Origin: Desulfomicrobium escambiense DSM 10707
GTDB taxonomy: Bacteria > Desulfobacterota > Desulfovibrionia > Desulfovibrionales > Desulfomicrobiaceae
NCBI RefSeq assembly: GCF_000428825.1
Contig: NZ_AUAR01000022.1
Span: forward strand, 1 to 64,000
DNA length: 64,000 bases
Direction of reading: 5' to 3'
In this document: piece after piece, positions 1 through 64,000 of the stretch
Numbering within the stretch: the first letter of the stretch is position 1
Layout of the letters: each line of letters starts with the position of its first letter
Translations under genes and position numbers: made by a program
Notes under the pieces: generated by a model
Seen by the model: only the letters and a program-made list of their open reading frames with translations
Databases searched by the model: none
Told to the model about the DNA's origin: nothing

Positions 1-2
1 TA

Positions 3-236
3 CCCTGCGGGCATCACAAGCATCTGAAGTCGACCAACATGCTGGAAAGACTCAATGAAGAGATCAAACGTCGGACATTGGTTGTCAGGATATTTCCCAA
101 TGAAGAAAGCTGCTTACGTTTGATCCGAGCCCTTGCGGTAGAGACGCATGAGAACTGGATCGAGGCAAACAGATACCTGGATATGAGCCTGCTCACAGAG
201 TTAAAGAAGAAAGCATTGATGGAACTGGTTGCTTAA
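3..236 (+). CDS. IS256-family (mutator) transposase, C-terminal fragment
   Basis: This is the last 77 codons of a transposase whose start lies before the window, in a frame open from base 3. The segment LKSTNMLERLNEEIKRRT followed by RIFPNEESCLRL is the characteristic C-terminal block of the DDE transposases of the IS256/mutator family, which move the insertion sequence by cutting and pasting or copying. The reading frame is intact up to its TAA stop. The rest of the element is outside the window, so I cannot say whether it is functional. The family call is firm. Confidence 0.88.
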   Translation, partial: PCGHHKHLKSTNMLERLNEEIKRRTLVVRIFPNEESCLRLIRALAVETHENWIEANRYLDMSLLTELKKKALMELVA

Positions 237-324
237 TGGAGAACGCATCTGGCGACCTCCGACGAGCTCTGGGTGGGCCCATTCTCGGTCGCCAGCTGCT
301 TGAGGTTACCCATCATGTCGTGGA

Positions 325-357
325 AGAATTTGCAGAACTTGACGCACACAACTACGC
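325..357 (+). repeat. Presumed right terminus of the IS256-family element
   Basis: About 90 bp after the transposase stop there is a stretch which, read inward from the outside, goes GTAGTTGTGTGCGTC followed by AAGTTCTGCAAATTC. This resembles the imperfect terminal inverted repeats of IS256-family elements, which commonly end in a TTGTGT-like start and a CTGCAAATT-like inner part. The matching left end is not in the window, so the boundary is inferred. Confidence 0.5.
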
Positions 358-525
358 GGCAATCCAGTTTTCACGATCTTTACTCGATGTAGGTCGGCGC
401 AAGTCGAAGATGGATCGCGCGCTGCGCACGCGATGGCGGGGCATGTGTGATGATGCGCTCGGAGCGACGCTCGACGACGTCGGTGGACAGACAATTATAG
501 CCTGGACGCTTTAACCGGATGAGCC
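358..525. other. Unassigned stretch between the IS end and the pal terminator
   Basis: No gene is recognisable here. Short open frames exist on both strands (up to about 90 codons if they run into the IS end), but none has a family signature or a convincing ribosome binding site. It may be the remnant of a gene interrupted by the insertion sequence. Confidence 0.4.
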
Positions 526-558
526 AAAAAAAAAAGCCCCGGGAAACCCCGGGGCTTC
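526..558 (-). terminator. Rho-independent terminator of the tol-pal operon
   Basis: A GC-rich hairpin (GCCCCG / CGGGGC arms around a short loop) is followed on the minus strand by a run of ten T. It lies 25 bp after the pal stop codon and closes the tolQRAB-pal unit. Confidence 0.9.
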
Positions 559-583
559 GCGAGGGGAGATTCCCCTGAAGAGC

Positions 584-1123
584 CTAGTTGGCGCTGGCCT
601 TGAATTCGTCGCGACGATTCTTGGACCAGGCGGCCTCGTTGGAGCCCTGCACGGCGGGGTATTCTTCGCCATAGCTGATGATGGACATCTTGGAAGAGTC
701 CACACCCATCAGGACCAGGAACTCGTAGGCGGCGCGAGCTCTGCGTTCGCCCAGGGCCAGGTTGTATTCGTTGGTGCCGCGCTCGTCGCAGTGACCTTCG
801 ATCAGCAGGTTCAGGCCGGGAGTGGACTTCAGCAGTTCAGCCTTGTCCGTCAGGATCTGACGGGATTCCTGGCTCAGCTCGTTGGAATCGAAAGCGAAAT
901 AGATCCGATCCGCAGCGATCTTCTCGATGGCCTGACGCTGCAGTTCGGCCAGGCGCTGGGCCTCGAGCTGCTCGGCGGTCAGACCGCCCTGCGTGCCGTA
1001 GCCGTCACCGGAACCGGCAGCAGTCGCGCCGGCAGGAGTGGACGCCACCTTCTTGGAGCAGCCGCCGGCCATGGCCAGGCAAAACACCAACACGATCAAT
1101 CCAAAAATACCTAACTTCTTCAT
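584..1123 (-). CDS. pal: Peptidoglycan-associated lipoprotein Pal
   Basis: This outer-membrane lipoprotein anchors the envelope to peptidoglycan and partners TolB in the Tol-Pal system. The product is 179 aa with an N-terminal lipoprotein signal (hydrophobic stretch ending in AMAGGC, with Cys as the lipidated residue). Its C-terminal OmpA-like domain carries FDSNELSQESR and the motif GHCDERGTNEYNLALGERR, the diaminopimelate-binding core. I chose the ATG at 1123 because the GGAGG just upstream is correctly spaced for it. The ATG four codons earlier (1135) overlaps that Shine-Dalgarno site. It is the last gene of the tol operon. Confidence 0.95.
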   Translation of the reverse strand: MKKLGIFGLIVLVFCLAMAGGCSKKVASTPAGATAAGSGDGYGTQGGLTAEQLEAQRLAELQRQAIEKIAADRIYFAFDSNELSQESRQILTDKAELLKSTPGLNLLIEGHCDERGTNEYNLALGERRARAAYEFLVLMGVDSSKMSIISYGEEYPAVQGSNEAAWSKNRRDEFKASAN

Positions 1124-1162
1124 AACTTCCTCCATTAACGAAAAAAAACCAAGCCTTAGCCA

Positions 1163-2482
1163 CTATAATTTCCCCCAGGCCGGAGAGCTCGCCTCACCTG
1201 GCCCGGTTGGAATCAAAATAGGTTCGTCCCCGTGCTTCGTCGTCAGATAAATCTGCTTCGGTCCGGATCTGCTGGACGAAAACGCGATGAAATACCCGTC
1301 CGGGGACCACGTCGGATCTTCATCACTGCCCCCTCCAAATGTCAACTGGCGTTCCTGCCCGGAGATCAGATCTGCAAGAAATAATTTATGAACTCCGTTG
1401 ACCATATGGGCGAAGACGACCTGCGTGCCGTCCGGGCTGATGCTCGGACCGGTGTTGTACTTCCCGGTCATGGAGACGCGTTTGACCTCTCCGCTGCCGA
1501 GATTCTTCAGGAAAACATGCGGATTCCCCAATCTGTTGGAAACAAAGACCATTTTCTGCCCGGAACGATCGAAGTCGGGACTGACGTCGATGCCCCAGTT
1601 CTGTTCCAGGGGCCTGCCGACGCTGTAGTCGGGCTTGAGCTCGTAAATCTCGGGGTTTCCGCTCATGTCCAGGCTGATGGCCACGGAACCGGACTTGGTG
1701 AAGGCGGGCGCGATCAGCGTGTTGCCCGGCAGCCTCTTCTTCTCCAGCGACCTGGTCTGGCGATCCCAGACGCACAGGTTGTGGAACTGCTTGTCCAGGA
1801 AGACGAACACGAGCTTCTGGCCGTCATGGGACCACGAGGGGCTGACGCAGATGCCGTCGAGATTGGTGACCTTCTGCAGGTTCAGGCCCTGGGCCGTGCA
1901 CATGTAAATCTGCTTGCGGTTGCCCTCCTTCTTGACGAAGGCGATGTTGGACCGGAAGAAGTCACCCTGGCCCGTCAGGGCCTCCATCAGGTCCGCGCAG
2001 AAGCGGGCCGCCACCTCAGGCACCTGCTGGTTCGTGTTGACGCTGTAACCTTTGCCGACGATCAGGCGGCCCGTGTAGACCTCGTAGGCCCGCAGTTCGA
2101 CCTCGCCCACTCCGCCGGGTCGCGGCGTCCAGGCCGCGGTGACCAGCACGTCGGCGCGGGAGAGCTGGAACTTCTTGAGATCGAGGTTCGGCGTCACGTA
2201 CCCGCCCGGATTGGGCCCACCGACGATGTCCCTGCCCCCGAGCATGTTGAAGAAGGGCAGAAAGGCGCAGTTGGCGTGAATGCGCTGCTGCAGTTCAAGG
2301 GGAGCGTTGCCCGGGATGGCTCCGAGAGGCCCGACGCTGTCCTTGGACAGCGGGTCGGCCACGAACAGGTTCACCCTCGACTGGCCCGGACCGAAGATGT
2401 CGATGCTCATCACGTCCGCGCCCCAGACCGGAGCCGCGACGACGCACAGGAGCACCACAAGCAAAGAGAGTTTTCTGATCAA
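1163..2482 (-). CDS. tolB: Tol-Pal system beta-propeller protein TolB
   Basis: This is the periplasmic TolB, which links TolA and Pal and helps constrict the outer membrane during division. It has 439 aa with a cleavable signal peptide (ending near APVWGAD), an N-terminal alpha/beta domain to about residue 165, and a C-terminal six-bladed propeller. The propeller shows repeated WD40-like units such as PSWSHDGQKLVF, PDFDRSGQKMVF, PSISPDGTQVVF and PTWSPDGYFIAF. The start codon is TTG, with GGAGA placed 6-7 nt upstream. It lies between tolA and pal in the usual order. Confidence 0.95.
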   Translation of the reverse strand: MIRKLSLLVVLLCVVAAPVWGADVMSIDIFGPGQSRVNLFVADPLSKDSVGPLGAIPGNAPLELQQRIHANCAFLPFFNMLGGRDIVGGPNPGGYVTPNLDLKKFQLSRADVLVTAAWTPRPGGVGEVELRAYEVYTGRLIVGKGYSVNTNQQVPEVAARFCADLMEALTGQGDFFRSNIAFVKKEGNRKQIYMCTAQGLNLQKVTNLDGICVSPSWSHDGQKLVFVFLDKQFHNLCVWDRQTRSLEKKRLPGNTLIAPAFTKSGSVAISLDMSGNPEIYELKPDYSVGRPLEQNWGIDVSPDFDRSGQKMVFVSNRLGNPHVFLKNLGSGEVKRVSMTGKYNTGPSISPDGTQVVFAHMVNGVHKLFLADLISGQERQLTFGGGSDEDPTWSPDGYFIAFSSSRSGPKQIYLTTKHGDEPILIPTGPGEASSPAWGKL

Positions 2483-2491
2483 GACCGTCTC

Positions 2492-3487
2492 CTACCCGTT
2501 TTCCGTATTGTAAAAAGTTATCCTGAACGTTGTCGGCAGCGTTTCGGGAAGCTCCGGCAGTTTCCTGGTGTCTTCGATGGCCCGCATGACGGAAGCGTCG
2601 AAGTCCGAGCGCCCGGAACCGTTGACCATGCGCGAGCCGAGAATCTCGCCGCCCTTGTTGACCCGCAGTTCCACGGTCGTGGCCAGGACCACGTTGGACA
2701 GGCGGGGGAATCTCCAGTTCTGGCGGATGACCTTGATGACCTGGGACGCGTAGAAGTCCTCCAGGCTGCCCGTGGATTCACCTTCACCCTCGCCGTCCTC
2801 GGCCGTCCCGTCACCGCTGGTACCCCGTCCCGAGACCTCGCGGCCGGCATCGGCCAGGGCATCGGCCAGGGCGTCCTTGGAACCGCCCTTGGTGGAACCC
2901 TTGGCCGCACCCTCGGCACCGGGTCGAGTCTGCTTGGCGGTCTTAGACACGTCGCCCAGGGCCTCGGCCAGGATATCCTCCTTGCTGGGCGCCTTCTTGG
3001 CCTTGTCGTCCTTGGCGTCCTTCTTGGGTTCTTCCTTCTTGCCCTCGTCCTTTTTGGCTTCGTCCTTCTTGGGCTCTTCCTTCTTCGGAGCCTCCTTTTT
3101 CGGCTCCTCTTTCTTGGGTTCTTCCTTCTTGGGCTCCTCCGGCTTGGCCTCGGCCACCGTGGCGTTCTCTGTCGGCACGGGCTTGGCCGTTTCCGATGGG
3201 ACGGCCTTTTTCTCGGGCTTCTTGGGTTCCTCGGGGGCCTTGGCCACCGGAGCTTCCTTCGGGGCCGCCTTCTGCGGCGCGGACTCGGGCGTCACGGCCT
3301 GTCTGGGAGCGCTCTTGGCGCCGGGCTTGCCCTTGTGCGGCGGCCCGACGAGATTCACCTCATACATCCGCTTGTTGAGGTTGAGTTTGATATGGGAATC
3401 GGTGGAAACGTAGACTCCTCCGATGAACACTGCAAGGTGCAGGGCAATAGAGAAGACCCAACTCAGATGACGCAGGGAATACGACAC
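2492..3487 (-). CDS. tolA: TolA-like energy transducer (TonB/TolA family)
   Basis: This inner-membrane protein spans the periplasm and couples the TolQ-TolR proton motor to TolB and Pal. One N-terminal membrane segment (residues about 8-28) is followed by a long Pro/Lys/Glu-rich linker (about 45-190) with tandem EEPKKEEPKK and EAKKDE repeats. A TolA/TonB C-terminal domain ends it (about 235-331: FYASQVIKVIRQNWRFP, then a VNKGGEILGSRMV strand). The start is GTG with AAGG about 7 nt upstream. Position between tolR and tolB supports TolA rather than TonB. Confidence 0.9.
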   Translation of the reverse strand: MSYSLRHLSWVFSIALHLAVFIGGVYVSTDSHIKLNLNKRMYEVNLVGPPHKGKPGAKSAPRQAVTPESAPQKAAPKEAPVAKAPEEPKKPEKKAVPSETAKPVPTENATVAEAKPEEPKKEEPKKEEPKKEAPKKEEPKKDEAKKDEGKKEEPKKDAKDDKAKKAPSKEDILAEALGDVSKTAKQTRPGAEGAAKGSTKGGSKDALADALADAGREVSGRGTSGDGTAEDGEGEGESTGSLEDFYASQVIKVIRQNWRFPRLSNVVLATTVELRVNKGGEILGSRMVNGSGRSDFDASVMRAIEDTRKLPELPETLPTTFRITFYNTENG

Positions 3488-3502
3488 GACAACGCCTTGA
3501 GC

Positions 3503-3919
3503 TTAGAGCTTCTCTTCTTCAGGTTCCGCAACGACGCCGAGTTTCTGCACCCCGGCGGCCCTGACCTCGGCCATGACCTTGACGACCACGCCGTAGGCCA
3601 CATCCTTGTCCGCCTGGAGATACAGCAATTTACCCTTCTGCATTTCCATCCGTTTGAGATGGTTGCCTAAATCCTCGATCTTGACCTCGTACTTGTCCAG
3701 CTTGATGGTCCCATCCTTGAGGACGTGCAACACGACCGTGTCGCTGTCCTCAGGCAGGGTTTCCACCGCCTTGGTTTCCGGAAGGTCGACTTCCACTCCC
3801 TGGGTCAGCATGGGCGCCGTCACCATGAAAATGATGAGCAGCACCAGCATGACGTCCACAAAGGGCGTGACGTTGATCTCGGCAAGGAAGCCCTTGCCGG
3901 AGTTTAACTGCATGCCCAT
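3503..3919 (-). CDS. tolR: Tol-Pal proton channel subunit TolR (ExbD family)
   Basis: This is the 138-aa inner-membrane stator partner of TolQ. It has a single transmembrane helix at about residues 18-40 ([19 protein letters not shown]) that carries the conserved Asp of ExbD/TolR proteins, needed for proton flow. A periplasmic domain follows. It starts 3 bp after the tolQ stop, which suggests translational coupling. Context (tolQ before, tolA after) distinguishes it from ExbD. Confidence 0.93.
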
Positions 3920-3922
3920 GGC

Positions 3923-4714
3923 CTATTCTCCCCGCTTGTTCATCCAAGGCAGTTCGAGCTGGGCGCGATTGAGGAATTCGCTGGCAAAGCACTCCATCTC
4001 CGACTGCACCGTGTTGATCATGCCCAGAAAGGTGTTGTAGGCGATGGTCGCAGGAATGGCGACGCCCAGGCCGATGGCCGTGGCCACCAGGGCTTCGGAG
4101 ATGCCGGGGGCGACGGCGGCCAGAGCCGCGGTCTTCATCTGCCCGATGGAGTGGAAGGAGTTCATGATGCCCCAGACCGTGCCGAAGAGGCCGATGAAGG
4201 GGGCGGAGTTGGCGCACGTGGCCAGGAAGGCCAGGGACCGGGACATGTCGCCCAGGCTTTCGGTCACGCCCTGCTCGAGCACGCGCCGCAGGTTGTCGCC
4301 GGCCACGCGGAACTTGAGGTTGGGATGGATGACGGACTGTTCCAAACGGCGGAACTCCTGCAGCCCCTTCTTGGCGATGGGGTACAGGGCCGAGTTGCCC
4401 TGCTCGCGCAGGGTCTGCACGCCGTCGGCCAGGTTCGTTGCGTTCTGGAACAGGGCGCGCTCCTGCAGAGCCTTGCGCCGGCCAAGGTTGATCTGGATTA
4501 TCTTGAAGAAGATGATCGACCAGCTGATGAGCGACATCAACGCCAGGAGCGTCATGACGCCCTGCACCACGACCGTCGCGTTGGCGATCATTTCCCAGAA
4601 GCTGAACTGCGGCATGCCGCCGAGTTGCGTCGCGGCACCCAGCTGCTGCATTGAATCCAAGGACTGCGTCATGTTTATCGGGTCAACAACGCCTGTCTGC
4701 GCTACTGCATCCAT
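3923..4714 (-). CDS. tolQ: Tol-Pal proton channel subunit TolQ (MotA/TolQ/ExbB family)
   Basis: This polytopic inner-membrane protein forms the proton channel with TolR. The product is about 263 aa with one membrane helix near residues 45-70 and two more at about 155-220. The family signature is visible in [16 protein letters not shown] and [17 protein letters not shown] start it at the ATG at 4714, which has AAAGGTG 6 nt upstream. A GTG three codons earlier is also open. It is the first gene of the tol operon. Confidence 0.93.
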
Positions 4715-4770
4715 AAGTTTCACCTTTTTGAACTACGAAAGTTTTCGACGAAATAACAAATTTTGATTCA

Positions 4771-5424
4771 CTACTGCGAAAGGCACCGGGACACAAGAGC
4801 CCAGGCATGGTCATCCGCGGCGCGATATTCCTCTTCCGACATGCCGCACCCCAAGGCGATCCGGCGGCGCAGATCCGCCCCGACGAGGTCGCGGGGCTCG
4901 TGGGCATCGTTGTTGAGTACGAACCGGGCCCCGAAGGCGCGTGTCAGGGCCAGGACATGGCCGTTGGCGTACCCGTGTCCGGCCCTGGTAGTGATTTCGA
5001 GGAGCACGCCTTTCTGGGCCGCCAGACGGACCTCCTCGGGGGTGATCAGTCCGGGGTGAGCCAGCACGTCGACCCCGGCCTCGATGGCGGCGAGATTGGT
5101 GCCCCGCTCCACCGGCTCGACGATGGTCTCGCCGTGGGCGACCACGATCTGCGCCCCGAGGGTCCTGGCGCGCTCGACCTCCTGGGCCATGAGGGCCGCG
5201 GGCACGTGCGTCAGTTCCACGCCGGGGACGATGGCGATGTCCATGTACACGGAATACTCCCTCGCCATGGCGGCCAGTCGCGGCACCACGAGGTCCATGT
5301 TCGACGCGTCGGCGTGGTCAGTGATTGCCACGGCGCGGTATCCCGCAACTTTGGCGCGTCGCGCCAGTTCTGCCGGAACGAGGACCCCGTCGCTGAAGAT
5401 CGTATGGGTATGCAGGTCGATCAC
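4771..5424 (-). CDS. PHP-domain phosphoesterase
   Basis: This is a 217-aa metal-dependent phosphoesterase of the PHP family (histidinol phosphatase / nucleoside phosphatase type). The metal-binding motifs are visible: HTHTIFSDG at the N-terminus, ITDHADASN, GVELTH, VAHGE, AHPG and NDAHEP. The substrate is not determined by the sequence; many such proteins act on phosphorylated sugars or nucleotides. It starts with GTG, 6 bp after the stop of the upstream DUF151 gene, so it probably shares the miaB transcript. Confidence 0.85.
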   Translation of the reverse strand: MIDLHTHTIFSDGVLVPAELARRAKVAGYRAVAITDHADASNMDLVVPRLAAMAREYSVYMDIAIVPGVELTHVPAALMAQEVERARTLGAQIVVAHGETIVEPVERGTNLAAIEAGVDVLAHPGLITPEEVRLAAQKGVLLEITTRAGHGYANGHVLALTRAFGARFVLNNDAHEPRDLVGADLRRRIALGCGMSEEEYRAADDHAWALVSRCLSQ

Positions 5425-5431
5425 GGACGCG

Positions 5432-5926
5432 TCACATCTTGTACTTGATGTCGTCGAGGCTGTACTTGGAGAGGATGTCCGTCCACTTCTCGCTGTCCTC
5501 GCCCTTGACCACCTCCTGGAACACGCCCTTCTGCAGGGTCTTGTTCAGGGCGATGACCTCCTTGGAGACCCGGATAGGCACCTCGGCCCGCAGGGCCAGG
5601 GCAATGGAGTCCGACGGACGGCAGTCCACGCGTCTCTCCCCGCTTTCGGAGCGCAGCACCAGTTCGGCGTAGTACGTGCCCTCGTGGATCGACACGATCT
5701 CGACGGCCTCCAGCCGGGCGGCCAGCTTCTCCAGGATGTTCAGGATCAGGTCATGGGTCATGGGCCGGGGCACGGGCACCTTGTTCAGGGCCATGGAAAT
5801 GGACATGGCCTCCATGGCTCCGATCCAGATGGGGAAAATGATGTCCTCCGTCGTGTCCTTGAGAATGAGGATCGGCATCTGCGAATCCTCGTCCAGGGCC
5901 AATCCGAATACCGTCATTTCTACCAC
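5432..5926 (-). CDS. Bifunctional nuclease family protein (DUF151)
   Basis: This is a 164-aa protein of the DUF151 family, a small dimeric fold for which nuclease activity has been reported in some members. Family hallmarks are the start VFGLALDEDSQMPILILKD, IWIGAMEAMSISMAL, RPMTHDL and the SGERRVDCRPSDSIALALR segment. The GTG at 5926 has GAGG six bases upstream and overlaps the end of miaB. The ATG at 5917 is an alternative start with poorer spacing. Confidence 0.87.
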   Translation of the reverse strand: MVEMTVFGLALDEDSQMPILILKDTTEDIIFPIWIGAMEAMSISMALNKVPVPRPMTHDLILNILEKLAARLEAVEIVSIHEGTYYAELVLRSESGERRVDCRPSDSIALALRAEVPIRVSKEVIALNKTLQKGVFQEVVKGEDSEKWTDILSKYSLDDIKYKM

Positions 5927-7254
5927 GGTTCACCTCGGGTCTCCCCTGTGAGGGAGTGTTTCTTCGCAGCCAGGATGCGCACGCGAATCATTTTGCCCGT
6001 CAGGTCGGGCAGGGGCGAAGGAAAGTTGATGATGCGCCCCCCGCCGTCCCGGCCACGCCAGAAAAGGGCCGCGCCGTCCTGCATCCTGCTCGTGCCCTCC
6101 ACCAGGACGTCGACCTCGGCGCCGACCCGGGACTCGAGCTCCTCGGCGGTGATGCGGTTCTGCAGGTCCTGCAGCACGGCCAGCCGCCGGGCCTTCTCCT
6201 CCTCGGGCACCTTGAAATTCATCTTCTCGGCCCGCACCCCGGGCCGGTCGGAGTACTTGAACGAAAAGCTCGACTCGTAGCGGACTTGCCGCATGAGTTC
6301 CAGGGTATCCTCGAAATCCCGTTGCGTCTCGCCCGGGAAGCCGACGATGATGTCCGTGGTCAGGGCGATGTGCGGGCAGGCCGCGCGCAGATCCCGGACG
6401 ATACCCAGGTAGCGCTCCCGCGTGTACTTGCGGCCCATGGACTTCAGCATGGCGTCGGAGCCGGACTGCACGGGCAGGTGCAGTTGCGGGCTCAGGTTCG
6501 GCAGTTCGCCGAAGGCCGCCACGACCTCGGGAGCGATGTCCTTGGGGTGAGACGTCGTGAACTTGAGCCGCGCCAGGCCCGGAATGGCCGAGATGCGGCG
6601 CAGCAGGGAGGCGAAGGTGGTGCCGTCGCCGTGCCCGTCCTGGCCGTAGCTGTTCACGTTCTGCCCCAGCAGGGTCAGCTCCCTGGCCCCGCGCCGCACC
6701 AGGGACTCGCACTCAGCCGCGATGGCGTCGGAAGAGCGCGACTTCTGGCGGCCGCGGGTGAAGGGCACGATGCAGTAGGCGCAAAAATTGTCGCAGCCCT
6801 GCATGATGTTGACGAAGGCCTGGGCGCCGACGCGGCCCTCCTCGGGCTGCTCGCGCTCGGGGTAGTGGTCGAGGAAGTCCAGCAGACTGACGCGCAGGGC
6901 CGGGTCCTCGACGAGGCGCTCAAGCGCCTGCGGCACCATGGCCGTGCCGTCGGTGCCGAAGACCAGGCGCACGAAGGGAAAGCGGTTCCAGAACTCCTCG
7001 CCGATCTGCTGCGCCACGCAGCCGCCAACGCCCACGAAGACGGCAGGATCGCGGTCGGCGTAGCCCTTGAGGCGGCCAAGCAGGGAATAGACCTTCTGTT
7101 CGGGCTTCTCCCGCACGCTACAGGTGGTGACCAGGAAAACCTGGGCGTCTTCCTCCGCGGATTCGGTCCATCCCCGCGAAATCAGAGCCTGGGACAACCA
7201 GTCGGAATCGGCCACGTTCATCTGGCACCCGAACGTCAAAATGTGAAACCTCAC
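5920..7254 (-). CDS. miaB: tRNA-2-methylthio-N6-dimethylallyladenosine synthase MiaB
   Basis: This radical-SAM methylthiotransferase adds the methylthio group at A37 of tRNAs that read UNN codons. The 444-aa product shows the N-terminal UPF0004 domain with its three cluster cysteines (FGCQMN, TTCSVRE, VGGCVAQ), the radical-SAM triad CDNFCAYC near residue 160, and a C-terminal TRAM domain (from about 370). It begins with GTG preceded by GAGGAG and overlaps the DUF151 gene by 7 nt. Confidence 0.95.
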   Translation of the reverse strand: MRFHILTFGCQMNVADSDWLSQALISRGWTESAEEDAQVFLVTTCSVREKPEQKVYSLLGRLKGYADRDPAVFVGVGGCVAQQIGEEFWNRFPFVRLVFGTDGTAMVPQALERLVEDPALRVSLLDFLDHYPEREQPEEGRVGAQAFVNIMQGCDNFCAYCIVPFTRGRQKSRSSDAIAAECESLVRRGARELTLLGQNVNSYGQDGHGDGTTFASLLRRISAIPGLARLKFTTSHPKDIAPEVVAAFGELPNLSPQLHLPVQSGSDAMLKSMGRKYTRERYLGIVRDLRAACPHIALTTDIIVGFPGETQRDFEDTLELMRQVRYESSFSFKYSDRPGVRAEKMNFKVPEEEKARRLAVLQDLQNRITAEELESRVGAEVDVLVEGTSRMQDGAALFWRGRDGGGRIINFPSPLPDLTGKMIRVRILAAKKHSLTGETRGEPW

Positions 7255-7316
7255 GAAACCTCTTCTCCTCTTCGGATCATGCGTTGCGCATTGCTATGAA
7301 CGAATTTTTTGCCCAG

Positions 7317-7658
7317 TCAACTCATTTCATGGGCTCCGCCGGCCGCCCCCGTCTGTTCGTCGATCCAGCGCAGGAAGGGGGCGTGTCCGCGGTCGATGTC
7401 CAGGGCCACGATACACGGAAGTTCATAAGGATGCATCCCGAGAACGCAAGCTTGCAGGCGCTCGTAGAGATCCCCCTTTGTCTTGACCACAAACGCCGTC
7501 TCGACCTCGGACTGCACGGAGCCGTCCCACCAGTACATGGACTCGATGGACGGCAGGATGTTGACGCAGGCTGCCAGGCGCCGCTCCACCAGGGTCCGGC
7601 CGATGCGGCGCGCCGTTTCCAGGTCCGGGGCCGTCATGTAAACCAGGATTTCGCTCAT
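7317..7658 (-). CDS. cutA: Divalent-cation tolerance protein CutA
   Basis: This is a 113-aa trimeric CutA1-type protein, widespread and associated with copper and other divalent metal tolerance, although its precise role is unsettled. Conserved features are the start VYMTAPDLETARRIG, ERRLAACVNILP, ESMYWWDG, EVETAFVVKTK and HPYELPCIVAL. The start codon has GGAGG 6 nt upstream. It precedes miaB on the same strand with a 62-bp gap. Confidence 0.92.
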   Translation of the reverse strand: MSEILVYMTAPDLETARRIGRTLVERRLAACVNILPSIESMYWWDGSVQSEVETAFVVKTKGDLYERLQACVLGMHPYELPCIVALDIDRGHAPFLRWIDEQTGAAGGAHEMS

Positions 7659-7684
7659 CTCGCGCCTCCGTGCAAAAAACTTGA

Positions 7685-9532
<1,848 letters not shown>

Positions 9533-9542
9533 GGAGGCACAC

Positions 9543-10124
9543 ATGCTCAAGGACATCGTCGCCGCCAGCCGCAGCTACCGCCGTTTCGACACCAGCGTCG
9601 CCATCCCCATGCAAACCCTCGAAGATCTGGTCGGACTGGCCAGGCTTTGCCCGTCCGCGGCCAACAGGCAGCCCCTGCGCTTCATCCTGTGCAACGCGCC
9701 GGCCGACAACGAGGCCGTCTTCGCCTGCCTGAAATGGGCGGCCTACCTCAAGGATTGGGACGGGCCCGCGCCGTCCGAGCGTCCGGCCGCCTACGTCATC
9801 GTGGTCAACACGGCCCATGACTGGGACATGGCCAGGATCGACCTTGGCATCATGGCCCAGACCATGCTGCTGGGCGCGGTGGAAAAGGGTCTGGGCGGAT
9901 GCATGCTCGGGGCCATCGACCGCGACCGGCTGCGCGCGCACCTCGGCCTGGCGCCGGAACTGGAGATCAGCCTGGTCCTGGCGCTGGGCAAGCCTGCGGA
10001 GGACGTAAGCGTCGTGGACGTGCCCGCGGACGGCTCCATCAGGTACTGGCGGGATGAAGCCGGAAGGCACTTTGTGCCCAAACGCCCCATGACGGAGCTC
10101 ATTCTGGGGAAAAGAGAGGGATAA
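9543..10124 (+). CDS. Nitroreductase-family flavoprotein
   Basis: This is a 193-aa FMN-dependent oxidoreductase of the nitroreductase fold. Markers are the N-terminal SRSYRRFD, the FMN-contact segment ARLCPSAANRQPLRF and the GLGGCMLGAIDRDRLR strand-helix. The physiological substrate is not predictable. A strong GAGGAGG lies upstream and the gene follows tgt by 10 bp, probably in the same transcript. Confidence 0.85.
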   Translation: MLKDIVAASRSYRRFDTSVAIPMQTLEDLVGLARLCPSAANRQPLRFILCNAPADNEAVFACLKWAAYLKDWDGPAPSERPAAYVIVVNTAHDWDMARIDLGIMAQTMLLGAVEKGLGGCMLGAIDRDRLRAHLGLAPELEISLVLALGKPAEDVSVVDVPADGSIRYWRDEAGRHFVPKRPMTELILGKREG

Positions 10125-10130
10125 GGAGGA

Positions 10131-10152
10131 GCCGCTTCCCGAAGGAAGCGGC
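10131..10152. terminator. Hairpin between the convergent nitroreductase and rrf2 genes
   Basis: A 9-bp perfect stem (GCCGCTTCC / GGAAGCGGC) with a CGAA loop lies between two convergent genes. The minus-strand side is pyrimidine-rich after the stem. It probably acts as a terminator in both directions, although a long T-run is missing. Confidence 0.6.
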
Positions 10153-10180
10153 CGATCTGGAGGCTGCCGAGCGGTGGACC

Positions 10181-10597
10181 TCAGCCCTTGCGGCTAATCA
10201 GCTCGCCGAGGCGGTAGGAGTCGAGGGTGTTCATGAGGACATTGCTGGCCTCGATCCACACGAACTGGGTCACGCATTCCCCGGCCAGGGAACACTCGCC
10301 GCAGATGGGCTCCCCTTCGGCGCACTGGGTCAGGGCGACCTTTTCCTCCAGGGCGCGCACCACGTCGCCGACTGTGATGTCCAAGGCGGGCTTGGCCAGC
10401 TTGTGCCCTCCGAAGGGGCCGCGCTTGCTCTTGATGAGCCCGCCGCGGCGCAGGCCAGTTATCAGCTTCTCGATGTACTTCTGCGATATGTTCTGACGCC
10501 GGGCGATATCCGTCGTGTTCACCCACCCTTTGTCCTCGTTGAGGGCAATGTCCAGGAGAAGTCTGGTCCCGTAGCGGCTTCGCGTTGTCAAACGCAT
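10181..10597 (-). CDS. rrf2: Rrf2-family transcriptional regulator of the hmc locus
   Basis: This is a 138-aa winged-helix regulator of the Rrf2/IscR family. The N-terminal DNA-binding region (MRLTTRSRYGTRLLLD, QNISQKYIEKLITGLRRGGLI, GPFGGHKLA) is followed by four cysteines (C92, C99, C102, C108) in a loop where IscR-type proteins bind an iron-sulfur cluster. In Desulfovibrio vulgaris the hmc operon ends with rrf1 and rrf2, and rrf2 controls hmc expression. Here rrf2 is the last gene of the same cluster. GGAGG precedes the start. Confidence 0.9.
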   Translation of the reverse strand: MRLTTRSRYGTRLLLDIALNEDKGWVNTTDIARRQNISQKYIEKLITGLRRGGLIKSKRGPFGGHKLAKPALDITVGDVVRALEEKVALTQCAEGEPICGECSLAGECVTQFVWIEASNVLMNTLDSYRLGELISRKG

Positions 10598-10627
10598 GCG
10601 TTCCTCCGAATATTCATGTCCACGCCC

Positions 10628-12145
10628 CTAGGACCCCGCCTTGAACTGGCCATTGTCGCCGTTTGGTGCGGGCTGGTCTTTCTTTACATATTTGCGCGGC
10701 AGCTCGACGCGAAATTCAGTTCCCTCGCCGACAGTGGAATCGACGACAATCTGTCCCCCATGCTGATGCACCACATCATTGGCGATATAAAGGCCAAGCC
10801 CGGTACCCTTGCTGCCCTTGGAGGAAAAGAAAAGGGAAAACATCTTCTCCTGGGTGGCCCTGTCGATGCCCGGCCCGTTGTCCCGGATGACGAAGGAAAC
10901 CTTGTTCTTGTCGCCTTCGACGATGAACGTCACCACGTGCCGATCCTTGGACTCGTCTTCGATGCATGCGTCCACGGCATTTTCCAGGATGTTGACCAGG
11001 CCGGCGGAGATGACCTCCGGGTCGATCTCGAACCGGCCGAGATTGCCATGGAATTCCTTCTGAAAACGGATATCGTGCTTAGTGGCCTTGGGCTCCACGA
11101 AATTGGCCACGCCGTCGCCGAACGTCTGCACGTCCAGGGTCTGGATGTTCAGATCGCGGTCCTTGGAGTAATAGAGCATCTCCAGGACGGAATTGCGAAT
11201 CCGCGAAATCATCAGCTTGACCCGCTCCGCACCGTTGGCGACCAGGTCCATGTCGTTGTTCTGGATTCCCTTCTCAAGCCTGTACAGCCCGCCGTCCAGT
11301 GCGGTCAACATGCCGCGCACGCCGTGGGAGATGGAACCGATGAACAGCCCCAGCGACGTCAGGCGGTCCTGCAGCTCGCGGATCTGGGTGATGTCCGTGG
11401 CCAGTTCCATGACCTCGTTGATCTCCCCGTGGTCGTTTTTCAGCGGGGCCGTCAGGGTCAGCACGATTTTCTGCTGCCCGGTGCGCGTGGTGACCACTTC
11501 CTCGGTCTGATGGACCATGCCGTCGCGGAACGTCTCTTCCACCGGGCATTGGGGGCACGGGTGCGTGCGGTGCTTGTAGATCTCGTAGCAGCGCTCGCCG
11601 AGGCAGGACCCGAAATCGAGCTTGAACTGCCTGTTGGCGCGCACGATGCGTCGGTCCTTGTTCTGGACCGAAATGTAGCACGGCACCTCGTCGAAAAGCT
11701 GTCGGCAGAGCTGATGGCTTGATTCGAGAATTTTGCTCTTCTCGACCAGAAGGTCCCGGTCCCTCCGCATCTCGATGAAGGTCAGGGCACGGTCGAGGGC
11801 GATGCGCAGCGCCCGCTCCGAAACGGGCTTGAACAGGAAATCCGACGCGCCTTCCTCAAGAAAATCGAGCCCCATCTGATACTCATCCTCCGGGACGAGC
11901 ACGATGATGCGCACTTCCGGAAAGCTCGTTCGTATCTTGCGCAGGACGCCCTGTCCCAGCCTGCAATCGCAGATTCCGAGCACGGCCAGGCGAGGCCGGA
12001 CCACGCTTACGGTCACAAGGGCGTCATCGTAGTCGCAATTCGATGGCTGATACCCGTATTCGTGGAGGATATGCCCCAGAACCCTGCCGTGCTCGGGGTC
12101 CTGGGTGATGATCACGATGGATTCGGAAATGACGATGTTGTGCAT
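10628..12145 (-). CDS. Hybrid-type sensor histidine kinase with receiver-like domain and PAS domain
   Basis: This is a cytoplasmic 505-aa kinase with no membrane segments. Residues 1-125 look like a receiver domain, but the phosphoacceptor position appears to be Gly57 (RLAVLGICDC) instead of Asp, so it may not be phosphorylated. Residues about 145-255 form a PAS domain with a CPQCPVEE cysteine pair (C197, C200) that could sense redox or a metal. The H-box is SISHGVRGMLTALDGG (His274), and the ATPase part shows NILENAVDA, DNGPGID and GTGLGLY. It sits between rrf1 and rrf2, which implies control of the hmc genes. The ribosome binding site before this ATG is poor. Confidence 0.85.
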   Translation of the reverse strand: MHNIVISESIVIITQDPEHGRVLGHILHEYGYQPSNCDYDDALVTVSVVRPRLAVLGICDCRLGQGVLRKIRTSFPEVRIIVLVPEDEYQMGLDFLEEGASDFLFKPVSERALRIALDRALTFIEMRRDRDLLVEKSKILESSHQLCRQLFDEVPCYISVQNKDRRIVRANRQFKLDFGSCLGERCYEIYKHRTHPCPQCPVEETFRDGMVHQTEEVVTTRTGQQKIVLTLTAPLKNDHGEINEVMELATDITQIRELQDRLTSLGLFIGSISHGVRGMLTALDGGLYRLEKGIQNNDMDLVANGAERVKLMISRIRNSVLEMLYYSKDRDLNIQTLDVQTFGDGVANFVEPKATKHDIRFQKEFHGNLGRFEIDPEVISAGLVNILENAVDACIEDESKDRHVVTFIVEGDKNKVSFVIRDNGPGIDRATQEKMFSLFFSSKGSKGTGLGLYIANDVVHQHGGQIVVDSTVGEGTEFRVELPRKYVKKDQPAPNGDNGQFKAGS

Positions 12146-12155
12146 GGCGCAAAGA

Positions 12156-12194
12156 AGGCGTCCTTGTCCGTGTTTAGACGGGACAAGGACGCCT
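12156..12194 (-). terminator. Strong hairpin between rrf1 and the kinase gene
   Basis: A perfect 14-bp stem (12156-12169 with 12181-12194) closes an 11-nt loop and lies between the rrf1 stop and the kinase start. On the minus strand it is followed by TCTTTG rather than a full T-run. It may be a partial terminator or RNA-processing site that sets kinase and rrf2 levels below those of hmc and rrf1. Confidence 0.6.
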
Positions 12195-12211
12195 GCGGGT
12201 TGAGTTTGGCG

Positions 12212-12565
12212 TTACCCGATGTTTTCCTTGATCGCCTTCAGCAGCTCCTCGCGGTCGAAGGGCTTGGTGAAGGAGGCGACCGCCTTCTGGATCGCGTACT
12301 TGTTGCCGGCCAGTCCGCTGATGACGATGACAGGAATGTTCTTATACTCGTCTTCCTGGCTCAGCTCGCGGTAGAAGCGCGGGCCCCATTCTTTGGGCAT
12401 TTCCAGGTCCAGGGTAATCAGATCGGGCTTCTCCTGCTTGACCACTGCCAGGGCGTCGGCGCCGTCGGTGGCCTTGCAGGTCGAGTAGCCCGCATCCTGG
12501 AAGATATCTTCCAAGTAGGTGACAATATTGGGATCGTCGTCAATGATCAGGATTTTCTTGGCCAT
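12212..12565 (-). CDS. rrf1: Single-domain response regulator (Rrf1-type)
   Basis: This is a stand-alone receiver of 117-118 aa. It has the acidic pocket ILIIDDDPN, the phosphoacceptor Asp in LITLDLEMP, the conserved Ser of VIVISGLAG and the Lys of FTKPFD. It has no output domain, so it must act through a partner; the adjacent sensor kinase is the likely one. It occupies the place of rrf1, the response-regulator gene next to hmcF in D. vulgaris. Two ATGs in tandem are possible, and the second (12565) has the better Shine-Dalgarno spacing. Confidence 0.88.
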   Translation of the reverse strand: MAKKILIIDDDPNIVTYLEDIFQDAGYSTCKATDGADALAVVKQEKPDLITLDLEMPKEWGPRFYRELSQEDEYKNIPVIVISGLAGNKYAIQKAVASFTKPFDREELLKAIKENIG

Positions 12566-12591
12566 CATACACCCCCAACAATGATAAAGAG

Positions 12592-13512
12592 TTACACGTT
12601 TTGAATCTTATCCGGACGGTTGACCGATGCGACAGGGCACGTTGCGCGCAGAAGCACCTGCTCCAGGGTGTGGCCGAAAGCCGACTCCTCATCGCCCACA
12701 TCCTTGGAATGGTGGGCCATGATGATCAGGTCGGCCTGCTTCTCGCGCGCATACTTCACGATTTCGACATACGGGATGCCTTCCCAGATGTCGGCCGACA
12801 CGTTCTTGAAATCCCCGGTCTGAATGAGATATTTCCGGCGCATCCGATCCCTGGCCTCGATCATCTGGTCATCGAGCTGCTTCTGGGAGATCAGGCTGTG
12901 CGTGGAACCGATGTCGATGGCGTGGAAAACGTGCAGCTTGGCGTCCAGTTCCTTGGCGGTCTTCAGGGCGAACTTGAAGGCGTGCTCGGAAGCCTTGGAG
13001 AAGTCGGCGCCGAAGACGATGTTGGTGAAGCCGCCCCAGAAGGAGGCCACCGGACGGTTGACTACCAGGACAGGAGCCTTGGAAGCCTTGGCCACGCGCT
13101 GCAGGGTGGAGCCGGCGAAGTGACGCTGGTAGGCGTCGGCGTCGGCCTCGCAGCCAGTGGTGCTGGCGCCCATGACGATGAGGTCCACGTCCTCCTGCCG
13201 GGCCTTGCGCAGCACCTCGCGGTGCGGGATGCCGACGGCCGTGTCGATCTCGCAGTCCACGCCGCTCTTCATCTGGCGGTCATAGGTATTCTTGAGCTCA
13301 TCCTTGACCCACAATGCGTAATCCTCGTCCAGCTCGACCTTCTCGCCCGTGCGTACGTCGACCACCACCTGGCTGAACCCGCGGCTGGGTACGCCAAGGA
13401 CATGGTAGACGAAGAGTTTGGCATTGTAGCGCGCGGCCAGATCGAAGGCGACGCGAGCGGCGGCATCGCAGCAGGGAGAGCCGGAGGTGGCGAACAGAAT
13501 CTTTGTAAACAT
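12592..13512 (-). CDS. Universal stress protein with two UspA domains
   Basis: This is a 306-aa cytoplasmic protein made of two tandem UspA domains (about 1-150 and 160-300). Each starts with a KILFATSGS or NIVFGADFS strand. The first has a nucleotide-binding-like VDLIVMGAS...GSTLQRVA segment that contains an insertion between the glycines. The gene lies between hmcF and rrf1, an insertion relative to the D. vulgaris order hmcABCDEF-rrf1-rrf2. This suggests a link between Hmc and stress or energy status. GGGAG precedes the start. Confidence 0.9.
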   Translation of the reverse strand: MFTKILFATSGSPCCDAAARVAFDLAARYNAKLFVYHVLGVPSRGFSQVVVDVRTGEKVELDEDYALWVKDELKNTYDRQMKSGVDCEIDTAVGIPHREVLRKARQEDVDLIVMGASTTGCEADADAYQRHFAGSTLQRVAKASKAPVLVVNRPVASFWGGFTNIVFGADFSKASEHAFKFALKTAKELDAKLHVFHAIDIGSTHSLISQKQLDDQMIEARDRMRRKYLIQTGDFKNVSADIWEGIPYVEIVKYAREKQADLIIMAHHSKDVGDEESAFGHTLEQVLLRATCPVASVNRPDKIQNV

Positions 13513-13535
13513 GTGTTAACTCCCGTTCTGTTTGC

Positions 13536-13562
13536 GGCCTGCCGTGCATGGCACGGCAGGCC
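13536..13562 (-). terminator. Hairpin between hmcF and the usp gene
   Basis: A perfect 12-bp GC-rich stem (13536-13547 with 13551-13562) with a 3-nt loop lies 16 bp after the hmcF stop. No T-run follows on the minus strand. It is therefore more likely an mRNA-stabilising or attenuating structure at the end of the hmcA-F part than a full stop. Confidence 0.55.
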
Positions 13563-13577
13563 GATGACTCGTCAGAC

Positions 13578-14960
13578 CTATTCCTGAGGCAGGAGGTGTT
13601 CGGGCACCTCGACCATCTTGAGCAGAAGGGGCTTCAGGAAGCTCCAGCGGATGCCGATTTCGAATTCCTCTTCCAGGTCGCGGATGGCATCCCAGCAGTT
13701 GTGGCAGGGGGCGATGACGAACTTCGCGCCCGTGGCCAGGATCTGCTCGCGCTTCATCTTCAGCGCGACGTTGCGCTGCTTGCGATAGCGGCCGATACCA
13801 TTGAAGCCTCCGCCACCGCCACAACAATAGTTGTGTTCCTTGTTGGGCGCCATCTCGCGGAAGTCTTCGGCGATGTGCTTCATGATGATGCGCGTGCAGT
13901 CGCGCAGGCCGGCGTTCCTGACGTAGTTGCAGGAATCCTGAACCGTGACGGGCTCCTTGATTTTCTTGGCGGGGTCGATCTTGAGCTTGCCCAACTCAAG
14001 GGCTTCGGCCATCCACTCCACGTAGTGAATGCACTCCACAGGCGGCTTGCCGTCGGGGCGTCCGGCCCAGTACGGGCCTTCGATGACCGTAGCGCGGTAG
14101 GCGTGACCGCACTCGGTGGCGACCATGCGCTTGGGGCGCAGGCGCTCCATGGCTTCATAGACCGTCTCGACCTGCATCTTGCAGGCCTCCCAGTCGCCGG
14201 CGAACATGGACAGGCTGGTCATTTCCCAACCGGAGGACGGCATGGTCCAGTTCTCGCCTGCGATGTGGAAGAGGATGGCCGCCTCGACGATGTCCTCTGG
14301 GTAGTGTTTCGCCTCGCGGGCGTTGATCATGTAGACGATGTCGGCGTCTTCCTTGTCGATGGGTATCTCAAGGCAGGGCCACTCTTCGAGGGCCTCGTCG
14401 ACCATCCATTCGCAGGTGTCGACGAACTCCTCGACGGTGACGTCCATCTGAGCGCGGAACAGGCGGTGCATGCCCGAGCCGATCTTCAGCTCCCACGGCA
14501 CGAAGCCCTGGGAGTGCAGCAGGCCGCGCAGGTAGCTGAACATGACACCCATGTCGATGCCGTAGGGGCAGAAGGAGCCGCAACGGTTGCAGCAGGTGCA
14601 CTTGGACCAGGCCGTGTCCATGCACATGCGCATGAACTCGTTGGACACCTTGCCTTTCTGCTTGACGATCTCGCCCAGGGTGGACTGGATCTTGTAGGAC
14701 GGCACCTGCTTGGGGTCGCGCTCGTTGACGCTGTACAGGAAGCAGCTGTCGGCGCACAGGCCGCAGTGGGCGCAGATGTCGAGCCAGGTTTTGGTTCTGG
14801 ACTTCATGGTCTTCTGGATGGTCGCCCACAATGCGTCAGCGTCCACGTCCAGCTGTTCCATTTCCGCATAGTATTGTCTGCCGTTGCTGTCGGAGAGGAG
14901 CGCATCCAGCTCCTCGCGGCAGGAAACGGGCTTCTTATTGCAAAGTTTTCCTTCGGGCAT
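13578..14960 (-). CDS. hmcF: Hmc complex cytoplasmic iron-sulfur subunit HmcF (HdrD/DsrK-like)
   Basis: This is a 460-aa cytoplasmic subunit related to the catalytic HdrD/DsrK proteins. It has two [4Fe-4S] motifs ([11 protein letters not shown] and [11 protein letters not shown]) and two CCG-type cysteine clusters ([23 protein letters not shown]...CHNCWD) that hold a noncubane cluster in homologues. It is expected to be the cytoplasmic electron exit of the Hmc complex, possibly handling a disulfide or thiol. GAGGA precedes the ATG, 17 bp after hmcE. Confidence 0.93.
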
Positions 14961-14977
14961 GTTGTATTCCTCTTGGC

Positions 14978-15652
14978 TTACCAGTCAAAATTGGACTTCA
15001 TTCCGCCGCGCTTGATCCCGAAATCCATGCCCAGCTGGATACGCGTGCAGAAAAAGAGCGCGATGTGGGCCAGCTTGGTGAAGGGTGCGGTCAGAAGCAC
15101 GATCACGCCGCACAGGATGTGCAGGTTGATCCAGAACGAATACGTGTCGGTGTGGTACGAGGCCATGATGCCGGAGGCCAGCAAGGTCAAGGTCAGGACC
15201 AGCAGCATGACGTCCTTGAAATCCGTCAGGATGCGCACCTCGGGCAGCAGGAACCGACGCACCGCGATGCCGATGCCGCCCATGAGCGCCGCGATGGCCA
15301 GCACGTCGGCCAGAATCTGCGGCATGGACGGCCAGTCGATGCCCAGGCCGTTTCGGATCATCACGGCGTGGCCTTCCAGGAAGATGGGCACGATGACGAG
15401 CCCGATGTGGAAGGCGAAGAACATGATGGTGAAGATGGGCTTGGCGCGCCAGCTATGGGTGCCGAAGGGCAGCAGCCAGCGGTACACGGAGCGCACGGCG
15501 CCCTTTATGCCGTAGTTCATGTGCGGCTTGTAGGCCACGCGGTCCAGCCGCCAGTCCAGCCCCTTGAAGTAGAGCACCACGCGGGCGGTCAGGCCGACAA
15601 AGAATACCGCAAAGGAAATCCAGAGCAGCGGACCAGTCAATATCTCATACAT
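14978..15652 (-). CDS. hmcE: Hmc complex membrane cytochrome b-like subunit HmcE
   Basis: This is a 224-aa integral membrane protein of the NarI/DsrM type. Five or so hydrophobic helices are visible (for example [53 protein letters not shown]-type segments) with conserved His residues suited to heme b. It should connect the periplasmic cytochrome through menaquinone to HmcF. AAGGAG precedes the start. Confidence 0.92.
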
Positions 15653-15687
15653 ACGAATACTCCTTCATTGGTCGAAACGGACCGAGC

Positions 15688-15837
15688 CTATTCCTCTTCC
15701 TTGTCAGCGAACCTGTCCTCGTCCCGTTCGGTCACGAACAGCCAGAAGGCCAAGAACGCCACCAGACCAAGGCCCATTCCGACATAGGCCATGCCCTTGG
15801 TCCAGAACATGAAGTCATGATACGTCATGAATTCCAT
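15688..15837 (-). CDS. hmcD: Small Hmc membrane subunit HmcD
   Basis: This is a 49-aa protein, MEFMTYHDFMFWTKGMAY at the start, with one transmembrane helix (MGLGLVAFLAFWLFV) and an acidic cytoplasmic tail (TERDEDRFADKEEE). Size, position between hmcC and hmcE and the single helix match HmcD of Desulfovibrio. AGGAGG lies just before the ATG and overlaps the end of hmcC. Confidence 0.88.
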   Translation of the reverse strand: MEFMTYHDFMFWTKGMAYVGMGLGLVAFLAFWLFVTERDEDRFADKEEE

Positions 15838-15849
15838 TGTACGCCTCCT

Positions 15850-17019
15850 TTAATGGGCTTCCTTGAATTCGGGGTGTTCGTGCAGGATCGGCAGCTTGCT
15901 CAGGCAGAAACGCAGGACCGTGATCTCCAGGGTGACGATGAACACGGTGATCATGATCTCTTCCCAGGCAGGAACGTAACGGAATTCGGACGGCAGCTGC
16001 CAGTTGAAGGCCACCAGGGAGATGTTCAGGCGGTTCAGGACGATGCCCAGGACCGTGACGATGGACGCCCAGAAGGCCAGCTTCTGGTTCTTCTCACGGG
16101 CGGCCACGGCGTACATCAGGCAGGGTACCAGCACGAAGCCGATGACCTCGACCAGGAACCAGGCGCCCCAGCCCGTGGCCAGATAGTGCCAGTTGTCGTC
16201 AATGGCCACGCCGATCCACTTCAGGTTGAAGTAGCCGAAGAGAACCACGGCCGCGGCCTTGGCGAAGCCCAGCGTCACGCCGGGCGCTTCGTCGATGTGG
16301 GTCTGGTCCATCTTGTGGTGCAGGAACTTGTGGGACAGGCCGCCCTCGAAGATGACCATGGACAGGCCGGCCGGGATGCTCGAAACGAAGAAGAACAGGG
16401 CCAGGTAAGGCGAGTACCAGAGCGGATGCAGCTTGGAGGGGGCGATCAGGTACAGCCCGCCCAGGGAAGACTGGTGCAGGGTCGACAGGATGACGCCGAA
16501 GATGGTCAGGACCAGGGTCAGGCTGTGGGCATAGTGCCGCATCTTTTTCCAGCGCAGGGTCTCCCAGACCGCAGGCGAGAACTCGATGGCCAGGACCGTC
16601 AGGTACAGGGCCACGCACAGGCCTACCTCGAAGAGGAAGGACGTGGGGCCGGGGTAGATGGTCAGGGGGTACGGCAGCCGGTAGTAGCGACCCAGGTCGT
16701 ACAGCAGGGCGAAGACGACGAAGGCGTAGCCCAGGAAGGCCGTGGTGATGGCCGGACGGACCGCCGAGTGATACTTCTTCATGCCGAAGAGGTACACGGC
16801 CGCGGAGGTCGTGTAGCCGCCGGCGGCCAGGGCGACGCCGCAGAGCAGGTCGAAGCCGATCCAGATGCCCCATGGGTTGTCGTCGGTCAGGTTGGTGACG
16901 GAACCGATGCCCATGGTGAAGCGCTTGACGGTCAGCACCAGGCCGACGGCCAGGATGATGGCCGTCAGGATGTTGGCCGGGGTCCAGAATTTCTTGTCGG
17001 GTGTGGTGTGGTGAGACAT
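15850..17019 (-). CDS. hmcC: Hmc complex membrane subunit HmcC (NrfD/PsrC family)
   Basis: This is a 389-aa polytopic membrane protein of the NrfD family with about ten hydrophobic helices. It begins near TPANILTAIILAVGLVLTVKRF and includes AITTAFLGYAFVVFALLYDLGRY and EFSPAVWETLRW. Relatives interact with menaquinone and dock to a four-cluster ferredoxin-like subunit, here HmcB. I start it at the ATG at 17019, which has GGAGG at good spacing. A GTG two codons earlier is open. Confidence 0.92.
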   Translation of the reverse strand: MSHHTTPDKKFWTPANILTAIILAVGLVLTVKRFTMGIGSVTNLTDDNPWGIWIGFDLLCGVALAAGGYTTSAAVYLFGMKKYHSAVRPAITTAFLGYAFVVFALLYDLGRYYRLPYPLTIYPGPTSFLFEVGLCVALYLTVLAIEFSPAVWETLRWKKMRHYAHSLTLVLTIFGVILSTLHQSSLGGLYLIAPSKLHPLWYSPYLALFFFVSSIPAGLSMVIFEGGLSHKFLHHKMDQTHIDEAPGVTLGFAKAAAVVLFGYFNLKWIGVAIDDNWHYLATGWGAWFLVEVIGFVLVPCLMYAVAAREKNQKLAFWASIVTVLGIVLNRLNISLVAFNWQLPSEFRYVPAWEEIMITVFIVTLEITVLRFCLSKLPILHEHPEFKEAH

Positions 17020-17031
17020 CGCCACTCCTCC

Positions 17032-18090
17032 TTATTGCTCGCCCGCGTCGGCGGCTTCGGCTTCTTTCTTGCGAGCCTCTTCCGCGTCCTTCAGGGCCTT
17101 TTTCACTTCACGATCGACGGCTGCCTGCTTGTCGCGCTCCGCCTTGTCCATGGCCGCCTTGAGCTTCTTGGCCGCTTCGGCCTGGGCGTCGGCCACGGCT
17201 TCCGCCACGGCGTGGTGCTGCTCTTCCTCGGAGATCTTCTCCTTGCGCTTGGTCAGCGCGTAGGCGCCGGTCAGGAACACGGGCCACAGGCCGACGATGG
17301 CCGGGACCACGCCCAGGGGACCGGAGGTGAACTGCGGAGCGGGCGTGATGCCCAGATCCTCGCGCAGGCCGATCTGGGAGAAGGGAGCGCCCGAGATGTA
17401 GAGCCAGCTGGTGCCCCCCATCTCGTTCTCGCCGTAGATGTGGTTGATGTACGTGTCGGGGTGCTTGCGGATGCGCTCGCGGGCGATGCCCAGCAGATCC
17501 TCGCGGCGGCCGAAGACCAGGGCGCCCTTGGGGCAGTCCTCGACGCAGCCGGGGAGCTTGCCTTCCTCGATGCGCGGCTGGCACATGGTGCACTTGCGCA
17601 CCCGCGGCGTGACCGGGTCATGATACTCGTACGTGGGAATCTCGAAGGGACAGGCGATCATGCAGTAGCGGCAGCCCACGCACTTGGAGGCGTCGTAGCT
17701 GACGGCGCCGGTCTTGTCCTTCTTGAAGGCGCCGACGAAGCAGGCCGAGGCGCAGGCCGGTTCGAGGCAGTGGTTGCACTGCTGCTTACGGTAGACCGGC
17801 TTGTCGCCGACCGCGTACTTGTTGACCACCGTGAAGGTGTCGTGGTGTGTGCGGCGACGCTTGTCCATGACCGTCAGGTCGTCGAAGGGCACGGGCTGGG
17901 CCGGCAGTTCGTTGACCTTGTTGCATGCGGCTTCGCACTTTCTGCAGCCGATGCATTTGGTGCTGTCAAAGAGCACCCCAAAGCTCTCGGGATATCCCGT
18001 GAAATGATGAGTTCCACCGGCACTGGCCGAAGACGCCGCCAAACAGGCCCCTGCGCCAGCCAGCATGCCAATGAATTTTCTGCGTTTCAT
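17032..18090 (-). CDS. hmcB: Hmc complex iron-sulfur subunit HmcB
   Basis: This is a 352-aa ferredoxin-like subunit with an N-terminal signal containing KRRKF, compatible with Tat or membrane targeting. It has four [4Fe-4S] motifs between residues about 45 and 200 ([40 protein letters not shown]...CVEDC). One transmembrane helix ([19 protein letters not shown]) and a long charged Ala/Lys/Glu coiled-coil tail (about 285-352) follow. It should pass electrons between HmcA and the membrane subunits. GAGGAG precedes the start. Confidence 0.93.
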
Positions 18091-18124
18091 AGTAGCTCCT
18101 CGTTATTGCGACCTTGCAGGCAGG

Positions 18125-19669
18125 TTACTTTTTCGCGGCGTGGCATTCGGTGCAGGCCGTGGCCGCCGGCTTCTCGATGCCCATCTCCGTGTGGCAGCCG
18201 ATGCACTGCTGGTGATAGGCGGTCTTCAGATCTGGCTTGGCCTCTGTCAGGGGGCCGGCGCCCTTGCCGTGACAGCTGACGCACTTGGGCGGGTTGGCCG
18301 AAGCGGGGCTGTTGTGGTGACAGCCGGAGCAGACGGCGTTGGGGCTCGCGTGGAAATACGCAGCCATGGCGTCGTCCTTCATGCCTTCCATGATCTTCTG
18401 CACGATCTTGCGGTGCGGGAACTTGCTGGCCTGGTATTCATTGGCCAAAACGCCGATCTCGATGTTTTCGGGGATCTCGTCGATCTTCACGACCGTGTCG
18501 GACTTTGCACGGGTATCAAAGAGCATGGCCGCGGTGTTGACCTGCATGGTCTTGTCCTGAGCCATTTCGGGGCCGGCCGTGATGCTGACGTGGCACTTGG
18601 CGCAGCTGGCCTCGGTCTTCTGGCCCGTGCGGCCCATGAAGGTATGGCAACCGGCGCACTGCTTCTTGTCCTGGGCCTGGGCGTGGCAGCCCACGCAGCT
18701 GGCCTTGGCGGTCACGCGGTGCATGGCCTGCTCGGTGGTGATGAAGGCGCCCTCTTCCTTGCCAAGGGAGGTGTGGCACTGGGAACAAGCCACCACGCCC
18801 TTGGTCGAGGAGGTGTGATGACAGACCGAGCAATTCTCGTTCGTTTCTTCGTGCTTCTTGTGGTTGAAGGGCACGGCGTTGACGAGGGCCGGCTCTGCGG
18901 AAGGCTTGGCGGGTTCGGCCATGAGCAGGGCGAAATCGGACTGGCCGGCTTCGAGCCTGGGCGCGTCGGCGACTTTCTTGAACGTGGCGCGAACGGTCGC
19001 GTCATGGCAGCCGGAACACTCCACGGGGCCGCTGGGCTGCTTGGCCTTGGCTATCTCCATGTGGCAGGACACGCACTTCTCGTGCGACTGGTCCTTGTTT
19101 TCGGCAAAGGAAAGATTGCGTTTTTCGGGCTTGTCCTGGGTGTGGCACTTGGAGCAGTTGTCCTTCTGGCCGGCCGGGGCGGGGACCATCTTGGACGACT
19201 GGTGCCTGTAGTGCAGGGACTTGTCGAAGGTCGGCAGCGTGCGGGACGTTTCCGCAGGCCCGGCATGACATGTCCGGCACTGTCCGCTCTCGGGCCCGCT
19301 CTTCTTGCCGGCCTTGGACGTGTCGGTGTGACACTTGATGCAGTTGTCGTGGTAAACGGCCTTGAGTTCGGCTGCGGTCGTGTCTGCCTCGCGCTTGAAC
19401 TTGGCCGTGACCGTGTTCCCGGTCACCTTGTGGCAGGATTCGCACTTCCCTTCGACGGCCTTGGTGTGCTTGTCATGCTCGAACCGGACAACTGGGTACT
19501 CGAGATCACCGAACTGCTTGAGCGTATCGATGGTGACGAGATCGGCGCCCAATTGCTTCGTAGCGACCTGTTCCTGCTTTCCCCCAAGAGCGTTCAGACC
19601 GATTCCGGCCACTGCCATGCTTACGCACAGGATTCCGACCCATCGCAGCATTGGTCTTCCCTTCTCCAT
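18125..19669 (-). CDS. hmcA: High-molecular-weight multiheme cytochrome c HmcA
   Basis: This is a periplasmic multiheme cytochrome of 514 aa with an N-terminal signal anchor (MLRWVGILCVSMAVAGIGL). I count fifteen CxxCH heme-attachment motifs; the D. vulgaris protein, as I recall it, has sixteen. The organisation is a string of cytochrome-c3-like domains. The missing motif appears to be in the second domain, near residues 157-205. HmcA receives electrons from periplasmic hydrogenases through cytochrome c3 and feeds HmcB-F. I start it at the ATG at 19669, which has AAAGGA 8 nt upstream; an earlier in-frame start at 19726 lacks this. First gene of the hmc operon. Confidence 0.94.
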   Translation of the reverse strand: MEKGRPMLRWVGILCVSMAVAGIGLNALGGKQEQVATKQLGADLVTIDTLKQFGDLEYPVVRFEHDKHTKAVEGKCESCHKVTGNTVTAKFKREADTTAAELKAVYHDNCIKCHTDTSKAGKKSGPESGQCRTCHAGPAETSRTLPTFDKSLHYRHQSSKMVPAPAGQKDNCSKCHTQDKPEKRNLSFAENKDQSHEKCVSCHMEIAKAKQPSGPVECSGCHDATVRATFKKVADAPRLEAGQSDFALLMAEPAKPSAEPALVNAVPFNHKKHEETNENCSVCHHTSSTKGVVACSQCHTSLGKEEGAFITTEQAMHRVTAKASCVGCHAQAQDKKQCAGCHTFMGRTGQKTEASCAKCHVSITAGPEMAQDKTMQVNTAAMLFDTRAKSDTVVKIDEIPENIEIGVLANEYQASKFPHRKIVQKIMEGMKDDAMAAYFHASPNAVCSGCHHNSPASANPPKCVSCHGKGAGPLTEAKPDLKTAYHQQCIGCHTEMGIEKPAATACTECHAAKK

Positions 19670-19841
19670 GTGAAAATTCCTTTGTTGAAATCCACTCCGG
19701 AAAATTCCGGCAACCACCCTCGCCAAGAGGCACCGCCTCCCGGCGCCCTCCTCTGTCCCGGAAAAAACCAGACCGCGAACACGTCCGCACGAAAGCCGGA
19801 CAGGAAATTTGAAACAGACTGTTCAGGTATGATTTATTCCG

Positions 19842-19852
19842 ACCTCGGAGGT
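19842..19852. promoter_or_regulatory. Palindrome upstream of hmcA, candidate operator
   Basis: The 11-bp perfect palindrome ACCTCGGAGGT lies 173 bp before the hmcA start in an AT-rich leader. It is the only obvious dyad in the hmc control region and could bind Rrf2 or another regulator. This is inference only. Confidence 0.3.
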
Positions 19853-19934
19853 ATAGAATTCCGAAAATCTCGTCAAGGCTTAATCCATTTTTTCACAATC
19901 TAATCCAAACTTGGAAAGACCCCGCGCAATTCGA

Positions 19935-19964
19935 ATTATAGCGCATAATGTCAATGACTTACAA
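19935..19964 (-). promoter_or_regulatory. Candidate sigma-70 promoter of the hmc operon
   Basis: On the minus strand TTGTAA is followed after 18 bp by TATAAT. The -10 box is perfect and the -35 box is moderate. Transcription would begin about 260 bp before hmcA and place the ACCTCGGAGGT palindrome inside the leader. The remaining intergenic sequence (19670-20043) holds no gene. Confidence 0.35.
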
Positions 19965-20043
19965 ATATGCAATGCGAACAAATACACAAAAGCACAATGC
20001 CGCACCGAAGCCCAAAGGCCCCCAAAACGGCGGTAAGAGGTAT

Positions 20044-20081
20044 AAAAAAAGCCCGGTCTCCAAGGGGAAACCGGGCTTTTT
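20044..20081 (-). terminator. Terminator after tmcA (bidirectional form)
   Basis: A hairpin with AAAAGCCCGGT / ACCGGGCTTTT arms has A-runs on one side and T-runs on the other. It lies 19 bp after the tmcA stop and separates the tmc transcript from the hmc promoter region. Confidence 0.9.
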
Positions 20082-20099
20082 GAACGGAACCGAAAAGAA

Positions 20100-20489
20100 T
20101 TATTTCTTCACATGGCATTCGCCGCAGGCCACAGGGCCTTTCTTCTTTTCGACGTGACACGACTTGCACTGGCGGTGGTACGCCATGCGCAGGCCGGGCT
20201 GGGAGCCCTGGGCTTTCAGGGTATGGCATTCCGAGCAGGCCTGATCTTCGGAACTTTCGCCCTCCACGAGCTTGCCGTCCTTGTAGACGTGATGGCATGC
20301 GGCGCAATCTTCGATCGCCGCCTTCTCGTTGTGGGTGTCATGATCGAAGGCGCTGACGGGTCGTTCCAAGGTTCCGAAGGCCTCGACCTTCAGAACCGTG
20401 TCCTCCTGGGAAAAAGCCGGAACGCTGCACAGCGTGACGCAGAGCGCGACGAAGCAATAGATGGCGTATCTGTATAGTTTATGTCTCAT
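20100..20489 (-). CDS. tmcA: Tetraheme cytochrome c3 of the Tmc complex (TmcA)
   Basis: This is a periplasmic cytochrome of about 129 aa with a Sec signal (cleaved near VPAFSQ) and four CxxCH motifs (CAACHH, CSECH, CKSCH, CGECH). Early His residues (FDHDTH) serve as axial ligands. Size and heme spacing fit the type II tetraheme cytochrome c3 of Tmc, which takes electrons from the soluble type I cytochrome. The ATG at 20489 is preferred over the GTG at 20492 by spacing to GGGG. It is the last gene of the tmc unit. Confidence 0.93.
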
Positions 20490-20498
20490 CACTCACCC

Positions 20499-21815
20499 CT
20501 AGACAGCATTTGGTTTTTCCATGCAATCGTAGATAATCTCACCAAGGAACTTGAGCTGCATGTCCAGTTTGTACTTGTGGATAATATCCTCAAGTCCACC
20601 GTGACAGTTATGGCACGGGGCAATGCACACCTTGACGCCGGTGGCCTGAAGCTGTTCAGCCTTGACTCTGTTGCTTTCCACGCGGGAGTTCTTGAATGGC
20701 GGCCCGCAGTTGATGACACCGCCGCCCGCGGCGCAGCAGTAGTTGTGTTCCCGGTTGGGCGTCATCTCGATGAAGTTGGGGCAAAAGGCCCGCACCACTT
20801 CGCGCGCCTTTTCGTGCAGACCTCGGCCGCGCACGACGTTGCACGGATCGTGGAAGGTCACGGGCTCCTCGAACAGCTTGGCGACCTTGATCTTCCCTTC
20901 GTTCAGCAGGTCCCAGTAAAACTCCAGGGCGTGCACGACCGGAATGGGGGGCATGCGCCAGCCGAGAACGCGGTTGCCCGTATCGTATACGGAGCGGAAG
21001 GCGTGACCGCACTCGCCCATGACGATCTTCTTGACCCGCAGCCTGGCCGCCGTTTCGAAATGCAGGCGCTTCAGGCGTCCCATCATCTCGGAGTCGCCCG
21101 TGTACATGGCCATGTCGGAGTTGTCCCAGCCGGGGGTAGCCGGCATGGTCCAGTCCATGCCCGCCTCGTTCATGATGGCCGCGGCCTGGTAGATGAGCTG
21201 GGTCCGGAACTTGGGCTCGGGCCCGATGACCGAGTACATGATCTCGGCCCCTTCCTTCTCCAGCGGGATGCGCGCGTTGGGCAGTTCTTCGCGCATCTCG
21301 TCCTCCTGCCAGTGCAGGGCGTCGATCCACTCGTCGTCCTTGACCCACATCTGGTTCATGGTCGCAGAATGGGAATGAGCCGTATCCTGGATGTAGAGCG
21401 GCGTGATCTCCAGTTTGTGTGAAATGCGGCGCACCAGCGACATCATGTAGGCGATATCGATTCCGAAGGGACAGTACTGCACGCAGCGGCGGCACATGTT
21501 GCACTCGGTCTGCGCCACCTGCACGGCCTGCTTCATGAATTCGGTCGAGACCTTGCCCTTCTTGTCGAGCATCTCCCAGATGGTCTGCTTGACCTTGCCC
21601 ACCGGCGAGAACCGGGGGTCACGGTCGCGGGAGAGGTAGAAATGGCAGGCCTCGGAGCACAGTCCGCAGTGAGCGCACGTCTCGACGTACGCCTTCAGGC
21701 GGGACCCGGCCTCATTGTCGAGCACCTGATTGATCGTCTTCTCGATCCTCTCGGGGGTCAGCTTTTCGGCCCCCCTTTCAATACCTTCGTCCTTTATCCA
21801 GACGCGTTCTTTCAT
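20499..21815 (-). CDS. tmcB: Tmc complex cytoplasmic iron-sulfur subunit TmcB (HdrD/DsrK-like)
   Basis: This is a 438-aa paralogue of HmcF. It carries two [4Fe-4S] motifs (CAHCGLCSEAC, CNMCRRCVQYC) and the CCG-type clusters (DPCNVVRGRG; YCCAAGGGV...CHNCHGG). It is expected to be the cytoplasmic electron-accepting or thiol/disulfide module of Tmc. GAGGAG precedes the start, 15 bp after tmcC. Confidence 0.92.
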   Translation of the reverse strand: MKERVWIKDEGIERGAEKLTPERIEKTINQVLDNEAGSRLKAYVETCAHCGLCSEACHFYLSRDRDPRFSPVGKVKQTIWEMLDKKGKVSTEFMKQAVQVAQTECNMCRRCVQYCPFGIDIAYMMSLVRRISHKLEITPLYIQDTAHSHSATMNQMWVKDDEWIDALHWQEDEMREELPNARIPLEKEGAEIMYSVIGPEPKFRTQLIYQAAAIMNEAGMDWTMPATPGWDNSDMAMYTGDSEMMGRLKRLHFETAARLRVKKIVMGECGHAFRSVYDTGNRVLGWRMPPIPVVHALEFYWDLLNEGKIKVAKLFEEPVTFHDPCNVVRGRGLHEKAREVVRAFCPNFIEMTPNREHNYCCAAGGGVINCGPPFKNSRVESNRVKAEQLQATGVKVCIAPCHNCHGGLEDIIHKYKLDMQLKFLGEIIYDCMEKPNAV

Positions 21816-21830
21816 AGCGTTCTCCTCTTT

Positions 21831-22490
21831 TTACCAATCCTTGACGTGGCGCACCATGCCGAACTCGGAACCGATGTATGCCCTGGTCAAGGGAGCCAGA
21901 AGCATGTGACTCAGACGCGTGAAGGGGATGGCCACGAGCAGGAGCTCGGCGCACAGCATGTGCAGGATGACCATGGTCATGTAGTCGCCCAGCTGATGGT
22001 AGGCGAGGACGCCCGTCACGAACGGCGAGGCCACGAGGGCGAGGAGGGCGAAATCCGTCCAGTCGGTGACATATTTGACTTCGGGCCGCACGACCCGGCG
22101 CACGCCGAAGAAGATGCAGGCGCCGATCACGGCAAAGGCGATGATGTCGGCCACGGCGTCGGGGATGGTCACCCAGCCGATGCCGAAGCCTTCCTCGATC
22201 ATGATCTGGTGCGCGGACACGAAGATCAGCAACGCAAAGAAGGCGATGTGAAAGAAGAACGCCACGCCCGTGAAGACGGGGTGCAGCCTCATGTTCACGG
22301 TGTTGAACGGGATGGACCAGTTGATGATGGACCTGAGCCCGTACTTGAGGGAAACGTAGTTGAGAAGGACCTGGTCCTTCTGCCTGGCGACGCTCAGGGT
22401 CGACCAGATCTTCCAGATCGACCCCAGCGCGAAGATGGTCCACGCCGCCCAGGCCAAGGGGCCGGATACCAGCAAATAAATGTCCTGCAT
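21831..22490 (-). CDS. tmcC: Tmc complex membrane cytochrome b-like subunit TmcC
   Basis: This is a 219-aa integral membrane protein, a paralogue of HmcE. It starts MQDIYLLVSGPLAWAAW and contains about five helices with paired His residues (FFFHIAFFALLIF, LHMLCAELLLVAIPF) for heme b. It should join TmcA and menaquinone to TmcB. A strong AGGAGG lies 6 nt before the ATG. Confidence 0.92.
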   Translation of the reverse strand: MQDIYLLVSGPLAWAAWTIFALGSIWKIWSTLSVARQKDQVLLNYVSLKYGLRSIINWSIPFNTVNMRLHPVFTGVAFFFHIAFFALLIFVSAHQIMIEEGFGIGWVTIPDAVADIIAFAVIGACIFFGVRRVVRPEVKYVTDWTDFALLALVASPFVTGVLAYHQLGDYMTMVILHMLCAELLLVAIPFTRLSHMLLAPLTRAYIGSEFGMVRHVKDW

Positions 22491-22501
22491 GTCGGGCCTC
22501 C

Positions 22502-23767
22502 TTATCCGATGATTTTTGCGACGGGTTCGACGATTCTCATGTACTTCCCGTCCGCGATGGCGCGAATGAGGACCTTGCTTCCATCCGGACTGAAGGTGGG
22601 ATCGAAGCACTGGTCGAAGCCCTGGCCGTAGTCCTTGCCGTCCACCGCGATGGTGAACTTGCCCTTCTTCTCGACCCGGGCTGCGACATGCTTGCTGTCG
22701 GGGGAGAATACCGGGGCGAAGCACATGTCGTACTGGCCGCCCCAAGGCTTGTCGTCGGCGAAGACCGTCCACTTGCCGTCCTGCTTGCCCAAGGCGGCAA
22801 GGCGCTTTCCGTCGGGGCTGAAGGTCATGTCCATGACCATGTCGCCAAAGGTGGTGTTCCAGGGCTTGCCGTCCACGGCCAGGGTCCAGCGGCCGTATTC
22901 GGGGCAGACGATGGCGGCCAGCTTGTCGCCGGACGGGCTGAACTGCTGCTGCCAAGTCTGGAAGAACGACGGCTGCCAGATGACCTTGCCGTCCTGGGCC
23001 ATACCCCATTTGCCGGACAGGCGCACCGGCGCCACCACCGATTTGCTCTTGGGATGGAACAGGGGCTCCCACACCTGGTTGAAGATGGCGTTCCAGGGCT
23101 TGCCGTCCACGACGATGGTGTAGTCGAACAGGTTCAGACGCACCTGCGCGGCCACGGACGAATTGTCGGCGCTGAAGCGCGGGCTCCAGGCGTTGACGAA
23201 ATTGACGTCCCAGGCTTCCCCATCCACGGCCACGGAAAAGATGCCGTCCTTGAACTTGAAGACTTCGGCCTGCCCCAGGGGGATGGTCTGCACCACGGCG
23301 GCGGATTTCTTTCCGTCGGCGCTCAGATGAAAATTGTTGGCGTTGGCGTAGAGGTTTTCCCAAGCCACGCCGTCCACGACCATGCCGTACGTCATGGAGT
23401 CGGCGACGCAGCAGGCGATGACCGATCCGTCCTTGGAAAACATGGTGTTGAACAGGAAGCCGAAGCTTTCCTCCCACTGTTCGCCGTCGACGCACATGGT
23501 CCAGTCGCCCTGGTCGTTGGCCAGACCGGCCAGACGCCCGTCAGGTGAGTACCGCAGATACCAGATACGCTCATACCTGGGTTCCCAGCACGATCCGTTG
23601 ACGCAGACGCTGAATTCGCCCTCGCCGGTCTTGACGACTGCACCCACCTGCTCGCCGTCCGGGCTGGCCTGGTTTTCCTCCCGCCACTCAACGTCGCAGT
23701 CACATTCGGTCAAGTCGGCCACGGTTCTGGAGCCTACGCCCCAATCCCAGGCAGAATAGTCACTCAT
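22502..23767 (-). CDS. tmcD: Tmc complex protein TmcD (beta-propeller repeats)
   Basis: This is a 421-aa protein without signal peptide or membrane segment, so it is probably cytoplasmic. It consists of about nine repeats of roughly 45 aa, each pairing a FSPDGK-like turn with a VDGKPW-like turn, which should form a WD40-like propeller. D. vulgaris has tmcD of unknown function with the other tmc genes. A role in assembling or docking TmcB is plausible but unproven. The ATG at 23767 has AAGGAGG at ideal spacing. It is the first gene of the tmc unit here. Confidence 0.88.
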   Translation of the reverse strand: MSDYSAWDWGVGSRTVADLTECDCDVEWREENQASPDGEQVGAVVKTGEGEFSVCVNGSCWEPRYERIWYLRYSPDGRLAGLANDQGDWTMCVDGEQWEESFGFLFNTMFSKDGSVIACCVADSMTYGMVVDGVAWENLYANANNFHLSADGKKSAAVVQTIPLGQAEVFKFKDGIFSVAVDGEAWDVNFVNAWSPRFSADNSSVAAQVRLNLFDYTIVVDGKPWNAIFNQVWEPLFHPKSKSVVAPVRLSGKWGMAQDGKVIWQPSFFQTWQQQFSPSGDKLAAIVCPEYGRWTLAVDGKPWNTTFGDMVMDMTFSPDGKRLAALGKQDGKWTVFADDKPWGGQYDMCFAPVFSPDSKHVAARVEKKGKFTIAVDGKDYGQGFDQCFDPTFSPDGSKVLIRAIADGKYMRIVEPVAKIIG

Positions 23768-23930
23768 ACACACCCTCCTTACCAACTTGGTTACGCCCAA
23801 AACTTGTCACGGTCGCCCGATGATCACGGCAGAAATCCGTCCCGGGTCCCGTCATTTCCTGTTATGAAATTACCCCTCCAGCACTGCTTTACTACCCATT
23901 TTTTTTTGTGATCCCGCTATCATGGTAATC

Positions 23931-23972
23931 AGAGTCTGTAAACACCATTTTCATTTCAGACTCTTTGAGTCT
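23931..23972. promoter_or_regulatory. Clustered inverted repeats upstream of tmcD
   Basis: AGACTC-TTT-GAGTCT is a perfect dyad at 23958-23972, and AGAGTCTG at 23931-23938 is the exact reverse complement of CAGACTCT at 23957-23964. Three half-sites thus lie within 42 bp, about 165-205 bp before tmcD. This looks like a multi-site operator or activator region. The rest of the 466-bp gap (23768-24233) has no gene. Confidence 0.4.
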
Positions 23973-24140
23973 ACAACTTTTCGGATTCACCTTGTACGAA
24001 TATAACGCCACAACAACGCTGAACGAACGAATTCCGACTGGGCATATCAATATTACATGCGATAGCAGCCAACAAACCAGAATTGTTGAACACGACAGTG
24101 CGTTCCAGACGAATTGAGCGTCGACGAACACGCGTTGAAA

Positions 24141-24165
24141 TAAAACAACCCGGTCAAGCCGGGTT
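24141..24165 (-). terminator. Terminator after the membrane-protein gene
   Basis: AACCCGG / CCGGGTT arms with a 5-nt loop are followed on the minus strand by GTTTTATTT. It lies about 70 bp after the stop of the gene at 24234. Confidence 0.7.
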
Positions 24166-24233
24166 ATTCGGAGGGCGGAAGGGCCGAAAGAAAAAAAGCG
24201 GGTTTGGTCCGGCCGCAGGCTGCGGCAGACCGG

Positions 24234-25010
24234 TCAGAGGGAGTCGGACTTGTCCTCCAGGATATCGACGGGAGGCGCTGAAGGCAGGCCCTTGGGCGTA
24301 TCGGCGGTGACATCGATGGGCTTCGGCGAAACCACCGCGCCCTTGCTGTCGATCATTGTCCGTTCGTCGAGGATGGCGATCCCCAGACGGTCCATGACCT
24401 CGCGCTTGTAGTCGTATTCCATGTTCTTCTTGCGCAGCTTGTAGTTGAGCACCATGCGCACCACCCCGAAGATGGTGCCCGCGGCCAGCACGCAGCCAAG
24501 GCCGATGAGCAGGAACCGGGATGCGGCCTCGCCGAATCTGGCCAGAAAGTCCATGATGGCGCCCATGTTGTACACCACGCCGATCAGGGCCCCCAGGAGC
24601 AGAAGGGTCAGCAGAAAAGGCAACTGGAAACAGAAGTTTGCGGTTCTGGCCAGCTTCCCGGCGAACCCTTCGAGCCCGTCCTCCTTGAAGACCGCCTGAC
24701 CGCGCTGGCCGTAGAGAAAGGAATTGAAGGCCACGACCACGATCCCGGTGAGGAAGGTCAGGGCCACCGGTGCGGCGAAGGACACCAAGAAATAGGCTTT
24801 CCAGGGAAAGGGTACGTCGACGGGCTTGCCCGTGACCGCCACCTCGTCGATGCCCAGCTGGTAGACCCAGCAGACGAGGAAGATGAGCACCTCGACCACG
24901 ATCAACAGCTGGACGTACCTCCTGAAGAGGTCCTTGATCTCGTAGTCGTCGAAGAGCGAGGCGACTCCCTTTCTTCTACCGCCGCTCTTGGTCTTCTGAT
25001 TGTCCTGCAT
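24234..25010 (-). CDS. Conserved-looking inner-membrane protein of unknown function
   Basis: This 258-aa product belongs to no family I recognise. It has a charged N-terminus, four clear transmembrane helices (about 33-52, 72-95, 125-150, 163-185), and a cytoplasmic tail of about 70 residues that is basic first (NYKLRKKNMEYDYKREV) and Pro/Asp-rich at the end. It is read in the same direction as tmcD but separated from it by a terminator. No catalytic motif is visible. Confidence 0.75.
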   Translation of the reverse strand: MQDNQKTKSGGRRKGVASLFDDYEIKDLFRRYVQLLIVVEVLIFLVCWVYQLGIDEVAVTGKPVDVPFPWKAYFLVSFAAPVALTFLTGIVVVAFNSFLYGQRGQAVFKEDGLEGFAGKLARTANFCFQLPFLLTLLLLGALIGVVYNMGAIMDFLARFGEAASRFLLIGLGCVLAAGTIFGVVRMVLNYKLRKKNMEYDYKREVMDRLGIAILDERTMIDSKGAVVSPKPIDVTADTPKGLPSAPPVDILEDKSDSL

Positions 25011-25247
25011 TGTATCTCCGTGTTGCGCCGGCCGTCGGCGGGCGGCAACTTCGCGTCTGAAATCCGAGTGTTCCGGTTCCTGTTGCGGCTGGACCGCGCC
25101 GTCACCGCCGCATCCGACGGCGAGGCGCCCAGCTGGTTTCCGGCGCCAAGCCGCCGGACAGTCCTGAGGGTTGAGTTCCGCCCTGCTTCGGATTAGGCAT
25201 GAGAGCTTCGTTCACGAATCCCAACAATAGCCTTAGCGGGTATTTCC

Positions 25248-26609
25248 ATGAGCCATTTTGACATCATTGTCATCGGGGCGGGACCGGGCGGTTATGCCGC
25301 AGCTCTTCTCGCCAGTCAAAGAGGAAAAACGGTCGCCCTCATAGAAAAAGAACACCTCGGCGGGACCTGCCTGAACTGGGGCTGCATCCCCACCAAACTC
25401 TACCTCGGCGCCACTGCGCCCCTTGAGGGGCTGCACGCCCAATCCAGGCTGCGCCTGTGCAGCGGGTCCATCGCAGTTGATATGCCCGCGCTGAAAAAAC
25501 GCAAGGGCGCCTTCGTCTCGGCCACGCACAAGGCCATGTCCTCCCGCCTCGAAAAGGACGGAGTGGCCCTGATCCGGGGCGCGGCCGAGCTGACCGGGGC
25601 CACGACCCTGCGTGTCGCCGACGAATCGGTGCGCGAGCTGTCCTTCTCTGCGCTCGTCATCGCCACCGGCTCCTCATCCAACTGGTTCCCCGGCCTTGAG
25701 CCGGACCACGAGCGCATCCTCGACTCCACGGACCTGCTTGATCTGGAAGAGGCGCCCGAAAGCCTGGCCGTCATCGGCGCCGGGGCCATCGGCCTGGAAA
25801 TGGCCGACTTCTGGAACCGCCTGGGAACGCGCATCGACCTCGTCGAAGCCGCGCCGCGCATCGCCCCGGCCGAGGACGAGGAGATCGCCCAGACCCTGCA
25901 CGGCATACTCAAACGCAAGAAGTGGAACATCGTCACGGGCAAGCGCGTGGCAGGCATCGTAAACGAAGGGGATGCGGTGCTGACCCGTCTGGAGGACGGC
26001 ACGGAGATCCGCAGCGCCAAGGCCCTCGTGGCAGTGGGCCGCAAACCCAACACGGCCGGGCTCGGACTCGGGACCGCCGGAATCGACACGCGCGGAGGGG
26101 GCTGGATCGCCACCGATGATTGCCTGCTGGCCGCGCCGAATATCTACGCCATTGGCGACGTCAACGGCCGCACCCTCCTGGCCCATGCCGCCGAACACCA
26201 GGGGCACTACGCCGTGCGTCACGCCCTTGGCGAGTCGACCGCGCCCTACGAACCGGGGCCCATGCCGGGCTGCATCTACGGTTCCATCGAGGTCATGCGC
26301 GCCGGCGCCACCGCCGCCGAACTGATGGCCGCCGGCACGCCCGTCCAGGTCTCCCGCGCCAACCTCGGAGCCAACCCCATCTCCCAGGCCCACGGCCAGG
26401 CCCAGGGCCTAGTCAAGGCCGTATGGTCCGACGGCGTGCTGCGGGGCCTGAGCGCCGTGGGGTACGGAGCCTCGCACCTGGTCACCCTGGCCGAGATCAT
26501 GGTCCGCGACGGCTGGACCCGCGCCACGGCCCACGAGCACATCTTCGCCCACCCGACCCTGGACGAGAGCCTGCGCGACGCCCTGACCGCCCCCCTGGAG
26601 GACAAGTGA
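25248..26609 (+). CDS. lpd: Dihydrolipoyl dehydrogenase (pyridine nucleotide-disulfide oxidoreductase)
   Basis: This 453-aa flavoprotein oxidises dihydrolipoyl groups of 2-oxoacid dehydrogenase or glycine-cleavage complexes. It has the FAD motif GAGPGGYAAA, the redox-active disulfide GGTCLNWGCIPTK, the NAD-binding GAGAIGLEMADFW, the second FAD contact IYAIGDVNG and the C-terminal HIFAHPTLDE with the active-site His-Glu pair. No other subunit of such a complex is nearby. The last bases overlap the maf start (GTGA). Confidence 0.92.
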   Translation: MSHFDIIVIGAGPGGYAAALLASQRGKTVALIEKEHLGGTCLNWGCIPTKLYLGATAPLEGLHAQSRLRLCSGSIAVDMPALKKRKGAFVSATHKAMSSRLEKDGVALIRGAAELTGATTLRVADESVRELSFSALVIATGSSSNWFPGLEPDHERILDSTDLLDLEEAPESLAVIGAGAIGLEMADFWNRLGTRIDLVEAAPRIAPAEDEEIAQTLHGILKRKKWNIVTGKRVAGIVNEGDAVLTRLEDGTEIRSAKALVAVGRKPNTAGLGLGTAGIDTRGGGWIATDDCLLAAPNIYAIGDVNGRTLLAHAAEHQGHYAVRHALGESTAPYEPGPMPGCIYGSIEVMRAGATAAELMAAGTPVQVSRANLGANPISQAHGQAQGLVKAVWSDGVLRGLSAVGYGASHLVTLAEIMVRDGWTRATAHEHIFAHPTLDESLRDALTAPLEDK

Positions 26610-27217
26610 GCCAGGGCCCGTTCCGCGCCCGCAGGCCCCTGGTCCTGGCCTCGGCCTCGCCCCGCAGACAGGCCCTGCTGGCCGGGCAGGGGCTGCATTT
26701 CGAGGTCGTCCCCAGCGCCGTGAAGGAGCCCGCGCCCGAACCCGTCGAAGCCCCGTCCGACTACGCGGCCCGCATGGCCCGCATCAAGGGCGCCGACATC
26801 GCCGCCCGCCACCCCGACAAGGTTGTGCTCTCGGCCGACACCATCGTGGTCCGGGGAACCGACATCCTCGGCAAGCCGCAGGACTGCCGCGAGGCCGTCG
26901 ACATGCTTTCGTCCCTGTCCGGCGGCTGGCACGAGGTCATCACGGGTTTCTGCGTGCTGTGCGAACGCGACGCCCTGGCCGTCTGCCACACCGTGACGAC
27001 CAGGGTGCACATGGCCGCCAACTCCCCGGAAATGCTCGCGGCCTACGTGGCCACGGGCGAACCCATGGACAAGGCCGGCGCCTACGGCATCCAGGGCATC
27101 GGCGCCTTCCTGGTGGACGAGGTGCAGGGTTCCTACACCAATGTAGTCGGTTTGCCCCTGCGTTCGATCCTGAACATCCTCCTGGAAATCGGAGCCATCG
27201 GAGTGGCCGATGCCTGA
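26606..27217 (+). CDS. maf: Maf-family nucleoside triphosphate pyrophosphatase
   Basis: This 203-aa house-cleaning enzyme hydrolyses non-canonical or excess NTPs to NMP and pyrophosphate. Family marks are LASASPRRQALL at the N-terminus, the catalytic Asp in VVLSADTIVV, GKPQDCREA and DKAGAYGIQGIGAFLVD. It starts with GTG inside the lpd stop codon and overlaps pgpA by 8 nt, so lpd-maf-pgpA are translationally coupled. Confidence 0.93.
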   Translation: MSQGPFRARRPLVLASASPRRQALLAGQGLHFEVVPSAVKEPAPEPVEAPSDYAARMARIKGADIAARHPDKVVLSADTIVVRGTDILGKPQDCREAVDMLSSLSGGWHEVITGFCVLCERDALAVCHTVTTRVHMAANSPEMLAAYVATGEPMDKAGAYGIQGIGAFLVDEVQGSYTNVVGLPLRSILNILLEIGAIGVADA

Positions 27218-27692
27218 AACCAAACCCGAACCACTCTCCTCCCGACTGGCGACCCATCTGGCCACCCTCGGCCCGGCCGGGCGCATGCCCAAGGCCCCGG
27301 GCACGTGGGGCTCCCTGGCGGCCGCCGCCGCGGCCCCCGTTCTGTTCCTGCCCCTGCCCCTCTGGGCGCGCCTCGCGGTCCTGGCCGTCCTCTTTCCCGT
27401 CGGAGCCTGGTGCGCCGGACGGACCGAAAAGTGTCTGTGCTGCAAGGACCCGTCCTGCGTGGTGGTTGACGAACTGTGGGGGCAGTGGATCGCCCTGCTC
27501 CCCCTGGGCGCGGCCGAGCCGCTGTGGATCGTCCCGGCCTTTCTGCTCTTCCGCCTCTTCGACATCGCCAAGCCCTGGCCCGTGCGGGCCTCGGAGCGCT
27601 GGCTGCCCGGTGGCTGGGGCATCATGATCGACGACGGGCTGGCCGGCCTGTACGCCCTGCTCGTCCTGCTGGTCTGCCGCGCCCTGTTCTAG
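27210..27692 (+). CDS. pgpA: Phosphatidylglycerophosphatase A
   Basis: This 160-aa membrane enzyme removes the phosphate from phosphatidylglycerol phosphate. The N-terminal PKAPGTWGSLAA, the motif VVVDELWGQW with acidic residues, and FRLFDIAKPWPV are typical of PgpA. Three to four hydrophobic helices are visible. An unusual CLCCKDPSC insertion lies before the VDE motif. Confidence 0.9.
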   Translation: MPETKPEPLSSRLATHLATLGPAGRMPKAPGTWGSLAAAAAAPVLFLPLPLWARLAVLAVLFPVGAWCAGRTEKCLCCKDPSCVVVDELWGQWIALLPLGAAEPLWIVPAFLLFRLFDIAKPWPVRASERWLPGGWGIMIDDGLAGLYALLVLLVCRALF

Positions 27693-27695
27693 ACC

Positions 27696-30146
27696 ATGGC
27701 GTCCACGCTCCCGCCGCTACCCCCGCTGCCCATTGACGTAGTCCTGCCCGAGCTGTCTCATGCCCTGCGCACGGACACGGCCTGCGTGGTCCACGCCCCA
27801 CCGGGCAGCGGCAAGACCACTCGCATCCCCCTGGCCCTCATGGACGCCCCCTGGGCCGCCGGGCGCAAGATCCTCATGCTCGAACCCAGGCGCCTGGCCG
27901 CGCGCGCCGCGGCCAGGCACATGGCGGGCCTACTGGGGGAGAAGGCCGGGGAGCGCGTCGGCTACCGCACGCGCCTGGACATCCGGGTCTCGTCCTCAAC
28001 CCGTGTCGAGGTCGTGACCGAGGGCATCCTGACGCGCATGCTGCAGCACGACCCGGAACTCACGGGCTACGCCTGCGTCATCTTCGACGAATTTCATGAA
28101 AGAAGCCTCCAGGCCGACCTGGGTCTGGCCCTGTGCCTGGAAGTCCGCGCCGCCCTGCGGCCCGACCTGCGCCTGGCCGTCATGTCCGCCACCCTCGACG
28201 TGGAGGCCGTGGCCGCGCTCCTGGCCCCGTGCTGCATCCTGTCCTGCCCGGGACAGGTCCACGCGGTGGAGACCCGCTACCTGCGCCTGCCCGAACGCTT
28301 CGTCGAGGAACGCATGGCACGCGCCGTATCCCTGGCCCTGGCCACGGAAACGGGAAGCATCCTGGCCTTCTTGCCCGGTGCGCGCGAAATCCGCCGCACG
28401 GAGGAACTCATCGGCGCGCCATCCCCCGGCGTGGAGGTCCACCCGCTCCTGGGCGCCCTGACCGCGGCCGAGCAGGACAGGGCCATCTCCCCGCCCCCGG
28501 CCGGGACGCGCAAGGTCGTGCTGGCCACGGCCATCGCCGAAACCTCCCTGACCATCGAGGGCGTGCGCGTCGTCATCGACAGCGGCCTGGCCCGCCTGCC
28601 CCGCTTCGATCCCAGAAGCGGCATGACGGTCCTGGTCACGGAGCCCGCCTCCCTGGCCACCGTGACCCAACGGCAGGGCCGCGCCGGCCGCACGGGGCCG
28701 GGCGTGTGCCTGCGCCTCTGGGACCCGGCCGACGAGGTCAGCCGCAAACCCTTCCCCGCCCCGGAAATGCTGGAGGCCGACCTCACCCCCCTGGCCCTGG
28801 ACCTGGCCCTGTGGGGTGCAGCCTCCCCCGCGGACCTCGCGTGGCTGACCCCGCCACCGACCGGAAATTTCCAGAGTGCCAGACGCCTCCTGCGGGAACT
28901 CGGCGCCCTCGACGACACAGGACGCATCACGGCCCACGGCCGCGACATGGCCGCCCTGCCCCTGCACCCGCGCCTGGCGCACATGGTCCTCGCAGCCAAA
29001 CGCATCGGCCACGGCCCCACCGTGGCCCACCTGGCCGCCATCCTGGGCGAACCGGGCCGCATCATGCGCTCCTCCCCGGACCTGCGCGAAGCCGTGCGGC
29101 CGCGGGGGCTCTCCGACACGCTGCGGGCCTCCATGGAGCAGATCGCCCGGCTCGCCTCCGTCAAACCCGGGCCCGTCGACCCCGAATCCGTCGGACTGCT
29201 AACTTCCCTGGCCTACCCCGACCGCATCGCGCGCCGCCAGGAGGACGGGTCCTACCGCCTGACCAGCGGCCGCAAGGCCGTCTGGCCGGGACCCAGCACC
29301 CTGTCGGGCCACGAATTCCTGGCCGTGGCGCAACTGGACGGCAGCGCCGACAACGCCCGGATCTGGCAGGCGGCCCCGCTCTCCTGGCAGGAACTGCACA
29401 AACATTTCGGGAATCTCATGCTCTTCGAGGACGAGGTGCGCTTCGACCCGCTCCTCGACCGCGTGGTCAGCCGCCGAAAACTGATGCTCGACGCGCTCTG
29501 CCTGCGGGATGAACCCCTGGCCGCCGACCAGGATGCCGTGACCAGGACCCTCCTGGCCGGGCTCAAAGACGTCTCGCGCCTGCCCTGGGATGACCAGAGC
29601 CGCGCCCTGCGCGACCGCGTGCGCTTTCTGCGCAGCCTCGACGAGACAACCTGGCCCGACCTGTCCGACGCAGCCCTCCAGTCCTCCCTGACTGACTGGC
29701 TCGGACCCTTCGCTCCCGGCATGCGCTCCACGGCGGACCTCGCCCGGGTCCCGCTCCTGGAGGCCCTGAAAAACCTCATCGGATGGGAAAAACTCAAACT
29801 CCTGGACCGCCTGGCCCCGGAATACCTCGACGTTCCCTCGGGTGCCCGGCGCCGCGTCGACTACTCACCGGAATCCGGCCCCGTCCTGCCCGTCAAGCTC
29901 CAGGAAATGTTCGGCTGCGCCGACACCCCCACCCTGGCCGGCGGCCGCCACCCCCTCGTCCTGCACCTGCTCTCCCCCGCCGGCCGCCCCCTGCAGGTCA
30001 CCCGCGACCTGCCCTCCTTCTGGAAGAACGGCTACCCCCTCGTGCGCGCCGAAATGCGCGGCCGATACCCCAAACACCCCTGGCCCGAAGACCCCGCCAA
30101 CGCCATGCCCACGGCCAAGACAAAGAAGACCATGACGCCGAGATAA
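27696..30146 (+). CDS. hrpB: ATP-dependent RNA helicase HrpB
   Basis: This 816-aa DEAH-type helicase has the Walker A GSGKTTRIPLALM, the DEFH box (FDEFHERSLQADLGLAL), SATLD, the motif VLATAIAETSLTIEGVRVVID, and QRQGRAGRTGPGVCLRLW, followed by the HrpB-specific C-terminal domain (from about 560). The physiological RNA target is unknown. It starts 3 bp after pgpA and ends a plus-strand gene run. Confidence 0.95.
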   Translation: MASTLPPLPPLPIDVVLPELSHALRTDTACVVHAPPGSGKTTRIPLALMDAPWAAGRKILMLEPRRLAARAAARHMAGLLGEKAGERVGYRTRLDIRVSSSTRVEVVTEGILTRMLQHDPELTGYACVIFDEFHERSLQADLGLALCLEVRAALRPDLRLAVMSATLDVEAVAALLAPCCILSCPGQVHAVETRYLRLPERFVEERMARAVSLALATETGSILAFLPGAREIRRTEELIGAPSPGVEVHPLLGALTAAEQDRAISPPPAGTRKVVLATAIAETSLTIEGVRVVIDSGLARLPRFDPRSGMTVLVTEPASLATVTQRQGRAGRTGPGVCLRLWDPADEVSRKPFPAPEMLEADLTPLALDLALWGAASPADLAWLTPPPTGNFQSARRLLRELGALDDTGRITAHGRDMAALPLHPRLAHMVLAAKRIGHGPTVAHLAAILGEPGRIMRSSPDLREAVRPRGLSDTLRASMEQIARLASVKPGPVDPESVGLLTSLAYPDRIARRQEDGSYRLTSGRKAVWPGPSTLSGHEFLAVAQLDGSADNARIWQAAPLSWQELHKHFGNLMLFEDEVRFDPLLDRVVSRRKLMLDALCLRDEPLAADQDAVTRTLLAGLKDVSRLPWDDQSRALRDRVRFLRSLDETTWPDLSDAALQSSLTDWLGPFAPGMRSTADLARVPLLEALKNLIGWEKLKLLDRLAPEYLDVPSGARRRVDYSPESGPVLPVKLQEMFGCADTPTLAGGRHPLVLHLLSPAGRPLQVTRDLPSFWKNGYPLVRAEMRGRYPKHPWPEDPANAMPTAKTKKTMTPR

Positions 30147-30150
30147 GAAC

Positions 30151-30185
30151 GCCTCCGGCGGGTAGGGGACGCGCCCGCTGCACCC
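30151..30185 (+). repeat. Degenerate copy of the GCCTCCGGCGGG palindromic repeat
   Basis: It begins GCCTCCGGCGGG and ends GCTGCACCCC, like the two identical copies after mnmG, but the inner palindrome has decayed. It starts a few bases after the hrpB stop codon, as the others start at the mnmG stop. Probably a short interspersed 3-prime-end element. Confidence 0.65.
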
Positions 30186-30211
30186 CATTCATGTCTTTCG
30201 CTTCTCACACC

Positions 30212-30397
30212 CTTCCGCCCCGCCTCAAGCGGTCCGTCGCGGACCGGGCAAGAGCCGTCGGCTGTCCGACCGAGCCAAGCACCATTTGCTCCCCGGCCGT
30301 CAAACGGTCAACGCGCCGCCCTCTGCCCGAAGCTCAAGGCCGGGAAGCATTACGAGGCCCTCAAGGAAGTTCCGGCAGTCCTTGCCCGGCCCGCGAC
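30212..30397 (+). repeat. Dispersed structured element, copy A
   Basis: This is one of three same-strand copies of an element of about 160-190 nt (others at 34675-34859 and 62321-62509). The closing helix pairs 30236-30252 with 30381-30397 (17 bp, one mismatch). Inside it is a small hairpin at 30257-30270 (GTCGG-CTGT-CCGAC), and CTGCCCGAA near 30322 can pair with TTCCGGCAG near 30370. The motif CATTACGAGGCC is shared by all copies. It is about 90% identical to copy B by eye. No conserved reading frame runs through it, because an indel shifts frames between A and B. Confidence 0.8.
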
Positions 30398-30533
30398 TCC
30401 CGGAAAAGACAGCTCATTATACTGATAATGCCCAATACCACTCCCTAGCATCACGCATTACCTTCTCCGCTACAAGAATGTTTGACGCCCTCAGAGACGG
30501 GGGCAGGACACTGCTACGCAGGAGGTCAAATTG

Positions 30534-31457
30534 ATGGAGGTCATGAATGCCTGCGGCGCGCTCCGACGTGTCGAAAACCCGGGTGCGCTTCTGCAGGAAA
30601 CCCGCGACAAAGGGTGCGCGTTCTGGCTGATTCTGGACCCCCTGTGTCACCAGGAGGCCCTGGCCCAGCTGTACGACAATGAGCCCGACACGGAAAAAAC
30701 CATCCTATTCCTGAAAACCACGCTGGCGGAATCAAGCGAGGTTTCACCCTGGCTTGCGGCCCTTTCCCTGAATTCCCCCATGGAGCGTTGGATCAACGAA
30801 TCCAAGGCATCAGGATGGGGGTTCTATTTCACTTCGGACGCCCCCTTCTCCGAAATACTCGCCCATCTGCGCAGCCTGGTCTTCATCAAGAGGGGTGAGA
30901 AACGGGTCATCTTTCGCTTTTGGGATGGACGCATACTTACACGCATCTGCCAAGGCATACCCGAGGACATCCCCATGCTGCTGGGGCCCATCCGCCGCAT
31001 CCTGACCCAGGACGAAGGGGACGGGTGGATCTGCATCGACAGGGACGGGGACGCGTACATGGAAGAAGCGCATCGTCCGGGAACGGTCCTGCCCAGCCCC
31101 TGGTACGCCTTCACGGACCGCCACGACCGGCTTTTCCACGGCAAGCGCCCCGGGATCGTCGCCAGGAACATCGTCGAGTCCCTGTTCAATGAAAAAATGG
31201 AGCATGGCCTCGCCCTGCCACCAAACGAGGCGCTCTCGGCCTTTGTCGCCCGCCACGTGAACCGTGGTCTGGCCCTGGGGCTTTGGGGGTTGGAGGCCCT
31301 GGAACTCTTTGTCCGCTGCTGCCTGCGTCACGGCGAGTGTTTCCCCGACGCGCAGGCCATGCCGGTCCTTTCCCCCCTTGCCCGCACACCGCTCGACGAG
31401 GACGCGGCCGTGGCCGTCATGCGCCGCTTCTGCAACCAGGGAGGTTCCCATGTCTGA
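30534..31457 (+). CDS. DUF4123-domain protein, type VI effector adaptor
   Basis: This 307-aa protein has a DUF4123 domain in its N-terminal half: FWLILDPLCHQEALAQLY, SPWLAAL, GWGFYFTSDAPFSEILAHLRSLVFI and VIFRFWDGRILTRI. DUF4123 proteins (also called Tec or TAP-1) load effectors onto VgrG spikes of the type VI secretion system. Its position at the head of a lipase-immunity cluster supports this, although no vgrG, hcp or PAAR gene is in the window. AGGAGG lies 8 nt before the ATG. Its end overlaps the next gene. Confidence 0.82.
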   Translation: MEVMNACGALRRVENPGALLQETRDKGCAFWLILDPLCHQEALAQLYDNEPDTEKTILFLKTTLAESSEVSPWLAALSLNSPMERWINESKASGWGFYFTSDAPFSEILAHLRSLVFIKRGEKRVIFRFWDGRILTRICQGIPEDIPMLLGPIRRILTQDEGDGWICIDRDGDAYMEEAHRPGTVLPSPWYAFTDRHDRLFHGKRPGIVARNIVESLFNEKMEHGLALPPNEALSAFVARHVNRGLALGLWGLEALELFVRCCLRHGECFPDAQAMPVLSPLARTPLDEDAAVAVMRRFCNQGGSHV

Positions 31458-31767
31458 CCCAGGAATGTGTTCTGTCTGCCCCAAGTTGAAACGCGTCGGC
31501 TTTGCCCTGGAGACACAGGGCAGCGAGCCGCCCGTGCCCCTGCCAGGAGGGGTAATACATGCCTTCAGTGTCGCGGCAGAGGGCGAACGGCAGGAACTGG
31601 GCCTGTTCCAGACCGTGGTCTGGCTGGGCCCCGAGGACGACCCGCAGGCCACGACCGAAGGCCATCCCTGGCGTGACTACACCTACGCCCAGACCACGAC
31701 GGTGCACCAGACAGACGACCTCGATTACATCCCCATACTGCCGCGCGGAAAAGGCGGCCGGCCATGA
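31450..31767 (+). CDS. Small unknown protein in the type VI cargo module
   Basis: This 105-aa product is not recognised. It begins MSDPGMCSVCPKLKRVGF with a CSVC pair, then LPGGVIHAFSV and a C-terminal TTVHQTDDLDYIPILPRG. There is no signal peptide or membrane segment. Overlaps of 8 nt with the DUF4123 gene and 4 nt with the lipoprotein gene show that it belongs to the operon. It could be a second chaperone, or a spike-tip or delivery domain that is encoded separately. Confidence 0.75.
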   Translation: MSDPGMCSVCPKLKRVGFALETQGSEPPVPLPGGVIHAFSVAAEGERQELGLFQTVVWLGPEDDPQATTEGHPWRDYTYAQTTTVHQTDDLDYIPILPRGKGGRP

Positions 31768-32855
31768 CCCGGGGCCGAACAGCCCCCCGCAGCGGCTCCG
31801 CCGTCAGCGGAAGCCCCATATCCCGTGCGCAGCGTTGCGCACTGTGCTTCCTTGCCATCCTGACACTTCTTCTCGCCGGAGGTTGCAAAACCATGCAGCA
31901 CACCACAACAAGCCAGCCCCCCCTGCCTGTGCCCCTCTACCCCGTGGGACGCTTCCTCTTCCCCGTGCCTCAGGGGCTGGAGTTCCAGGGCAGGATCATA
32001 AACATCAACGATATGTCCATCGAAGAAACGGACTGGAACTCCGGGGACCGCGCAAAGCAGTTTCGGGCCCTCTGGGAACCGGTCCGCGACGAGGCCAGGA
32101 AGCACTACGACGTGTACAAGAACACGCCCGTCGTCCGAGGCGGGTTCGTCCAGGAGGACGTCAGCGAACACTTCGGCCACCCGGCCGTCCTGCTCTGCTA
32201 CTCGGCCCAAAACGGCGCGCACTGGATCGACACGTTCGTGGCCTTGCCGGACTGGATCCTGCGCATCAAGGAGGAAACTGCCTATGAGATAGGCAAGGAA
32301 TGCTTGGGCGACCTGAAAGGGACGACCCTGGACTTTTTCAGGCACTACCGCACGGACAGGTCAGATCTCCCGGCGGACATGTTCTGGACGGGGAGGGGGT
32401 GGATGCGGGGGATGAAGACATGGGACGAGAGCGCAGATGCCTACGCACGGCGCGAAGAGACGGATACTGGGCCGAAAATATCGCTGAATCTAAGGACGTA
32501 CACGATCTCGACTCCTGATGAACCGGCCAAATCGATCAAATCGATACGAAAAATTCTTGATGGAAATAAGATCGATCTCAAAATCCTGCGTTCACGCCAC
32601 CGCACCTTCGAGGGCATGCCCGGTCTGGAGGAAGTCGTTATCCTTTCCGGGCATGAATGCGGCACACCAAAATCGACACTCTTTGCCAAGTGGGCCATCG
32701 AAGCAGAAGCCAAAAACCCGCAAAGACCTACGATCTACCTGGAGATGAGCTGCGACGCAGCAGCTCAGGACGATGCTTTGCGCTTCTGGGACGCGTCAAT
32801 AAATAATTTTATATCCATTCAAGCATGGCACGCCAAGATGAGAGGAGGAAGATAA
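31764..32855 (+). CDS. Tli4-like type VI immunity lipoprotein
   Basis: This is a 363-aa lipoprotein with signal segment CALCFLAILTLLLAGGC, where the Cys of LAGGC would be lipidated. The mature part resembles the Tli4 family of immunity proteins for Tle4-type phospholipase effectors (N-terminal GRFLFPVPQGLEFQG; C-terminal EGMPGLEEVVILS and RFWDASINNFISIQ). It would protect the periplasm from the lipase encoded next. The C-terminal third is noticeably AT-richer than its neighbours. Stop and next start overlap as TAATG. Confidence 0.78.
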   Translation: MTRGRTAPRSGSAVSGSPISRAQRCALCFLAILTLLLAGGCKTMQHTTTSQPPLPVPLYPVGRFLFPVPQGLEFQGRIININDMSIEETDWNSGDRAKQFRALWEPVRDEARKHYDVYKNTPVVRGGFVQEDVSEHFGHPAVLLCYSAQNGAHWIDTFVALPDWILRIKEETAYEIGKECLGDLKGTTLDFFRHYRTDRSDLPADMFWTGRGWMRGMKTWDESADAYARREETDTGPKISLNLRTYTISTPDEPAKSIKSIRKILDGNKIDLKILRSRHRTFEGMPGLEEVVILSGHECGTPKSTLFAKWAIEAEAKNPQRPTIYLEMSCDAAAQDDALRFWDASINNFISIQAWHAKMRGGR

Positions 32856-34573
32856 TGCGCAACAATACACCCAAAGTACCCTACGACGATCCACTGCGAC
32901 ACAGGAAGACCCCGCGGGAAATGCTTAAGGAACCGATTTCCACAGAATGCGAGGCCTGCAGGGACAACATCATCCAGGTCCTGCGTGACACCATCGCAGT
33001 CATCTTCGTGCCCGGCATCATGGGCTCAAAGCTGAAAAATCCCAAGAATGCTCCCGCTTGGAATCCGGACGACCTCTCGTTCATGTCGGGTACATACATG
33101 TGGGCAAAGCCAAAAGATCGCTACAACCTTCTCATCAAAAATAAACCAAGCCTCTTGAACGAGATCACCGAGAAACACATCAACTACCCCAAAGCCGAAG
33201 AACGCGGCTGGGGCAGCGTGGCCTGGAGCTTTTACGGGGACCTGCTGACCTCCATCCAGGACTGGGCCACGCCCCTCAAGGTGCTGCTGGACCTGCCCGT
33301 CTACGCCTTCGGCTACAACTGGCTGGAGTCAAACCGCGTGTCCGGGGAGAAGCTGCGCGAATTCATCCACACCATCAAGGCCGAAAAGGTCATCCTCGTG
33401 ACCCACTCCATGGGCGGTCTGGTGGCGCGCTGGGCCTTGGGAGGCGATGAAGCCGGGGACGTCGCAGCAAAGGTCCTCGGCGTCGTCCATGGCGCGCAGC
33501 CCGTGCACGGCGCCCCGGTGGCTTACCGGCGCATGATCGCCGGGCAGGAGGTGGACGGCTTCTTCAACATCCTGGGCATGCTCGGCGCCAAGGTTCTCGG
33601 GTCCGACGGCCCGTCCATCACCGCCATCTTCCCCCACGCCGAGAGCGCCCTGGAACTCCTGCCCAGCCAGCATTACCGCACCAACGACGGCAGGCGGGAA
33701 TGGCTGCACGTCCAGGATCCAGGCTCGCCGGACGGGCTTCAGTCCTACCCCAAGGGCGACCCGTACCGGGAAATCTACGCCAGAAGCAGCCATCGCGACT
33801 TCTGGGGCATGATCCACGGCGGCTGGTTCCAGCCGGACCCTCTGGAGGAAGGGGCCTTGGGCCGCGTCTTCCATGGCGAGGCGACAGAGGCGGATCCCGA
33901 CTCAGAAATTCGGGCCAGGATATTTCTGAACAGGCTGGAGGCGGTTCGGAGTTTTCACGCCACGATCGGCGACTACAGCCATCCGCGCACCATGCAGCTC
34001 TTCAGCAGCGGCGGCCAGGACACGTGTTCGGAAGTGAGCTGGCTGGCCAGGGACGTGACCCTGACCGTGGCGCGCCGCCCCGGCGACATGCGCGGGGACA
34101 GGGACATGAGGGACAGGTATTTCGCCCTGCGGCACATCCCGGGCATCCTGGAACGCAGCCGGGGCGAATACAGCGAGGTCCGCTGGGTCGAGGCCGACGG
34201 ATCCCACGGAAAAACGGTGCCCTGGGACACGCCCTTTGCGGAACTGGACAGAGGAATCAGGGAAGGACGGCGGCTCATCCTGCTACGAGTGTCAGATTTC
34301 GGCGACACGGAACCGGGCATGGCCGACACATGCAACCTGGGCGACGGCACGGTGCCGCTCAGTTCAGCGACAGGCCTCCAGCCGGATTGCACCACCTGGG
34401 GCAACGCAACGCACACCCTTCCGTTCTGGCAAAACGCTTGGCACTCCATGATCGCCACCGGTTGTCCCACAAACGCGAACCATTCGGGATTCTTCGACCA
34501 GAGTTCCATCCAGGCCACCATCAACACCATCCACAACCTCTGTCTGGGATGGCTCCGGGAAGAGTACGACTAA
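32855..34573 (+). CDS. Alpha/beta-hydrolase lipase, probable type VI effector (Tle4-like)
   Basis: This 572-aa protein has a PGAP1/LCAT-like hydrolase fold. VIFVPGIMGSKLKNP is an oxyanion-side strand, VILVTHSMGGLVARW contains the GxSxG nucleophile (Ser185), and LGDGTVPLSSATG and several late His residues (THTLPFWQNAWH) can complete the triad. There is no signal peptide, as expected for a type VI cargo. With the DUF4123 adaptor and Tli4-like lipoprotein it forms an adaptor-immunity-effector set. The ATG at 32855 has GAGGAGG upstream. The first 110 codons are AT-rich. Confidence 0.8.
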   Translation: MRNNTPKVPYDDPLRHRKTPREMLKEPISTECEACRDNIIQVLRDTIAVIFVPGIMGSKLKNPKNAPAWNPDDLSFMSGTYMWAKPKDRYNLLIKNKPSLLNEITEKHINYPKAEERGWGSVAWSFYGDLLTSIQDWATPLKVLLDLPVYAFGYNWLESNRVSGEKLREFIHTIKAEKVILVTHSMGGLVARWALGGDEAGDVAAKVLGVVHGAQPVHGAPVAYRRMIAGQEVDGFFNILGMLGAKVLGSDGPSITAIFPHAESALELLPSQHYRTNDGRREWLHVQDPGSPDGLQSYPKGDPYREIYARSSHRDFWGMIHGGWFQPDPLEEGALGRVFHGEATEADPDSEIRARIFLNRLEAVRSFHATIGDYSHPRTMQLFSSGGQDTCSEVSWLARDVTLTVARRPGDMRGDRDMRDRYFALRHIPGILERSRGEYSEVRWVEADGSHGKTVPWDTPFAELDRGIREGRRLILLRVSDFGDTEPGMADTCNLGDGTVPLSSATGLQPDCTTWGNATHTLPFWQNAWHSMIATGCPTNANHSGFFDQSSIQATINTIHNLCLGWLREEYD

Positions 34574-34619
34574 AAGCACGGACTGCTTTCCTGCGCTGGA
34601 CGATGGGACGAAGGAGATT

Positions 34620-34649
34620 GGAGTGCAGGGGGTGCACCCCCTGCACTCC
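34620..34649. repeat. 30-bp perfect palindrome ending in CTGCACTCC
   Basis: The two 15-bp halves are exact reverse complements (GGAGTGCAGGGGGTG on the left). The element shares the G-run/C-run and CTGCAC ending of the GCCTCCGGCGGG repeat family. It precedes structured copy B just as the degenerate repeat at 30151 precedes copy A. Between the lipase stop and this site there is also a short AAAGCA / TGCTTT hairpin (34574-34590). Confidence 0.75.
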
Positions 34650-34674
34650 ATGCACCTCTTTCTTTCTCCACGCA

Positions 34675-34859
34675 CTTCCGCCCCGTCTCAAGCGGTTCGT
34701 CGCGGGCCGGGCAAGGGCTGTCGGCTGTCCGACCGAGCCAGGCATCGTTTGCTTCCCGACCGTCAACCGCTCAACGATCCCCCTCTGCCCGAAGCTCAAG
34801 ACCGGGAGGCATTACGAGGCCCGCGAGGAAGTTCCGGCAGGCCTTGCCCGGCCCGCGAC
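34675..34859 (+). repeat. Dispersed structured element, copy B
   Basis: This copy is the best-preserved of the A/B pair. The closing helix pairs 34699-34716 with 34842-34859 perfectly over 18 bp. The inner hairpin is at 34720-34733 (GTCGG-CTGT-CCGAC). The conserved interior includes CTGTCCGACCGA, GGCATCGTTTG, CCGTCAACCGC and CATTACGAGGCC. It lies between the convergent lipase and selB genes on the same strand as copy A, so A and B form direct repeats around the type VI module. Confidence 0.8.
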
Positions 34860-34890
34860 GGATCGCGACTCCCTCCCACCAAAATGAAAA

Positions 34891-34911
34891 ATCCCCGCCA
34901 AAGCGGGGACT
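34891..34911 (-). terminator. Terminator of the selB transcript
   Basis: The TCCCCGC / GCGGGGA stem with a 4-nt loop is followed on the minus strand by ATTTTTCATTTT. It lies about 35 bp beyond the selB stop. Confidence 0.85.
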
Positions 34912-34945
34912 CTTCACATCGCACAAACAAATCGGACCTAAACCA

Positions 34946-36850
<1,905 letters not shown>

Positions 36851-36859
36851 GCCGTCCTC

Positions 36860-38221
36860 CTAGCTGCGGTAGAATGCTGAGTAGGCCAGAACCGTCGCGT
36901 ACAGGTCCGCCTTGGAACTGATCTCGAAGGGGCTGTGCATGGACAGCACGCCGGGGCCGAAATCGATGATCTCCATGCCGTAGACGGCCAGATCCTTGGC
37001 CACGGTGCCCCCGCCGCCCTCGTCGACCTTGCCCATCTCGGCCATCTGCCAGGGGATGTCCTCGGCCGCGAGCAGGGCGCGGAACCAGGCCACGTACTCG
37101 CAGTCGGCCTCGCTGGCCCCGTACTTGCCGCCGTGGCCCGTGAACTTGGAAAAGACCGGGCCATGGCCCAGGAGGGAGGCGTTGAATTTGTCGTGCACGT
37201 CCTGGTAGTCCGGGTCCAGGGGGCAGTGCACGTCGGCCGACACGGCCTTGGTCCGTCCCAGGACGTGGCGCAGGCGGGTCTGCGGCTCCCAGGCGTCGAG
37301 GATGTCCTCCAGGGCGTGCTCCATGAAGCGCGACTTGGCGCCGGTCGCGCCGTCGGAGCCGATCTCCTCCTTGTCGAAGAGGAGCAGAACCTGGGTGTGC
37401 TCCCCGGCCGAGGCGTCCAGAAAGGCCTTGACCGCCGTGAATACGCACAGGCGGTCGTCCTGACCGTAGCCGCCCAGAAGAGATCGGTCCAGGCCGACGT
37501 AGCGCGCCCGGCCCGAGGGCACGACCTGCAACTCGGCGCTGAAGAGGTCCTCCTCGCCGATGGCGTAGCGCGCGTGAAGGAGTTCAAGGACCTTTCGCCT
37601 GACCTTGGCCTCCTCACCGGTCGTGGCCGGTTCGTGGCCGAAGGCCAGGTTCAGCTTCTCGCCGACGAAGGCTTTCTCCACGGTCTCCTCACGCTGCTTG
37701 CGCGCCAGATGCGGCAGCAGGTCCAGGACCGTGAACACGGGATCGGAATCATCCTCACCGATGCAGACCGGGATGACGCGGCCGTCCAGGGCCACCACGG
37801 TGCCGTGCAGGGCGAGGGGCCTGGCCAGCCACTGGTATTTCTTGATGCCGCCGTAATAGTGCGTCTTCATGAGGGCCACCTGACACTCCTCGTGCAGCGG
37901 GTGCTGCTTGAGGTCCAGGTGCGGCGTGTCGGCGTGGGCGGTGATGAGCCGCAGGCCCTGCGCCATGGGTGCGCGCCCCCGCCGGGCCAGCAGCACGGCC
38001 TTGGAACGGAAGGGAATCATGGCCAGGCCGTTTGACAGCCCTGCGGAAAATCCCGCGACCGCGCCCTGCTCGAGAACCCAGGCGACGGTCTCCCGCTCGG
38101 TCTTGCACCGCGTCAGGAATTCGAGAAACTCATCGGCCAGCGCATCCATCCGCGCCCTGTCGCCGTCCGAACCGTAGCGCTCCCAGCAGTTCTTCGCCGT
38201 GTACTTCAAGACCTCGTCCAT
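36860..38221 (-). CDS. M18-family aminopeptidase
   Basis: This 453-aa zinc aminopeptidase of the M18 (aspartyl aminopeptidase) family shows the metal-site segments ITAHADTPHLDLK, LLLFDKEEIGSDGATGAKS, SADVHCPLDPDY and, near the end, GVLSMHSPFEISSKADLYAT. It is cytoplasmic and probably trims peptides. It is probably co-transcribed with selB. Confidence 0.92.
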   Translation of the reverse strand: MDEVLKYTAKNCWERYGSDGDRARMDALADEFLEFLTRCKTERETVAWVLEQGAVAGFSAGLSNGLAMIPFRSKAVLLARRGRAPMAQGLRLITAHADTPHLDLKQHPLHEECQVALMKTHYYGGIKKYQWLARPLALHGTVVALDGRVIPVCIGEDDSDPVFTVLDLLPHLARKQREETVEKAFVGEKLNLAFGHEPATTGEEAKVRRKVLELLHARYAIGEEDLFSAELQVVPSGRARYVGLDRSLLGGYGQDDRLCVFTAVKAFLDASAGEHTQVLLLFDKEEIGSDGATGAKSRFMEHALEDILDAWEPQTRLRHVLGRTKAVSADVHCPLDPDYQDVHDKFNASLLGHGPVFSKFTGHGGKYGASEADCEYVAWFRALLAAEDIPWQMAEMGKVDEGGGGTVAKDLAVYGMEIIDFGPGVLSMHSPFEISSKADLYATVLAYSAFYRS

Positions 38222-38250
38222 CGCGTTCTCCTCGAAAATCCATTCAACAG

Positions 38251-38283
38251 AAAAAAAGGGAGCGGAATCGCTTCCCGCTCCCC
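38251..38283 (-). terminator. Terminator after the rubredoxin gene
   Basis: A GC-rich stem (GGGAGCGG... with CCGCTCCC, one bulge) is followed on the minus strand by seven T. It separates the S1-rubredoxin transcript from the M18-selB unit. Confidence 0.85.
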
Positions 38284-38306
38284 ACGAACCCGAAAACCGT
38301 CAGCCC

Positions 38307-38471
38307 TCAGCCCATCTTCTCGAAGTATTCCTTTTCCGCACCGCACTTGGGGCAGACCCAATCTTCGGGCAGGTCTTCGAAAGCGGTCCCCGCCGGAATG
38401 TTGTTGTCGGGGTCGCCTTCAGCCGGGTCGTACACGTAACCGCACGGGCATTCCCATCGTTCCATGGCCAT
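38307..38471 (-). CDS. Rubredoxin with a shortened first metal knuckle
   Basis: This is a 54-aa electron carrier with one iron held by four cysteines. The body is typical ([32 protein letters not shown]). The second knuckle is normal CPKCG (C40, C43), but the first reads WECPCGY, giving C8-x-C10 in place of the usual C-x-x-C. Rubredoxins of this order donate electrons to oxygen- and superoxide-detoxifying enzymes. GGAGG lies 5 nt before the ATG. The gene is 49 bp downstream of the S1 gene and is closed by a strong terminator. Confidence 0.92.
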
Positions 38472-38520
38472 GGTCGCCTCCATCGGAGTTGAAGTGAACG
38501 GGTTGAAATCCTTAAATGAC

Positions 38521-39936
38521 CTAGCTCTTCTTCTTCAAGGCCTTGGCCAGAACATCGCCCAGGGAGCCCATGTCACCGCCAGCCTGGGGCTTGTAACCCT
38601 TCCAGTCGGAGACCTCGTCCTTTTTCCCGGTGCCCAGGCTGATCTTGCGGTCGCGCAGGTTCACGCTCTCGATGCTGACCACGACCTTGTCGCCGGCCAC
38701 GAGCTTGTCATACTTCACCTCGCCCTCGGCCTTGGCCATGACGGACTGGGGCAGAAGCCCGGTCACGCCCGGCTCCAGGTTGACGAAGAGTCCGAACTGC
38801 TGGCGCTTCTCGACGGTGCCCTCGAAGGTCTGGCCCACTGGGTACTTGTCGGCCACGGTCAGCCACGGGTCGCCCTCGGCGTCGCGCATGCTGAGCGAAA
38901 TGCGCTGCTTCTCGACATCGACCTGCTTGATCACGGCCGCGACCATGTCGCCGACCTGGACTACGTCGCCGGGCTTGTGGATGCGTTTGGCGTAGCTCAT
39001 CTCGCTGACGTGGACCAGGCCCTCGATGCCGGGCGCGATCTCGACGAAGGCGCCGAACTCCATGAGCTTGACGACCTTGCCCGTGACCTTGTCGCCTTCC
39101 TTGAAGCGCTCGGACACAGTCTTCCACGGGTCGTCCTGGGCCTGCTTGATGGACAGGGACAAGCGGGTCTCGCCGGGCTTCTTGCCAGCGCTGGTGCCGA
39201 GGTACTTGACCCGCACGCGGTCGCCCACGGACAGGGCCTCATCGGGGCTCTGGATGCGCGCCCAGGAGATTTCGGAGATGTGCACCAGGCCTTCCACGCC
39301 CGGCACAAGCTCGACGAAGGCGCCGAAGGCCGCCAGGCGGGTGACGGTGCCCTCGACCACGTCGCCGGGCTTGACGCCGTCGAAGAACTCGGCGCTGGCC
39401 TGCTGCTGCTCCACCTCAAGCAGGGCGCGGCGGGAGACGACGATGTTGCGTCCGCCCTCGGTCAGCTTGGTGATGCGGAACTGCAGGGTCTGCCCGACGT
39501 AGTCCTCGGGGTTGGCCACGTAGCGCGAGTCGATCTGGGACACGGGACAGAAGGCGCGGCGCTTCATGATCTCGACATGGAAGCCGCCCTTGATCTGCTC
39601 CTTGACCTTGCCCTCGACCGGAACTCCTCCCTCGTAGGCGTCCTGAAGCATGTTCAGCCCGCCGGCACCCGTCAGCGCCTTGGACAGACGCACGCTGTCG
39701 TCGGTCAGGCCCACCACGTAGAGCTCCAGCGTGTCGCCTTCGGCCACGGTCAGTTCGCCGGCGTCGTTCAGCAGTTCCTCGCGGTCCACAATGCCGTCCA
39801 CGGACGCGCCGCAGTCGACGAACACCGACTTCTGGCCGATGGAGATGACCGTTCCGGATACCTTGTCCCCTGCCTTGAGGGCTGCCTTGCGCTGGGATTC
39901 GTAGGAGGCGAACAGCTCGGCAAAATCTTCGCTCAT
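38521..39936 (-). CDS. rpsA: 30S ribosomal protein S1
   Basis: This 471-aa RNA-binding protein is built from about five S1 domains (approximately 20-88, 105-172, 190-262, 279-350, 366-435). Domains 3 and 4 have the classic [13 protein letters not shown] and [13 protein letters not shown] turns. It helps mRNA bind the ribosome. It is shorter than the six-domain E. coli protein, as in several other phyla. The last 35 residues are charged and flexible. Confidence 0.9.
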
Positions 39937-39965
39937 GTTTGATTACCTTACTTCAACGTCTTGCG

Positions 39966-40466
39966 TCATTCAAAACGGGTAATGGAGTTGATGGACACCT
40001 GGTCGGCGGGTGCGTGTTCGTGGTCGCCCTGGGCTTTGACCCGGACTTTTTCAATTTTCTTGACCACATCCATCCCGTCAATGACCTGACCGAAAACGCA
40101 GTAGCCGAACTCGCCCTCGCCCTGATGATCAAGGTCCGGGTTGTCGACCGTATTGATGAAAAACTGGGCGCAGGCACTGTGCGGGTCCGCGGTGCGGGCC
40201 ATGGCCACGGTGCCTTCGAGGTTCTTGAGGCCGTTTGCGGCCTCGTTGGCGATGGGCGCCTTGACCGGCTTCTCGCGCATCATGTTGTCGAGGCCGCCGC
40301 CCTGGACCATGAACCCCTTGACGACCCTGTGAAACAGGGTGCCTACGTAGAAATCCTCATCCACATAACTCAGAAAATTGGCCACGGTCTGCGGGGCCTT
40401 GTCCACGAAGAGTTCGACCAGGAATTCCCCCTTGGTCGTGTCCACCAGGACCACCGGATTACTCAT
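39966..40466 (-). CDS. Cyclophilin-type peptidyl-prolyl cis-trans isomerase
   Basis: This 166-aa cytoplasmic enzyme (no signal peptide) speeds proline isomerisation during folding. The cyclophilin signature FHRVVKGFMVQGG contains the catalytic Arg. NLEGTVAMARTADPHSACAQFFINTVDN and FGQVIDGMDVVKKIE complete the active site. It lies 29 bp upstream of rpsA and may be co-transcribed. Confidence 0.95.
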   Translation of the reverse strand: MSNPVVLVDTTKGEFLVELFVDKAPQTVANFLSYVDEDFYVGTLFHRVVKGFMVQGGGLDNMMREKPVKAPIANEAANGLKNLEGTVAMARTADPHSACAQFFINTVDNPDLDHQGEGEFGYCVFGQVIDGMDVVKKIEKVRVKAQGDHEHAPADQVSINSITRFE

Positions 40467-40656
40467 TCCTTCCTCCAGAAAATGGTCTCAACAAAAACGG
40501 AGCATAAAAATATACGGCTCCGGGCCGTTTGGCAAACCCTTTGCCGCTGTCCCCGAACGCCGGGCACCGCCCGCCAAAGCCGCATGGTGCCGGACCGGCC
40601 GCAACCCGCCGGGACAGCGGGGACCGCGTGCAAAACGCTTTTTCAGACGCGAAGGG

Positions 40657-40809
40657 TCATTGGGTCTTGCCCTTGCGATACCCGCTCTTGAAATCGCCGG
40701 CCGCGTTCTCGACGCTCTTGACCGTCTTCCCGGTCCATTCGCCCATGGTCGAACAGCCAGCGCCCAGGAAGGCAATCAGACACACCGCGACAATCCAGCA
40801 TCTCCACAT
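40657..40809 (-). CDS. Small entericidin-like lipoprotein
   Basis: This 50-aa product has a lipoprotein signal MWRCWIVAVCLIAFLGAGC, with Cys of LGAGC as the lipidated residue. A short amphipathic tail STMGEWTGKTVKSVENAAGDFKSGYRKGKTQ follows. This resembles the small entericidin family in length and composition. GGGAGG lies 6 nt before the ATG. It follows the CDF exporter gene by 47 bp. Confidence 0.75.
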   Translation of the reverse strand: MWRCWIVAVCLIAFLGAGCSTMGEWTGKTVKSVENAAGDFKSGYRKGKTQ

Positions 40810-40856
40810 GGCGAACCTCCCGTCCCGTGCGCCGGCCGTATCGGAAGCGCAGCCCT

Positions 40857-41792
40857 TCATTTTTCCTCCTGCTGGCAGCGTCTGTCGCACAGCCCGCCCA
40901 CCTTCCAGCCGTCAAAGGAGGCATGGTCCTCCCGCGGCTCAACGTGGATGGTGATCTGCGCCCCGGGCAGGACGGCGCGGATGCCTTCCTCCACGCCGCA
41001 ACAGAGGTCGTGGGAATGCTGCACCGTCATGGAGCCCGGAACGAGCAGGTGGAAATCGACAAACCGCACCGCACCGGCCCTGCGCGTCCGCAGGGCGTGA
41101 TATTGAGTCCCTTCCCCCGCCACCTGCCCGATGGCTTCGACAATGGCGTCGACTTCGCGGGGCGGGAGGCCTTCGTCCATGAGGCCCGCCACGGAGCGGC
41201 GCACGAGGGAAATGCCGGTCCAGACGATGTTGACGGCCATGACAAAACCCAGCACCGGGTCCAAGATCTGCCACGAGGGGGGCGCGAAGAGCATGACGCC
41301 CAGGGCGGTCACAAGCCCGGCCGAAGTCCAGACGTCCGTCAGCAGGTGTTTCGCGTCGGCCTCGAGCACGATGTTGTCGTACTCCCTGGCGGCGCGGAGC
41401 ATGACCCTGGCGGCGATGAAATTCACGGCCCCCGCTGCGGTGGCCACGACAATACCCGTCCCAAGAGCCTCCAGGGGCTGGGGATTGAAAAACCGCTGCG
41501 CCGAGGCGTAGGCGATGCCCACCGCCGCGACGCAGATCAGCGCCCCCTCCATGCCGCTTGAGAGATACTCGGCCTTGCCGTGTCCGTAGGCATGGCAGTC
41601 GTCGGCGGGCCTGTGGGCCGTGACGATGGCCAGAAGCGCGATGACGCCGGCCGTCAGGTTGACCACGGACTCCACGGCGTCGGAGAAGAGGCCCACGGAA
41701 CCCGTCAGGAAAAAGGCCCCGAACTTCAGGGCCATGGTCAGGACCGAAGCGCCGATGGAAAGATAGGCATATCTGCGGGCGTGGATCTGCAC
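40857..41792 (-). CDS. Cation diffusion facilitator (CDF) metal exporter
   Basis: This 311-aa inner-membrane proton/metal antiporter has about six helices. The metal-site helices contain LFSDAVES (helix 2) and EADAKHLLTDVWTS (helix 5), and the histidine-bearing cytoplasmic loop contains DDCHAYGHGKAEYLSS. The C-terminal cytoplasmic domain (from about 205) ends in a Cys-rich tail (GLCDRRCQQEEK). Substrate could be zinc, iron or another divalent cation. It is 12 bp downstream of the cupin gene. Confidence 0.92.
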   Translation of the reverse strand: MQIHARRYAYLSIGASVLTMALKFGAFFLTGSVGLFSDAVESVVNLTAGVIALLAIVTAHRPADDCHAYGHGKAEYLSSGMEGALICVAAVGIAYASAQRFFNPQPLEALGTGIVVATAAGAVNFIAARVMLRAAREYDNIVLEADAKHLLTDVWTSAGLVTALGVMLFAPPSWQILDPVLGFVMAVNIVWTGISLVRRSVAGLMDEGLPPREVDAIVEAIGQVAGEGTQYHALRTRRAGAVRFVDFHLLVPGSMTVQHSHDLCCGVEEGIRAVLPGAQITIHVEPREDHASFDGWKVGGLCDRRCQQEEK

Positions 41793-41804
41793 AGTTGGCC
41801 CCGA

Positions 41805-42155
41805 CTAGATTTCCGGCGCCCCGGAAGGGATCAGGCACAAAAATGTCAACGGCGCCGAACCCGCGTTGCGGATCTGGTGCTCCTCCTCGCCCGGAACGAA
41901 AACCGCGTCGCCGGGGCCCACCGGCACCCATTCGCCCGCCCGGAAAACCTCGCCCTGGCCGGCGTGGAAGAAGATTTCGTGTTCCCAGGCATGGGTGTGG
42001 CGCGGTGTGTGACCGCCGGGGGCGAGGTCGAAGCGGCGCATGCAGAAATTCGCCGCACCGTCGCGGTGGCCGATGACCACCCGTCCGGTGACGCCGCTGG
42101 CCGGGCCGGAATTGAAGTGGACCGGTTCGGTGGCCGTGGTGGATACGATTTTCAT
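41805..42155 (-). CDS. Cupin-domain protein
   Basis: This is a 116-aa single-domain cupin. The two metal-binding boxes are HTPRHTHAWEHEIFFHAG...GEV and the later VPGEEEHQIRNAG, so it should bind a metal. Small cupins of this type act as isomerases, dioxygenases or sensors, and no specific activity can be assigned. It lies between the LapG-like gene and the CDF gene on the same strand. Confidence 0.87.
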   Translation of the reverse strand: MKIVSTTATEPVHFNSGPASGVTGRVVIGHRDGAANFCMRRFDLAPGGHTPRHTHAWEHEIFFHAGQGEVFRAGEWVPVGPGDAVFVPGEEEHQIRNAGSAPLTFLCLIPSGAPEI

Positions 42156-42192
42156 TGTCGTTGCCGTCCTTAGATCAAGAAATTGTTTGCGT

Positions 42193-42771
42193 TCAGTAAT
42201 TCCAGACGTCGAAGAAATTGAAGCCGATGAGCACGTGCACGTCCTTGCGGGCCGACAGAAGCACGCTCCCGCGCACCGGGCTGAAGGAGAACATGCCGTT
42301 GTCGAGCATCCAGAAATCGTCTGGCGCGTCCTGGACGATGGCGAAGGAGTGCCGCCGCCCGGCAAACTCCACCGAGACCACACCCAGCGCGTCGTCGGGA
42401 AAGCCCGCGTCGCGCAGCCGGTGCATGATGGCTATGGACTGGTCCAGGCTGATACCCCTGCCCTTGTCCAGTGTCACGGAGGACGGCCGCCACAGATCGC
42501 CCATCTCGTGCTTGATCTCCAGGAGCGTGCGGCGGTGGATGCGGCGCATGAGAGCCAAGTCCACGGTGCCTTTCAAGGCCTTGACCGGGCGGTCGTTCTC
42601 GAAAGTCATGGACTCCATCTGCGTCTTCTGCCATGTGCAGACGTCGTCGTACAGGGGGCTGTTGCGCACGCGGTCGTTGCGCACGAAAGGACGCTTCCCG
42701 GGCCGCAGCGCGTATAACCAGCCGCGAACCGTCGAGAGCGTGTATCCGAACCAGTATTTCAAAACATGCAT
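42193..42771 (-). CDS. LapG-like (BTLCP) protein lacking the catalytic cysteine
   Basis: This 192-aa protein aligns by eye with the bacterial transglutaminase-like cysteine proteinases, such as LapG, which cuts biofilm adhesins. KGRGISLDQSIAIMHRL corresponds to KGRGDCEDYAI of LapG, so the nucleophile Cys is Ser108. His141 (RRHSFAIV) and Asp157 (MLDNG) of the triad are kept. It has no clear signal peptide beyond a weakly hydrophobic N-terminus. It may be a non-catalytic binding protein. AGGAG lies 6 nt before the ATG. It probably leads the cupin-CDF transcript. Confidence 0.65.
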   Translation of the reverse strand: MHVLKYWFGYTLSTVRGWLYALRPGKRPFVRNDRVRNSPLYDDVCTWQKTQMESMTFENDRPVKALKGTVDLALMRRIHRRTLLEIKHEMGDLWRPSSVTLDKGRGISLDQSIAIMHRLRDAGFPDDALGVVSVEFAGRRHSFAIVQDAPDDFWMLDNGMFSFSPVRGSVLLSARKDVHVLIGFNFFDVWNY

Positions 42772-42863
42772 GACGTTCTCCTGCCTGTCGGTGAACGCCT
42801 CTTATTCAGGATTGGGCCTTCCTTTGTCAATTTGCGCGGTCATCTGCGACGCCCCCCTCCTCG

Positions 42864-42913
42864 TTGACAAACAGCCCGGGCCCTCATATTGATTGGGTAT
42901 TCAATTTAATATG
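42864..42913 (+). promoter_or_regulatory. Candidate tetR promoter overlapped by a dyad
   Basis: TTGACA at 42864 is followed after 17 bp by TATTGA. CATATT (42885) and AATATG (42908) form the outer arms of an AT-rich imperfect dyad that covers the -10 region. This is the usual arrangement of an autoregulated TetR operator and could also affect the divergent gene at 42771. Confidence 0.4.
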
Positions 42914-42993
42914 TTACGACGAGCTCATCTCTCGGGCCTGTTCATGGCACCGGGAATTTGCCGCCAGCATCATCAGGAGAACGGGAACACACC

Positions 42994-43578
42994 ATGGCCA
43001 CCGGACCGACCAAGAAGGAATTGCTGCTCAAGGCCGCCAAGGAACTTTTCAGCGAACACGGGTATTCGGAAACGACCTTCAAGAAGATTTCCGACCGTGC
43101 CGGCGTCGCGCTGGGGTTGCTCACGCACCATTTCGGCAACAAGGAGAAGCTCTTTCTGACGGCCGGGCTCGACGTGCTGCACGAGCTCATCCAGACCATC
43201 AAGACCAACCTCCAGGGAGTGCCCAACGGCCTCGAAGCCGTCCGCATCTTCGCCAACACCTACTTCGACTTCGCCCGCAACCCCCGGCAGGACTTCATGG
43301 TCCTCGTCCGCTGCTCGCCCTTCAGCGACCTCAAGACCACCGAGGACAAGGAGTTCATGGTCCGCACCTTCTCGGAACTCTACGACGTCCTGCGGGACTG
43401 CGTGGAACTCGGCGTGAAGGACGGCACCATCCGCCCCGTCGACCCGCAGCGCGCCTCCGTGGTGGTCTTCTGCAACCTCGTCGGCGGCATCAGGCACGGC
43501 CTGCTCACGCCCTACGGCGACGACAACCTCTTCGACGACATCGTCGAATTCGTGATCTACGGCCTCAAGGCCCGATAG
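42994..43578 (+). CDS. TetR-family transcriptional regulator
   Basis: This 194-aa repressor has the N-terminal helix-turn-helix domain KELLLKAAKELFSEHGYSETTFKKISDRAGVALGLLTHHFGNKEKLF (typical TetR start) followed by a ligand-binding helical domain with no recognisable specificity. I use the ATG at 42994, because the earlier in-frame TTG at 42958 is weak. The neighbouring divergent lapG-like-cupin-CDF genes are possible targets besides itself. Confidence 0.9.
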   Translation: MATGPTKKELLLKAAKELFSEHGYSETTFKKISDRAGVALGLLTHHFGNKEKLFLTAGLDVLHELIQTIKTNLQGVPNGLEAVRIFANTYFDFARNPRQDFMVLVRCSPFSDLKTTEDKEFMVRTFSELYDVLRDCVELGVKDGTIRPVDPQRASVVVFCNLVGGIRHGLLTPYGDDNLFDDIVEFVIYGLKAR

Positions 43579-43693
43579 GCCGATCCTGCGGACGCGACTT
43601 TCCCGTGGCATTTCGGTTCACGGGCGTATATGGTGGGCGGGCATCTTCCCATCGACGGAAGATCGTCCCATGCGTCCAAAGCAGGAGGCATCC

Positions 43694-44032
43694 ATGCCGG
43701 AAAAACGAAAATCGCAGCGAACCGCATGTCTCGAAGAGTGTCTCGTGCGGAGATATCCCGTCGACTCGGCGTCATGCCGGTCACGAATCCTGAACTACAG
43801 CCAGAGCGGCATCAAGATCGAGACCGAATGCCCGTTGCGCAACGACGAGCACATCAAGATATGCGGCCTCGGCATTGCCTCCGACGCGATGGTGGCCGGA
43901 CTGGGCCAGCGTGTCGGCAAGGTGCGCTGGTGCTCTGCCGGACCGCCGCCCGACACGGGTCTCTATGAGGCGGGCGTCACGGTGATCGGCGGCGTTTCCG
44001 AGAATACCGACCGGCGAAACTCCTCGAAATAG
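43694..44032 (+). CDS. PilZ-domain protein (c-di-GMP receptor candidate)
   Basis: This is a 112-aa single PilZ domain. The N-terminal RKSQR fits the RxxxR c-di-GMP motif and NYSQSG fits (D/N)xSxxG, so binding is expected. It has no partner domain and would act by protein contact. The ATG at 43694 has AGGAGG five bases upstream and is preferred to the one at 43670. A diguanylate cyclase gene lies 2.6 kb downstream. Confidence 0.8.
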   Translation: MPEKRKSQRTACLEECLVRRYPVDSASCRSRILNYSQSGIKIETECPLRNDEHIKICGLGIASDAMVAGLGQRVGKVRWCSAGPPPDTGLYEAGVTVIGGVSENTDRRNSSK

Positions 44033-44214
44033 CTCCGCCACGGCGGCCGTCCCTGTCCGGCCGTCTGCGACGCCGGTCCGGAAAACAAGTGCTTGAGCTT
44101 GGGCGCGGACGAAGCTAGGGTGCATGACTGTTTCGGCGGACGACGCAAAGATCCGTCCTCCTGACGGGCATCCGAGTGCCGCCCTCGCCAAACCTCAACG
44201 CCACGCAAGGACGC

Positions 44215-45612
44215 ATGACCAGAAAGAGAAGAAACACCCACCGCAGGCAGTCCAATATCTTTCGCCAGCATTCCAAGAAGTCGTCCCGCGCTGCGCTGCC
44301 ATTTCTCGCGTTCCTTGGAATCCTGATCATCGGCGGCGCCATCGCCTTCAACTTCCTGGCTCCCGAGGAAATCCAGTCGAGCATCGACTACAGCGCCATG
44401 GGCGTCGCTGCCCGACATGACGTCCAGCCCTCGGAAAACGCCGAGGCGCAACCCCTCGACCCGCGTGACCTCCCGGTGGCGGAAGCCCCGCGCGAACCTG
44501 AAATCACCCGCATGACCGGCATCATCAAGAACGGCGACACGCCGTCGTCCCTGCTCGAAGGCTGCATGGCCCTGCCGGAGATCTACAACCTCTGCAACGA
44601 AAGCAAGAGCGTCTACCCCCTGAACAACCTCAGGGCCGGGCAGCCCTGGACCATGATCTATTCCGGAGACGCCCTCGTCGGGCTGGAGTACGAAATCGAC
44701 TCCGAGGAGCGCCTCGTCGTCTCCATGACGGACGGCGAATTCGAATTCCGCCGCGAGGCCATCCCCTACGAAATCGAGACCAAGACCGTATCCGGCGTCA
44801 TCGAAAGCAGCCTCTTCGGCGCCATCGGCCAAGCCGGCGAGAGCGACGAACTCGGCATCCGGCTGGCGAACGTCTTCGCCTACGACGTGGACTTCACCCG
44901 CGACCTGCGCCAGGGCGACAGTTTCAAGGCCATCATCCTGAAGAGATACCGTGAAGGGAGCTTCGTCGGCTACGGTCCCCTCGTCGCGGCCAGCTTCACC
45001 AACCAGGGGCAGACCTTTTACGCCTACAGCTACACCGACAAGGGCGGGAACTCCGCCTACTACGACCAGAACGGCCGCCCGTTGCGCAAGGCCTTCCTGA
45101 AGTCGCCGCTGCCCTTCACCCGCATTTCCTCGGGCTACACCATGAGCCGCATGCACCCCATCCTGAAGTACCGCCGTCCCCATCAGGGCATCGACTACGC
45201 CGCTCCAGCGGGTACGCCCATCAGCACCGTGGCTGACGGCATCGTCGCCCAGGCCGATTCCAACGGCTCCCAGGGCAAGTTCGTGCGCGTCATCCACAGC
45301 AACGGCTACGAGACCATTTACAACCACATGAGCAAATTCGCCCAGGTCTCGAAAAAGGGGGCCAGGGTGAAGCAGGGCCAGGTCATCGGCTTCGTCGGCA
45401 GCACGGGCTACGCCACGGGGCCGCATCTGGATTTCCGCATGCGGCAGAACGGCAAGCTCGTAAACCCGCTCAAACTCAAGGTCATGCCTGCCGACCCCAT
45501 CGCCAAAAAGGAAATGCCGAATTTCAAGGCCACCATCGCTGCCTGGAAATCGCAGCTCGAAGAACCGGTCCAGGCCGCCTCACTGAGTCAACCGACATCC
45601 ACCGTGCAGTAA
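44215..45612 (+). CDS. Membrane-anchored M23 peptidoglycan endopeptidase
   Basis: This 465-aa protein has a basic N-terminus, a membrane anchor (LPFLAFLGILIIGGAIAFNFL), a periplasmic linker with a LysM-like/OapA-like section (about 95-170), and a C-terminal M23 domain (about 310-430). The zinc motif HQGIDYAAPAGTPI is present. The usual HxH near the end reads GPHLDF, with Asp at the position of the last His. MepM-type enzymes cut crosslinks to let the wall grow. The ATG at 44215 is favoured over an upstream GTG. Confidence 0.88.
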   Translation: MTRKRRNTHRRQSNIFRQHSKKSSRAALPFLAFLGILIIGGAIAFNFLAPEEIQSSIDYSAMGVAARHDVQPSENAEAQPLDPRDLPVAEAPREPEITRMTGIIKNGDTPSSLLEGCMALPEIYNLCNESKSVYPLNNLRAGQPWTMIYSGDALVGLEYEIDSEERLVVSMTDGEFEFRREAIPYEIETKTVSGVIESSLFGAIGQAGESDELGIRLANVFAYDVDFTRDLRQGDSFKAIILKRYREGSFVGYGPLVAASFTNQGQTFYAYSYTDKGGNSAYYDQNGRPLRKAFLKSPLPFTRISSGYTMSRMHPILKYRRPHQGIDYAAPAGTPISTVADGIVAQADSNGSQGKFVRVIHSNGYETIYNHMSKFAQVSKKGARVKQGQVIGFVGSTGYATGPHLDFRMRQNGKLVNPLKLKVMPADPIAKKEMPNFKATIAAWKSQLEEPVQAASLSQPTSTVQ

Positions 45613-45630
45613 CCCAGACTGCCCCGATCC

Positions 45631-45655
45631 GGCGCGCCGCCTAGACCGGCGCGCC
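45631..45655. terminator. Hairpin between convergent M23 and thioesterase genes
   Basis: Two self-complementary GGCGCGCC blocks (45631-45638 and 45648-45655) can pair across a short loop. The second overlaps the last codons of the thioesterase gene. It probably terminates both converging transcripts. Confidence 0.5.
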
Positions 45656-46396
45656 CGGAACCACGCGGGCCAGGCAGACTTCCCTGCCGTGCTCCTCGCC
45701 CGACATGGCCACCCTCACTCCCCCCTGCCCGTCCACTTCGTGACGGATCGCAACACCGTCGCCTGCCATGACCTCGCGGGCGTGCCGGATGCGGACGAAA
45801 CGCACGCAACGGCCGCCGATGCCGAACAGTTCGAGATGGTCGGCAATCCAGTCCACGTACCGCAGATTGTTCATGTGCCCGAGGGCGTCGATATCGCTGA
45901 TGCGGACGATCCTGCTTTCCGACGGCGCGGTTTCCGCGGGCGCTTCCAGTTCCGGCAACGGCTCGCCGAAGGCCGGGGCGGGCAGAAGGTCCCACGGCAG
46001 CGAGAAAAAGGACTCGGCCTTGCGCGGTCGGCGGCTCTCGAGATCCAGCCCGAACCATGCGCTGGTCCCCAGGGCGACCACCCGCTCCTCGCCGTCGAGA
46101 ATCCGGTAGTCGCGATGGCACAGCAGGCGCTCGGCATGCGTCGGCCAGGTCTGAATCCGCAGCGTCTCGCCCAGGGCCGGGAAACGCAGGACCTGCATGG
46201 CCTGTTCGCGCAGAACCCAGGCGATGCCCTGGCGCCCCAGGGTCGTAATGCCGAAGCCGAGGCGCTCGGCGTGGCGTCCCGCGCTTTCCTGCGCGAAGCG
46301 GCACAGGGCGGTGATGGTGCATTCGCCCGCAGGGCCTGTGTGGTGCAGTTGCACCGTCTTGTCGTGTTCGAAGAGATAGCCGTCGAAAGTCTTCAT
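45641..46396 (-). CDS. Acyl-ACP thioesterase
   Basis: This 251-aa protein is a double hot-dog thioesterase of the FatA/FatB-like type. The N-terminal hot-dog starts VQLHHTGPAGECTITALCRFAQESAGRHAERLG. The C-terminal domain carries the catalytic region DIDALGHMNNLRYVDWIAD (Asp/Asn-His). It releases free fatty acids from acyl carrier protein. The start at 46396 has AAGGA upstream. Confidence 0.85.
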   Translation of the reverse strand: MKTFDGYLFEHDKTVQLHHTGPAGECTITALCRFAQESAGRHAERLGFGITTLGRQGIAWVLREQAMQVLRFPALGETLRIQTWPTHAERLLCHRDYRILDGEERVVALGTSAWFGLDLESRRPRKAESFFSLPWDLLPAPAFGEPLPELEAPAETAPSESRIVRISDIDALGHMNNLRYVDWIADHLELFGIGGRCVRFVRIRHAREVMAGDGVAIRHEVDGQGGVRVAMSGEEHGREVCLARVVPGAPV

Positions 46397-46612
46397 GGCA
46401 TGTCCTTGCAACATTTTTTGTCCAGCGCAGGTAGCCCGTTTTATCGGCGGCGGCAAGAATCGAAAGGCATCTGCATGGCCTGAAGCCATGTTCAGACCTT
46501 TGCTCTTTGTTGCATGAAAAGACGAATGCGACTACATGATTGACGAGAACACACAGTCGGCGCTGCCCCCAGGGGCGGCGCCCCGTAGCGGCAACCTTCC
46601 AGGAGCGACACA

Positions 46613-47542
46613 TTGTCCCACGCGCCCAGCAATCAGACGATCCTGATCGTCGACGATGAGCCCATCAACATCAAGGCGCTCCAGCTCGTCCTCGGGGACG
46701 AGCACAACCTCGTCTTCGCAACGACCGGGGAAATGGCCCTAGAGATGGCGGCCGGCGCCCCCCAGCCCGACCTCATCCTCATGGACATCGTCATGCCCGG
46801 CATGGACGGGTTCGAGGTCTGCGAGCGGCTCAAGAAGGACGAACGGACACGGGACATCCCCGTGGTTTTCCTCACGGCCAGATGGGAGACGAGCGAAGAG
46901 GCCAGGGGCCTGGAACTCGGGGCCGTGGACTACATTCGCAAGCCCTTCAGTCCGCCCATCATCAAGGCCCGTATCCGCAACCATCTGGAGCTGAAAAAGA
47001 CCCGGGACCTGCTCGAAAACCTGTCCACCCTCGACGGCCTGACCAACATCCCCAACCGCCGCCGCTTCGATGAAATATTCGCCCACGAATGGAACCGGGC
47101 CGTCCGCAACAAGGCGCCCCTTTCCCTGCTCTTCATCGATATCGACCACTTCAAGAACTACAACGACTGCTACGGCCACCTGGCCGGCGACGACTGTCTC
47201 AAGGCCGTCGCCAGGGTCCTGCAATCGTCGCTCGGGCGCGCGGCCGACTTCCTGGCCCGCTTCGGAGGGGAAGAGTTCATCATCCTGCTCCCGGACACCA
47301 GGGAGAACGGCTGCCGCTACCTGGCCGAGACCATCCGCGGCGCCGTGGAAAAGCTGAACATCGAGCACAAGGCTTCGCCCGTGGCGAACCACATCACCGT
47401 GTCCATCGGCGCGGTGACGTGCGCCGACGTCACGAGCTGCGACCGCGACCGTCTGCTCGAACACGCCGACAGACTGCTCTACCAGGCCAAGCACGAGGGC
47501 CGGAACAGGGTCACGTCGCAGACCGTGCCCGCAGTGCCATGA
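46613..47542 (+). CDS. Response regulator with GGDEF diguanylate cyclase output
   Basis: This 309-aa protein has a receiver domain (about 10-125: ILIVDDEPIN, phospho-Asp in LILMDIVMPGMDG, Lys in IRKPF) and a GGDEF domain (about 140-300) with an intact GGEEF active site. RAAD five residues before it is a matching RxxD inhibitory site. It should make c-di-GMP when phosphorylated. The start is TTG with AGGAG 7 nt upstream. No kinase gene is adjacent. Confidence 0.93.
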   Translation: MSHAPSNQTILIVDDEPINIKALQLVLGDEHNLVFATTGEMALEMAAGAPQPDLILMDIVMPGMDGFEVCERLKKDERTRDIPVVFLTARWETSEEARGLELGAVDYIRKPFSPPIIKARIRNHLELKKTRDLLENLSTLDGLTNIPNRRRFDEIFAHEWNRAVRNKAPLSLLFIDIDHFKNYNDCYGHLAGDDCLKAVARVLQSSLGRAADFLARFGGEEFIILLPDTRENGCRYLAETIRGAVEKLNIEHKASPVANHITVSIGAVTCADVTSCDRDRLLEHADRLLYQAKHEGRNRVTSQTVPAVP

Positions 47543-47584
47543 AGACGCGGAGCCCGCGAGAACCCGGAACCGCATGGAGGTAAG

Positions 47585-48106
47585 ATGGAACTTTCAGGAA
47601 AGCGTTTCGTCATTCTGGTCGACACCCAGTTCAACGACCACGAGTTCTGGTATCCGTATTTCCGCCTCAAGGAGGCGGGCGCCGAAGTGACCGTCGTGGC
47701 TTCCGCGGCGGGCAAGACATACGAAGGCAAGTACGGCACCCCGGCCAAGGCGGACAAGACGCCGGCCGAGATCAGCGTCGCGGACTATGCGGGCATCATT
47801 ATCCCCGGCGGCTACGCCCCCGACCACATGCGCCGCGACCAGAACATGGTCAGCCTGGTGCGGGCCTTCGACCAGCAGGGCAAGGTCGTGGCGGCCATCT
47901 GCCATGCCGGCTGGATGCTCGTCTCGGCTGGCATCCTCAAGGGCCGCACCGTGACCTCGTTCTTCGCCATCAAAGACGACCTGGTCAACGCCGGGGCCAC
48001 ATGGCGCGACCACGAGGTCGTCACCGACCGCAACATGATCACCAGCCGCACGCCCGACGACCTGCCCGCCTTCATGCGGACCATCATCGCCGCCTGCAAG
48101 GGCTGA
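47585..48106 (+). CDS. DJ-1/PfpI-family protein
   Basis: This 173-aa protein of the PfpI intracellular protease or deglycase type has the nucleophile Cys in the elbow VVAAICHAGWMLVSAG, followed by the His used in this family. PGGYAPDHMR is the conserved acidic/Gly segment. Such proteins protect against reactive carbonyls or misfolding. It follows the diguanylate cyclase gene by 42 bp. Confidence 0.9.
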   Translation: MELSGKRFVILVDTQFNDHEFWYPYFRLKEAGAEVTVVASAAGKTYEGKYGTPAKADKTPAEISVADYAGIIIPGGYAPDHMRRDQNMVSLVRAFDQQGKVVAAICHAGWMLVSAGILKGRTVTSFFAIKDDLVNAGATWRDHEVVTDRNMITSRTPDDLPAFMRTIIAACKG

Positions 48107-48138
48107 AACGTCGAAGAAGCCGCGGTCCCGGGACCACG

Positions 48139-48168
48139 AAAGCCATGGCCGGAGGCGGCCATGGCTTT
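48139..48168. terminator. Bidirectional hairpin between pfpI and the CBS response regulator
   Basis: Perfect 12-bp arms AAAGCCATGGCC / GGCCATGGCTTT enclose a 6-nt loop, with A-rich and T-rich flanks on either side. It separates two convergent genes. Confidence 0.8.
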
Positions 48169-48194
48169 CGTTTGTGTGACGTAGGGGAAGCGGC

Positions 48195-49106
48195 TCAGTG
48201 GACCAGATTTCGATGCAGGATGAGGCGCGAAATCTCCTGAAAGAGTTCCTGCTCGCGCACTACCCCGATGATCCTGCCGTCGCGCTCCACGGCCACGCGG
48301 CGCCGGTTCTCCTCGCACAGGAGAAACGCCACGTGCATGAGGTTCGCCTCGCAGCTCACGACGGGAGACCTCGGGTTCATGATGTCGCGCACCTTCATGA
48401 ATTCCAATTCGCGTGCCCGCGAACTGAAAAACCCTGTCCAGAACATGGGCGAGAACTTCGTGCACGGCAACAGGGCTCCGTCCTCGGACAGGAGGTGAGC
48501 CGGGGTCATGGCCTGGATGAGGTTGCGCATGGTCAGCACGCCGACCAGCTCGTCCCCGTCGAAGACGAGCACCGCGCGGTGTCCGGATTCCATGACGAGC
48601 CCCGATGAGACGAAATTCTCGAAGGACCTCCCCAGGGCCTCGATGCCCTCCCGGACCGTGCAGGAGGCCTGCACGCACGTATACCGCTCGATGGGGATCA
48701 TGATCTCGGTGACCTTCCGTTCCCTGGACTGGCCGCTTTGAGGGGCGTTGACGGCGTCATGGATGCGGCCCACGAGGACATTCACGTCGCACGGCTTGCA
48801 AAGAAAGTCGAAGGCGCCTGCCTGCAAGGCCCTGCGCGCGTTCTCCTCCTCGCCGTGCCCGGTGAAGATGATCACCCGGATCCCGGGCTTCATGGCCAGG
48901 ATGCGCGGCAGGGCCTCATCCCCGCTCAGACCCGGCATGCGGATGTCGAGGAGGATGACGTCCGGGCTCATGGTCTGCAGCAGTTCCAACACCTGTTCCC
49001 CGTTCTCGGCCTGGGTCACGAAGAATCCCTTGAGTTCCAGAATCTTTCCGATTGTCGCCCTGAAACGGGCTTCGTCGTCCGCGACGACGACATGCGGCCT
49101 GCTCAC
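48195..49106 (-). CDS. Response regulator with CBS-pair output
   Basis: This is a protein of about 303 aa. Residues 1-125 form a receiver (VVVADDEARFR, phospho-Asp in VILLDIRMPG, Thr in IIFTGHGEE, Lys in FLCKPCD). The rest is a pair of CBS domains (VTEIMIPIERYTCVQASCTVREGI...; VRDIMNPRSPVVSCEANLMHVAFLL) split by an insertion of about 40 residues. CBS pairs bind adenine nucleotides, so output may depend on energy charge. I use the GTG at 49106; longer starts up to 49172 are open. It is divergent from the PPDK-like gene. Confidence 0.85.
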   Translation of the reverse strand: MSRPHVVVADDEARFRATIGKILELKGFFVTQAENGEQVLELLQTMSPDVILLDIRMPGLSGDEALPRILAMKPGIRVIIFTGHGEEENARRALQAGAFDFLCKPCDVNVLVGRIHDAVNAPQSGQSRERKVTEIMIPIERYTCVQASCTVREGIEALGRSFENFVSSGLVMESGHRAVLVFDGDELVGVLTMRNLIQAMTPAHLLSEDGALLPCTKFSPMFWTGFFSSRARELEFMKVRDIMNPRSPVVSCEANLMHVAFLLCEENRRRVAVERDGRIIGVVREQELFQEISRLILHRNLVH

Positions 49107-49436
49107 TTCTTCCCCCTGCACGTTGTTCCCGCAAAGCCACGACGCCTCACCGCCCCAGGACAGGCGGCGCACACGAAGGAGGCAGGCGGCACGATATGCC
49201 GGACAATCTACTCTTCCGCCAGGAGCTTAGCAATACGCCTCCGGCTGCAACCGGAATCGGAAGCCCCTGCAGGCAAGCCCCGCCGACACCCATGCCCACG
49301 CCACGTCGACGGCGTGTCGGCTCCGGAAATGCCCCTTCGGAATCATTGCGAGCCGCCATCCTTTTGTGTCAGAAGGTTTCCTGAACGTCGCGCCCCCAAT
49401 GCCAACCGAATCGACGCCACCATTTCCGGAGCACGC
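49107..49436. other. Divergent control region between the CBS regulator and the PPDK-like gene
   Basis: This 330-bp stretch separates two divergent genes and must hold both promoters. I see no clear sigma-70 pair and no strong dyad. A 62-codon plus-strand frame at 49199-49384 begins with ATG but has poorly placed Shine-Dalgarno sequence and an Arg/Pro-rich low-complexity product, so I do not call it. Confidence 0.5.
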
Positions 49437-52082
49437 ATGAGCCTCATCCAACGCGTCAGAAACATCTTTTCTCCAGCGCCGGTGTCCCACGAAGCGGACA
49501 ACGGACAGGAGGACATGTTCCGGGCCAGGTACCAGGCCTTTCGGCGCCTGCTCTCGGCCAACAACGGGGCTCTGGACTTCATGACGGAGCTTGAGGAGGC
49601 GGCCATGGGCCGCCGTCACTTCGGCATGCATTTCGTGCGCTCGCGGGTGACCGGCGCGACCGCCAAGGTCTTCAACATCGTCGAGAACCTTCTCTACCTC
49701 GCCCCCGGCAAGTACCTGACCCTGCACGACTCCCTGCGCGACATCCAGGAACGGATCCAGGAAAGCCTGACGACCGCCCAGTCCACCCGCCGCCGCGAGT
49801 TGGTCCTGGACCTGGCCGACATCGCGGCCGGCGACGTCGGCGACGTCGGAGGAAAAATGGCCAACCTGGGTGAACTCAGGAACACCCTGCACATCTCCGT
49901 GCCCCACGGTTTCGCCGTCACCGCCCACGCCTACGAGTCTTTCATGCAGCACACGGGGCTCTGGGAGGAGATCAACTGTCTCGTCCTCGGCCACCCCATG
50001 GCCGCGCATTTCAGCGCCTGCCCCCTGCCGGAAACCGATTTGGACGACGAGGCGACAAACCAACCCATCGCGCTGCTGGAACTGTGCGGAAAAATCCGCG
50101 GCATGATCCTCGCGGCCGAGGTGCCCGCAGAACTGCAAAGCGCCATCCTCGGGGCCTACGACCGGCTGTGCGAGGAGGAGGGACGGCGGGTGCACGTGGC
50201 CCTGCGCTCAAGCGCCCTGGGCGAGGACAGCGCCGGCGCCTCCTTCGCCGGCCAGCACAAGTCCCTGCTGAACCTGGACCGGGACAGCCTCATCGACGGC
50301 TACAAGGAGATCGTGGCCAGCAAATATTCGGCCCATGCCATGACCTACCGCTACATGCTCGGCATCCGGGACGACGACGTGCTCATGTGCGTGGGGTGCC
50401 TGAGCATGGTGACCTCCCAGGCCGGCGGCGTGACCTACACGACCAACCCCCTGAACGCCGCGGACGACCGGATGCGCGTGACCGCAGCCTGGGGAGTGGC
50501 CAAGGGCGTGGTCGACGGCACGGCCACCACCGACGAATTCGTGCTTGAAAAGGCGCCCGAACCCCGGATCGTCGAGAGGACCGTGCCGCGCAAGGAATCG
50601 GCCCTGGTCTGTTCGTCCACCGAAGGCGTGTGCCGCGTCTCCCTTGACCCGGAACACTGCGAAAAGCCCACCCTGAACGATTCCCAGATTCTCGAACTGG
50701 CGGCCATGGCCATGCGCATCGAAGAGCATTACGGGCAGCCGCAGGACATCGAATGGGCCTACACGCCTGAGGGCGACCTTGTGCTGCTGCAGACGCGGCC
50801 CCTGGAAATCCGTGAACCTGAGCCGGCCTCGGCGCTGCTGCCCGACGTCCCCCCGCTGGTCCATGCCGGACGCACGGCCAGCCCCGGCGCGGCCTTCGGC
50901 GTGGTGCACATCGTGCGCAAGGACGTGGACATCCTCGTGCTTCCGGACAACGCCATCCTCGTCTGCGTCGAGGCCGCGCCAAAATGGGCCGCGGTTCTGA
51001 ACAGGTGCCAGGGCATCATCACCGAGCAGGGCAGCGTGGCCGGGCACCTGGCCAACGTGGCCAGGGAATTCCGCGTGCCGGCGCTGTTCGGCGTGCCTTC
51101 CGCAACGTCCCTTCTGGCCCCCGGCCAGGAGATCACCCTCGACGCCGACAACGCCGCGATCTACCCCGGCCGCCAGGACGACCTGCTCGCGCGCAAGCCC
51201 GAGCGGCCCAACATGAAGGCCGACAGCCCCGTCTTCCAGACCCTCGAACGCGTCATCCGGCACATCGTCCCCCTGAACCTCCTGGACCCGGACGCCCTGG
51301 ACTTCACGGCCGCCAACTGCCGCACCCTGCACGACATCACCAGGTTCTGCCACGAGAAGTCCGTGCAGGAGATGTTCAGCTTCGGCCGGGACCACGACTT
51401 TTCCCCCAGGTCGAGCAAGCAGCTCAAGACCGTGATCCCCATGCAGTGGTGGATCATCAATCTGGAGGACGGTTTCGAGAAGGAGACGCCGGGCAAGATG
51501 GTGCCCCTGGACAACATCGCCTCCGTGCCCATGCTGGCTCTGTGGCGCGGCATCGTGGCCTTCCCCTGGGAAGGGCCTCCCGGCCTCGACGGCAAGGGTT
51601 TCATGTCCGTCCTGTTCCAGTCCGCGACCAACGCCAATCTCGAACCGGCCAGGGCATCTCACTTCGCGGACAAGAACTACTTCATGATCTCGAAACATTT
51701 CTGCAACCTGCAATCCAGATTCGGCTACCACTTCACGTCCGTCGAGGCTCTGGCCGGTCCCAGGCCGCGCGAGAACTACATCCGCTTCCAGTTCAAGGGC
51801 GGGGCGGCGGACCAGCAGCGCCGGGTGCGACGGGCGCGTTTCGTGGGCGAAATTCTCGACGAGTTCAATTTCCGGACCCGCGTGCGCGAGGACGCCCTCT
51901 TCGCCCGTCTGGACGACTGCGACCAGCAGTTTGTCGAAGACCACCTCGAAATCCTGGGGCACATCCTCATCCACACCCGGCAGCTTGACATGATCATGAA
52001 CCGTGAGGAAGTGGTCCAGTTCTACAAACAACGCATCCTGCGCCAGCTCCACGCGCTGATGGATGCCAAAAAAGGGGCCTAG
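49437..52082 (+). CDS. PPDK-like phosphotransferase with atypical C-terminal domain
   Basis: This is an 881-aa cytoplasmic protein. An N-terminal region of about 130 residues is unassigned. Next comes a PEP/pyruvate-binding ATP-grasp domain (about 135-460; ALRSSALGEDSAGASFAGQ near 254-272). A phosphohistidine swivel domain (about 480-585) follows, with the catalytic His537 in EQGSVAGHLANVAREF. The final 280 residues do not look like the PEP/pyruvate TIM barrel of PPDK or PEP synthase and are not recognised. The acceptor of the His-phosphate is therefore unknown. It is divergent from a CBS response regulator and 19 bp before a small membrane protein gene. Confidence 0.8.
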   Translation: MSLIQRVRNIFSPAPVSHEADNGQEDMFRARYQAFRRLLSANNGALDFMTELEEAAMGRRHFGMHFVRSRVTGATAKVFNIVENLLYLAPGKYLTLHDSLRDIQERIQESLTTAQSTRRRELVLDLADIAAGDVGDVGGKMANLGELRNTLHISVPHGFAVTAHAYESFMQHTGLWEEINCLVLGHPMAAHFSACPLPETDLDDEATNQPIALLELCGKIRGMILAAEVPAELQSAILGAYDRLCEEEGRRVHVALRSSALGEDSAGASFAGQHKSLLNLDRDSLIDGYKEIVASKYSAHAMTYRYMLGIRDDDVLMCVGCLSMVTSQAGGVTYTTNPLNAADDRMRVTAAWGVAKGVVDGTATTDEFVLEKAPEPRIVERTVPRKESALVCSSTEGVCRVSLDPEHCEKPTLNDSQILELAAMAMRIEEHYGQPQDIEWAYTPEGDLVLLQTRPLEIREPEPASALLPDVPPLVHAGRTASPGAAFGVVHIVRKDVDILVLPDNAILVCVEAAPKWAAVLNRCQGIITEQGSVAGHLANVAREFRVPALFGVPSATSLLAPGQEITLDADNAAIYPGRQDDLLARKPERPNMKADSPVFQTLERVIRHIVPLNLLDPDALDFTAANCRTLHDITRFCHEKSVQEMFSFGRDHDFSPRSSKQLKTVIPMQWWIINLEDGFEKETPGKMVPLDNIASVPMLALWRGIVAFPWEGPPGLDGKGFMSVLFQSATNANLEPARASHFADKNYFMISKHFCNLQSRFGYHFTSVEALAGPRPRENYIRFQFKGGAADQQRRVRRARFVGEILDEFNFRTRVREDALFARLDDCDQQFVEDHLEILGHILIHTRQLDMIMNREEVVQFYKQRILRQLHALMDAKKGA

Positions 52083-52101
52083 GCCCGACAACAGGACAGA
52101 C

Positions 52102-52290
52102 ATGAGCGACAGATCTCAGGAAAACTCGCCGAGCCATGCCGTGCTGCGCGGCGTCATCGTCGGCGGCTCCATCGGCATGATCGCCAGCTGGTTCGGCTAC
52201 GAGCCGGTCAAGGCCTTCTTCATGGGCATCGTCTGCGGCATCTTCGCCGCCTTCACCAGAATCATGGCTGACAGGTTGCGCAAGAAATAA
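52102..52290 (+). CDS. Small membrane protein
   Basis: This 62-aa product has two short hydrophobic segments (AVLRGVIVGGSIGMIASWFG and AFFMGIVCGIFAAFTRIMA) and a basic C-terminus RLRKK. The family is not recognised. It follows the PPDK-like gene closely and probably shares its transcript. Confidence 0.65.
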   Translation: MSDRSQENSPSHAVLRGVIVGGSIGMIASWFGYEPVKAFFMGIVCGIFAAFTRIMADRLRKK

Positions 52291-52293
52291 TCC

Positions 52294-52321
52294 TTGACTT
52301 TTTCAACTGCAGGACTATTAC
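52294..52321 (+). promoter_or_regulatory. Sigma-70-type promoter of an orphan transcript
   Basis: TTGACT (5 of 6 consensus) is followed after 16 bp by TATTAC (4 of 6). It begins four bases after the stop of the small membrane protein gene and points into a region without a gene. Predicted start of transcription is near 52328. Confidence 0.5.
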
Positions 52322-52327
52322 TTCAAA

Positions 52328-52750
52328 TCAAGAACCACCGCATGCGGACTGAACAGGTTCTTGAATCCGTGGCGATGTCTTCAAGGAAACTGACAACAAC
52401 ATCTCTTCGACAGAGGCGTGTTGCAAGGTAACTTGGAAAAATCCTCGAAACACAGGTGTGTAGGCAGTCAACACAATCAGGGAACATCTTTCCGAATCGA
52501 AAATCGAGGCGCGTTGGTTGGAAACCGTGAACCAGTAATGTGGTCATGGCGCGTTGGAAGGAAACCCCGAAGTGAACCAGGAAACAGACTTTTGAGGCGT
52601 TTATTCCGGTAAATCCGTACAGGAGTACTCGTGGCGTCGGCCCCAATCCGGCGCAAAAACGGTTCACAAGCATCACATCGCATCTGGTTTAACGACATTC
52701 CGGTTGATCGGGGGCGGAAGAAAAGACTTCTTCCGCCCCTCTCTTTTTTC
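52328..52750 (+). ncRNA. Candidate noncoding RNA of about 420 nt
   Basis: The region is bounded by the promoter at 52294 and the terminator at 52711-52750 and has no credible reading frame. Its predicted 5-prime end folds at once: TCAAGAACC (52328-52336) pairs with GGTTCTTGA (52356-52364), enclosing the palindrome CCGCATGCGG. Further in, a GCGCGTTGG...GGAAACC...GTGAACCAG block occurs twice (about 52510 and 52549). Its base composition is less GC-rich than the flanks. It does not show the conserved cores of tmRNA, RNase P RNA or 6S RNA that I can check by eye. Confidence 0.45.
52711..52750 (+). terminator. Rho-independent terminator of the orphan transcript
   Basis: A perfect 12-bp stem (52711-52722 with 52728-52739) and 5-nt loop are followed by TCTCTTTTTTC on the plus strand. 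No plus-strand gene ends just before it (the nearest stop is at 52290). The following stretch up to 52933 is the presumed promoter region of the zinc-ribbon gene and holds nothing else recognisable. Confidence 0.85.
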
Positions 52751-52933
52751 CTGCAGGCGAACATGATCATGCGTTCCTGCGTCCATCATGGCCGCGTGCG
52801 TCCGCATCGCCGGCTTCCTCCCCCGCCTCGGCTTTTTCTCTTTTCGGGAAGGATCAAGCGGCTTGCATAAGAGAAGCTTTTCGTTATAGACGTCCAAGTG
52901 CAAACATGAACCAATTCCAATTCAGGACACGCC

Positions 52934-53614
52934 ATGTACTGTAAAAAATGCAAATTTCACTCCTTCGACCATGTCGCGGCCTGCCCCAAGTGCGGAGCGG
53001 ACTGGGAAGAGACCCGCAAGGCCCTCTACCTGAACTGGATCACCGCCAGCGGCGTCAGTTGGGTGGCTCCGGTCGCCGCTCAGGCCGCCCCGGCGGCTTC
53101 CGCGGTCTCTCCCGCAATGGCCATGGACGTCTCCGGCGGCGAAGACGAACTCTCCCACCTCATCGCCCCGGCCCCGACGCCGCCGTCCTCCAAGGACGCC
53201 GACATCGACGTTTCGCTCTTCGCTGAATTGGATTTTTCCGCCGAAGGACCGGAAGCCAAACCATCGGCCCCGGCCGCCGCGAAACCGGCGCCCAAGCCGG
53301 ACGAGGATCTTTTCCTCGATTCCATGCCCGTGGAGGACATGCCCGAGTTGGACTTCAGCGCGTCCTTCGATGCGCCGGCAGAACCCGCGCCGCCCATCTC
53401 GAAGCCCAAGCGCGAGGATCTCTTCATCCCCGAACTCGAGGAAATGCTCGCGCCCCTGACGGAAGAGCCGCGGCAGAACCCGGCCCCGGCCAAGAAAGCC
53501 CCCGTGGCCGATGAAACGGAGATTCTGCTCGATTTCGGCGACGGCTCCTCCACGGGAACCGCGGCAGAGGATGTCCCCTTCCTCACCCTGGACGACACGA
53601 TCAAGCCCTCGTGA
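52934..53614 (+). CDS. Zinc-ribbon protein with long disordered tail
   Basis: This 226-aa product starts with a zinc ribbon (MYCKKCKFHSFDHVAACPKCG, two CxxC pairs). A low-complexity Ala/Pro/Asp/Glu-rich tail follows, with repeated short acidic-hydrophobic motifs (FAELDFSAEG, MPELDFSASF, DLFIPELEEML, EILLDFGDG). The repeated LDF-type motifs could be docking sites. Function unknown; no membrane segment. Confidence 0.75.
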   Translation: MYCKKCKFHSFDHVAACPKCGADWEETRKALYLNWITASGVSWVAPVAAQAAPAASAVSPAMAMDVSGGEDELSHLIAPAPTPPSSKDADIDVSLFAELDFSAEGPEAKPSAPAAAKPAPKPDEDLFLDSMPVEDMPELDFSASFDAPAEPAPPISKPKREDLFIPELEEMLAPLTEEPRQNPAPAKKAPVADETEILLDFGDGSSTGTAAEDVPFLTLDDTIKPS

Positions 53615-53622
53615 CCTCGGGC

Positions 53623-54375
53623 TCAGCCCAGGCTCCCCACGAATCCGAGAACCAGGGCGCTCACCGAGGCCCTGGTTTCTTCGTGCGTGACCAGCAGATG
53701 CCCGCTGGTGAGGCTTTCGCGCATGGACAGGAGATGAAGTTCCCGACGCGCGCTTGACACCCGCGACAGGATGTCCCAGGCGTTGTCGGGGTGAACGGCC
53801 CGGTCCCGGACGCCGTGCAGGACCAGGATCGGCGCCGTGACGCGACCCAGCCCCCGCCGCACCCTGCCGGCCGCGATCTTGAAGGAATGCAGGGGGCGCA
53901 CGAAGTGCGTGCCCTCGTACCCCTGCCACGGCGCGATGCGTCTGGACTCCGGCTTCGGCGCCGAGGCCGCCGGCCGGGGATGGCAGAAGCGCAGCAACCC
54001 GCTGCAAAACAGCAGAGGGTCCGGCGAGAAATAGGGAAAGAGCCGGCACAGGAAGACAGGGGCGGCGATGGTCGCGACGCCAGCCAGCTCATGCCGCTGC
54101 GCCAGCGCCAGGGCGAGGGTGCCGCCCATGGAGAATCCGGCCACGAAAACCCGCGGGCACCGCGCCCGCAGGGCCGAAAGCGCCCTCTCGGCCCCGGCCA
54201 GCCAATCCTCGAAACGGCTGCGCTCGAAGGCCTCGGTGTCGCCGTCGTGCCCGGGCAGGTACGGGACGTCGACCGCGTACCCCGCAGAACGCAGGTCGGC
54301 CGCCAGAAAGCTCATTTCAAAAGGCCGTCCGGCATAGCCGTGCAGCAAAAGACAGCCGGTCAGCAGATCGTTCAT
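53623..54375 (-). CDS. Alpha/beta-hydrolase (carboxylesterase-like)
   Basis: This is a hydrolase of about 250 aa with the oxyanion strand GCLLLHGYAGRPFEM, the nucleophile elbow VFVAGFSMGGTLALAL (GxSxG), the acid in HGVRDRAVHPD and the late His of SGHLLVTHE. It resembles thermostable monoglyceride or carboxylesterases (Est30-like). Start choice is uncertain: the ATG at 54375 is used, and one at 54432 is also open without a visible ribosome site. It converges with the zinc-ribbon gene. Confidence 0.82.
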   Translation of the reverse strand: MNDLLTGCLLLHGYAGRPFEMSFLAADLRSAGYAVDVPYLPGHDGDTEAFERSRFEDWLAGAERALSALRARCPRVFVAGFSMGGTLALALAQRHELAGVATIAAPVFLCRLFPYFSPDPLLFCSGLLRFCHPRPAASAPKPESRRIAPWQGYEGTHFVRPLHSFKIAAGRVRRGLGRVTAPILVLHGVRDRAVHPDNAWDILSRVSSARRELHLLSMRESLTSGHLLVTHEETRASVSALVLGFVGSLG

Positions 54376-54563
54376 GGTGACCCCGCAACGGTGAAGGATA
54401 CGATGCCTGTTCAGCAAATGCGCCAGTTGCATGGGGAAAAAAAGTCTTGACTTTTGTCAGTCATTCGAAAAAGAAGACGAGTTTCCGGTGATTCGCGAAC
54501 AGCCGCCGTTTCCACCGGGCAAAGGCGCGGCAGCATTTCAGGTCAAAATTATGGAGGAGCCTC

Positions 54564-54833
54564 ATGGCAGTAGATTTCAGTAATGCCGTCAAGACCGACG
54601 AAGGCGTTCAGGTTAACGGCGTTGTCATGCAACAGATTGTGGAACAGTGCGAAGGCTGCGAGCGGATCAAGGAATTCGAGGGCGGCAAGTACTGCGGCAG
54701 CTACCCCCAGCCCGCCGTGAAGTGGAGACTGGGCAGCTGCAATTTCGCTACCCACACCAAGTCCGCGCCCGCCAAGGGCAAGGCCAAGGTCAACCCCCTC
54801 AAGGCTTCCAAGCGCGCTGCCAAAGGCCGCTAG
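54564..54833 (+). CDS. PxxKW-family cysteine-rich protein
   Basis: This 89-aa protein has four central cysteines (CEGCERIKEF, YCGSYPQPAVKWRLGSC) around the PAVKW signature of the PxxKW family, which is found in Desulfovibrionales and relatives. The cysteine set suggests metal binding. The C-terminal tail is Lys/Ala-rich. Function unknown. GGAGG lies just upstream and a strong terminator follows. Confidence 0.85.
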   Translation: MAVDFSNAVKTDEGVQVNGVVMQQIVEQCEGCERIKEFEGGKYCGSYPQPAVKWRLGSCNFATHTKSAPAKGKAKVNPLKASKRAAKGR

Positions 54834-54856
54834 GTCCAGCACCAGAGTTCACGCAC

Positions 54857-54883
54857 AAGGCAGGATCATCCTGCCTTTTTTTT
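54857..54883 (+). terminator. Terminator after the PxxKW gene
   Basis: AAGGCAGG / CCTGCCTT arms with a 5-nt loop are followed by a T-rich run. It lies 23 bp after the stop of the PxxKW gene. Confidence 0.92.
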
Positions 54884-54931
54884 CCTCAAAATTCCGGGCA
54901 ATGCGCCCGGAGACCAGCAAGGAGCACAGCC

Positions 54932-56161
54932 ATGCTCAAGGCCACTCTCGACATCATCGACCGCAGCGCCGACGAGCTCGTCCGGCTCCAGACCGCGCTG
55001 GTGGGCATCCCCGCCCTCGGGCCCACAAACGGCGGCCAGGGGGAGGCGGCCAAGGCCGAATGGCTGTCCGGATACCTGTCCGCTTTCGAAGGCGTCACGG
55101 TGGAGCGCATCGACGCTCCGGACGCCAGGGTCGAGAGCGGCGTCAGGCCGAGCATCGCGGTGCGGCGCCCCGGCAGAAGCCCGCGCACCCTGTGGCTCAT
55201 CGCCCACACCGACGTGGTCCCCACCGGCGACCTGTCCCTGTGGCAGTCGGACCCCTTCGTCCTGCGCCGGGAAGACGACCTCATCTACGGGCGCGGCGTC
55301 GAGGACAACCATCAGGGTCTGGTCAGCGCCCTCCTACTTCTGCGCGCCCTGGAACAGGCCGGGGCCGAAACGGAACTGTCTCTAGGCATCCTGCTGGCCG
55401 CCGACGAGGAGACGGGCAACGCCCTGGGCATTGAGCACATCCTGCGCGAGCGGCCGGATGTCTTCTCCGCGGACGATCTCGTCGTCATCCCGGATTTCGG
55501 GACAAAGGACGGCGCGGCCATCGAGGTGGCCGAGAAGAGCGTCCTGTGGCTCAAGTTCACGGTCCTGGGCCGGCAGTGTCACGCCTCGACCCCGGACGAG
55601 GGCGTCAACTCCCTGGTCGGGGCCTCAGCCCTGATCCTGGCCCTGGGGCGTCTGAACGACGTCTTCGGACGCACCGACGCCCTCTTCGACCCGCCGACCT
55701 CGACCTTCGCGCCGACGAAAAAGGAAGCCAACGTCCCCAACGTCAACACCATCCCCGGCCAGGACGTCTTCTACCTCGACTGCCGCGTGCTGCCCGACTA
55801 CCCCCTGGACGACGTCGAACAGGAGATCCGGCGCATCTGCGACACGGTCGAAGCCGAACACGGCGTACGCATCGCCTTCGAGCGCGTGGTGCGCGAACAG
55901 GCCGCGCCGGGCACCCCGGCCGACTGCGAGGCCGTCACCCACCTGGCCAAAGCCCTGCGCGAAGAACGCGGCATCGACCCGCGCGTCATCGGCATCGGCG
56001 GCGGAACCGTGGCCGCGGCCTTCCGCAAGCGCGGCCTGCCCGCGGTCTGCTGGTCGACGCTGCTGAACACCGCCCACCAGCCCAACGAACACTCCTCCAT
56101 CGCCAACACCATCGCCGACGCGCGGGTCTTCGCCCGCCTGCTCCTGGACAGCGAGGACTGA
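54932..56161 (+). CDS. M20-family zinc peptidase/deacylase
   Basis: This 409-aa enzyme belongs to the ArgE/DapE/ACY1 group. The metal and catalytic residues are in LIAHTDVVP (His-x-Asp), GRGVEDNHQG (bridging Asp), AADEETGNA (catalytic Glu and Glu ligand), VIPDFG and NTAHQPNEHSSI (last His). The substrate is not determined; M20 family diaminoacyl peptidases are closest in pattern. AAGGAG precedes the ATG. It ends one base before mnmG. Confidence 0.9.
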   Translation: MLKATLDIIDRSADELVRLQTALVGIPALGPTNGGQGEAAKAEWLSGYLSAFEGVTVERIDAPDARVESGVRPSIAVRRPGRSPRTLWLIAHTDVVPTGDLSLWQSDPFVLRREDDLIYGRGVEDNHQGLVSALLLLRALEQAGAETELSLGILLAADEETGNALGIEHILRERPDVFSADDLVVIPDFGTKDGAAIEVAEKSVLWLKFTVLGRQCHASTPDEGVNSLVGASALILALGRLNDVFGRTDALFDPPTSTFAPTKKEANVPNVNTIPGQDVFYLDCRVLPDYPLDDVEQEIRRICDTVEAEHGVRIAFERVVREQAAPGTPADCEAVTHLAKALREERGIDPRVIGIGGGTVAAAFRKRGLPAVCWSTLLNTAHQPNEHSSIANTIADARVFARLLLDSED

Positions 56162-56162
56162 G

Positions 56163-58042
<1,880 letters not shown>

Positions 58043-58043
<1 letters not shown>

Positions 58044-58085
58044 AAGAGTGCCTCCGGCGGGCAGGGGATGATCCCCTGCACCCCA
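58043..58085 (+). repeat. GCCTCCGGCGGG palindromic repeat, copy 1
   Basis: This 43-bp unit contains GCCTCCGGCGGG, the inner palindrome GCAGGGGAT-G-ATCCCCTGC and the end ACCCCA. It is identical to the unit exactly 100 bp downstream and begins at the last base of the mnmG stop codon. Confidence 0.92.
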
Positions 58086-58142
58086 TCGGGTGGGGCGTGT
58101 CTGGGGCTGTCCGAAGGTTCTGAGAAGGACGACTGGACGGGG

Positions 58143-58185
58143 GAAGAGTGCCTCCGGCGGGCAGGGGATGATCCCCTGCACCCCA
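58143..58185 (+). repeat. GCCTCCGGCGGG palindromic repeat, copy 2
   Basis: This is an exact direct repeat of 58043-58085, 100 bp away. Together the two units fill most of the mnmG 3-prime region and may act as a terminator or as a transcript-end stabiliser for both mnmG and the convergent gene. Confidence 0.92.
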
Positions 58186-58201
58186 GTTTGAAGGCAGCGT
58201 G

Positions 58202-58516
58202 CTACTCCCTGGTTTCGGAGGCGCAGTGGGCGAAGGACGGGACGTAGAAGCCGTCGACCAGTTCCTGGGCCAGGGCTTCGAGCCGCTCCACGAAGGCGTC
58301 GTCGAGGACCTTCTCCAGAGTCTCGTCCGAAGGCATGACCTCTTCCTCCGGCCCTCGCACCTTGAGCAGGATGACCCGCCCGTTGCTCATGACCTCGTAC
58401 CCGACAACCTTTGCCATGCCCTGACCGTGCAGGTCCCGGACATGCGCCGTGATGATCTCGTAAAGTTCCACGCCCGTGTCCGGCCTGGTCACGATGGAAA
58501 AAACGCGTTCCGCCAT
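58202..58516 (-). CDS. Small protein of unknown function
   Basis: This 104-aa soluble product, with strands VFSIVTRPDTGVELYEIITAHV and VVGYEVMSNGRVILLKVRG and an acidic helical C-terminal half (SDETLEKVLDDAFVERLEALAQELVDGFY), is not recognised. AAGGAG lies 6 nt before the ATG, and codon use matches its neighbours, so it is very probably a real gene. Confidence 0.75.
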   Translation of the reverse strand: MAERVFSIVTRPDTGVELYEIITAHVRDLHGQGMAKVVGYEVMSNGRVILLKVRGPEEEVMPSDETLEKVLDDAFVERLEALAQELVDGFYVPSFAHCASETRE

Positions 58517-58641
58517 ATAAATCTCCTTGGACCCCTAGCTTTCACGTTTGCCCCGCCTTGTAAACTGCCCGCAGCGCACTTCACAACCGTACCGAAGACC
58601 GGTAGACTTTCTTTTTTGAACACCTTCCCCGGAACCGTATC

Positions 58642-59046
58642 ATGAAACATCTCGTCGCCTCACGCATGGAGCGCTGCATCGGCTGCCACTCCTGCTCCCT
58701 GGCCTGCGCCCGGCTGGTGCACAAGTGCCTGTCCTGGGAGAACGCGGGCATCCGCATCCTGTCCTCGGGCGGGCTGTCCACCGGCTTCACGGCCAAGCTC
58801 TGCCTCGTCTGCGACCCGGCGCCCTGCGCCGCGGCCTGCCCCACGGGCAGCCTCAAACAGCGCAAGGGGGGCGGTGTGACGCAGAACAAGAAACTCTGCA
58901 TCCAATGCGGCAAGTGCGCCGCGGCCTGCCCCGTGGACGCCATCGCCCAGGACCGCCAGGGCAACCCCTACGTCTGCATCCACTGCGGCAGCTGCGTGGA
59001 GTTCTGCCCCCACGATTGCCTGGAACTGCGGGAGGCCGAAGGATGA
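58642..59046 (+). CDS. Four-cluster ferredoxin partner of the downstream oxidoreductase
   Basis: This 134-aa protein has sixteen cysteines in four [4Fe-4S] motifs (CIGCHSCSLAC, CLVCDPAPCAAAC, CIQCGKCAAAC, CIHCGSCVEFC). It has no signal peptide. It resembles the electron-transfer subunits encoded before tungsten aldehyde:ferredoxin oxidoreductases. The stop overlaps the start of that gene as ATGA, which strongly suggests a complex. Confidence 0.93.
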   Translation: MKHLVASRMERCIGCHSCSLACARLVHKCLSWENAGIRILSSGGLSTGFTAKLCLVCDPAPCAAACPTGSLKQRKGGGVTQNKKLCIQCGKCAAACPVDAIAQDRQGNPYVCIHCGSCVEFCPHDCLELREAEG

Positions 59047-60785
59047 TCACCGAAAATTTCAGAATCCTCGAAGTCAACCTGACCACGGGGCGTTCGGCCA
59101 TCAGGAACGTGCCCGGTGTGGAAACGGTCCTCGGCGGATCTGGCCTGGCGGCGAAACTGCACATGGAATACTCCCGGCCCGGCCTGGCCTGGGACGACCC
59201 CTCCCAGCCCCTCGTCTTCGCCATCGGCCCCCTGACGGGCTTCTTCCCGCTGATGAGCAAGACGGTCTGCGCCTTCACCTCGCCCCTGCACGGCCAGTAC
59301 GCCGAGTCCCACGCCGGAGCCCGCTCGGCCCTGGCCCTGCGCTTCGCGGGCATCGACGCGCTGGTGATCATCGGCAAGGCCGAACGACCGACCGTCCTGC
59401 ACCTCGGCGCCAACGTCATCGAGTTCATGGAGGCCGGCTACCTGTGGGGCAAGGACGCCCTGACCACGGGCAAGCTCCTGCGCCGCATCCTCAAGGGCTC
59501 GGGCCACCGCACCATCATGCGCATCGGGCCGGCCGGCGAGAACAAGTCGGCCATGGCCTGCATCAACGTCGACACCTACCGCCACTTCGGACGCCTGGGC
59601 GGGGGCGGCGTCATGGGCGCCAAAAACCTCAAGGCCATCGCCGTCGAAGGCAACGGCTCCTGCGAACTGCCGCAGGGCAAGGAGTACTCGGCCCTCTTCG
59701 CCGACATCTTCCGCAAGCTGACCGACACGGACATGATGCGCAAGTACCACAACCTCGGCACGGCCTCGAACCTCGAAGCCCTGAACGAGCTCAAGGCCCT
59801 GCCCTGGCGCAACCTCCAGGCCACCTCGGACCCGGGCATCGTCGGCATCACGGGCGAGCGCTTCGCCGACGACACCCTGCTCAGAAACGCCGCCTGCTCG
59901 GGCTGCCCCGTGGGCTGCATCCACATCGGCTTCGTGCGCGAGAAGTTCCACAAGGACAACCAGTACCTCTACCGCCAGGTCGGCTACGACTATGAGCCCA
60001 TCTTCGCCACTGGCTCCATGCTCGGCCTGACCCACGCCCCGGACGTGCTGACGGTCATGGACGAGGTGGAGAAGGCGGGCCTCGACGTCATGAGCGGCGG
60101 CGTGGCCCTGGCCTGGGCCACGGAGGCCCTGGAGAAGGGCGTGGTCACGCGGGAACAGACCGGGATCGACCTGCGCTTCGGCGACGCCCAGGGCTACATG
60201 CGGGCCGTGCACATGCTCGGCGGCGCCGTGAACGACTTCTGGCGCACCCTGGCCGGTGGAACCATGGCCGCGGCCGCCCGCTACGGCGGCGGGGACTTCG
60301 CCTGCGTGCTCGGCCAGGAGATGGCCGGATACGCCACGGGCGAGGTCTTCTACGTGGCCCAGGGCCTGGGCCTGCGCCACTCGCACCTGGACACCGGCGC
60401 CTACACCTACGACCAGTCCAAGGCCCCCAAGGACGTGGACAAGGCCCTGGCCTTCCTGCTGGAGGACGAACGCGAGCGCGTCATCCTGACCTCCATGGTG
60501 TCCTGCCTCTTCGCCCGCAAGGTCTACGACCCCGAAACCCTGCGCCAATGCCTGACGGTCCTCGGCGGCCAGGCCCTGGCCGACGGGCTGGACCAGGCCG
60601 CCGCCCGCATCCAGAAACTGCGCTGGCAGGCACGCGCCGCCGGCGGCTACGACCCCATGAACGTTCGCATCCCCAAGCGCTTCCTGGAGGTCGAGACCTG
60701 GAAGGGCCGCACCGACCCGCAGTACCTGGAAGAACTGCGCCTGGCTTACGCCGGGGCCATACGGGAGATGTGCGGCCAGGATTGA
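59043..60785 (+). CDS. Aldehyde:ferredoxin oxidoreductase-family tungstoenzyme
   Basis: This 580-aa cytoplasmic oxidoreductase holds a tungsten (or molybdenum) bis-pterin and one [4Fe-4S] cluster. The cofactor domain shows GPLTGFFPLMSKTVCAFTSP and RLGGGGVMGAKNLKAIAV. Three cluster cysteines are in ACSGCPVGC, and a fourth is in SMVSCLF. AOR enzymes oxidise aldehydes to acids or do the reverse. The exact substrate is not predictable. It is coupled to the four-cluster ferredoxin gene. Confidence 0.92.
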   Translation: MITENFRILEVNLTTGRSAIRNVPGVETVLGGSGLAAKLHMEYSRPGLAWDDPSQPLVFAIGPLTGFFPLMSKTVCAFTSPLHGQYAESHAGARSALALRFAGIDALVIIGKAERPTVLHLGANVIEFMEAGYLWGKDALTTGKLLRRILKGSGHRTIMRIGPAGENKSAMACINVDTYRHFGRLGGGGVMGAKNLKAIAVEGNGSCELPQGKEYSALFADIFRKLTDTDMMRKYHNLGTASNLEALNELKALPWRNLQATSDPGIVGITGERFADDTLLRNAACSGCPVGCIHIGFVREKFHKDNQYLYRQVGYDYEPIFATGSMLGLTHAPDVLTVMDEVEKAGLDVMSGGVALAWATEALEKGVVTREQTGIDLRFGDAQGYMRAVHMLGGAVNDFWRTLAGGTMAAAARYGGGDFACVLGQEMAGYATGEVFYVAQGLGLRHSHLDTGAYTYDQSKAPKDVDKALAFLLEDERERVILTSMVSCLFARKVYDPETLRQCLTVLGGQALADGLDQAAARIQKLRWQARAAGGYDPMNVRIPKRFLEVETWKGRTDPQYLEELRLAYAGAIREMCGQD

Positions 60786-60836
60786 AACCGGCATGAACAA
60801 CGGGCACCGAAGCCCCGTTCTTTCGGGAGGTTATGC

Positions 60837-61247
60837 ATGGAAAACCGGGATGTCCGCTGGCGCCAGCGTTTTGCGCAGTTCGAGAAATCCTTCGCCCTGT
60901 TGGAATCGGCCATCACCATCGAAAGGCTGACCGTCATCGAGCGCGCCGGGCTGATCCAGTTCTTTGAAATGGCCTTCGAGCAGGGCTGGAAGCTGCTCAA
61001 GGATTATCAGGAGTCGGTAGGGTTCGAGATCGTCAGCCCGCGTCAGGCCATCAAGCAGGCCTTCCAGTCCGGACTCGTCGCCGACGGCCACGCCTGGATC
61101 GGGGCCCTGGAAGACCGCAACCTGACCACACACACCTACAACGAGCAGACGGCTTTGGCCGTGGAGGAAAAAATCCGCTCGTCCTATCACCCTCTCCTCA
61201 AAGCCCTGCACGAAACCTTCAACGCAAAGGCCCGCGAGGAACGATGA
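60837..61247 (+). CDS. HEPN-like protein of a HEPN/MNT toxin-antitoxin pair (HI0074 family)
   Basis: This 136-aa helical protein of the HI0074/nucleotidyltransferase-substrate-binding family contains FEMAFEQGWKLLKDYQ and EDRNLTTHTYNE, an R-x4-H motif typical of HEPN ribonucleases. In HepT-MntA type systems the HEPN protein is an RNase toxin silenced by AMPylation by its MNT partner. GGGAGG precedes the start. The last 4 nt overlap the MNT gene. Confidence 0.87.
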   Translation: MENRDVRWRQRFAQFEKSFALLESAITIERLTVIERAGLIQFFEMAFEQGWKLLKDYQESVGFEIVSPRQAIKQAFQSGLVADGHAWIGALEDRNLTTHTYNEQTALAVEEKIRSSYHPLLKALHETFNAKAREER

Positions 61248-61564
61248 ACGACCTTTCCCGGACCGGGCTGCGGGACGGCGACATCGCGCTCATCGTCAAT
61301 GCGGCGAAACGCTTCCCAGAAATCCGCCAGCTCGTGCTTTTCGGCTCGCGGGCCAAGGGCACGCACAAGCCGGGCTCGGACGTCGATCTGGCCATCAAGG
61401 GCAACCGGCTGACCTACGACACCCCTGTCCGCCTGGCCGGCATCCTCAACGAGGAACTGCCGCTCCCCTATTTCTTCGATGTGGTGGATTACGAAACCAT
61501 AACGGAACGGCAGCTGGTCGAGCACATCGACCGCGTCGGCGTCGTACTGCTCGATCAGTCCTGA
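61244..61564 (+). CDS. MNT-type minimal nucleotidyltransferase (HI0073 family), antitoxin
   Basis: This 106-aa nucleotidyltransferase has the Pol-beta motif LVLFGSRAKGTHKPGSDVDLAI (GSx10DxD) and a later Asp in FFDVVDYE. In HEPN/MNT modules it AMPylates and neutralises the HEPN toxin. It starts inside the HEPN stop codon and overlaps the 3-prime end of the convergent thpR gene by 10 bp. Confidence 0.87.
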   Translation: MNDLSRTGLRDGDIALIVNAAKRFPEIRQLVLFGSRAKGTHKPGSDVDLAIKGNRLTYDTPVRLAGILNEELPLPYFFDVVDYETITERQLVEHIDRVGVVLLDQS

Positions 61565-62115
61565 GTCCCGAGGGCGACCTGCGCCACCCTGCGATACTCC
61601 GGACCCGAAGGACGAAGGACGCTCTGCCAGAGCACGGCGCTGTCCACACCGAACGCGGGCCAGTCCCGCGTCAGCGCCCTGGCGAGTCCCGGCCAATCGT
61701 CCCCCCTGGCAGCCTCCTTGATCCGCGCCACGGTGACGTGGGCGACGAAGGGCCGGGTTTCAGCGGCAAAGCCCTCACGGGACAGTTCAACGTCCAAGGC
61801 TGCGAAATATTCAGCGTACTCCCGCATTCCTTCGGCGAATCCCAACCAGACCACGCGCGGCGCGCCCCGAGGCGGAAAAAAACCACCCGCCCCGCCCTGC
61901 AGTTCGAACCGTCCCCGAGCCGCCGCCCGCATGGCCTTGACGATGCCCCCGACCTTGGCCTCGTCCGTCTCCCCCAGGAACTTGAGCGTCACGTGCGCCA
62001 GCTCCGGCCGCACCCAGGAAACCTTCGACGCCAGCCGGCCCTTCCAAGCGGCCTGGATCTCGCGGATAGCCTGCGCGTAGTCTTGGGGAATGGGGATGCC
62101 TATGAAAAGCCGCAT
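61555..62115 (-). CDS. thpR: RNA 2-prime,3-prime-cyclic phosphodiesterase (ThpR/LigT)
   Basis: This 186-aa 2H phosphoesterase has both catalytic HxT motifs, HVTLKFLG and HVTVARIKEA. It opens 2-prime,3-prime-cyclic phosphates and can seal certain tRNA halves in reverse. MRLFIGIPIP at 62115 is the normal family start, although the frame is open further upstream. Confidence 0.92.
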   Translation of the reverse strand: MRLFIGIPIPQDYAQAIREIQAAWKGRLASKVSWVRPELAHVTLKFLGETDEAKVGGIVKAMRAAARGRFELQGGAGGFFPPRGAPRVVWLGFAEGMREYAEYFAALDVELSREGFAAETRPFVAHVTVARIKEAARGDDWPGLARALTRDWPAFGVDSAVLWQSVLRPSGPEYRRVAQVALGTQD

Positions 62116-62156
62116 GTGTGGTACCGCCTGATACGTAACGTGAAGGAAAGGCATGG

Positions 62157-62176
62157 ATTCCCGCCTTTGCGGGAAT
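62157..62176. repeat. REP-like palindrome ATTCCCGC
   Basis: ATTCCCGC-CTTT-GCGGGAAT, followed by GACAT, is a short hairpin of the type scattered through many proteobacterial genomes. It lies upstream of the thpR start. The rest of 62177-62320 has no recognisable content. Confidence 0.6.
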
Positions 62177-62320
62177 GACATCGGACTGCGGCGTATTGCG
62201 CGTGATTTGATCGGAACTTCGCCGATGGTGACAGGCACAGCCTACCGTGCAGAGCAAGCGTCATCTCCGCGCAGTCGTCCATCTTACATTCCCCACCCCT
62301 GAAAGGCAGGCAGCCCCCCG

Positions 62321-62509
62321 CTTCCGCGCCAAGCGAGTCCGGGTCGGGGCGTTGCGGGCGCGTCGACTGTCCGACCGAACTAGGCATCGTTTGGTTTCCC
62401 GTCGTCAACCGCCCCGAGCACAACCTCTGCGCCCTGCACGCGACGGGGAACCATTACGAGGCCGGCGAGGAAGTTTCGACGTGCCCGCAACGCCCCGACC
62501 CGGACTCGC
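62321..62509 (+). repeat. Dispersed structured element, copy C (diverged stem)
   Basis: The closing helix pairs 62333-62359 with 62483-62509 perfectly over 27 bp. Its sequence is unrelated to the helix of copies A and B, yet the interior keeps CTGTCCGACCGA, AGGCATCGTTTG, TTCCCG, CGTCAACCGC and CATTACGAGGCC. The small hairpin is GTCG-ACTGTC-CGAC (62362-62375). Conserved inside with a covarying stem is the signature of a selected fold. Confidence 0.82.
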
Positions 62510-62567
62510 GCCCCCCACCGAAGCCCCTTCCCCCGCCATCATCCTTCATCCATCATCCATTCGTCAT

Positions 62568-64000
62568 CTACAAAGCCAGCTCGCCGTCACCGCCTTCGGC
62601 ATACATCCCGACCAGTTCCCACAACGTCCTCACTCCGAACCCCGTGCCCCCTGGCCTGAAGACCGAGGCGTTCTCGTCGGTCCAGGCCGGGCCGGCGATG
62701 TCCAGATGGGCCCAGTCCACGCCCTCGGGCACGAAGTTCTTCAGGAACATGGCCGCGTAGATGGCCCCGCCCTCGCGCGTGGCGATGTTCTTCAGGTCCG
62801 CCACGTCGCTTTTCAGCGGCACGCCGTATTCGGCCCACAGGGGCATGGGCCAGTAGCGCTCGCCCACGCGGCTGCCGCCCTCGCGGATGCGCTGGTCAAG
62901 TTCGGCCGTGGTGGCGAACACGGCGGCGACCTTGGTGCCCAGGGCTACGAGGCAGGCGCCGGTCAGGGTGGCCAGGTCCACCAGGATCTCGGGCTCGAAG
63001 CGCGCGCTGTAGGCCAGGGCGTCGGCCAGGATGAGGCGGCCTTCGGCGTCGGTGTTGAGTATCTCGACGGTCTTGCCGTTCATGGCCGTGACCACGTCGC
63101 CGGGTTTGGTGGCCCTGCTGCCCGGCACGTTCTCGGTGCATGGCAGCAGCCCCACCACGCGCCGCGGCGCCCCGCCGGCCAGGCCGATGGTCTTGAACAG
63201 ACCCAGGATGGCGGCCGCGCCGGCCATGTCGCCCTTCATCTCGTGCATCTTGGCCGCGGGCTTGAGGGAAATGCCGCCCGTGTCGAAGGTCACGCCCTTG
63301 CCGACGAAGACCAGGGGACGGCCGCCGTCCGGGTCCGAGTCCAAGACAATGAAGCGGGCCGGCGTGTCGCTGCCGCGGAAGACCGAGGCGAAGGAGCCCA
63401 TGCCCATGGCGATGATCTCCTCTGGCCCGAAGGCCTGCACGCTGAAGCCGAACTGCACGGCCAAACCGTGGGCCACGCCGGCGAGATGCTCGGGCGTGGC
63501 CACGTTGGACGGGGTGTTGACCAGGTCGCGCGCCAGGCGCACGCCTTCGGCCACGGCCATGGCGCGGTCCAGCCGGGCCCGCATGTCCTCGTCGCCGCCC
63601 AGGATGGCGAAACTCGCGGGAGCGTCGTCCTCGCCGGGGTCCGACTTGAAGGCCGTGAACCTGTACCCGGCCAGCAAGACGTCCGTGACGCACTCCGCGG
63701 CCATGTCCCCATCCAGTCCCAGCCTGTCCAGATGTCCGGCATCAACGGCCATGCGGGTGAGTTCCTGGCCTGCCGCGGCGCGCACGGCCGTGCCCACGGC
63801 GGAGCGGAATGCGTCGGCATCGACCTCGTCAGCCCTTCCCAGGCCGACCAGCAGGCAGGACCCGGCCGCGCCGGAACACAGCCGCGTCCGCCCGGCCTTG
63901 CCGGAAAAGGCCATATCAGGGTCCACGCCGAGGGCCGTGAGCATCTCCCGATCCTCCTCGGCCCAGGAAGCGCCTTCGGACCTGAACATGACGAGGGTCG
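62568..64000 (-). CDS. pepA: Leucyl aminopeptidase PepA (M17), N-terminus outside the window
   Basis: This is a cytosolic dimetal aminopeptidase. The C-terminal catalytic domain is complete: [18 protein letters not shown] (Lys and Asp), [23 protein letters not shown] (Asp, Glu and Arg) and the late GATWTDENA-like segment. An ATG at 63989 would give 473 aa. However, the frame continues upstream to the window edge as [10 protein letters not shown], which fits the first strand of the N-terminal domain, so the gene probably starts beyond base 64000. Confidence 0.93.

Follow-up and report, generated by a model that had tools for sequence, protein, structure and literature searches.

Bacterial RNAs of the CsrB/CsrC and RsmX-Y-Z type are intergenic RNAs of a few hundred nucleotides that carry many copies of one short site; the site of CsrA is GGA or ANGGA. 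Repetition is also found in the Listeria LhrC and the rhizobial "cuckoo" RNAs, whose multi-copy C-rich seeds are directed against Shine-Dalgarno sites, and in the ToxI RNAs of type III toxin-antitoxin systems, in which repeated units follow a promoter and precede a terminator. The usual partner of antisense sRNAs is Hfq.

Here we describe a locus of Desulfomicrobium escambiense, at positions 52294-52749 of a 64,000-nucleotide stretch of genomic DNA (the window), that is almost certainly a real noncoding RNA gene, standing alone between two ordinary genes. As in the CsrB/CsrC and RsmX-Y-Z systems, the RNA is a stand-alone intergenic unit of a few hundred nucleotides, bounded by a promoter and a terminator, in which one short site is repeated. 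It differs from them in that the site is GGCGYGTTGG, GGA is not enriched and Rfam gives no match. With the LhrC and "cuckoo" RNAs it shares the repetition of one short motif within the RNA, but the motif is G-rich and no Hfq was found in the family. The arrangement of repeated units between promoter and terminator recalls ToxI, whereas the units are not near-identical and no toxin gene adjoins them. A further sulfate-reducer RNA, Dv_sRNA2 of Desulfovibrio vulgaris, is reported to be a target of the response regulator DVU0679 and to adjoin the gene of this regulator (PMC3333781). Compared by description only, both RNAs are without assigned function, but the regulator-adjacent arrangement is not present here.

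Little has been mapped of the post-transcriptional control of sulfate-reducing bacteria, and in the family studied here Hfq is not detectable. A conserved RNA in which one site is clearly repeated would provide a direct handle on the RNA-binding protein that runs riboregulation there, and three genomes of the genus that are without the RNA offer ready comparisons.

Anatomy of the RNA gene

The predicted promoter (52294-52321, forward strand) lies directly 3' of the stop codon of a gene for a 62-aa protein. Direct reading gives a -35 box TTGACT at 52294-52299, a 16-nt spacer and a -10 box TATTAC at 52316-52321, as the original prediction had it. A strict promoter scan of the locus called no promoter because TATTAC lacks the T at position 6, such that a single genome is insufficient to prove the promoter of the RNA. 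In an alignment of the close members from ten species, with pairwise identities down to 64%, the two hexamers are invariant at 10 of 12 positions (-35 6/6, -10 4/6) compared to 1 of 16 positions in the spacer. This conservation lifts the predicted TTGACT-16-TATTAC promoter above chance. TTGAC is present in all 13 members of the RNA.

At the other end, terminator prediction called an intrinsic terminator (52710-52749, forward strand), formed by a stem of 13 pairs at 52710-52740 and a T-run reaching to 52749. A strong terminator hairpin is found in 13/13 members with letters that differ between them. The very strong terminator initially proposed holds up as well. Promoter and terminator together place the ends of a predicted noncoding RNA of approximately 420 nt (52328-52749, forward strand), which is probably transcribed.

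The RNA would start with a 5' hairpin (52328-52364, forward strand), in which TCAAGAACC (52328-52336) pairs with GGTTCTTGA (52356-52364) and encloses the palindrome CCGCATGCGG (52338-52347), confirming the 9-bp stem described before. The stem comprises 9-10 bp in four members and 5-8 bp in the remaining ones. Compared with shuffled sequences, the stem taken by itself is clearly significant only in the four members with 9-10 bp (p 0.002 or less); one further member is at p 0.04, and eight are non-significant. In favour of the stem, the diverged members L040 and L041 re-form it with GAGCC replacing GAACC. Over the whole RNA, 4 of the 75 pairs predicted in the ten-species consensus show a double change. 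Since the base pairs in the repeat region are mostly invariant, we claim no particular fold there. The folding energy of the RNA is mildly unusual (z -1.93). In the ten-species consensus the 5' palindrome also pairs at a distance with CGCAUCUGG; by eye this pairing is not retained in the diverged members, and we do not claim it.

The absence of a credible reading frame from these approximately 420 bp was borne out. Among close members the six reading frames are indistinguishable from one another, and none of them stays conserved once the diverged members are compared; the one weak match (E 0.001) concerned one pair. Over the whole window Rfam 15, which includes RNase P, tmRNA, SRP and 6S RNA, gave no match at gathering score, and the best match at the RNA locus (E 0.61) was far under the cut-off and at chance level. 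ARAGORN found neither a tRNA nor a tmRNA. A housekeeping RNA was therefore rejected, in line with the failure of the first reading to recognise one. With neither an Rfam family nor a conserved or degraded coding gene found, the noncoding-RNA interpretation is supported, and by its sequence the RNA is new to Rfam 15, outside every catalogued family. A limited search of the open-licence literature, including PMC11124144 and PMC3333781, yielded no description of a Desulfomicrobium sRNA.

Occurrence in Desulfomicrobium and its family

BLAST matches to the RNA were obtained in 10 of 61 genomes, all within Desulfomicrobium. When a diverged query was run against the 22 genomes of the family, the same ten genomes were matched. 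The gene of the 62-aa protein (52102-52290, forward strand), which is the upstream neighbour and lies outside the RNA, is found in 22/22 family genomes and served as a synteny anchor, so that the downstream flank could be read also in genomes without a BLAST match. The protein has no Pfam match; by eye it likely contains membrane segments, and it is conserved across the 22 genomes.

Directly 3' of this same gene the RNA is present in 13 of the 16 Desulfomicrobium genomes, counting that of the window: ten RNAs are recognisable by BLAST and three are strongly diverged. The latter (in G005, G004 and G011) were found by flank reading and have the same promoter, a CAAGARCC start, motif copies and a terminator. 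Flank reading found no RNA at the site behind the 62-aa gene in the other three genomes (G009, G012 and G006). In G009 (locus L036) the promoter -35 box, CTTGACTT, is left at the former promoter site without the RNA body, as though the RNA had been deleted.

In the sister genera, neither BLAST nor a sequence model found the RNA in any of six genomes. As the downstream flank was read in four of them (all except G018 and G016), this absence rests mainly on the BLAST and model searches. Each genome that has the RNA carries a single copy according to BLAST and to model R1, a sequence model built from the 13 members which recovers the same 13/16 genus genomes by construction; a second BLAST match in G001 is a stretch of 29 nt that aligned with the query's terminator end. 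Across the genus, promoter, internal motifs and terminator are kept at one syntenic site, which adds the conservation that the original prediction had called for.

The repeated motif and a candidate relative

Within the RNA the motif GGCGYGTTGG occurs four times on the forward strand, at distances of approximately 40, 53 and 40 nt, arranged as two modules of approximately 70 nt. In the window the copies read GAGGCGTGTTGC (52413-52424, 9/12 columns invariant in the ten-species alignment), CAGGTGTGTAGG (52453-52464, 10/12), GAGGCGCGTTGG (52506-52517, 10/12) and TGGCGCGTTGGAAGGAAAC (52547-52565, 16/19). A weaker fifth copy, GGCGTTTATTCCGG (52596-52609, 12/14), was recognised by eye. The internal block previously noted as duplicated is indeed repeated, with GGCGCGTTGG at 52508-52535 and 52548-52580, but it is part of this four- to five-fold pattern rather than a mere duplication. 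An internal repeat of at least four copies in two modules, and a gene that is a feature of the genus, go beyond what had been proposed.

Conservation is unevenly spread along the transcript. Overall 209 of 419 columns are invariant, with 57 of 69 in the five motif stretches and 19 of 63 in the linker 52610-52672. In the ten close members the motif copies start 38-41, 51-53 and 40-41 nt apart; in L041 these distances are 44, 45 and 35 nt. L037 and L040 have just two or three recognisable copies. Most of the non-motif sequence is lost in the diverged members, in which GGCGYGTTGG survives. The shorter form GCGYGTYG, picked after inspecting the sequences, occurs one to four times in each of the 13 members compared to 0.0-0.1 expected from dinucleotide shuffles (p 0.026 or less, 13/13). 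GGWAA shows enrichment in 10/10 close members (p 0.062 or less) and in one of the three diverged ones. Outside the repeats, the linear stretch TCACATCGCATCTGGTT (52673-52689, forward strand, 14/17 columns invariant) is conserved to the same degree.

The modular organisation was probed with a second model, R2, which covers copies 1 and 2, i.e. module 1 (52411-52481, forward strand, its source and match), and includes a sequence from genome G338. R2 gave a second match on module 2 (copies 3 and 4) that was near full length in 7 of 13 members and partial in five further ones, one of them weak (E 0.28); in the genome of the window the second match had E 0.023. These second matches show that the module of approximately 70 nt is duplicated.

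Over 348 genomes of the order, R1 returned two borderline matches outside the genus. The match in G187 lies inside a coding frame and was rejected as a relative. The G338 match is intergenic, with two motif copies spaced by 45 nt between a TTGACT promoter and a strong terminator, and is possibly a one-module relative of the Desulfomicrobium RNA. Since a search of 348 genomes should yield approximately 1.7 matches of such an E-value by chance, we consider it a good lead rather than proof. The unit, at about 1375-1575 of L110, is approximately 165 nt long and belongs to another family of the order. An order-wide pattern search matched seven genus genomes and seven others; of the latter matches, four fall within long coding frames and those of L108 and L109 are by eye without a terminator, which leaves G338 as the only intergenic unit with promoter and terminator. 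With the G338 RNA as query, BLAST gave matches with an E-value of 0.01 or lower in 32 of 346 genomes, G338 itself included, and none of the four non-self matches inspected had a promoter-to-terminator anatomy. Among the weaker R2 matches outside the genus, 13 were inspected, of which 12 are under long frames and none forms a promoter-to-terminator unit; nine of the 13 were placed reliably, whereas the other four are cut by contig ends and were probably misplaced. A phylum-wide search of 395 genomes returned one weak match besides that of the window's own genome, just 5' of a gene start, which looks like a ribosome-binding site.

Possible modes of action

We tentatively favour, at somewhat less than an even chance, that the RNA is a multi-site decoy which titrates an RNA-binding partner. 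The four- or five-fold repetition of the motif suggests an RNA that could soak up several copies of such a partner. This reading is preferred because number and spacing of the motifs are kept while the rest drifts, and because the modules can be duplicated; the lack of a detected Hfq and the one-module candidate in G338 were also counted in its favour. The RNA would act in trans, with each motif copy as a putative binding site for the partner, most likely a protein. Several sites per transcript would titrate the partner, such that the level of the RNA would set how much free partner is available for acting on mRNAs, and the ends of the RNA would be shielded by its 5' hairpin and its terminator. 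The decoy would work like CsrB/RsmZ but outside that family, since the repeated site differs from the GGA site of CsrA. Several points stand against it: the motif was picked with the sequences in view, L037 and L040 retain no more than two or three recognisable copies, copies 3 and 4 can pair together and may therefore be structural rather than binding sites, and a decoy of repeats gives no account of the equally conserved 52673-52689. A more speculative extension, which we regard as unlikely at present, is a new class of modular decoys in Hfq-less sulfate reducers. Their duplicable modules, with two sites each (GGCGYGUUGG ... GGCGYGUNGG), would target an RNA-binding protein, with one module in G338, of another Desulfovibrionales family, and two in Desulfomicrobium.

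The main rival is an antisense RNA with several seeds, independent of Hfq, in which C-rich mRNA segments would be bound through the G-rich copies of GGCGYGUUGG or through the conserved stretch UCACAUCGCAUCUGG. It is possible, if doubtful. Highly conserved linear stretches of seed length, C/U variation within the motif that would be tolerable opposite G in a target, and an own terminator with U-tail are what such an RNA would show. However, Hfq (Pfam PF17209) was found in 0/22 family genomes, with E. coli and B. subtilis as positive controls, and the same result speaks against an Hfq-dependent antisense sRNA despite the U-tailed intrinsic terminator. A coarse search of the window's genome for exact 10-mers gave 31 occurrences, compared to 18 for a reversed control pattern. 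Of the 31, two fall within the RNA and 29 outside it; the 27 inspected of those outside lie mostly in long frames and do not visibly gather at gene starts according to coarse ORF calls. No exact 12-nt complement of 52673-52689 recurs elsewhere in the genus, and outside the RNA a complement of this 3' stretch is found in two genomes only, with one occurrence each. A CsrB/RsmZ-type sponge for CsrA is very unlikely. CsrA is encoded in 16/16 genus genomes, and AAGGA or GGAAA strings adjoin several motif copies, but the three genomes lacking the RNA encode CsrA just as the others do. GGA is at chance level in the 13 members (p 0.09-0.59), ANGGA likewise (p 0.078-1.0), and GGT or AGA replaces GGA at aligned positions.

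A structural or scaffold RNA whose motif copies fold together, such as a 6S-like polymerase mimic, a ribozyme-like RNA or the core of an RNP, is improbable, if less so than a CsrA sponge. For the close members most fold predictions pair copy 3 with copy 4, and dimerisation through the palindromic loop of the 5' hairpin is conceivable, but there is no rod-like fold, no Rfam match and little covariation (4/75 pairs), and the folding energy is only slightly lowered. Least probable of all is a 5' leader, attenuator or relic of the gene that follows, or else a protein gene in decay. The terminator ends approximately 185 nt upstream of a gene for a zinc-ribbon-like protein. Yet this very strong terminator closes the RNA unit, the downstream gene is retained without the RNA in L036, L038 and L039, the RNA of L041 adjoins a different gene, and no frame is conserved as a degraded gene would require. 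A cis-acting leader or riboswitch was rejected for lack of a conserved link to the downstream gene. A type III antitoxin was discarded as well, as the gene downstream matches no Pfam family and is kept in genomes lacking the RNA, and the repeats are not near-identical. The tail of the motif may resemble the 3'-terminal part of certain CRISPR repeats; a CRISPR array was dismissed, the repeat units being different from each other and the intervening stretches conserved across species. Further downstream, at 54564-54833, the window encodes a DUF6811 protein (Pfam PF20657).

Follow-up and report, generated by a model that had tools for sequence, protein, structure and literature searches.

The window that we analyzed comprises 64,000 nucleotides (contig C18, positions 1 to 64000) of the Desulfomicrobium escambiense DSM 10707 genome, a 3.78-Mb assembly of 38 contigs. 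Three copies of an intergenic element, designated A, B, and C, were found on the plus strand at 30212-30397, 34675-34859, and 62321-62509, as given in a preliminary description of this DNA, and the interior words quoted there were all present. Within the window, exact CTGTCCGACCGA and exact CATTACGAGGCC were confined to these copies. A, B, and C are members of a family of intergenic hairpins that measure about 180 to 200 bases, and their parts are arranged as follows.

30236-30261, + strand: copy A, 5′ arm of the closing helix P1, 26 nt, partly decayed
30262-30371, + strand: copy A, core, second helix P2, and cap
30372-30397, + strand: copy A, 3′ arm of P1
34692-34724, + strand: copy B, 5′ arm of P1, 33 nt
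34725-34833, + strand: copy B, core, P2, and cap
34834-34866, + strand: copy B, 3′ arm of P1
62333-62366, + strand: copy C, 5′ arm of P1, 34 nt (fold of 62321-62509; boundaries common to all copies)
62367-62391, + strand: copy C, 5′ strand of the core, CTGTCCGACCGAACTAGGCATCGTT (invariant or nearly invariant alignment columns; 0.97 identity at orthologous sites)
62393-62452, + strand: copy C, second variable helix P2 (62393-62404 with 62440-62452) and cap (fold and alignments)
62456-62475, + strand: copy C, 3′ strand of the core, ACGAGGCCGGCGAGGAAGTT (conserved alignment columns and orthologous identity)
62476-62509, + strand: copy C, 3′ arm of P1 (fold)

Copy C folded with −124.9 kcal/mol (z = −10.2), a value that was equaled by 0 of 200 shuffled sequences. 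The ends of the copies had been described as pairing over 27 bp in C and over 17 to 18 bp in A and B. The pairing itself was confirmed, but these lengths proved too low: the closing helix spans ~34 bp in C, 33 bp with a few faults in B, and 26 bp in A, where it is partly decayed. With 130 bits, copy A was the weakest full-length copy in its own genome. The region between A and B (30534-34573) contains a probable type VI secretion lipase effector/immunity module (DUF4123, Tli4_C, LCAT-like), and hairpin A, this module, and hairpin B (30236-34866) sit together between hrpB and selB. A close relative (G014; 94 to 98% protein identity) carries two hairpins at the hrpB/selB junction and no effector/immunity genes between them.

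Every copy forms one hairpin, built from a closing helix (P1), an asymmetric core, a second helix (P2), and a free cap. The order of the parts is 5′ flank, P1 arm, core CTGTCYGACYGAGCCAGGCATCGTT, P2 (~12 bp), cap (~40 bases), core ACGAGGCCSGCGARGRAGTT, and P1 arm, with the 5′ flank often terminating in CTCAA. P1 measured ~33 bp, and its end fell in the same register in almost every copy. The core (CTGTCYGACYGAGCC/GGCGARGRAGTTY) was invariant and both helices varied in sequence; mean identity among the copies of the own genome was 90% in the core and 45% in the P1 arms. Judging from its sequence, the core would consist, in this order, of GCC/GGC, a tandem G-A/A-G, two Watson-Crick pairs (CY/RG), another tandem G-A, and an asymmetric CTGTCY/GTTY loop. 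The 5′ arm of P1 is G/T-rich in Desulfomicrobium (G 0.46, T 0.19, A 0.07; 62333-62366 in copy C), and the 3′ arm is C/A-rich (C 0.43, A 0.17, T 0.08; 62476-62509 in copy C), a composition that limits pairing within an arm. A coding function was ruled out by a check of frames and lengths on 107 copies, as the preliminary description had concluded from fewer: the best single frame was open in at most 69 of them, and the lengths were mixed modulo 3.

When the own genome was searched at the DNA level, about 20 related places were detected, and a covariance model built from 20 of them recovered 21 copies. These 21 copies were found at E values of ≤1e-8, so the similarity of A, B, and C is not accidental. 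In the 20 full copies, 95% of the cells were paired and 32 of the 47 pairs showed two-sided changes, while 0 of 500 shuffles were as good and no shuffled or slid control came close. When 58 copies from four families were aligned, 43 of the 47 pairs varied on both sides, with a covariation score of 0.802 compared to 0.209 for shuffled and at most 0.163 for slid controls; this alignment was fitted to the covariance model and is biased towards it, whereas the 20-sequence MAFFT alignment is independent of the model. Covariation also occurred within the core, where columns 34/130 of the A2 alignment held nine C-G and nine U-A pairs. We consider the hairpin structure of the family nearly certain.

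The mismatches in P1 indicated which strand folds. With G-T and A-C mismatches scored alike, 100 Desulfomicrobium copies contained 189 G-T and 28 A-C mismatches on the core strand (p about 1e-30), and 55 copies of the f4 type contained 81 and 21, respectively. Between orthologous copies, one-sided changes created or removed G-T in 25 cases and A-C in 4, and a further 20 changes were two-sided Watson-Crick replacements. The flanks of these copies displayed no C-T excess on the core strand (C-T, 0.028 per site; A-G, 0.036 per site); mutation bias therefore does not explain the G-T excess in P1, which argues that the core strand was selected for folding. An early impression from 20 sequences that G-U and A-C were equally rare in the outer helix was overturned by 94 to 100 elements. 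P2 lacked the G-T/A-C asymmetry (11:9), and the complement folds nearly as well as the core strand (−62.0 versus −65.7 kcal/mol with DNA parameters). The proposal of selection on a folded single strand thus gained strong support from the covariation in 58 copies, the compensatory changes at orthologous sites, and the one-strand excess of G-T over A-C. Selection keeps the core strand foldable, and the core internal loop is the conserved part of the element.

The hairpin was present in about 20 to 67 copies per genome in several sulfate reducers from several families. Its copy number in Desulfomicrobium was patchy, with 0 copies in five genomes and 41 to 52 in six others; G024, from another family, contained 65 to 67. 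A phylum scan, whose negatives are weak because 7 candidates were scored per genome, also revealed the hairpin in family f53. The f53 relatives (L210 to L216) are AT-rich; AAATTTTATACTG is an example of their closing arms, and their outer flanks are constant. The pattern CTGTYTGAGC N2-30 GCGAGTTTTT, which represents a short form, was matched 27 times, in 7 of 297 genomes, and not once when reversed. Most short forms lie within longer hairpins whose outer stems differ yet are complementary; two matches (L219 and L220) look like chance. In family f44 (L221 to L245), multicopy short-form hairpins are built on the core CTGTYTGAGCRAAGCGAGTTTTT; their outer stems covary, and GGCGGCCTTTCTTTTGCTTACTT is conserved as a 3′ tail. 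Common descent of the short and long forms is plausible.

Many copies have long resided at fixed gene junctions. In 38 cases, a cluster of neighbor genes was shared by elements from at least two species. The pepA junction, at which copy C is located, carries the hairpin in G000, G007, and G009 and two hairpins in G010, and the remainder at this junction in G002 reads like a hairpin deletion. Mean identity over 46 orthologous pairs, which are not independent of each other, was 0.97 and 0.92 for the core, 0.90/0.89 for P2, 0.84 for P1, 0.67 for the cap, and 0.59 for the flanks (shuffled flank, 0.47). Some copies were inverted in place between species (L031 versus L055/L058), which may reflect recombination between the arms.

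In some relatives, the copies are part of miniature transposons. Many of those from G035 and family f4 are bounded either by GTAACTAYTCAGC ends and 8-bp duplications or by CAGGGCAAATTTGTTCTCAC ends and 10-bp duplications, and terminal inverted repeats of the kind that defines miniature inverted-repeat transposable elements (MITEs) were found in copies from f4 and f2 relatives. The target duplications were exact, comprising the 8-bp sequences ATCTATTC, TCTGAAAG, GAAGACAC, and TGCGCTTT and the 10-bp sequences TTCCAGGCAC, CTCCTTGCAA, and GAACCATCCC. Based on the end motifs and the duplication lengths, we take the former ends to be IS66-like and the latter to be ISAs1-like. A third end pair, CCTGGATCCGTGAAAATTGA, was observed in G027 with probable 6-bp duplications, read by eye. 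The preliminary description had listed a nonautonomous element moved in trans among its candidates; this is supported for the relatives, where the hairpin lies in miniature elements bounded by inverted repeats and target duplications, but in Desulfomicrobium, no transposon ends were found and only scattered, chance-like inverted repeats occurred in 15 of 107 copies. A, B, and C were therefore not filed as MITEs. The family further differs from a MITE in that the same hairpin occurs in several frames. The ends were mapped in G024, G029, and G033. In G029, ~80 other miniature elements, which are ordinary MITEs, have the same IS66-like GTAACTAYTCAGC ends, many of them with exact 8-bp duplications, but enclose different long-hairpin interiors (L246 to L265, from G029/G033), e.g., CCGATT repeats or palindromes of the GGATTCCCGCCTTCGCGGGAATGAC type. 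Tandem arrays of the hairpin were found in G026 (4.3 units of 226 bp, 96% identical; L150, 9421-10388) and in G010 (2.7 × 296 bp).

The orientation of the hairpins, which did not enter the preliminary interpretation, follows replication rather than transcription. The leading strand is usually the G-rich one, and with strand polarity assigned from GC skew, 37 of 42 copies (37:5) in the complete genome G015 (3,942,657 bp) and 41 of 51 copies (41:10) in the complete genome G010 were located on the C-rich (lagging-sequence) strand of their replichore. Together, one replication strand carries 78 of the 93 copies (61:15 if each gap and orientation is counted once), and the switches in element strand coincide with the GC-skew switches in both genomes. 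The skew of the core-strand flanks was negative for 94 of 107 Desulfomicrobium copies and for 8 of 8 copies in G026/G027, as well as for 20 of 31 in f4 (20:11, not significant), 4 of 7 in f53, and 18 of 27 short forms. In the census of G015 and G010, tandem gaps between lagging genes contained 14 sense and 3 antisense elements, and those between leading genes contained 5 sense and 16 antisense elements. The overall ratio for tandem gaps was 19:19, and replication, not transcription, therefore sets the orientation.

No Rfam 15 model reached its gathering threshold in the window or in 8 loci, and the best matches below the threshold look like chance; this supports the suggestion of a new family. 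Searches of phages, plasmids, and IMG/VR with the Desulfomicrobium core gave no match. A literature search returned no description of the hairpin family, and the D. baculatum genome paper does not mention such repeats.

We tentatively favor, with a probability of about 0.4, a replication-oriented single-strand DNA hairpin site that was spread by miniature transposons. One DNA strand would form the hairpin when a fork passes or stalls, and the core internal loop, with its two tandem G-A pairs around two Watson-Crick pairs, would be recognized by a protein whose substrate is hairpin or single-stranded DNA, possibly a nuclease or a factor of restart, priming, or recombination. The stems would merely present the core loop and could drift as long as changes are compensated. 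Spreading would occur by replication-coupled insertion of miniature elements mobilized in trans; in Desulfomicrobium, the transposon ends would by now be unrecognizable and the hairpins would persist through their function in place. The folding strand, being the C-rich lagging-sequence strand, is the leading-strand template, and thus a simple lagging-template hairpin does not fit; a single-strand DNA transposon acting on the lagging template would likewise predict folding of the opposite strand. No recognizing protein was found. The DNA reading is weakened by the tolerance of G-U pairs, which suits RNA better than DNA, by the symmetric mismatches of P2, and by an orientation bias that is not significant in f4 and unclear in f53 (4:3). 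The strongest rival, somewhat less probable in our judgment, is an RNA element whose genes have kept the orientation of insertion. Here, the core strand would be transcribed by read-through or from an unseen promoter, fold into a rod, be bound via its internal loop, and exert its effect at the level of RNA stability, RNA processing, or regulation, a role suggested for ERIC hairpins; the orientation would be a leftover of insertion or a consequence of palindrome instability in the opposite orientation. The one-strand G-U tolerance and the conserved internal loop agree with this explanation, as does the intergenic position, mostly at gene 3′ ends (convergent gaps are favored, with 34 of 76 elements compared to a baseline of 24 of 173; divergent gaps are avoided, with 4 of 76 compared to 53 of 173). 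ERIC hairpins of Yersinia have been reported to regulate their neighbors as RNA (PMC2267715). An mRNA-borne role should produce a sense bias; the ratio of 36 sense to 14 antisense elements in a redundant sample pointed in this direction but was abandoned once the complete two-genome census gave 19:19. Moreover, no promoter- or terminator-like site was detected at A, B, or C, the neighboring genes (mixed housekeeping and metabolism) form no regulon and have no common function, and an RNA role alone leaves the orientation unexplained.

The hairpins could also be purely selfish miniature elements with replication-coupled insertion, whose fold serves mobility alone and whose old copies are passengers. 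The terminal inverted repeats of relatives, with their exact duplications of 8 and 10 bp, the tandem arrays, the patchy distribution in the genus, with 0 to 52 copies per genome, and the orientation bias are all in line with this idea. We nevertheless judge it unlikely, since core identity stays at 0.92 to 0.97 in old copies at shared junctions compared to 0.59 in the flanks, stems are maintained in place by compensatory change, and no ends were found in Desulfomicrobium. Template-switch correction of palindromes during replication is known in principle and would produce perfect arms without any selection, and the long, nearly perfect, and sequence-free closing helix would suit it. However, this process is strand symmetric unless biased and hardly accounts for a G-T to A-C ratio of 189:28 without a matching flank bias; as it also leaves the invariant core and the covarying core pairs (columns 34/130) unexplained, it is very improbable. 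We give even less credence to an orphan guide RNA of an IscB/TnpB-type system (HEARO or omega RNA), which had been listed among the candidates. Like such RNAs, the hairpin is a dispersed, structured, RNA-like element tied to mobile DNA, lying within transposon ends in relatives. It differs from them in lacking an Rfam match and IscB and in its fold: HEARO gave no match even at an E value of ≤10 (or 5) among relaxed Rfam matches, IscB (NF040563) exceeded the cutoff in 0 of 11 hairpin-bearing genomes, eight Desulfomicrobium genomes lacked any IscB match, and the fold is a single rod-like hairpin rather than a constant scaffold with an exposed variable guide. RVT_1 was not found in G000, G001, G007, G014, or G015, and a reverse-transcriptase partner (retron, group II intron, or diversity-generating retroelement) was rejected because no reverse transcriptase was found either in the own genome or in several others that are rich in copies. 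A Y1/RAYT partner lacks support, given that Y1 genes were not found in G014 (28 copies) and are present in G004 (0 copies). A hairpin lay near a Y1 gene at one fetched Y1 locus only (L281, 2833-4146; G001:C18), where two hairpins are located just 3′ of a Y1-type transposase gene. REP/RAYT systems are characterized by a 20- to 40-bp palindrome, a GTAG tag, and a RAYT gene flanked by repeats, and the hairpin described here, with ~200 bases, falls outside this class.

To our knowledge, neither replication orientation nor transposon-framed forms are known for bcr1, which together with ERIC is closest in kind to the Desulfomicrobium hairpin. ERIC sequences of enterobacteria and Vibrio are intergenic, about 130 bp long, and present in tens to hundreds of copies, with a long stem-loop and miniature-element character (PMC2267715), and bcr1 of the Bacillus cereus group is an intergenic repeat of about 150 bp listed as folding to a shared structure (PMC2267715). 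Both were compared by description, without an Rfam link in the case of ERIC, and the descriptions also set them apart. ERIC has a recognizable sequence and terminal inverted repeats, whereas only the internal loop of the Desulfomicrobium hairpin is constant, both of its helices are free in sequence, and its orientation tracks replication; bcr1 differs in its host group. Likeness to IS66- and ISAs1-type MITEs is seen in f4 and G035, where the hairpin lies between such ends with 8- or 10-bp duplications. The conservation pattern and the orientation of the hairpin are unusual.

Extending the favored single-strand DNA reading, the hairpins might be oriented sites distributed chromosome-wide, with a fixed internal-loop motif, displayed on one strand with respect to the replication fork, for a dedicated fork restart, priming, or hairpin-processing factor, i.e., a structure-based counterpart of Chi or KOPS that is spread and replaced by miniature transposons. 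We regard this wider proposal as doubtful; if it were true, this class would also include the short forms CTGTYTGAGC..GCGAGTTTTT of distant families. Structured intergenic repeats are usually conserved in sequence, and structure and mobility are therefore hard to separate. Conservation is inverted here, with a small fixed internal loop and two long helices that are free in sequence but paired, at the same junctions across species and on one replication strand. The family thereby constitutes a clean natural experiment on strand-specific hairpin folding in genomes, and cultivable Desulfomicrobium species with about 40 to 65 copies allow the question of whether DNA or RNA is the folded form to be addressed.
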